From contig CANQAT010000006.1 of the NCBI GenBank assembly GCA_947588925.1, positions 1 through 35,103 on the forward strand: a stretch of DNA of 35,103 nt. Reading direction: 5' to 3'. Each line of letters opens with the position of its first letter. The first letter of the stretch is position 1. This DNA comes from an uncultured Bacilli bacterium. Its GTDB lineage: Bacteria; Bacillota_I; Bacilli_A; RF39; UBA660. The position numbers were made by a program, and so were the translations under genes. The notes beneath the pieces are model-generated. The model saw only the letters and a program-made list of their open reading frames with translations, did not search any database and was not told the origin of the DNA. Shown in pieces: positions 1 to 35,103 of the stretch.

Positions 1-41
1 ACAATTATGATTATGACAATGATAAAGATATAGATATATAA

Positions 42-72
42 AAAGCCGAGCAAATTTCAAATGCTCGGCTTT
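42..72. terminator. Rho-independent terminator-like hairpin (AAAGCCGAGCA/TGCTCGGCTTT)
   Basis: Perfect 11-bp inverted repeat with a 9-nt loop; lies downstream of the minus-strand ORF 196-744. Confidence 0.7.
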
Positions 73-195
73 AATAAGACCATTTTTCCGAAATGGTAAC
101 ACACTACGTTATTGGCAAAGCCAATAACGGTGTGCAAAGGGAATATTCCCTTTTGAAACCCTTTTATATAACATAATTAAGCAAGGCGGGAAACT

Positions 196-744
196 TTATC
201 TCTTCATTCCCGATTGTTTTTTCATTTTTTCGTTAAAAGCCATTTGTTGAATGACGGTCATTATTTCATCAGTTGTTACTTGTGAAAAATCACCACTACT
301 TTGTTTTTGAAAACTAGCAATAGTTCTTGCTTTTCCTCTAACATCATTCTTATCAACACTACCCATAATATCAGCGATTACATGGCCATATTGTTGCTCC
401 ATTCCAGCAATTTGTAATAATGCAGCATAAGATGGTGTCCAAGTATCTTTTACAGCATTAATTAATTTAAAAGTATCTAGGACTGATCTACCGGTCTTTT
501 TATAAGAACCTTCTGGAGAACTAAAATCTCTAACATCAGATTCTATTAAACTTATAATTTGTTCTTCAGTTAAATCTTTAGTATCAACTCTCGTTCCATC
601 TCTTTTCATTAAATAAGTTGGGCAAGCTTTAAATGGAATTCCTTTTACTAATGCAGCACCAAATCTATAATCTGCATTTTCTTTTTCAAGTTCTTCTGCC
701 GATTTAGTATAAATATTAATCATAACAAATTCCTCCTTGGACAT
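196..744 (-). CDS. Hypothetical protein (182 aa)
   Basis: Intact ORF; upstream GGAGGAA ribosome-binding site; no family recognised. Confidence 0.7.
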   Translation of the reverse strand: MSKEEFVMINIYTKSAEELEKENADYRFGAALVKGIPFKACPTYLMKRDGTRVDTKDLTEEQIISLIESDVRDFSSPEGSYKKTGRSVLDTFKLINAVKDTWTPSYAALLQIAGMEQQYGHVIADIMGSVDKNDVRGKARTIASFQKQSSGDFSQVTTDEIMTVIQQMAFNEKMKKQSGMKR

Positions 745-1014
745 ATTATAGCATATTTTTAGATACTTTTGTAATTTAATTTAAAAAAAATAACAACTTT
801 TTCATTCAAAATGTAAATGTTATGATATAATTTTATTAGTTAGTAGTTATTACTACCTAACTTATTGGTGTGAGAAAAGTTATTCGACTTCTTCTTTATA
901 CGCTCCATTTAGGTTATAACATTGAAAAATGTTGTAATAAAGCCTTAAAATAAAGATTTGAGGCATATATTAGATATTTTTTGTAGGAAAAGAGTGCTGG
1001 TGTCAAATGTGCTC

Positions 1015-1370
1015 TTTTCTAATGCAAATAAACATCAACTGTCATAGATACAGTACTATGTCCCATAGATTTAGAAACATAATCTATGGGCTTTTTTTAT
1101 AAATCATACGAGTTGTGTAACTATGTCTAAATTCATATTGAGTTATTGGTTTTAAATTTGCTTTATTACAAGCTTTTAATTTATACCTATCAATAGTAGT
1201 AGGAGCCAAAGGTTTTATACCACCAAAAATATAATAATCAACACTATAACCAAATTTCTTAATATACATATTCTTTACTATTTTAAATCTTAAAATAGTA
1301 ATTAAATTAACTTTAATAAATCTAATGCTTGATTGATTCTTAGGAGTATCAAGTTCTATATTTCCTTTTC
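1015..1370 (-). pseudogene. Tyrosine recombinase/integrase C-terminal remnant (frameshifted)
   Basis: Minus-strand translation gives '...EFRHSYTTRMIYKKSP', then after a 1-nt shift 'IDYVSKSMGHSTVSMTVDVYLH': the H-x-x-R and GH...Y motifs of tyrosine recombinases. Confidence 0.75.
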
Positions 1371-1429
1371 TATGTATAGTTTATAAAATATACAAGATAT
1401 ATCGTGAAGAATGTATTTCTGCTAAAAAT

Positions 1430-1699
1430 ATGGATAGGCCTAAATTTAAAGAAATGATTAACGATATGAAAGAAGGAAAGATTAATAAAATAATTGTTTA
1501 TAAATTAGATAGACTTACTCGTTCTATTAAAGATTTAGAAAATATTTGTAGTATGCTTGAAGAATATAATTGTAGTTTGGAAAGTGTTGATGAAAAAATA
1601 AATACTGATACTGCTAATGGTAAATTCTTTATTAGAATGCTTACAATCCTAGAGCAACTTGAAATTGAAAGAGCTAGTGAAAGAAATTGTTATTTGTGA
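1430..1699 (+). pseudogene. Truncated serine recombinase (resolvase N-terminal domain fragment)
   Basis: 'KINKIIVYKLDRLTRSIKDLENICSMLEEYNCSLESVDEKINTDTANGKFFIRMLTILEQLEIERASER' is a typical resolvase-domain segment; catalytic N-terminus and DNA-binding C-terminus are missing. Confidence 0.85.
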
Positions 1700-2433
1700 A
1701 AATTTATAAAGTTTTGGTCATTAAGATAATATTGTTGTAAGGCAAATTGCACATAATCTTCAAAATTTTGTAGTTGTGTAACTCTACCATATGTGCATAT
1801 ATTAGCCACTTTTCTTTCACTTAAAGATAATTGTTGTATTTCTTCTTCGGAAGCAGTCATTAAGCCTAAGGTACCACCAAATCTAACAATCTTTGCATAA
1901 GCTTGATTATGTTTATAATATTGTCTACCATTTTCCATTTCATCAATCTTTTTTACAATTTCATTTGGAAGGTTTCTATCAACTACAACTTGACTAAAGC
2001 CCAAAAAATCCTCTCCATTTTTTTCTTCAAAAATTAAACTATCGTCTTTATTAGAATTGCCATCTAAGTTTTTTCCATAAGGTGCAATTACATAACCACA
2101 CTCTTTTAAATGTTCAAGAACTGGCTGATCGTTTGGAACAACATACGTCCTACCATCCATACCAATAAAACTTGCAGTTGACTCATAACTATAAACTACT
2201 CCAAAAGTTCTCATACTTCTTTCATTCCAAGGAATTGCTTCATCAATTTCATCTCTATTTTTTATTCTTTCACCATCTTTATTTGTATACGCTAATTCTG
2301 ATACTGGTGCTGCTATTTGGTATAAACTAGGTGAAACATCTTTAATCCCAAAATATTGGCTACAAATAAGTGCTATGTTTGCTCTATTAATATGATCATT
2401 TTTTCCATAATCATATGTTTGTGATACTTTCAT
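1690..2433 (-). CDS. Hypothetical protein (247 aa)
   Basis: Intact ORF with RBS (AGGAGGAAAAAATG). Confidence 0.7.
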   Translation of the reverse strand: MKVSQTYDYGKNDHINRANIALICSQYFGIKDVSPSLYQIAAPVSELAYTNKDGERIKNRDEIDEAIPWNERSMRTFGVVYSYESTASFIGMDGRTYVVPNDQPVLEHLKECGYVIAPYGKNLDGNSNKDDSLIFEEKNGEDFLGFSQVVVDRNLPNEIVKKIDEMENGRQYYKHNQAYAKIVRFGGTLGLMTASEEEIQQLSLSERKVANICTYGRVTQLQNFEDYVQFALQQYYLNDQNFINFHK

Positions 2434-2602
2434 TTTTTCCTCCTATTATCAATTAATAAAATCAAACATGTAATTTTAAATTTCTTTCTCACTATCTAAA
2501 TTCATTATACTATATTTCCTAGTAAATTTCTTAATAGAATTCATTAAAACATGGCAAATTAAATAGTATTTGCATTATAATTAATTTATCAAATACAAAT
2601 AT

Positions 2603-2635
2603 AAATGTCAATAAGTTTTTGGGCAAAAATGGCAA
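2603..2635. repeat. Solo copy of an IS21-type terminal repeat
   Basis: aaatgtcaataagtttttgggcaaaaatggcaa matches the left end of the IS21 element at 3046 (tgtaaatgtcaataagtttttggacaaaaatggcaa) with one mismatch. Confidence 0.8.
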
Positions 2636-3112
2636 AACTTAACCTTGAATTTGTATCGGACAAGAACATTTATTTTGAAAAAAATCTATCTTTATTTGAA
2701 ACACACAAAATAATTATTAGTGGTAATACATCCTTGCTTAATCCTACTTTCTTATGATGACAGTAATTTATATTTGAAAGATACTTTAGAAAATATTACT
2801 CTTGAAAAACTAAAAAATTTGATTTTTAAAATGTGATGAAAAAATAATTTTTTTAAATTTTATTTTTCCCTTTATTTATCTTTATAAGGATTTGTGAGGC
2901 GTTATTTTTTTCTAAGGTTAAAGACACGAAAAAAATTTAAATCGAGTAAAGAAAATTAAATAGAGTTTTCTCTTTTTAATTTGTCACTCTCACACCATCG
3001 TACATACCGCTCGGTATACGGCGGTTCAGTTTATATTATAGTATGTGTAAATGTCAATAAGTTTTTGGACAAAAATGGCAATTTCAAAGTTGGACACTTT
3101 TAGGATAGAATG

Positions 3113-3874
3113 CTATCCTTTTTGGTTGCCATCAAGTTGTTCAATTTTGTCTTTTATTCTGTAAGAATTACCTGTTATATTTATTACATGAGAATGATGT
3201 AATAATCTATCTAATATGGCATTGGCAAGTGTATTATCGCTAAAGACTTCTCCCCATTTGCTAAATACCATATTTGTTGTTATTATTGTTGAATGCTTTT
3301 CATATCTTTTAGCTATCAGTTGAAATAGTAAATTTGCTCCTTGTTTATCAACTGGTAAATATCCTATCTCATCTATGATTAATAACTGATATCTACAAAA
3401 ATGTTTTATTCTTGCCTCTAGTTTATTTTCAAAATGTGCCTTATTTAATTGGGTTATTAAATCATGACATGATATGAAATATACTGAATATCTTTTCTTT
3501 GCTGCTGTTATTCCTATTGATATAGCCAAGTGAGTTTTTCCAACTCCACTTGATCCTACAAATAATATATTTTCATGTTTCTCTAAAAATCTTAATGTAT
3601 TTAAATCTTCTATTTCATCTTTATTTATTGATGGTTGATAATCAAAATCAAATTCCGATAGTTCTTTTTCATATGGAAATGCTGATACTGTTACTTGTAT
3701 TTTTGATGCCCTTTCATCTCGATATTCTATTTCTTTATTTGTAAGCTCTAATAGAGCTGTTTGAAATGGTATTTTCTTTTTTACTATTTCATCTATATAA
3801 TTTGGTAAATAACTTCTAAATTTTTCTAGTTTTAATAATTCTAAATTGTTTAATAATTTACTATATTCATTCAT
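3113..3874 (-). CDS. istB: IS21-family transposition helper ATPase IstB
   Basis: 'NILFVGSSGVGKTHLAISIGITAAKKRYSVYFISCHDLI...LLIIDEIGYLPVDKQGANLLFQLIAKRYEKHSTIITTN' is classic IstB/DnaC-like. Confidence 0.97.
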   Translation of the reverse strand: MNEYSKLLNNLELLKLEKFRSYLPNYIDEIVKKKIPFQTALLELTNKEIEYRDERASKIQVTVSAFPYEKELSEFDFDYQPSINKDEIEDLNTLRFLEKHENILFVGSSGVGKTHLAISIGITAAKKRYSVYFISCHDLITQLNKAHFENKLEARIKHFCRYQLLIIDEIGYLPVDKQGANLLFQLIAKRYEKHSTIITTNMVFSKWGEVFSDNTLANAILDRLLHHSHVINITGNSYRIKDKIEQLDGNQKG

Positions 3875-4000
3875 CTATATTCACTCCTAATATTTTATCT
3901 TTCTTTTTTAATTCTATTATCTCTTGTATTTCTTCTTCTGTTTTATTTTTATATGCTTCACTTTTCATTATTTGTTTTAAATCACTTTCTCGATAATTTA

Positions 4001-5796
4001 GTTACTATTCACAGCCGAGTAGTTTAAAACACCACAAAATAGACTAAAATTTAGTCTTTTTTCATGTCTTCAATTGTATAAGGAGTATCAGATAATAATT
4101 TCTCTATTGCGGTATGTGAATTGTATCCATTTCTTTTGCATGTTTCTATATAAGATTTTATTCTTGCATAATATTCTGCATTACTTATATTGGCAAATTG
4201 CCCAGATACTTTCATTTTTGTTTTACTACTTCTTAAACTCCTTTCACTTAAATTGTTTGAAAACGGAACATCAAACCTTAATACCCACAGTAAATAATTT
4301 TCTTTGTACTCTATTAATCTTTTTATTAAATTCTTTTCATCATTACCATGATATTTGTTAAAATCTTTTTTATTTATTTCCTCTGCCTCTTTTATAATCT
4401 CATCATATTCTTTTATTACTTTGTCACTTACTTCTTGGTCAAAATACATTATACTTTGTTTTATATATTCTTTTCTCTTTTGGTTTGTTGTCGTTAATAG
4501 AGTCATTAGTTTTTCTATCCAGTCCCTCTTAAGATTTTCATTTAGCTCTTTTAAATCTCTCATTAAATGTACACAACATTCTGCATTTGTATATTCATAA
4601 TCATCATTATAATTTACTTTATTATGATCATGTACTACTACTGTATCTTTTGATAATGTTTTTAAAATGTTATCTTTATCTAATCCATCCTTGTCCTTTT
4701 TTTCATGAGCTTTATAATAAGCTAATTTTTCTGTTCCATAAAATCTTAAACAAGATTGTTTTCCATTTATTGTTATTACTGTATCATCCCAATTTATTAC
4801 TTTTTGTTTTAATATTTCTTTATGTAGTTCATTATCAAATTTATCTAATTTTTCGTAACATCTTTTTTGTAATTTTGATATATATCCTTCACTCATATTC
4901 ATTTCTCCACCTGTAAATCCACTTATTAATTCTTTGGTACGATGGAATGATACACATCCTTCATTTAGTAATGATATAGCTAAGGCTTGGGCTTTTGTTC
5001 CGTATTGATTTTCTTCTTTTAAATTATCTGGTATTGGTATACTTATTTTTTTATGACAATGATTACATATATATTCTCCAAATTCATGTTTTATTTTCAT
5101 CAATCTTATTTGTATATCAAATTCATCTTTTCTTCTTGTAGAAGTTAAAACTAATTCACCTCCACAAGAACATTTATTATTTTCTAAAGAATGTATATAT
5201 GTATCTGTTATTTCTTCATCCTTAAATTTTTCTAATTTTGTTTTTTTATGACCTAATTGTCCTCCTTTAAGTTTATCTGATTTTTCTCTTGAATTTGGTA
5301 TTCTTTTTTCTTTTCCTATAGGTGTTTTACTTGTAGGAATACCTGAATTATTACTATCATGATTTAATATTTGTTTTAAATGTTCATTCTCTTTTTTTAA
5401 CATTTCGTTTTCTTTTATTAATTCATATGAAAATTTTTCTATTGCTTTTGTAATTTTTTCTTCCATAGTTTTTTCCATATATTTAATTTGTTTTTGTAAA
5501 TTTTTATTTTTTTCTTTTTGAGCATTTAATAAATCTCTTAATTTAGTATTTTCTTTTTGTAATTTATCTACTTGATTTTGTAATTTACTTAAGCTTGTTT
5601 CTATCGCCATAACTACACCTTTTTCTACTATAATTATTATATCAAAATTTTGATATAATTTCAACCTAAAGTGTGTGATTTGGCCTTATTTTTCAAAGGA
5701 TTTCATAAGAAAAGTTATCCACACTTTTTTGTAGATAACTTGTTATTTTTTTTGTATATTTCTATTTATTTATTTAAATCGGCTGTGAATAGTAAC
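4001..5796 (-). mobile_element. IS66-family element, tnpC-only (ISBst12-like organisation), 1796 bp, with 8-bp target duplication
   Basis: 18-bp perfect terminal inverted repeats GTTACTATTCACAGCCGA (4001-4018) / TCGGCTGTGAATAGTAAC (5779-5796); 8-bp direct repeat ATAATTTA at 3993-4000 and 5797-5804. Confidence 0.97.
4051..5664 (-). CDS. tnpC: IS66-family transposase; real start likely 5610 (MAIETSLSKLQNQ...)
   Basis: N-terminal coiled coil, 'NSGIPTSKTPIGKEKR', zinc-binding CSCGGE...CNHCHK, 'DVPFSNNLSERSLRSSKTKMKVSGQF' as in IS66 TnpC. Confidence 0.96.
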   Translation of the reverse strand: MKLYQNFDIIIIVEKGVVMAIETSLSKLQNQVDKLQKENTKLRDLLNAQKEKNKNLQKQIKYMEKTMEEKITKAIEKFSYELIKENEMLKKENEHLKQILNHDSNNSGIPTSKTPIGKEKRIPNSREKSDKLKGGQLGHKKTKLEKFKDEEITDTYIHSLENNKCSCGGELVLTSTRRKDEFDIQIRLMKIKHEFGEYICNHCHKKISIPIPDNLKEENQYGTKAQALAISLLNEGCVSFHRTKELISGFTGGEMNMSEGYISKLQKRCYEKLDKFDNELHKEILKQKVINWDDTVITINGKQSCLRFYGTEKLAYYKAHEKKDKDGLDKDNILKTLSKDTVVVHDHNKVNYNDDYEYTNAECCVHLMRDLKELNENLKRDWIEKLMTLLTTTNQKRKEYIKQSIMYFDQEVSDKVIKEYDEIIKEAEEINKKDFNKYHGNDEKNLIKRLIEYKENYLLWVLRFDVPFSNNLSERSLRSSKTKMKVSGQFANISNAEYYARIKSYIETCKRNGYNSHTAIEKLLSDTPYTIEDMKKD

Positions 5797-6912
5797 ATAA
5801 TTTAAATACTTATCGCTTATTTCATATTGGCAAATAAAATCTGTAATGTTATAATATATATTGATTCTGGAATCACTCTCTGATATGGTTACTTGTTTTC
5901 CTATCAGATATGTTGGAACTGAGTATTTTTTACCTTTATACGTTATCATGGATTCTTTTGATACTTTATATGTTTTTTCAGGCTCATAATAGTTTATCAA
6001 TCTATCCCATAACGGTAATGAGTTTAAATACTCTTTTTCTTTTTCATGAACTTCACTTGGAATTATCCCAACTCCTTGTACAACTTCATTATTAATATCT
6101 TCCATTATTTCTTTTACTATTTTATCTAATTCTTCCCAAGTCTCAAATTCTTCATTATATGGTCTTAATCTTTCCATTATTCTAGCTAAAGTTTCTACTT
6201 TTCCTTTTGTTTCAGGCCGATATCCTATACAAGCAAGTGGGGTAAATCCTGCATCATTACTAAATTCTTTGAATCTTTTATTAAATACAACTTCTGTCGT
6301 TATTGTCCTTGCTTTATCAACTACTGTTTTCATATTATCAAATAATATTTCTCTAGGGCATCCATTAAAATATCCAAAACCATTAACCAAACATTTAAAT
6401 AAAGTATTTTGATTCCTATCATTTGTTAATTCAATATATTTATATCTTGAATAACCAAGTATCATAAGAAATATGTTGATCTCAAATATTTCTCCATTTT
6501 TATTAACTAATTTCATTGATTCCTTCCAATCTACTTGAGCTTGTAATCCAGGGATTGTTTCAAATCTAATTGTAGCTTTTTTTATTTGTAAATTTTTATG
6601 CTTTTTTATATAATTTTTTACTATTCCATATCCTCCTGTATAACCTTGTTTTTTTATAAACTTATAAACATTCATAGCTTTACTTTTATACTTATCTACT
6701 TTTGTATCAATTATTTCTTTATATGGATCTAATTTACTTGCTCTTTCAACCATTTTTCTTGCTTTTGGATTTTTTAATCTTTTTTCTCGATTATAAATAG
6801 TTTGTCTTGAACATTGCAGAGTTCTTGCCAGCTCACTTTTATTAATATTATCACCTCCAATTCTTATTATTTCATTTCTTACATCTTTTCTCATTAATAT
6901 CAACTCCTTCAC
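5770..6912 (-). pseudogene. istA: IS21-family transposase IstA, 3' end displaced by the IS66-type insertion
   Basis: HTH N-terminus plus 'PGLQAQVDWKESMKL...EILFDNMKTVV' integrase core; the last codons (VTIHSRFK) are IS66-type terminal sequence; the true 3' end continues at 4000-3870. Confidence 0.95.
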
Positions 6913-7224
6913 TATCTTAGAAAAGACAGTTTTATTATATCAATTAATGAAAAAGAATTGGTACAAAACTGTCCAATTCCTAGATTGCCATTTTTGTCCA
7001 ATTCTATTTTACCATTTACAGTATGTACTTTTAGATAATGGTCTAGTTGAAAGATGATAATACATTTTATCAAATTTCTGCTCATTGAGCCACGATTTTA
7101 TTTTACACTTCCATTAACCTAACATCACTATTAATGCGTTGTGTTTCCCTAATACTTCACAGATACTTACAAGTATAGTGGATTTTCACTACCTAGTTAT
7201 ATGCCATGCCTGGAGCGCAAAAAA

Positions 7225-7247
7225 GAGATAACCTTTAATATTATCTC
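7225..7247 (-). terminator. Rho-independent terminator of the 8274-7393 gene; target site of the group IIC-like relic
   Basis: GAGATAA tattaaagg TTATCTC plus T-run on the minus strand, ending at 7221. Confidence 0.8.
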
Positions 7248-7392
7248 CCTACTAGATTTTCTAAATAGCTATCTTTTGCTCCACACTGAATCATCTATAG
7301 CCACTATTTTTTACTAATCATTTAAGCAAACTTCAATTATATATTAACTTCAGGTTAATTGTGGCAATTTTAGGTTTTTCATTATCAGCCTT

Positions 7393-8274
7393 CTATATTT
7401 TATGATTCCTTACATCCTCATTATATTTACTATTAAAATTTCTATAAAATTCAAGTAATTGGTAACCTAGACTTTCACCTTTAAAATGAGGGCTTGTAGG
7501 CTGATTAAAATATTCAATTAATAATTCTCTTCGTATACTGGCTGGCTTTTTAGATATACCTTTACGTTCGATATCGTCTACAATTGCATAAGCCTTGATA
7601 TATAATCTATATAATTCTTTATATTTCTTTGCCATATAAGTTGCTTTTTTTGACAATCTTATTACAGTCTTTTTTATTTGTTTATACTCATCTTTTGTTG
7701 TTTGCCTTTTTAATGTAAAAGCTCTTTCCTTACTTCGTAAATCTGCTTCTTCAATTATATAATCATCATTGCGTTTTCTAAATGCAAAACGCAAATCAAA
7801 TAAGTCTTCTGACAAATCGTACATACCTGCTATTTCAAGATAATCTCTTAGTTTACTTAAACTTAAATCTTCATCTTGAAATTTTTGATCATGCGCTCTT
7901 CGTGAATTTATAAGTGCTTGTTCATCTTCTTCTTTTTTCTTAGCTTCCTCTTCTGCTTCTCTTGCAGCAACATTTTCTGGTTTTTTCCACTCTATCAAAA
8001 ATAATTTATCTTGCAATTCTTTTTTTCTATCTTCTAAATTTCTTATTTCAAGCTCAATTTGTTCTGATAACGCTTTTTTCTCTTCATCTGGCATAGGTAC
8101 TCTCCCCATTGTTTCAACAGGTAAATAAATACCTAAATCACTGTTAAATTCTTTTACAGTTGTTCTCCCATATACAGTTGCATTATCTACCGATTGAAGT
8201 CTTTTTTTCAGTTCTTCTATTTCCCTATCTAATTCTGCAATTTGCTCTTTAATAATACTCTCTTCAGTCATCAT
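7393..8274 (-). CDS. Hypothetical coiled-coil protein (293 aa)
   Basis: Intact ORF rich in E/K heptads. Confidence 0.75.
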   Translation of the reverse strand: MMTEESIIKEQIAELDREIEELKKRLQSVDNATVYGRTTVKEFNSDLGIYLPVETMGRVPMPDEEKKALSEQIELEIRNLEDRKKELQDKLFLIEWKKPENVAAREAEEEAKKKEEDEQALINSRRAHDQKFQDEDLSLSKLRDYLEIAGMYDLSEDLFDLRFAFRKRNDDYIIEEADLRSKERAFTLKRQTTKDEYKQIKKTVIRLSKKATYMAKKYKELYRLYIKAYAIVDDIERKGISKKPASIRRELLIEYFNQPTSPHFKGESLGYQLLEFYRNFNSKYNEDVRNHKI

Positions 8275-8276
8275 AA

Positions 8277-8618
8277 TTATTCCCCTTCCACTAGTGACAA
8301 TCTTCTATTGAACTCATTTACAACATTTTGATATTCTAAATCATTTTCTATATTCCTTAATATTTTATTTCCATCTATCACATTTAATTTTGCGAACATA
8401 ATTTCAAATTCGTCATCTTCTTTTGAGTTCTCTGTAAATGCAATATAACTATTGTTATCTATATCAAATTCCATATATATATTATCATCTGGTATTTCTA
8501 ATATTGTGTTATCATTTGTACTGATATAATTATTAATTATCTCATCTATCTTATTTTTTAATTCAGTTCTTAAATTTTCTAAATCCTCTCGCATATATTT
8601 TATCTCCTTTACTGACAA
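8277..8618 (-). CDS. Small acidic hypothetical protein (113 aa), co-directional with 7393-8274
   Basis: Intact ORF 2 nt upstream of the next start; RBS AAAGGAG. Confidence 0.7.
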   Translation of the reverse strand: MSVKEIKYMREDLENLRTELKNKIDEIINNYISTNDNTILEIPDDNIYMEFDIDNNSYIAFTENSKEDDEFEIMFAKLNVIDGNKILRNIENDLEYQNVVNEFNRRLSLVEGE

Positions 8619-9394
8619 TTATTTGTTTCTTTTAAAGTTTGTTGAGCAATTTCAAGTTCACTCATATTTTTAGATAACTTTTGATTTTGAAAATAATAAT
8701 TAACACTATTTATTTTTTTGTTCTTTATTATTTAATAAAGCCCTTTACTCTTTTATATGATCTTATAACAATGTTTCATTACAATTAACTAAGTCAGAAA
8801 AATCTTTTATAGTATCATGTCATTCATTTTTATACCCTCCTATATACTTTAATAAATTATATCATAATTCTGTATCTTTTGTAAATCTTTTTACGTTAAA
8901 TTCGCATTCTAACATGTTTTATATTTTTTTCACTTTCTGTAATAATTAAAAATTTTTTAGATTTTAATCCAAGAAATTCAAAAATTTTTGATATAATTTC
9001 ATAACTTCTTAAATCATCAAATTCTTTATTTTCAAGTAATAAGCTTTGTGCTTCATCTCTATTTTTTGACCTACAAATTTTCCATTATCGTCACCAGCCA
9101 GATACTTGCAACTTCAACTCTTTTAATTTATAAAAAATTCTCCATTCTTGCCATTCTTAAGGTAAATGAACATATATGTCTTCTTTATGTGATATAATAT
9201 TTATTGAATTTATTCTTTGTACTTCATAATCAAAATGTGAAGTACCATATATTCCAAGTACACATTCACTTTGCATTCTTAAAAAATTTCTTTATTTTGG
9301 AATGATTTTTTAATTTTAAATAAACTTTTTTTAAGATTATTATATTTCAATTGTAGATCTTTTATTACACACTTAAATGGCTTGTTACATTGGA

Positions 9395-9640
9395 AGAATT
9401 TTATCTATATCCAAATTAGTTTCTTCTTTTATTTCTCTTATTACAGTATCAAAAATTGTTTCTCCTAATCCCATACTACCTCCAAGATCCCCCATAAATT
9501 ATCATCACTTCTTTTTTGTAGTAATACTTGGTTTTTATCATTTAAAATTAAACATCCACATGAACACATTAATATTGGTTTATGACCTATATTTTTTCTT
9601 AATTATTTTACATATTCCATTTATAACACCACTTTTTTTA
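9395..9640 (-). pseudogene. NUDIX hydrolase relic (nonsense plus frameshift)
   Basis: Minus translation MEYVK*LRKNIGHKPILMCSCGCLILNDKNQVLLQKRSDDNLWG(fs)GGSMGLGETIFDTVIREIKEETNLDIDK contains a recognisable Nudix box. Confidence 0.85.
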
Positions 9641-9879
9641 TTTTTTGTTTTATATTGGTACCTTTAATACCTCATTTTAGTTTATAACCAACACTCATTA
9701 ATCTTACATTATAAATATCTTGTAATTCTGACAAATGAATATTATCTCTATTTAGTTATCTTTCATCTATAAAAAATCATATTTCATAATTTTCACTCTT
9801 CATTATATATATTTAATATACCATTTTTAAATAATTTTAAGATATAAATATTCTCTCAAAATTTATCATAATAACATTT

Positions 9880-10985
9880 TTACAAATACCATAACTTCTC
9901 ATTGTTTTTTCTTACTTCTTTTATAATCCCACTACCAAGACATACATCACCATAATAAAATACACAAGCTTGTCCTGGAGTTACTCTTTTAACTCCCTGT
10001 TTATATTTAACCAATATTTCATTATTATCCAAATACTCTAATTCTACTGGATTGTCTTTTTGTCTATATCTAAATTTAGCCATGCATTTACTTGGTTTTA
10101 CATCAGAAAGCCAATTTATAGTATCTACTATACAAGAATTAGTTACTAAATAATCATTATCTTCACCTATACATATATATAATATATTTTTTGAAAGATT
10201 TTTACCTACCACAAACATTCTGTCAGGAAATCCTCCAATATCAAGCCCTCTTCTTTGTCCTATAGTATAGTTCATAAGCCCTATATGTTTACCTATTACT
10301 TCATTTGTATCTATATTTACTATATCGCCAGGTTGATTCGGTAAATAGTTCTTTAGAAAATTAGTAAAATTTCTCTCTCCTATAAAACATATACCTGTAG
10401 AATCTTTTTTATTTGCTGTAATAAGACCATATTCAAGTGCGATTTTACGTACCTCTTGTTTTTTTATATTACCTAATGGAAATAAAACATTTTTGAATTG
10501 CTCCCTATTTACTTGGGAAAGAAAATATGATTGATCTTTATTTTCATCAATTGCTTTTAATAAATTGCCATTTTCTAATCTTGCATAATGTCCGGTTGCA
10601 ATATAATCTGCACCTAGTTTTTTGCCTCTTTCACGAACATATCAAACTTTATATATTTATTACACATTATATCAGGATTTGGAGTTCTGCCTTTTTTAAG
10701 TTCATCTAAGAAGTATGTAAATACATAATCCCAATACTCTTTTATAAAATCTTTTCTATGTAAAGGAATACCTAACTTATCACATACTGCTTTAGCATCA
10801 TTATAATCAATTTCTTGTGGACATATTCCTTGTTCTGTAGTTGGTGCATCTATTAACTCTCCATCAGCATAAGAATCCCAATTTCTCATAAATAATCCAA
10901 TTACTTCATAGCCCATTTTCTGAAGCATTATAGCAGCAACACTACTATCTACTCCTCCACTCATTCCTATTACAACTTTTTTCAT
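9880..10985 (-). pseudogene. mnmA: tRNA-specific 2-thiouridylase MnmA, frameshifted second copy
   Basis: Near-identical to 13791-14897 but 1 bp shorter: T6 instead of T7 at about 10618-10623 splits the frame. Confidence 0.93.
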
Positions 10986-11052
10986 AAATCACCTTCATAA
11001 TTTTTATAAGAATGAATAAAAAGTATTTTGAATTATTACAAAATATTTTACT

Positions 11053-12141
11053 CTATTTATAGTCCTCCTCTAATCTTTTTTCTATATCTTCTATACTTGG
11101 AAGCGTATTTTCTAAAAATTCTGGAATTTCTGATAATATCTTATATTCGCTTACTCCAATAGGTTTATTAATATCTTTTAAAGCAAGCTCTGCTGTTACT
11201 TTCTTTTTATCTTTGCAAAGCAACATCCCAAATGTTGGATTATCATTTTCATTTTTAATATATTTATCTACCGCACTTAAATAGAAATTAAGTTTACCCG
11301 CATATTCAGGTCTAAATTCAGTTGTTTTCAGTTCAATAACTACATAACTTCTAACTTTCAAATTATAAAACAATAAATCAATATAATAATCTTCATTTTC
11401 TATTTCTAAATGATATTGTCTTCCCACAAACGCAAATCCATTACCTAGTTCTAATAATAACTTGGTAATATTAGTAGTTAATTCTCTTTCAATATCAAGT
11501 TCTTTCACATCTTTATCAGCAGTTATAAAATCAAAAATATAAGGGTCTTTTAATAATTCTTTTGCTTGTACATTATTAGGTGTTGGTAAAGTTTCATCAA
11601 AATTAGTAGTTTTATTTTCTAAAAGAGCTTGTCTTTCATACAATTTAAGAGAAATTTGATGAGTCAATATAGAAACAGACCAGCCATTTTCAACTGTTTC
11701 TTTTGCATACCACTTTCTAATTTCTTTGTCTTTAATTTTATCTAATAATACTTGATTATGGTTCCAAGATAATTTTGCAAGGACTCCTTGCAAAAATTCA
11801 TCATTATCAAATTCACTAGCAAATTTTTGCATATATCTTAAATTTCTTGCTGACATACCTTTAATTGTAGGAAATTCTATTTTTAAATCTTTTGCTAAGG
11901 TATCAATAAAAGATGTTCCCCATTTATTATTTTCAATTAATTTTAAACCTATATTATAATACATTAAAATTAAATCTTTATTAGCATTTTCAACTATTTT
12001 ATTCCTAGTTGTTATTAAAGTCCTTTTAATATCATTTAGTACTTCAAAATATTTATCACTATCTTCTAACATAATACCTCCTTTACCAGTATCAGTTGAT
12101 ATAATTATACTATAAATATCAATAAATTCATATATAGCCAT
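11053..12141 (-). CDS. PDDEXK nuclease, YhcG/DUF1016 family; start likely the internal Met (MLEDSDKYFEVL)
   Basis: 'NIGLKLIENNKWGTSFIDTLAKDLKIEFPTIKGMSARNLRYMQKFA', 'YYIDLLFYNLKVRSYVVIELKTTEFRPEYAGKLNFYLSAVD'. Confidence 0.95.
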   Translation of the reverse strand: MAIYEFIDIYSIIISTDTGKGGIMLEDSDKYFEVLNDIKRTLITTRNKIVENANKDLILMYYNIGLKLIENNKWGTSFIDTLAKDLKIEFPTIKGMSARNLRYMQKFASEFDNDEFLQGVLAKLSWNHNQVLLDKIKDKEIRKWYAKETVENGWSVSILTHQISLKLYERQALLENKTTNFDETLPTPNNVQAKELLKDPYIFDFITADKDVKELDIERELTTNITKLLLELGNGFAFVGRQYHLEIENEDYYIDLLFYNLKVRSYVVIELKTTEFRPEYAGKLNFYLSAVDKYIKNENDNPTFGMLLCKDKKKVTAELALKDINKPIGVSEYKILSEIPEFLENTLPSIEDIEKRLEEDYK

Positions 12142-12665
12142 TGAATTTTTATCAGATATTTATCTATTTTTGGTGAGTTTCTCAATAAATGTTGATTTAT
12201 GTATAAAAATAGAATATAATCTATTTAACGAGTGAGGGATATTTTTTTGATAAAAGGTTTTAAAACCTCTTATCATTCGCTCCATTTATATTATAACTAT
12301 CATAAATATTAATTTTATGATATTATATATTTAGCAAGAAATCTTGCATATAATAAAAAGGATACATTTGATTGCTAGAATCAGATGTTATACCTTATAT
12401 GGAATGCATCTGAGATCAACTATTGTTGAAATCAGATGCTTTTGCTATTTTAGAAGTAAAATTATTACAACTAATAATAGAAGTAATATTATAATAAATT
12501 GAAAAAATTCTCTTTTTGTCATAATTATATTGTGTTCTACCCTATGGTATGTATTTCATTAATTGAATAATATTTTCCCATGATATAACAAATAGTAAAT
12601 AATTACTTCAAATAAATCCTATTAGATTCATTATTAAAAATTTCATATAAAATACCTTTTAATTA

Positions 12666-13151
12666 TTAATCAGTCTTATTACAGTTAATAATTTCTTCTA
12701 AATCTTTATAAACTTTATCAACATTTTCTTTTAATCCTTCTATTGCTATTACATTCATAACCGGTTCTATATATTCATCAATTTCAAATTTAACATTATT
12801 TTTTTCATAAACGTATCTTTTTCTTTTCAATATTTTTTTATTTGTTAAATTTAATATTTCTATTAAAGAATAAACAAAATCTTGATTATAATCATTAATA
12901 ATTAAATCCTTCGATTCTCTTGATATTTTTAACGCATTATCATTTAAATTATCATCTTTAAAATTTAATACTTTTGTAACTTTATCATCATAAATATTTT
13001 CCGTAATACGTGCCATTATAGAACCACCATTTTTATATAATGTTCGATTTTGTAAATATTCTTCTTTCTTTTTATATTTATTAATAATACAATAATTTAT
13101 AAAATCTTTTATATCTTTTACTTTAAAACTATACTCATATTCTTTATTCAT
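12666..13151 (-). CDS. CYTH-like domain protein (class IV adenylate cyclase/thiamine-triphosphatase fold)
   Basis: EYEYSFKV N-terminus; 'KKRKRYVYEKNNVKFEIDEY...VIAIEG' pattern. Confidence 0.6.
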   Translation of the reverse strand: MNKEYEYSFKVKDIKDFINYCIINKYKKKEEYLQNRTLYKNGGSIMARITENIYDDKVTKVLNFKDDNLNDNALKISRESKDLIINDYNQDFVYSLIEILNLTNKKILKRKRYVYEKNNVKFEIDEYIEPVMNVIAIEGLKENVDKVYKDLEEIINCNKTD

Positions 13152-13258
13152 AATTTCTTCCCTTTCTTAAAATTAAATTAGTATAATTATATCTAATAAC
13201 TTTGAATATTCTAACAAAAAATGTATACTTACTTCATGCGTATCAACTATTGCTGAAA

Positions 13259-13705
13259 TCAGATGTTTTTATTATATATTTTTAAAAATTGTTCTAGTTC
13301 AGTTTCGTTTGAAAAAATTTTATCAAAAATATTGTATAAAGTATCTGTTGAATCAAAATTACCTATTGCATAGCATTTTTTGCCCATACCATAAGCAATT
13401 CCTGATTCTATATGAGCTGCTTTACCTGCAGGTAAAACTAACAATAAATTTTTTGATGCTTTTTCTCCTTCCATATCTTGTTTAAACAAATTTAAAACAA
13501 TATCACTTTTTAAATCTAATGATTCAAATTCTTGCTGTCTTTCTTCTGGCGTTTGATTACTATTACCATATCCCCAATTATCTTCATTTTTTAAAAAACA
13601 ATAATAAGATATTTTATATTTATCTAACAAATTACATATATTTAAAATATTATCTCTATTTCGTGCTCTTCCTGCTATAAAAAAATCATATTCCATAATA
13701 TTCAC
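13259..13705 (-). CDS. Nucleoside 2-deoxyribosyltransferase-like protein
   Basis: 'YDFFIAGRARNRDNI...LLLVLPAGKAAHIESGIAYGMGKKCYAIG' resembles the NDT/Nuc_deoxyrib_tr fold. Confidence 0.6.
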   Translation of the reverse strand: MNIMEYDFFIAGRARNRDNILNICNLLDKYKISYYCFLKNEDNWGYGNSNQTPEERQQEFESLDLKSDIVLNLFKQDMEGEKASKNLLLVLPAGKAAHIESGIAYGMGKKCYAIGNFDSTDTLYNIFDKIFSNETELEQFLKIYNKNI

Positions 13706-13790
13706 TCCTAATTATATAGATTATTATACCATATTATATCAACAATTTTAAGATATAAATATTTTCTCAGAATTTATGATAATAACATTT

Positions 13791-14897
13791 TTACAAATAC
13801 CATAACTTCTCGTTATTTTTTCTTACTTCTTTTATAATCCCACTACCAAGACATACATCGCCATCATAAAATACACAAGCTTGTCCTGGAGTTACTCTTT
13901 TAACTCCCTGTTTATATTTAACTAATATCTCATTATTATCCAAATATTCTAATTCAACTGGATTGTCTTTTTGCCTATATCTAAATTTAGCCATGCATTT
14001 ACTTGGCTTTACATCAGAAAGCCAATTTATAGTATCTACTATACAAGAATCAGTTACTAAATAATCATTATCTTCGCCGATACATATATATAATATATTT
14101 TTTGAAAGATTTTTACCTACTACAAACATTCTATCAGGAAATCCACCAATATCAAGTCCTCTTCTTTGTCCTATAGTATAGTTCATAAGTCCTATATGTT
14201 TACCTATTACTTCATTCGTATCTATATTTACTATATCCCCAGGTTGGTTTGGTAAATAATTCTTTAAAAAATTGGTAAAATTTCTCTCTCCTATAAAACA
14301 TATACCTGTAGAATCTTTTTTATTTACTGTAATAAGACCATATTCAAGTGCAATTTTACGTACCTCTTGTTTTTTTATATTACCTAATGGAAATAATACA
14401 TTTTTGAATTGCTCCCTATTTACTTGAGAAAGAAAATATGATTGGTCTTTATTTTCATCAATTGCTTTTAATAAATTGCCATTTTCTAATCTTGCATAAT
14501 GTCCCGTTGCGATATAATCTGCACCTAGTTTTTTTGCCTCTTTCACAAACATATCAAACTTTATATATTTATTACACATTATATCAGGATTTGGAGTTCT
14601 GCCTTTTTTAAGTTCATCTAAGAAGTATGTAAATACATAATCCCAATACTCTTTTATAAAATCTTTTCTATGTAAAGGAATACCTAACTTATCACATACT
14701 GCTTTAGCATCATTATAATCAATTTCTTGTGGACATATTCCTTGTTCTGTAGTTGGTGCATCTATTAACTCTCCATCAGCATAAGAATCCCAATTTCTCA
14801 TAAATAATCCAATTACTTCATAGCCCATTTTCTGAAGCATTATAGCAGCAACACTACTATCTACTCCTCCACTCATTCCTATTACAACTTTTTTCAT
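13791..14897 (-). CDS. mnmA: tRNA-specific 2-thiouridylase MnmA (intact copy)
   Basis: [12 protein letters not shown]-loop, 'GICFIGERNFTNFLKNYL', 'YTIGQRRGL', 'VFYDGDVCLGSGII'. Confidence 0.98.
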   Translation of the reverse strand: MKKVVIGMSGGVDSSVAAIMLQKMGYEVIGLFMRNWDSYADGELIDAPTTEQGICPQEIDYNDAKAVCDKLGIPLHRKDFIKEYWDYVFTYFLDELKKGRTPNPDIMCNKYIKFDMFVKEAKKLGADYIATGHYARLENGNLLKAIDENKDQSYFLSQVNREQFKNVLFPLGNIKKQEVRKIALEYGLITVNKKDSTGICFIGERNFTNFLKNYLPNQPGDIVNIDTNEVIGKHIGLMNYTIGQRRGLDIGGFPDRMFVVGKNLSKNILYICIGEDNDYLVTDSCIVDTINWLSDVKPSKCMAKFRYRQKDNPVELEYLDNNEILVKYKQGVKRVTPGQACVFYDGDVCLGSGIIKEVRKNNEKLWYL

Positions 14898-14981
14898 AAA
14901 TCACCTTCATAATTTTTCTCTATTATAACATATTATTTCATTCTAAGACCAACAAACTATTACATTACCATACATTTACAA

Positions 14982-15006
14982 AAAGAGATAACTTTTATAG
15001 TTATCC
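14982..15006 (-). terminator. Terminator-like hairpin (GGGATAACTATAAAAGTTATCTC plus T-run on the minus strand)
   Basis: Inverted repeat plus poly-T; downstream of hsp20 (minus strand). Confidence 0.6.
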
Positions 15007-15034
15007 CAAATAAATTTATAATAATTTATTATTC

Positions 15035-15457
15035 CTAATCAGATATTTCTATGTATTTCTTTGAGTTAATCTGTTCGTTTTCTTCCTTCTTAGGAATTTC
15101 TAGTTTTAATGTACCATTTGTAAATGTTGCATGAATATCTTCTTCAGTTATTGTATCGCCAATATAGAAACTTCTTGAGCATTCTCCAAAATATCTCTCA
15201 CGGCGTACAAATTTTCCTTCCTCTTTTTCTTCGTCATGGTCGTTCATAGTTGCAGTTACATTTAAGTAACCATTATCAATATCAACTTTGATATTTTCTT
15301 TTTGATATCCTGGTAAATCAATCATAATATAATAGTTGTCTTTACCTTCCTTAATATCAGTACGCATTATTTTTGTTTCATGATTATTAAAGAATGGATC
15401 ATCAAATACATCTCTCCATAAATCAAAATCATTATTTCTTTTTGGTATCATCATCAT
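15035..15457 (-). CDS. Hsp20/alpha-crystallin small heat shock protein
   Basis: 'MDLPGYQKENIKVDIDNGYLNVTA...FTNGTLKLEIPK'. Confidence 0.95.
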   Translation of the reverse strand: MMMIPKRNNDFDLWRDVFDDPFFNNHETKIMRTDIKEGKDNYYIMIDLPGYQKENIKVDIDNGYLNVTATMNDHDEEKEEGKFVRRERYFGECSRSFYIGDTITEEDIHATFTNGTLKLEIPKKEENEQINSKKYIEISD

Positions 15458-15721
15458 ATCTCATTCTTCCTTTCCTTATACAATTATAATACCCGTAAAT
15501 GACATTTATATCCTTTACACATATAATTATATCACAATTTTTAGCAATTTCAAGTAGTGAGTGCTAAAATCTTAAAATTTTTTAAATTTTATATAATTTA
15601 TCTATATATTTATTTTATGCATTTGCATTTTTATTATTCATTAACAAAAAAATGGTTTTTCATAAACCATTTAACTATATTAACTAAGTATTTAGAGTTG
15701 CAAAATTGAAATACGACACTT

Positions 15722-16264
15722 TTATAATTCAAATAAATATATATTTTCTATATATTTTTCTCTAAATAAATCATTACCTATATACTTTCCACCAAGATGC
15801 TTATAAAAATTATTAGAAGGATTTCCATCTAGGCATCCAATTATTAATTTTTTTATTCCCTTTTTCATAATATTTTTAACAGCATAATTATATAACAATT
15901 TCCCATAACCATTTCCTTGATATTCTTTTAGAATATATAAAGAATGAATTTCAGCTGCATTTTCATATCTATCACTATCTAAAGTATAATAAATCCAACC
16001 AATTATTTTTTCTTGTAAAATTAAAACGTAATAATCTGGTTGATCATTTATATTATTTTTTAATCTTTCAGCATTTTGTTTTTCATGATTTAATAATCCC
16101 TTTAAAAAATCATCATCAACGATTCCTTTATATGTTGTATTCCAAACAGTTGCGATAGAATGCGCTAATTCATTTGAATCTTCTATTTTTCTTTTTCTAA
16201 TTACAGGTTCCATAACTATTACCATCTCCTTACAAAAAATCAAATATTCGTTTATCATATACAA
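15722..16264 (-). CDS. GNAT-family N-acetyltransferase
   Basis: 'AAEIHSLYILKEYQGNGYGKLLYNYAVKNI...GNPSNNFYKHLGGKYIG'. Confidence 0.93.
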   Translation of the reverse strand: MYMINEYLIFCKEMVIVMEPVIRKRKIEDSNELAHSIATVWNTTYKGIVDDDFLKGLLNHEKQNAERLKNNINDQPDYYVLILQEKIIGWIYYTLDSDRYENAAEIHSLYILKEYQGNGYGKLLYNYAVKNIMKKGIKKLIIGCLDGNPSNNFYKHLGGKYIGNDLFREKYIENIYLFEL

Positions 16265-16316
16265 AGGTGTTTACTAAATTGTTACTAAATTGTTATAAAT
16301 TTAGTATCAAATTCTA

Positions 16317-16345
16317 TTGTATAAAGAACAAATGTCTGATATAAT
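16317..16345 (+). promoter_or_regulatory. Promoter of the candidate type I toxin: TTGTAT-17-TATAAT with extended -10 TGn
   Basis: -35 at 16317-16322, -10 at 16340-16345. Confidence 0.7.
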
Positions 16346-16407
16346 TGTATAGGGAATATTTTATAGTTGAGTGCTTGCCGACTTCTATAAGGAAGGAGGC
16401 TGATAGT

Positions 16408-16491
16408 ATGTTTAAGAAAGATTTTTTAATCTTATCACTTATTCTTATTATCTTTTTACTAATAGCCTTACTTTTTACTTTTGTAATATAG
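16408..16491 (+). CDS. Candidate 27-aa hydrophobic toxin peptide MFKKDFLILSLILIIFLLIALLFTFVI
   Basis: Strong SD AAGGAAGGAGG (16389-16399) 8 nt before ATG; single transmembrane-like peptide; convergent antisense RNA signals. Confidence 0.7.
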   Translation: MFKKDFLILSLILIIFLLIALLFTFVI

Positions 16492-16499
16492 TATCTATG

Positions 16500-16611
16500 T
16501 AAAAGAAAAGCACTCAATCTAACAAGATTAAGCGCTAACCAATATATTGGCGAGTACTCAACATTGCATTGTTAAGTATTCCCTTTTTTATTTTATGCAA
16601 GTATCATGCAC
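16500..16611 (-). ncRNA. Candidate antisense antitoxin RNA overlapping the toxin 3'UTR
   Basis: Minus promoter TTGCAA (16641-16646) -17- TATTAT (16618-16623); 12-bp terminator stem AGCGCTTAATCT/AGATTGAGTGCT (16509-16536) followed by TTTCTTTT. Confidence 0.65.
16551..16595 (+). terminator. Terminator of the candidate toxin mRNA
   Basis: TACTCAACA ttgca TTGTTAAGTA followed by TTCCCTTTTTTATTTT. Confidence 0.65.
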
Positions 16612-16747
16612 ATATTCATAATAACATAAAAGCAACTTTTTTGCAAGTCGTCTTGTCATACTTGAAAATTCCGAATATCAATCAATCTAATTAATCAAAG
16701 GAATGAGTACAACAACTTTTCTAATAAAATTTAATAATTCTAATTTA

Positions 16748-17074
16748 TTACTTTCTCAATACCTTTTCCAAAAATATTTTGTTTTCAAATGTTCCCTTTT
16801 TTGTTCCTTTTTCTTGTGCAATAGAAATAACTTCTTCTAATGTTGCATCTTCTAATCTAGCTAAATATTTCATTATTTCTAACATATCGGCTAATTCTTC
16901 TATTCTGTCTTTTCCAGTCGCACTTAAAACTTCTTGATATTCCTCATTTAATTTTTTTTCTAGTTCAACTTTATATTCTTCATCAGTTAGAACTCTAGTA
17001 ATTGGTTCTTCACCATTTGATTTAATTATTTCAGGTATTTTGTCTCTTACCAATTTGTTATATATTTGTTCCAT
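16748..17074 (-). CDS. MazG-like/phosphoribosyl-ATP pyrophosphohydrolase-like protein
   Basis: 'IYNKLVRDKIPEIIKSNGEEPITRVLTDEEYKVELEKKLNEEYQEV...EELADMLEI'. Confidence 0.9.
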   Translation of the reverse strand: MEQIYNKLVRDKIPEIIKSNGEEPITRVLTDEEYKVELEKKLNEEYQEVLSATGKDRIEELADMLEIMKYLARLEDATLEEVISIAQEKGTKKGTFENKIFLEKVLRK

Positions 17075-17092
17075 GTTTTATCTCCTTTTTCT

Positions 17093-17230
17093 ATATTGAT
17101 ATTATCAATATGTAAGTGTGTTTTCTAAATTGACAAATATATCAATTTGAACTATAAAAATTATAACATAAATTCAAACATTTTAAAACTCGAACTTTTA
17201 TAGTTCGAGTATAAATCAATCCGGTGCCCT
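17093..17230. repeat. Direct repeat copy 1: tRNA-Arg 3' tail, trailer terminator and downstream sequence
   Basis: Shares 'caagtgtgttttctaaattgacaaatatatcaatttgaac...aaaactcgaac...agtccgag...tcaatc' with 18032-18162. Confidence 0.85.
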
Positions 17231-17289
17231 AAAGGAAGGAGTATGATAAATTTTTTAAAATATAACAACAATATAACCAAATTATACCT

Positions 17290-18042
17290 TTAATTATTAT
17301 TTATATAAAAACCTCCATCAAAACTAATGTTGTAATAATTCGGATTAATTTGTTTTCTATGAATAAGTTTATTATTTTTATAAATTGTAATATATTTTTC
17401 ATTGTTATCGAGAGAAACGTTATAATTGTTTATATTTTCAATATTATCAATTTTTTTTGATTTTTTAGGTAAATATTTTGCTAAACTGTAATCGCCAGTT
17501 GCAATTCCTAAACTAATTTCTTTAAAATAATTTTCATTAATTGCATAAGCAAAGTTATGGCTATCGCCTATTCCTCCATTACCATTTGATTTATATACTA
17601 ATACTAAATCGCTATTAATTATTAAATAATATTCTCTAAATAAACTGCATGATAATAACAAAATAGGTAATATAATAAATAATAATATAACTAATATAGA
17701 CTTCTTTGAAAAAGAAATCATTTCATTGCCTTTTTTAATTTTTTTGGAACATATAATAATAGAAACAATATATATTATTATTGCAATCAACGATATTAAT
17801 GCTAAAAATAAAATCTCAGGTCCTATATCTACACTTAAAACATTTGGTATAACAACTATATTTAAAATTAAATACGTTATATAAAAAAAGTTAATTATCT
17901 TAATACATTTACAATTTTTTTTATTTTTTATTGAATAAATTAATATTGGTATTGAAAGTAAACTAACCATTATTATGATAAAATAAATACAATTTTTTAA
18001 CAACATAATATTTCTCCTTACATAGCATATTGGTATTGACAA
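17290..18042 (-). CDS. Hypothetical membrane protein; start likely 18006 (MLLKNCIYFI)
   Basis: Multiple TM segments; RBS GGAGAAA upstream of 18006. Confidence 0.65.
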   Translation of the reverse strand: MSIPICYVRRNIMLLKNCIYFIIIMVSLLSIPILIYSIKNKKNCKCIKIINFFYITYLILNIVVIPNVLSVDIGPEILFLALISLIAIIIYIVSIIICSKKIKKGNEMISFSKKSILVILLFIILPILLLSCSLFREYYLIINSDLVLVYKSNGNGGIGDSHNFAYAINENYFKEISLGIATGDYSLAKYLPKKSKKIDNIENINNYNVSLDNNEKYITIYKNNKLIHRKQINPNYYNISFDGGFYINNN

Positions 18043-18162
18043 TATGCAAGTGTGTTTTCTAAATTGACAAATATATCAATTTAAACCATAAATATTTTAT
18101 CATAAATTTAAGCATTTTAAAACTCGAACATAAAAGTCCGAGTATCAATCAATCTGGTGTCC
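18032..18162. repeat. Direct repeat copy 2, adjacent to and including the tRNA-Arg 3' end
   Basis: See 17093-17230. Confidence 0.85.
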
Positions 18163-18231
18163 TCGATAGGACTCGAACCTACCACCTAAAGTTTAGGAAA
18201 CTTTTGCTCTATCCCGATGAGCTACGAGGAC
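18155..18231 (-). tRNA. tRNA-Arg (anticodon CCT), CCA encoded
   Basis: GTCCTCG TA GCTC..GAGC A AAAGT TTCCTAA ACTTT ... GTAGG TTCGAGT CCTAT CGAGGAC A CCA folds as a cloverleaf. Confidence 0.95.
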
Positions 18232-18276
18232 ATATTACCTTTAAAATAAAGGCAATATAGACCTACAAAAGTAAGT

Positions 18277-18789
18277 CTATTTTATTATATTAAATACAAA
18301 TAATAAATATAAATTGAAAACATATGTAAGTTTATAACTAAATTTCTTTGAAACTTCTCCTAAACTTAATACTTTATCTACTAAACTTACAACCCAACTC
18401 TCTGCATACTTTGGAACTTTATAATCTATAGGAAACATATGTGATTTTATTATATTTATTTCTTTTTCTGAAAGTTCAAACTGATTAGTTGCATTTATAA
18501 CAGCTTCATTAGGATGTTTTACAGAAAACAATAACAATTTATCTTTTATTGAATCACAATTACTTATCTCCTCTGTATAAAAGTCATGAAGAAGTCCACC
18601 TCTAGCTACATCCTTATAATCCAACTTTAAGGCTTTAGCTATTTTATATGAATAATAAGATACTTTTAATGAGTGATCCATTCTTGTAGTATTATGATGT
18701 TTAATATTATTCATTTTTTGAAATTCTTCATTATGCATTATATTATTTATAATTAATAGGTATTCTTCATCTTTTGTGTACTTTGTCAT
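18277..18789 (-). CDS. HD-domain phosphohydrolase
   Basis: 'NNIKHHNTTRMDHSLKVSYYSYKIAKAL...GGLLHDFY'. Confidence 0.88.
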   Translation of the reverse strand: MTKYTKDEEYLLIINNIMHNEEFQKMNNIKHHNTTRMDHSLKVSYYSYKIAKALKLDYKDVARGGLLHDFYTEEISNCDSIKDKLLLFSVKHPNEAVINATNQFELSEKEINIIKSHMFPIDYKVPKYAESWVVSLVDKVLSLGEVSKKFSYKLTYVFNLYLLFVFNIIK

Positions 18790-18901
18790 ACCTTTTATTT
18801 CACCTCAAACACTACTACATTATATCATGTTTTTAACAAAATTATAATGCCTTTTGTTACTGTTTTTTATTAAAATTTTTAAAAGCCTTGAAAATCAAGG
18901 C

Positions 18902-19936
18902 TTATTCTATAGTAATTTTTTGATTAAGCGGTTGAATCTCTATATGAGTGTTACCATCATTTACTTTTATTTCTGTACCATCTTTGTATCTATATATTGT
19001 TCTACTACTTCTAGATTCTTTCTCCCAAGTAATAGGTACAGCATATCCCTCTGATATATACCATCCTTCTCCATTACCTATATTATATAGAGTCTGTCTC
19101 CCATAAGAATCTATTGATGTATTTTTTACTTGATATGTAATTATATTTTTAGCAGTATATTGCTGTTTTGTTTCGTGGTCGATATGTGCTTTATCATTTT
19201 GAAATCTCTTATATACCTTGTTTGTACTATCATATTCAAATGACGTAGATCTACTATTAGAATAAGTTATATCTACTTTGTTTGCTACTCTACTTCCTTC
19301 AATATTTGCTAGATTAATAGATTCAGCGCTATAATCAAGTAATGGTTTAGATGATGTTGTCGTTCTATATTTATAATAGCTTATACCATTATTTATTTTA
19401 TCTGTTGTTGTGAATGCTGTATGTTCTAAAGCTAATCCAAGTGATGTATCTCTAGTATATCCATTATAACTCATAAAATTAATGTTATTTACTCCTAATT
19501 TTTTCATATCATCTTGTGCTTGTGGACTCCATCCAAAATGTACATATATCGCATCATTTTCAAGTGCATAATCTAAAAAATAATGTCTTGATGATCTAAC
19601 AGATCCTATTCTATCCAAGTTTTTATCTTTATATAAAGCCATTAATCTAGTGTATCCACCTTCAACAATTATTTCATAAACTATATATGCATCTTGAATT
19701 CCTGATTGATATCCCCATACAGTATATATATTGTTTATCATAACGGCATATGGTCTACTATCAGAATCCAAGTCGATTATCTCTACTTTCTTTTCTTCAG
19801 TTTTATCATCATCTATCTTATCTTCATTTTTCTCCTCATTCTTACACCCACCAACAATAGTTAACATAAATACTATAACTATTAAGGATAAAAATAATTT
19901 TATAATTTTTTTATTTTTTAAAAAATTTATTTTCAC
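18902..19936 (-). CDS. DUF3048 (YerB-like) lipoprotein
   Basis: Lipobox (VGGC); 'RPYAVMINNIYTVWGYQSGIQDAYIVYEIIVEGGYTRLMALYKD...RIGSVRSSRHYFLDYALE'. Confidence 0.93.
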   Translation of the reverse strand: MKINFLKNKKIIKLFLSLIVIVFMLTIVGGCKNEEKNEDKIDDDKTEEKKVEIIDLDSDSRPYAVMINNIYTVWGYQSGIQDAYIVYEIIVEGGYTRLMALYKDKNLDRIGSVRSSRHYFLDYALENDAIYVHFGWSPQAQDDMKKLGVNNINFMSYNGYTRDTSLGLALEHTAFTTTDKINNGISYYKYRTTTSSKPLLDYSAESINLANIEGSRVANKVDITYSNSRSTSFEYDSTNKVYKRFQNDKAHIDHETKQQYTAKNIITYQVKNTSIDSYGRQTLYNIGNGEGWYISEGYAVPITWEKESRSSRTIYRYKDGTEIKVNDGNTHIEIQPLNQKITIE

Positions 19937-20113
19937 TATATCTTCACCTCATTATAAGTATATCAAATTACATAAAATTTTTAAAGGAGAAATTAAAAAA
20001 TAATTGTATCAAAATTAAAAAATAATTGTATTAAAATTATTACTCCTGATAAAACATTTTATTCACATTTTTAATATTATATTCAAATTTTTTATAATAC
20101 CAAAAAAGAGAAA

Positions 20114-21316
20114 TTATTTCAATTTCCCTTTCATACCTTTTAAGCCTTTAACTCCATAATTAGCTAATATATTGCTTTCAAATGAATAAATTTTCTTTGA
20201 TCTATTTTTATAATCTTTTATAGCTAGGGTAATCATCTCATCTAAAAGTTGTGTATATTTTTTACCTGTAGGTTCCCATAGATAAAAGGATAAACTTCCT
20301 GGTATTGTATTTGGTTCATTTACATAATATTTATTTGTTTTCTTATCTATTAAATAATCTATTCTACATACTCCACTTAAATTAAGTGCCCTAAATACTT
20401 TTTTTGAAGTCTCTTTAATATCATGAGTTAAATCATCACTTATGCGAGCTGGTATTATTCTACTCGCACTTGCCATTCCTTTAGAATGTGACCCTTTAAG
20501 TTTTCCTTTAGATCCTCCTATATATTTATCTTCATATGTTAAGAATTCTTCATCACTTGTTACTTCTTCTATTAGGCTTGTCTCTTGATGTGAATAATTA
20601 CCAAACACACTACAATTTACTTCTATTAAATTTTGTACTGCATGTTCAACAATTACTTTAACATCGTATTTCATAGCTTCTTCTATCGCATTAGCTAGTA
20701 CGTTTTCATCTTTTACATAAGTAATACCTACGCTACTACCAAGTGTAGCTGGTTTAACTATTACTGGGTATCCTAATTTTTTTACATCTTCAAAGACTTT
20801 TTCACTATCAAAAGCATAATCACTATCAAAAAACCATATATAATCTACAATAGGCAAGTTCATATCTTTAAAAATTTGTTTCATTACTACTTTATCTTGT
20901 CCTAACGCACTTCCTAAAACTCTACTTCCAACATATGGAATTCCAACACTATCTAAATATCCTTGGATAGTTCCATCTTCCGCATTATTTCCATGTACTA
21001 TTGGAAAAGCTATATCAATATCTGTTATATTTTTTCTAAATAGCCCTTTTGTAGTTTGAAGATAGAATCCATCTTTTGTTTTTGTTAAAACTACTTGTTT
21101 AGCATATTTTTTTAAATCATCAAAATTTTGATAAACATCTATATCCATAAGCATTTTACCTGTATACCAAATTCTATCTTTGCTTATATATATTGGAACT
21201 ATTTCATACTTTTCTTTATCTATATTTTCCATGGCCTGAACTGCAGATATTATACTTACTTCATGTTCTACAGTTTCTCCTCCAAATATTACACCAACTT
21301 TAATCTTCATATACAT
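20114..21316 (-). CDS. ddl: D-alanine--D-alanine ligase
   Basis: 'VGVIFGGETVEHEVSIISA', 'VKPATLGSSVGITYVK', 'YYVNEPNTIPGSLSFYLWEP'. Confidence 0.97.
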   Translation of the reverse strand: MYMKIKVGVIFGGETVEHEVSIISAVQAMENIDKEKYEIVPIYISKDRIWYTGKMLMDIDVYQNFDDLKKYAKQVVLTKTKDGFYLQTTKGLFRKNITDIDIAFPIVHGNNAEDGTIQGYLDSVGIPYVGSRVLGSALGQDKVVMKQIFKDMNLPIVDYIWFFDSDYAFDSEKVFEDVKKLGYPVIVKPATLGSSVGITYVKDENVLANAIEEAMKYDVKVIVEHAVQNLIEVNCSVFGNYSHQETSLIEEVTSDEEFLTYEDKYIGGSKGKLKGSHSKGMASASRIIPARISDDLTHDIKETSKKVFRALNLSGVCRIDYLIDKKTNKYYVNEPNTIPGSLSFYLWEPTGKKYTQLLDEMITLAIKDYKNRSKKIYSFESNILANYGVKGLKGMKGKLK

Positions 21317-21321
21317 CTCTC

Positions 21322-22899
21322 CTATTCGTTAAATAAGTCCGGTAAATCATTTTCTAAAAGTACATATGTGTTTCCTTGAGCAAGTCTATTCATAAGTGGA
21401 AATGCATCTCTAACATCATTAAGTACAAATATTTTGTCTTTATTATATTTATTCTCTATTAAACTTTCATATATAGGCTTTGTTTGATTTTTACCTATCA
21501 ATATTACATAATCACACACTTTACTTATATATTCTCCAAATTTATAATTAAGTTCATATTGTTTATCCCCTAGTTCAATCATACCAGGCGTAACTATTAT
21601 TTTAGTGCCTTCCATAAGTCCTAAAACTTCTACAGCCATACGAGATCCAACAGGATTTGAATTATAAGCATCATCTATTATATTAATATTACCATATTTT
21701 TTAAGTTCTAAACGGTGTTCTATAACATTCACACTACTAACTCCTCTTTCGAGTTCTTCTATACTAAGACCTAACTCATGTCCTAATAATATTCCAGCAA
21801 GTATATTATATACATTATGTTTACCAAGTAATTTAGTTGTAAAGTGATACTTATTTTTATCCCCTTTAAATATACAATCAAAACTAGTACCCTTACCAGA
21901 TAGTTTTATATTTGTTGCGTATAAATCTGCATCCTTATTATCTATTCCAATCCATTTTACTTTACAATCATTTTTTATTTTGTATTTTACTTGATATTCA
22001 TCATCTTTATTTAGAATTGCAAGTCCATCGCTTGGAAGTGATTCTACTAATTCAAACTTTCCTTTCATAATGTTATCTCTAGATCCAAAGCTTTCTAAAT
22101 GTGCTTCTCCTATAACAGTTATTATTCCATACTTTGGTCTAACTATTTTACAATTTTGTTTTATTTCTCCTATTTTAAATGCTCCCATTTCGGCAATAAA
22201 TATATCATTAAATTTATCTAAATAATTGTTAATAGAATTAATAAGCCCATATGGAGTATTAAAACTTTTAGGTGTAGCAAATGAATTAAATTTTACATTT
22301 AATATATCATTTATTATATTTTTACTACTAGTTTTACCATAACTACCTGTTATTCCAACAACAGGTATATTCATAGTTTTAAGTTTATTAAGAGCCTTAA
22401 ACTTATAATAATAGTAAACACATTTTTCAACAGGTTTATTTATTACATTAGCAGTCATAACTACAAAATAATTTAAATATGTCATAAGTCCTAATAATAA
22501 ATAAGCATATACTAAATTATCATAAGAGAAGCTTATTATAAAAGGTATTATCATAATTAAATACATTAAGGATACTGTTATAGATAATCTTTTTATTCTT
22601 GCGGTTACTACTAAAGGTTTTTTAGCAACTACTTTTTTATTTCTATAAGAAATAAATATAATCCCATAAATTATTATAAATAATCCTATTGTAAATCCTA
22701 TATCAAAGAATAATGTAAATATTATAAGTACAAATAATATATCACTATCATAAGCCACCTTTGTTATATTAGTAAGTAACCATTTAAAATATCTATTATC
22801 ATCATCATAATAATTTTGTTGTAACATATGAAATGATTTTTTAGTTTTATAAATTGTAAAAATTAAATAAGGTATAAGCGATATTAAAAACAAAGTCAT
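21322..22899 (-). CDS. murF: Mur ligase family, MurF-like, with an N-terminal membrane region
   Basis: 'VVGITGSYGKTSSKNIINDIL', 'EMGAFKIGEIKQNCKIVRPKYGIITVIGEAHLESFGS', 'IIDDAYNSNPVGSRMAVEVL'; several hydrophobic N-terminal segments. Confidence 0.92.
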   Translation of the reverse strand: MTLFLISLIPYLIFTIYKTKKSFHMLQQNYYDDDNRYFKWLLTNITKVAYDSDILFVLIIFTLFFDIGFTIGLFIIIYGIIFISYRNKKVVAKKPLVVTARIKRLSITVSLMYLIMIIPFIISFSYDNLVYAYLLLGLMTYLNYFVVMTANVINKPVEKCVYYYYKFKALNKLKTMNIPVVGITGSYGKTSSKNIINDILNVKFNSFATPKSFNTPYGLINSINNYLDKFNDIFIAEMGAFKIGEIKQNCKIVRPKYGIITVIGEAHLESFGSRDNIMKGKFELVESLPSDGLAILNKDDEYQVKYKIKNDCKVKWIGIDNKDADLYATNIKLSGKGTSFDCIFKGDKNKYHFTTKLLGKHNVYNILAGILLGHELGLSIEELERGVSSVNVIEHRLELKKYGNINIIDDAYNSNPVGSRMAVEVLGLMEGTKIIVTPGMIELGDKQYELNYKFGEYISKVCDYVILIGKNQTKPIYESLIENKYNKDKIFVLNDVRDAFPLMNRLAQGNTYVLLENDLPDLFNE

Positions 22900-22900
22900 A

Positions 22901-23635
22901 CTACTCTCCTCCTATAAAACTCTTTATTATATTTATAGTTTCTCCTATACGTTCTAAATATGCATAATGAGTACATCCCTCATATGGAATTACTGCAGAA
23001 TCACTAATTAATTTTTCGAGTTCATAAGCACGTTCTATTGGAACTTCACTATCCATAGTTCCCCATATTATTATTGTTGGACATTTTATTTTTTTTACAT
23101 CCTCACTTATATCTAAATTAACATGTTCTACAAGTATTTTTCTCATAAACTCACTAGCTTCTCTATAATCTCTTGATCCTATATGTTTTTTAGCAACATT
23201 TTCTAATTTATTTAAGCCAGGAACTTTTTTTAAACTTTTTAATATTTTTGTCTTAGTACTAATTTTTTTTATTTCTTTTTTAAATGGACTTCCAAATAAT
23301 ATTAATTTGTTTACTTTATATTTACTTGCATATATCAAACTGATTTTTCCTCCAAATGAGTGACCAATTAGTACTGGATTACTTACATTTAGACTATCTA
23401 ATAATTGTTTTATACAAGAAGCATAATCATACATAGTCCAAATAGTTGTTGGTTCAGGACTATCTCCAAATCCAGGTAAATCTACAATTATTATTCTATT
23501 ATTTTTCTGTAGTTTATCTCCGATTGGTTGCATCATACTAATATTTTGACCCCAACCATGTAAAAGTACTAAAGCATTCTCTCCTGTACCATAATCTACA
23601 TAGTTTACATCTGTATTATTTATGTGCTTTATCAT
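22901..23635 (-). CDS. Alpha/beta hydrolase
   Basis: 'LVLLHGWGQNISMMQPIG', 'VLIGHSFGGKISLIYASKY', 'TIIIWGTMDSEVP'. Confidence 0.95.
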   Translation of the reverse strand: MIKHINNTDVNYVDYGTGENALVLLHGWGQNISMMQPIGDKLQKNNRIIIVDLPGFGDSPEPTTIWTMYDYASCIKQLLDSLNVSNPVLIGHSFGGKISLIYASKYKVNKLILFGSPFKKEIKKISTKTKILKSLKKVPGLNKLENVAKKHIGSRDYREASEFMRKILVEHVNLDISEDVKKIKCPTIIIWGTMDSEVPIERAYELEKLISDSAVIPYEGCTHYAYLERIGETINIIKSFIGGE

Positions 23636-23767
23636 CTTATCACCATTATTATTATAGCACGTTTACATAGAAAAAAAAAGAAATGTAAACTTTTTTTATA
23701 CATTTTCTTAATTTTGTAACGTATATATTATCAATATTATTTTAATAATATAAGTACATTATACAAT

Positions 23768-24793
23768 TTATTTGTTTTCTATTTGTTTTGTTTCATTTAA
23801 TAATCTATCAAAATCTGATACATAGTTTCTATCTTGTATAACTTTATATTTTTCATATTCATTTTCTGCTTTTTCTAATGCTTGTTTATGAGAAACTGTA
23901 CCCTTTCCTTCTAGTACATTATAATGAAAAATCTTTAAAGCATTTTCTACTTCATTTTTCCAATCATTCATGGACATTGCAATATTTCTTTCGGCATTGT
24001 TTTCAGCTATATCTAAAAATAAGTTTACTAAATTATTCAAATTCTTAATTTCTTTTTCGTCTAAATAATTTTTTGCAATAATAACATCTGATTTTAGTAT
24101 CTTACCATCAGGTGATTTTTCCCAATTTGTAAGACCCATATTTTTCTTTTCAGAATCTGCTCTATTATAAACTATTTCTGCGGCAGTTTGTCCAGTTATA
24201 GCAAAATGAAATTTATTTTGAATTGTTTTGTAAAATGTTACTGCTTCTTCACTATTTTTATCATAATCAATTGAACATTCTGAAAATATGTCAGTAATTT
24301 TTTGATAAAACATTCTTTCACTTGTACGAATTAATTTAATTCTTTCAAGTAATCTTTTAAAATATTCTTGATCTATTTTATTTGCTTTCATGAATCTTTC
24401 ATCATTTAGTGCGAATCCTTGAACCATATAATCCTTAATTATTTTATTTGCCCAAGTTCTAAATTTGATTGCTTTTTTAGAATTAACTCTAAATCCAACA
24501 GAAATAATCATATCTAGATTATAATATTGATAAACTCTTTTAACTTTACGATTTCCTTCATTTTGAACTTGTGCAATTTTTGCACAAGTTGAATTTTCAT
24601 TTAATTCTACTTCTTTATAAATATTATTAATATGCCTAATAATACCACTTCTATCTATATTAAAAAGAGTCGCTAAAGCTTCAGTACTTAACCAAACATC
24701 TTCATTTTTGAGTAATACTTCTACTTTAGTATTCCCTTCTTCATCATTATAAAATAAAATATTTTTTTCAGTACCGATTAATTTATCATTCAC
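23768..24793 (-). CDS. RhuM-family protein
   Basis: 'EDVWLSTEALATLFNIDRSGIIRHINNI...STCAKIAQVQNEGNRKVKRVYQYYNLDMIISVGFRVNSKKAIKFRTWA'. Confidence 0.95.
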   Translation of the reverse strand: MNDKLIGTEKNILFYNDEEGNTKVEVLLKNEDVWLSTEALATLFNIDRSGIIRHINNIYKEVELNENSTCAKIAQVQNEGNRKVKRVYQYYNLDMIISVGFRVNSKKAIKFRTWANKIIKDYMVQGFALNDERFMKANKIDQEYFKRLLERIKLIRTSERMFYQKITDIFSECSIDYDKNSEEAVTFYKTIQNKFHFAITGQTAAEIVYNRADSEKKNMGLTNWEKSPDGKILKSDVIIAKNYLDEKEIKNLNNLVNLFLDIAENNAERNIAMSMNDWKNEVENALKIFHYNVLEGKGTVSHKQALEKAENEYEKYKVIQDRNYVSDFDRLLNETKQIENK

Positions 24794-24892
24794 ATTTACA
24801 CCTTCTTTATATAATCTAATAATCTTTCTACATATATTATACTATTATTTATAATACTAAACAATTAATTTCTACTATTTTTTATTTGTTTT

Positions 24893-25000
24893 CTATTAGA
24901 AATAATTATATCAAGATTATAATATTTCACTCTAAACTTACCATATGTTCAAGAATTGAAGATGTGCAAAAAATGCACAAGTTCAATTCTTCATTTTATA
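24893..25000 (-). pseudogene. Short relic of a second RhuM gene
   Basis: Minus translation retains 'FRVKYYNLDIIIS', and the palindromic CTTGTGCA...TGCACA stretch also found in the intact rhuM at 24570-24595. Confidence 0.65.
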
Positions 25001-25092
25001 AAATTATATAAAGAAAGATAGATCAGTATGTATGATCTATCTATATGTCAACTTTACCGTTGACATTATTATATTATGTATTAATTTTTTAT

Positions 25093-25896
25093 TTATACAT
25101 TTTTTATTATAAATTTTTTTAAAATTAATAAAACTATTAAAGAAACTATTAATATTCCAAAATTAAGTATAACATAATTTTTAACAATTATACTCATAGT
25201 TAATACAATCGTAGTATTTAAAGCTATATGCATTAAAATTGGAGCTTTTAAAGTTTTATACTTTTCATATAAATATATAAACATGAAACTAAGTCCAAAT
25301 GCATATATCATTTCTATAATATTAGTATGAAATATTCCAAATATTATAGAACATAGTATTATAGCAGTCATTCTTTTATTAAATGTTTTTAATCTATTAT
25401 AAACAATTCCTCTAAATAGTATTTCTTCTAATATAGGTCCACATATACAAGAAGATATTATCTCTACTAATATTGGTAATTCACTCTGTTTAAAAATATC
25501 AGTAAAATATATTACATTATTTAAATTATAAAGCGTTATATTATATATCAAAGAAATAGTAATACCGAATAATATTGGTATAAATATATCATTAAATTTA
25601 AAATTATTTTTTACTTTATATTTTTTAAACATATTATAGAAAATAGGCATAAATATAATAAAAGTTATTAAAACTATAAAAAGTGCGTTTGAATTTATAT
25701 ATTCATTTAATTTATTAATATATTCTTCTGTTTTTATATATTCCAAGAATTCACTATTGGTTAAACTACCTTGTTCCTTAAAATTAAAAATTGCAACAAA
25801 AATATATTGTATTAAAAATTGACCTATTACAAATATAATAGGCCAAACTAATGTTTTTAATATATTTTTCATATATTCAAGACTATTTCTTTTCAT
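25093..25896 (-). CDS. CPBP-family intramembrane glutamic endopeptidase (CAAX protease-like)
   Basis: 'CGPILEEILFRGIVYNRLK...IIFGIFHTNIIEMIYAFGLSFMFIYLYEKYKTLKAPILMHIALNT'. Confidence 0.95.
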   Translation of the reverse strand: MKRNSLEYMKNILKTLVWPIIFVIGQFLIQYIFVAIFNFKEQGSLTNSEFLEYIKTEEYINKLNEYINSNALFIVLITFIIFMPIFYNMFKKYKVKNNFKFNDIFIPILFGITISLIYNITLYNLNNVIYFTDIFKQSELPILVEIISSCICGPILEEILFRGIVYNRLKTFNKRMTAIILCSIIFGIFHTNIIEMIYAFGLSFMFIYLYEKYKTLKAPILMHIALNTTIVLTMSIIVKNYVILNFGILIVSLIVLLILKKFIIKNV

Positions 25897-26773
25897 CTTT
25901 TAACATCTCTTTTATAGTTGTACCAATAGTTGCGATATCTTGTAAATTAGATGGAACAATAATCTTAGTAGATTGACCGTTTGCTATATCCTTTAGCGCA
26001 TCTAAACTTTTTAATGTTATTATTTTTTGATCTGGTTTCGCACTCATTATTATTTTTATACCTTCTGCCTCAGCATTTTTCATCTTTAAAAGTGCTTCAG
26101 CTTCTCCTTCTGCTTCTTTTATTTGAGATTCTTTTTTAGCTTCTGCTCTTAATATCGCACTAGCTTTCTCTCCTTCAGCAATAAGTATTGCTGATTTCTT
26201 TTCTCCCTCTGCTTTAAGTATTGACTCACGTCTTTCACGCTCAGCACGCATTTGTTTTTCCATAGCTTCCTGAATATCTCTAGGTGGAATAATATTTTTA
26301 ACTTCTACTCTATTTACCTTTATTCCCCAAGGATCAGTCGCTTCATCTAGTATTGAACGCATCTTTGAATTAATTAAATCTCTACTTGTTAGTGTTTCAT
26401 CTAGTTCTAGTTCTCCTATTATATTACGAAGTGTAGTTGCAGTTAAATTCTCTATCGCACTTATTGGATTTTCTACTCCATATGTATATAATTTTGGATC
26501 TGTTATTTGAAAATATACAACAGTATCTATCTGCATTGTTACATTATCTTTAGTAATTACTGGTTGTGGATCAAAATCTTTTACAATTTCTTTTAATGTT
26601 ACTTGATTAGAAACTCTATCTATAAATGGTATTTTAATATGTAAACCATTTCCCCATGTACATAAATATGAACCTAATCTTTCAACGACATAAGATTTTG
26701 CTTGTGGTACTATCTTTATATTTGGTAGCACAAGCACTACAACTAATACAAGAATAATAATTAAAAGTTCCAT
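25883..26773 (-). CDS. SPFH/band 7 (stomatin-like) protein
   Basis: 'VPQAKSYVVERLGSYLCTWGNGLHIKIPFIDRV...QPVITKDNVTMQIDTVVYFQITDPKLYTYGVENP'. Confidence 0.97.
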   Translation of the reverse strand: MELLIIILVLVVVLVLPNIKIVPQAKSYVVERLGSYLCTWGNGLHIKIPFIDRVSNQVTLKEIVKDFDPQPVITKDNVTMQIDTVVYFQITDPKLYTYGVENPISAIENLTATTLRNIIGELELDETLTSRDLINSKMRSILDEATDPWGIKVNRVEVKNIIPPRDIQEAMEKQMRAERERRESILKAEGEKKSAILIAEGEKASAILRAEAKKESQIKEAEGEAEALLKMKNAEAEGIKIIMSAKPDQKIITLKSLDALKDIANGQSTKIIVPSNLQDIATIGTTIKEMLKDEKK

Positions 26774-27201
26774 TAATCATCTACCTCCTCTACCTTCAAT
26801 TTTACTCCGTCTATCTCTAAAACTTTAACACTACTTCCAACTTTTATTTTTTTATTAGAAATAGCAGTCCATCTTTTTCCATCTACTTTTACTTCTCCGG
26901 GATTATTTTTACTTATTTCTTCTGTTACAACAGCAATCATACCAACAACTCTATCTAAATTTGTTTTTTGATATTTACCTTTCATAAGTTTTAATAAATG
27001 TTCTCTTGTAGTTAATAAAAGTATAATTCCAAGAACTACAAATACAAGAAATTGAATATAATACTCATCTATGAATAGTGATAAGATAAGAGCTACTATT
27101 CCACTAGCTACAAACCATATCGTTACTAAATTTGTTGTCAAAACTTCTATTAGTATAAGAGCAATTACAACTCCAAGCCAAATCCATACCACATTAAACA
27201 C
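26773..27201 (-). CDS. NfeD-family membrane protein
   Basis: Membrane N-terminus plus C-terminal OB-fold 'GMIAVVTEEISKNNPGEVKVDGKRWTAISNKKIKVGSSVKVLEIDGVKLKVEEV'; paired with SPFH. Confidence 0.93.
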   Translation of the reverse strand: MFNVVWIWLGVVIALILIEVLTTNLVTIWFVASGIVALILSLFIDEYYIQFLVFVVLGIILLLTTREHLLKLMKGKYQKTNLDRVVGMIAVVTEEISKNNPGEVKVDGKRWTAISNKKIKVGSSVKVLEIDGVKLKVEEVDD

Positions 27202-27324
27202 CTACCTATAAGAATTATACTACTATAGAATATTTTATTCAAGTTAATTTATTCGTTGAGTTTAAGTTTTTTGAACTATTCAAGATACTTTTTTACAAAA
27301 AACAAGATCTCCAAACTGAAGATC

Positions 27325-27789
27325 CTATAAACGATCAAATCCTTTTTCTATTGTTTTTCTTGTATCTTCGTCAGCAACTACAATAACAATAATTAAATCG
27401 CCTTTACTTTTAATTATAACGTCTTCCTCTTCTACCCAAACACTAATCCATTTATTTGGATTTATATTTTCTTTTATTGTAGTTTTTATAGATTCAACAT
27501 CTTCTTCATTATTCGCACGTATTAATACGACTGAATAAGCAACATATTCTTTAGCATACTCAGAAGCTAAAGCCTCTTTATATTCTATTTTCTTTGTACC
27601 TATAAATTTGTATATATTTTCTTTAGTTACTTCTATATTCTCTAATTTAGATTTAGTTTCACTATCTAATTTTTTATATACTTTATCCATTATATCTGGT
27701 AGTGTCCCTTTAACATTTTTACTACCACAAGCAGTTAAAGAGAAAACCATAAATAATGTAATTAATAATAAAGAAATCTTTTTTAACAC
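27325..27789 (-). CDS. DUF4358-like small lipoprotein
   Basis: Lipobox LTACGSK; 'IMDKVYKKLD...ASEYAKEYVAYSVVLIRANN'. Confidence 0.7.
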   Translation of the reverse strand: MLKKISLLLITLFMVFSLTACGSKNVKGTLPDIMDKVYKKLDSETKSKLENIEVTKENIYKFIGTKKIEYKEALASEYAKEYVAYSVVLIRANNEEDVESIKTTIKENINPNKWISVWVEEEDVIIKSKGDLIIVIVVADEDTRKTIEKGFDRL

Positions 27790-27867
27790 CTAATCTCACC
27801 TCGTTAATAGATTGTAACATATTAAAAATATAAAATCAACAGTTACTATGTCTTATTTATTTATTTT

Positions 27868-28119
27868 TGTGAATAATTTTTGAAAATGTCCCTATTTAAA
27901 AGCGAATAATTAGTAAAAATGTCCTGGCTTACTAGTCCATTTTATTGACAACAGGGACTCAATTATGTGATGTTTTCGGCTTGCCAAGAGCTGATAAAAT
28001 AAGCCTTTGGCTAAGAAGCCTATCACATAATTGCCTATTGTCAATAAAAAATATGTGTAGAGACATTTTCACTAATTATTTGTTACCAAAAACAGAGACA
28101 TTTTTACTAATTATTCATA
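27868..28119. mobile_element. MITE-like non-autonomous element (about 252 bp) with doubled terminal inverted repeats and a central hairpin
   Basis: Left TGTGAATAATTTTTGAAAATGTCC...GAATAATTAGTAAAAATGTCC; right (rc) TATGAATAATTAGTAAAAATGTCTC...AATAATTAGTGAAAATGTCTC; flanked by a 28-bp perfect direct repeat (27841-27868 / 28120-28147). Confidence 0.75.
27941..28048. repeat. Long imperfect palindrome/hairpin inside the MITE-like element
   Basis: TTTATTGACAA/TTGTCAATAAA, AGG/CCT, CAATTATGTGAT/ATCACATAATTG, GGCTT/AAGCC, GCCAA/TTGGC pair in nested order. Confidence 0.85.
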
Positions 28120-28131
28120 AGTTACTATGTC

Positions 28132-30741
28132 TTATTTATTTATTTTTTTATATATTTCTAGTATTACTAATATAGATAAAGATATTAATAATAAATATAT
28201 TAAATGAATCATAGGTATTTTTACTATTTCTAATATATTAGATATAAAATCTATTTCCATTACAACAATATGAAGTAATACTGAAGCAAGAACCCCTATT
28301 ACAATTAATAAATTATTTTTAAGTGGTATACTAAATGTTGAACTGGTTTCACTTCTACAATTAAATACATGTATATTTTGAATAAATACTAAAAGTGCCA
28401 TAATATAAGAACGTGCGGTTACTATTTCCATACATAATTTATTTAATAGATAACTCCATACTATAAATACTATAATTCCTATAGATATACCTGATACACA
28501 TATATTCTTAAATAAACTTTTATTAAATATAGATTCTTTAGGATCTCTAGGTTTTTCATATAATATTCCATCTTCTTTTTTTTCAAATGAAAGAGCGAAA
28601 TCTTGAATACCATCAGTCACTACATTAAGCCATAAAAGTTGTATAGCTACAAGTGGCATAGGCATATTAAAAATAATAGCTAAGCAAAAGAATATTACTT
28701 CTGCAAGTCCACAAGAAATTAAAAACAAAATAATTTTTCTAATATTTGAATAAGCTACTCTTCCTTCTTCTATCCCAGATACTATAGATTTAAAATTATC
28801 ATCAGTTATAATCATATCAGCAGTATCACGCGCTATATCTGTTCCACTACCCATAGCTATACCTATATTAGCCGATTTTAAAGCAGGTGCATCGTTTACT
28901 CCATCTCCTGTTACTGCAACAAATTCACCCTGTCTTTTTAATGATTCAACTATATTTAATTTTTGAATTGGTGTTGCTCTAGCAAACACTTTTTTACTTT
29001 TAATAAATTCATCAAAAGCAAAATCTCCTTCTTTAAGTTTTTTATCTATTTCTTCTCCAGTAGTTACCTCATCATAATTATTTAATAAATTTAATTCTTT
29101 TGCGATTGAAAATGCAGTTAGTGGATGATCTCCAGTAATCATTAGAACTTTTATTCCTGCACTCTTACATTTATTTATAGATTCTAATACATCATCTCTA
29201 ATAGGATCTATAAATCCTACCATTCCCATAAATGTTAAATTTTTAATTGATTTTTCATTATATTCACTATTATTTCTTATCTTTCCACATGCTATCGCAA
29301 TTACTCTATAGCCATCGCTTGCTAAAGATTCGTTTTGATTATCTAATACATTAAAATTAGTATTATCTTCTATTAGACTTATATCTTTACAAAAAGATTT
29401 TACAACTTCTAAAGATCCTTTTACAGTACAATATAATTCATTATTTCTTTCATAAAAAACTGCTGAATATTTATTTTCTGATTCATATGGTATAACTTCT
29501 TTTATTTTTATATCTTTTATATCTATATTAAGTTTTTCACCTAATACTAAAAAGGCTATATCTATAGAATCTCCAATCTTTCTATTATCAGATATACTAG
29601 CCTCATTATTAATAACTCCAAGCATAGCTATATCATAAGCAAGTTCAATGTTATTTCCAGTTACATTTCCTTTTAATTCAAATCCAGTTCCAGATATATC
29701 ATAACTAGTATTATTTGGAAGTAATATTTTTTTAGCAGTCTGTTCATTTATTGTTAAAGTCCCAGTTTTATCACTAGCTATTACAGTACAACTTCCAAGA
29801 GATTCTGCTGAATTTAACTTTCTTACAACTACATTTCTTTTAGACATTTTATTAGATGCGATTGTAAGTGCCATAGTAAGAGCTAGAGGTAATCCTTCTG
29901 GCATAGCTGATACTGCAAGAGCTATTACAGATAATATTATTTCATTATATGGAACACCACTTAAAATAAGTAAAATAGCTACTATAAGCGCAATAAATAA
30001 AATTAAAATACTTATTTGTTTAGATAATTTTTCAATTCTAATCGTAAGTGGAGATTTAACTTCTTCTGTTTTATTTATACTATCAGCAATTTTTCCTATT
30101 TCTGTTTTAAGTCCTATATTTACAACAATCCCTTTTCCTCTACCTTTTACTACCGTAGTACCAGAAAATACCATATTAGTTTGTTCAGATAATGGTATAT
30201 TTTCTTTTTCTAATTTACAATTATTCTTATTTACTTGTATACTTTCTCCAGTAAGTATTGCTTCATCAACCATAAGATTATGTGACTCAATAATTCTTAT
30301 ATCTGCGCTTATCTTATCTCCTGATTCTAATATTACAAAATCTCCTATAGTTAAATCAAAAGCATCTACTAAAATAACTTTTCCATCTCTTACTACTTTA
30401 GTTTTATTAGTTACTAATTTTTCTAATGACTCTATAGTATTATTAGCTTTATACTCTTGATAAGTTCCCATTAATGTATCTAGTAATATTATAAATATTA
30501 TCGCAAACGCATCTATAATTTCTCCTGTAATTATAGATGCCATAACAGCAATTAATAATAATAGTAATATAGGATCTTTAAATTGATTTATAAATATTTT
30601 TAATATACTATCTTTTTTCCTTTTAGGTAATAAATTCTTACCATATTTTTTTAATCTATCATTTACCTGTTTTAAAGATAAACCCTTATTACTTGTATCT
30701 AATTCATTATATAATTCTTCTATATTTTTGTTATAAAACAT
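28132..30741 (-). CDS. P-type cation-translocating ATPase (Ca2+-type, PIIA/PIIB)
   Basis: 'ASDKTGTLT', 'ILTGES', 'VAVTGDGVNDAPALKSANIGIAMG', 'AVSAMPEGLPLALT'. Confidence 0.97.
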   Translation of the reverse strand: MFYNKNIEELYNELDTSNKGLSLKQVNDRLKKYGKNLLPKRKKDSILKIFINQFKDPILLLLLIAVMASIITGEIIDAFAIIFIILLDTLMGTYQEYKANNTIESLEKLVTNKTKVVRDGKVILVDAFDLTIGDFVILESGDKISADIRIIESHNLMVDEAILTGESIQVNKNNCKLEKENIPLSEQTNMVFSGTTVVKGRGKGIVVNIGLKTEIGKIADSINKTEEVKSPLTIRIEKLSKQISILILFIALIVAILLILSGVPYNEIILSVIALAVSAMPEGLPLALTMALTIASNKMSKRNVVVRKLNSAESLGSCTVIASDKTGTLTINEQTAKKILLPNNTSYDISGTGFELKGNVTGNNIELAYDIAMLGVINNEASISDNRKIGDSIDIAFLVLGEKLNIDIKDIKIKEVIPYESENKYSAVFYERNNELYCTVKGSLEVVKSFCKDISLIEDNTNFNVLDNQNESLASDGYRVIAIACGKIRNNSEYNEKSIKNLTFMGMVGFIDPIRDDVLESINKCKSAGIKVLMITGDHPLTAFSIAKELNLLNNYDEVTTGEEIDKKLKEGDFAFDEFIKSKKVFARATPIQKLNIVESLKRQGEFVAVTGDGVNDAPALKSANIGIAMGSGTDIARDTADMIITDDNFKSIVSGIEEGRVAYSNIRKIILFLISCGLAEVIFFCLAIIFNMPMPLVAIQLLWLNVVTDGIQDFALSFEKKEDGILYEKPRDPKESIFNKSLFKNICVSGISIGIIVFIVWSYLLNKLCMEIVTARSYIMALLVFIQNIHVFNCRSETSSTFSIPLKNNLLIVIGVLASVLLHIVVMEIDFISNILEIVKIPMIHLIYLLLISLSILVILEIYKKINK

Positions 30742-30911
30742 TGATTACATCCTCAATTCTATATTACAAATATTATTATACAGATATAACTTTTTCTTGT
30801 AAAGATTTTTTTGCTTATATTGCCAAGCACTTTCCATAAAAATTAAAAAGACTACTGTGTTTATTTACAATAATATTTGTAAATTTTTCAGTACTCTTTT
30901 TAAGTCATTTT

Positions 30912-32279
<1,368 letters not shown>

Positions 32280-32289
32280 ATTATTCCTC

Positions 32290-32410
32290 CCATAATTTAA
32301 AAAAATCTAGAATATATAAGGGCGAATTATCGCGGTTCCACCTTACTTATTCTAGACGAATATCTTTTAAAATATTGCTCGTGGTTTCCAAGCCAGTCAT
32401 CACATTGATA
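32290..32410 (-). promoter_or_regulatory. T-box leader of glyS (compact)
   Basis: Minus strand AAGGTGGAACCGCGATAATTCGCCC T-box core; TCTAGAATA...TATTCTAGATTTTTTT terminator; upstream promoter TTGACA-17-TATAAT (32445-32417). Confidence 0.93.
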
Positions 32411-32416
32411 AATTGT

Positions 32417-32445
32417 ATTATAATCTAATAATAATTATTTGTCAA
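32417..32445 (-). promoter_or_regulatory. Sigma70-type promoter for the T-box-glyS transcript
   Basis: TTGACA (32440-32445) -17- TATAAT (32417-32422). Confidence 0.8.
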
Positions 32446-32448
32446 TAA

Positions 32449-32643
32449 TTATTCGCAAGTTGCTTCTCCAGGTTTTATACCTTCTACATAAGTTTTATTT
32501 AATATTTCACATGAAGATTTAGTTATAGAGTCATGTAAATATCCACCTAACAATTTAACTAAACTAACTACAATTACACTTATAACGGCTATGATAAGTA
32601 AATATTCAACTAAAGCTTGTCCTTTATTATTTAAAGTTCTCAT
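32449..32643 (-). CDS. Flp-like/class III signal peptide pilin-like small protein
   Basis: 'NNKGQALVEYLLIIAVISVIVVSLVKLLGGYL'. Confidence 0.8.
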   Translation of the reverse strand: MRTLNNKGQALVEYLLIIAVISVIVVSLVKLLGGYLHDSITKSSCEILNKTYVEGIKPGEATCE

Positions 32644-32726
32644 ACTCCTAACCTCCAGTACTATTACAATTATATATATTTTTTGTTATTTTGTCAATAA
32701 CATGATATAATTTCTATGGTGAGTAA

Positions 32727-33041
32727 ATGAAAGTTATAAAAGATAATAAAACTATTGATTTAATTTATTGTAATAATTTTTTTAATAGATTTAAAGGATT
32801 AATGTTTAAAAGAAATTTTAATTATTGTATGTGTTTTCCAAAATGTAATTCTATTCATACATTTTTTATGTTAAGTAAAATTGATGTTGTTATGACTGAT
32901 AAGGATTATAATATATTATATATTTATAAAAATCTTAAACCTTATAGAGTTATATTACCTAAAAAACATGTATATTATACATTTGAATTCCCAATAGATA
33001 AATTTAAATTTAATAAAGGAGAAAAAATAAAAATTTTTTAA
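32727..33041 (+). CDS. DUF192 protein
   Basis: 'NRFKGLMFKRNFNYCMCFPKCNSIHTFFMLSKIDVVMTDKDYNIL'. Confidence 0.88.
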   Translation: MKVIKDNKTIDLIYCNNFFNRFKGLMFKRNFNYCMCFPKCNSIHTFFMLSKIDVVMTDKDYNILYIYKNLKPYRVILPKKHVYYTFEFPIDKFKFNKGEKIKIF

Positions 33042-33171
33042 TTTAATATATTTAAAAACTGATAAATCAAAATTCATTTATCAGTTTTTATTTTAGTATT
33101 TACTTGTATAACTTTTATTAATTTTTACTAAATTTATAATCAAATTATTATATTTAAACGAAAACCTATGA

Positions 33172-33345
33172 AACTACAAAAACGAGGCGAAAACCGTGGT
33201 TAGTGCCACTATTGCCATCGGATTTTAGGAAGTTGAACACATCCGCACCGGACGTATTGTTGTAGTTGCCTCCACGAAAGAGCCAAGGGTACGACGAACT
33301 AACGAAAAAACTATTACAGACTAATTTCCACATATATCTAAATTA
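33172..33345 (-). pseudogene. Orphan C-terminal fragment of an FGE/C-type-lectin-like (DGR target-like) protein
   Basis: Minus translation WKLVCNSFFVSSSYPWLFRGGNYNNTSGADVFNFLKSDGNSGTNHGFRLVFVVS* aligns without gaps over 41 residues to the C-terminus of 33676-35103. Confidence 0.85.
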
Positions 33346-33520
33346 GATATACCATTATTTAATCTCAAAATTAATTAAGATAATTCTTGTCTCAGTTTTA
33401 AATTAATAATACAAACATAACGCAAATAAACACTGCCTTAGTTTAATAATATTATTTAAATCAAAAAACTTACTGCTTATAAATCATTGTATTAAAAACT
33501 AACTGAAACAAGGAAAATGC

Positions 33521-33603
33521 TTATCCTAAGCGAGGTAGGCAGCCAAAATAAATTTCGGGCGCCTACCATATCCAGCTAACAAAAAAGCGTGTGGGCAGGA
33601 TAA
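33521..33603. other. Candidate structured RNA/DNA element
   Basis: TTATCCT/AGGATAA outer stem and GGTAGGC(A)GCC/GGC GCCTACC inner stem; locally GC-rich in an AT-rich intergenic region. Confidence 0.5.
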
Positions 33604-33675
33604 TACATTCTTTCCAATTTATGAGTAATTTTTATTTATAGTTTATATTATACTACTTGCATTTAGAGTGAGCTG

Positions 33676-35103
33676 CTACGCAGCTGCGAAAACTACGCGG
33701 AAGCCAATGTAGGGGAGGGCATTGCCACTGTTGTAGTAGAAGTGAAACATACCTGAACCAGACCCAACGCCAAAGTAGCCTCCACGTAAGAACCAAGGGT
33801 ACACCAAATATGGATAATTCTGATTATCACTGTACCATCCTCTTGTTTCGCTAAGGGCTTCTCCATAACAGTTTCCTCCATTACATGCTGTTTCTGAGAA
33901 TGCACCATTTGATGAAGTTTTATCTTTGGTTTGATATTCTTTATAATATTTTAAATTTGATGGAGTATTTTTCCATATTGTTGTAAATCCTGCAAGATTG
34001 TTCCAGGTATCATTGTAGTATCTTGAACCCCATTCTTTTCCTTCTTCTTCTGCTCCTATATCTACATAGCCCATGACATGTTCAAAAGCTCCTCCACTCA
34101 TATCATATACTCCTGTGATGTTTCCTGTTGTTGATGCCCCTTCTCCACATAAGTTTATTTTTTCTTTTGTTGATGTACTTATATTATCATATGTACATGT
34201 TCCTTCTTTTGAATAACCAGAAGTGGATGGCTTTCCACTACTTCGTCCTGTATACCTTGCATTCCAAACATTATCACTTGGATATTCTCCTGAATCATTT
34301 TTATATATTTCTTTGTTTGCTCCCTCATAATTTGGATTTCCATATTTGCCATATTTACTTTGTGATAAATATGCTACTGCTCCCCATTCACTATTCTTTG
34401 CCATATGACTATCAAAATATGTGTTTGATAATTTTTGGGCTGTATCAAACATTGTCTTCACATTTATATTCACTAATGATTGTTGATTTGGTAATATTGT
34501 TGGATTTTCTCCTGTTCCTGTTGTTTCAAATTTTCCTACCCATATTCCACTTAACTCTTCATCCCCAAATATAAATGCCGGATGTAATATGTAATTTTCA
34601 TCTGCTTCTTCTTTATCTATTGGAATAAATTGTATATCGATTGCTCCTGGAAGCGTTTTACTTTCTCCACACATTCCATAATCGTCATCTATTTTATATT
34701 CATATCTTGGTATCCATACAAACATCCCTATTATATCAGAATCACCTTCTGAATCATCTGGTATAACTAATGTATCTCCTACATTTTTATTTATTCCTTC
34801 TTTTAGTATTACTGCATTCGCCCATTCTTGGTGTCTATAGTTATACCATTCTGAATCATTACTTGTTGTTATTATCCAGTTATTTCCATCATACTTTACT
34901 GGTATTAAATTCCCTATCTCTGGTTTATTTGGTTCACTTGTTTTATATGTTATTCTACATATTTCTTCTACTTCTTCACTTAATACTAGATTCTTATTTC
35001 TTAATTCTAATTCATATTCTCCTATATTCATTTCATATACATCTGTTATTTTTCCTTCTTCTAGTACTATTGTTCCTTTACTTGGTTTTTGTCCACTTGC
35101 TTC
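33676..35103 (-). CDS. FGE-sulfatase/C-type-lectin-fold protein with DGR-like variable C-terminus; 5' end beyond window
   Basis: 'YDMSGGAFEHVMGYVD...YPWFLRGGYFGVGSGSGMFHFYYNSGNALPYIGFRVVFAAA'; frame stays open upstream of 35031 to the window edge (EASGQKPSKGTIVLEEGKITDVYEMNIGEYEL...). Confidence 0.85.
   Translation of the reverse strand, partial: EASGQKPSKGTIVLEEGKITDVYEMNIGEYELELRNKNLVLSEEVEEICRITYKTSEPNKPEIGNLIPVKYDGNNWIITTSNDSEWYNYRHQEWANAVILKEGINKNVGDTLVIPDDSEGDSDIIGMFVWIPRYEYKIDDDYGMCGESKTLPGAIDIQFIPIDKEEADENYILHPAFIFGDEELSGIWVGKFETTGTGENPTILPNQQSLVNINVKTMFDTAQKLSNTYFDSHMAKNSEWGAVAYLSQSKYGKYGNPNYEGANKEIYKNDSGEYPSDNVWNARYTGRSSGKPSTSGYSKEGTCTYDNISTSTKEKINLCGEGASTTGNITGVYDMSGGAFEHVMGYVDIGAEEEGKEWGSRYYNDTWNNLAGFTTIWKNTPSNLKYYKEYQTKDKTSSNGAFSETACNGGNCYGEALSETRGWYSDNQNYPYLVYPWFLRGGYFGVGSGSGMFHFYYNSGNALPYIGFRVVFAAA

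Follow-up and report, generated by a model that had tools for sequence, protein, structure and literature searches.

A probable decayed template repeat of a DGR downstream of an FGE/C-lectin-type target gene in an uncultured Bacilli bacterium

The window, the whole stretch of 35,103 nt that was analysed, is the entire contig C6 of an uncultured Bacilli genome (G000), which is AT-rich, 1.28 Mb in size, divided into 80 contigs and 95.6% complete. The genomes compared with it are assemblies only, and all results rest on assembled contigs. At one end of the window, a target gene of DGR type is followed by a second, gene-less copy of its C-terminus, termed the orphan. The features, in the order in which they are read on the minus strand, are:

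33676..35103, minus strand: FGE/C-lectin-type, DGR-type target gene, truncated at its 5' side where the contig ends, assigned from family membership and the PDB match 5vf4
33676..33816, minus strand: VR (variable region) in the target gene, with 52% GC in surroundings of ~30%, adenine-biased relative to the template repeats (TRs) of relatives
33671..33685, minus strand: perfect 6-bp hairpin AGCTGC-GTA-GCAGCT over the stop codon, -9.4 kcal/mol for the stretch
33364..33670, minus strand: spacer between VR and TR; its sequence contains a strong hairpin (GGTAGGC..GCCTACC, 33534-33567)
33314..33363, minus strand: leader of TR type; it matches that of the TR located immediately upstream of a DGR reverse transcriptase (RT) gene on G123:C75
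33166..33310, minus strand: the orphan, by sequence comparisons probably a decayed TR core with a TR-like 5' half (CGTGGAGGCAACTACAACAATACGTCC) and a diverged 3' half
33041..33118, minus strand: 3' flank with a terminator, common to the sister genome G014, where it lies directly after the target gene

Next come a DUF192 gene and a glycyl-tRNA synthetase (GlyRS) gene, and no RT lies in the window. The GlyRS gene (30912-32279) has a second counterpart in G000 (C11:17171-18535) with 67% identity, and one of the two could stem from acquisition or from contamination during binning. Elsewhere in the window, an mnmA-like gene occurs twice in nearly identical form (9880-10985 and 13791-14897), with one copy broken and the other intact. 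The segment at 3113-6912 contains three transposase-like genes, judged by eye, of which the outer two encode an ATPase resembling IstB and an integrase resembling IstA.

The intact target has about 12 FGE genes as relatives in G000, at least one of which possesses a prepilin-type N-terminus. A search of the window protein against the PDB revealed a sequence match to 5vf4 (E=4.2e-4), which, judging by the title of PMC6328139, we take to be the DGR variable protein of Thermus aquaticus. The protein reached no Pfam family, and members of the FGE family exist elsewhere in G000; we class it as FGE/C-lectin-type, with a putative C-lectin fold. Several C-termini of the family form GC-rich islands (52-59% against ~30% around), in which framework codons are common and the differing codons fall at fixed places, and a TR/VR repeat pair is present with the VR at the target C-terminus. 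According to PMC3240598, a target hairpin follows DGR variable regions; the hairpin over the stop codon occupies this place and, by analogy, might play the same role. The spacer beyond it has no Rfam match.

The orphan comprises the last 41 codons of an FGE/C-lectin C-terminus on the minus strand (33291-33166), from a Tyr codon at 33291-33289 and a Trp codon starting at 33285 to the stop TAG at 33168-33166. Its translation (YPWLFRGGNYNNTSGADVFNFLKSDGNSGTNHGFRLVFVVS) and the end of the intact gene (YPWFLRGGYFGVGSGSGMFHFYYNSGNALPYIGFRVVFAAA), each closed by a stop codon, are both 41 residues long and align without gaps, just as an earlier note on this DNA had described. That note also rightly placed the copy downstream, but its coordinates were off by ~6-11 nt, and the orphan lies 385 bp from the intact stop codon (33676-33678). 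The pattern of AAC/AAT in the orphan against TAC, GGC, GTT and CAC in the intact gene was correct, as was the statement that no full gene lies upstream, where the longest open frame is 58 aa and the flank contains stops. Well beyond chance, the orphan matches the FGE family within G000 (tblastn E=1.2e-4) and, at the DNA level, a TR of a same-genus genome (E=1.9e-14, 80% over 81 bp), and the AGVF conserved among the copies reads ADVF here. Exact runs that the orphan has in common with the remaining window or with the other target loci of G000 in the comparison reach 14 nt at most, so that a chimera formed via shared k-mers is not evident.

DGRs (diversity-generating retroelements) are systems that deliberately mutate the tip of a surface protein. 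The same-genus genome G008 carries a complete one on a single contig (C36), consisting of a pilin-type FGE target, a TR, a MutS-like gene (MutS domain I, PF01624, E=6.7e-11), an Avd-like reading frame assigned by eye and without a family match, and a canonical DGR RT with the motifs GNYTSQ and YMDD. The best solved relative of this BPP-1-type RT is chain 8ub7 (E=3.6e-46), a Bordetella DGR RT. The TR is a non-coding repeat ~250 bp beyond the target stop codon that reads NPWFIRGGNYNNTSNAGVFNFNNNGNSNNNNSFRVVL, and 25/36 of its adenines differ from the VR of the same locus, compared to 13/90 other bases. RTs of this type were found in 44 of the 293 genomes of the bacterial family searched; within the genus, DGRs of the G008 type occur in G008 and G011. 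The best 80 RTs from viral contigs are at most 44% identical. In a working system of this kind, an asparagine-codon TR, located downstream of the target VR at a distance of a few hundred bp, would be transcribed and copied by an adenine-error-prone RT, and the mutated cDNA would then replace the VR. PMC12875486 describes a DGR rebuilt in laboratory E. coli.

The orphan sits where the complete DGR of G008 has its TR, in the same order of target, spacer and TR and with similar spacing; the earlier note, too, had expected a template repeat at this place. The orphan and the G008 TR are identical over a run of 27 nt. After RGG the orphan carries Asn at positions 1, 3 and 4 (N-Y-N-N codons), an arrangement found in 12 of 19 copies in a TR context and in none of 23 VRs in a gene context (p=4.6e-6; tallied by hand). 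Its 5' flank aligned to the TR leader of G123:C75 with a score of 39, which was reached by 0/1000 shuffles, and the match to this TR around the leader extends over 105 nt at 73% identity (E=8e-10). By contrast, the same flank matched none of thirteen coding flanks (p >0.1 for all). The strong leader match is to this one TR only, and a leader profile built for the whole family, which was weak, failed to find the orphan.

Moreover, the differences between the orphan and the VRs are directional. With the orphan as template, 65% of its adenine sites are changed, giving odds of 6.6 (p=5e-5) against the VR of C25 and 4.5 (p=9e-4) against that of C6, whereas with C25 and C6 as templates the odds are 1.3 and 2.2 and not significant. 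The 5' half of the orphan keeps the TR adenines, and the 3' half is altered at most Asn codons. In its non-adenine bases the orphan differs by 22% from C25 and by 29% from C6, compared to 0-22% in same-locus control TR-VR pairs; an average near 2.6% of bases is given for TR-VR pairs with any non-adenine change (PMC6642488).

These differences agree with the earlier view that the neighbouring VR was not copied directly from the orphan. The foreign G008 TR fits the local VRs as well or better, with non-adenine differences of 30% against C6 and 20% against C25, and against C3 and C30 it fits much better than the orphan (16% versus 31-32%). In addition, in nine TR loci picked by eye (L079, L091, L092, L093, L097, L115, L117, L120 and L131), the TR leader pairs with the 3' flank in an 11-bp helix (11/11 pairs, three of them with compensatory changes on both sides), which may be conserved and close the DGR RNA. 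The 3' partner of this helix is absent from the orphan at the expected 167-203 nt. The helix was visible only on direct comparison of the elements; TRs and VRs could not be told apart by RNA duplex energies compared with those of shuffles. Taken together, the non-adenine differences, the fit of the foreign TR and the missing helix partner indicate that the orphan is not a working template. As it fits the local VRs no better than a foreign TR, we favour an ancient template, an option that the earlier note had listed beside a truncated paralogue end and a second variable region, and that the leader, the N-Y-N-N codons, the 27-nt identity and the position all support. The promoter scan gave no more hits than in shuffles, and the 3' flank of the orphan matches neither TR nor VR flanks convincingly.

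Further DGR remains are found elsewhere in G000. A search with the G008 MutS-like protein detected an accessory operon on C47 (L252, 9288-10393): the contig opens within the 3' flank of a TR, which hardly differs from its G008 counterpart, and after it lie a MutS-like gene, an Avd-like gene and the remnant of an RT. This remnant of 87 codons corresponds to the G008 RT minus 258 codons, removed in frame together with SQ and YMDD, and its junction (AGTAAAAATAA) is an 11-nt direct repeat that in G008 flanks the lost section on either side. Lacking the catalytic core, the remnant escaped the Pfam RVT_1 search. The TR of C47 is absent from the assembly. An intact cognate RT of the FGE type was not found in the G000 assembly either, where RVT_1 matched only a group II intron on C11 and the RT on C66 (L007). 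The latter adjoins the end of a DUF6273-type TR and forms, with that of G010:C14 (L089), a separate DGR lineage with the motif GVEIAQ replacing GxxxSQ and DUF6273 pilin-type targets; from TR to VR of G010:C14, 21/45 adenines but 5/80 other bases are changed. The C66 RT was rejected as the cognate enzyme of the orphan, its own unrelated TR fitting DUF6273 pilin targets. On C30 (L053, 1913-2480), a copy in TR position after another target has an intact TR leader and a VR-like core. The TR implied by the VR class of C3, C8 and C30 was not found in the G000 assembly; DGR activity in G000 may therefore have been recent, and, given the fragmented assembly, an intact RT or TR may likewise be unassembled. 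Outside G000, loci L117 (G181:C58) and L116 (G278:C4) contain several additional VR-like, gene-less copies close to DGR RTs.

Three alternatives would give the orphan a different nature. The earlier suggestion of a truncated paralogue, in which a deletion spared only the 3' end of a second target gene as the orphan, is strongly disfavoured: the target family is multicopy, and in G014 the gene's own end adjoins the terminator that follows the orphan, but the upstream flank is a TR leader rather than the coding GWYGDYA segment, and the N-Y-N-N codons occur in no gene-context VR. It is very unlikely that the orphan is transcribed and used in trans by an RT elsewhere, despite its adenine bias in the template direction and the DGR-type RT on C66, since that RT has its own TR, which fits DUF6273 pilins, the FGE-type RT lacks its core, and the non-adenine mismatch is far above the published average. 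It is equally improbable that the orphan serves gene conversion as a silent donor cassette, in the manner of pilS/pilE-type antigenic variation. A partial copy near a pilin-family gene and the similar extra copies near other RTs (L116, L117) would fit such a cassette; however, no G000 target compared matches the orphan over more than 14 nt, and thus no recent conversion used it.

It is somewhat less improbable, though still unlikely, that the orphan is a TR-VR mosaic, in which the 3' part of a TR was overwritten by a VR through homologous recombination of the repeats or homing into the template. The contrast between its two halves would fit such an event, as would the copy on C30, which joins a TR leader to a fully VR-like core, and that on G013:C68, which joins a TR-like 5' half to a VR-like 3' half. 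Nevertheless, many changes in the 3' half of the orphan are at non-adenines and fit drift equally well, its 3' flank lends neither source convincing support, and the copy on G013:C68 is situated at the end of its contig and could be a chimera made during assembly. If true, the overwriting would destroy the template. The broader proposal that templates of this family were repeatedly destroyed or copied by TR-VR recombination or homing, leaving the orphan, C30 and G013:C68 as mosaics, is doubtful to a slightly greater degree; if true, recurrent mosaics would scatter dead templates beside target genes.

Comparison with the sister genome G014, whose GlyRS is 98% identical, showed that there the same terminator follows the target gene directly, with neither spacer nor orphan in between; the segment was either gained by G000 or lost by G014. 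According to the earlier note, a mere deletion remnant would be recognised by a full-length paralogue in a sister genome and a lineage without DGRs. G014 has one gene and no orphan, and the lineage is not devoid of DGRs, because they exist in two other genomes of the genus and remains persist on C47.

Altogether, we propose, with a probability of roughly 0.78, that the orphan is a decayed and detached TR, a relic of a known kind of DGR rather than a new system. The locus appears to have kept the target 3' end, the spacer, the TR leader and the TR core, and would have lost the flank 3' of the TR together with the genes for the MutS-like protein, the Avd-like protein and the RT, none of which is present there; the surviving operon of the same type on C47 has the coreless RT. 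The homology, the position, the leader, the directional bias at adenines, the missing partners and the RT deletion are observed, and they suggest that the orphan once functioned as a template, decayed after detachment and now does nothing. Counting against a fossil TR, the 3' half is not asparagine-rich and is readable as VR-like, the leader is strongly matched by a single TR, an intact RT or TR may be hidden by the fragmented assembly, and the VR class of C3, C8 and C30 hints at recent DGR activity. The orphan could derive either from a full second DGR locus or from recombination between TR and VR copies.

Similar to the Thermus aquaticus variable protein DGR of the Bordetella BPP-1 archetype, the orphan locus combines an FGE/CLec-type target carrying a C-terminal VR with an Asn-codon TR downstream and adenine-directional mismatches, and the genus has an RT of the BPP-1 type. 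It differs in that the targets are pilin-type surface proteins and in that it has no RT or accessory genes, a diverged TR and no closing helix. The DGR of G008 is closer in its arrangement; unlike the orphan locus, it keeps the TR 3' flank and all three partner genes, and its TR is asparagine-rich throughout. The lineage of C66 and G010:C14 also diversifies pilin-type proteins in the genus, but differs in RT lineage, TR and target domain.

No account of degenerate or orphan templates or of broken DGR RTs was found in the open-access collection searched, and the death of DGRs and its leftovers seem little described. A TR-like copy without an RT is no evidence of ongoing diversification. G000 presents together variable targets still in place, a template that has probably decayed after detachment, and an accessory operon whose RT has lost its core.
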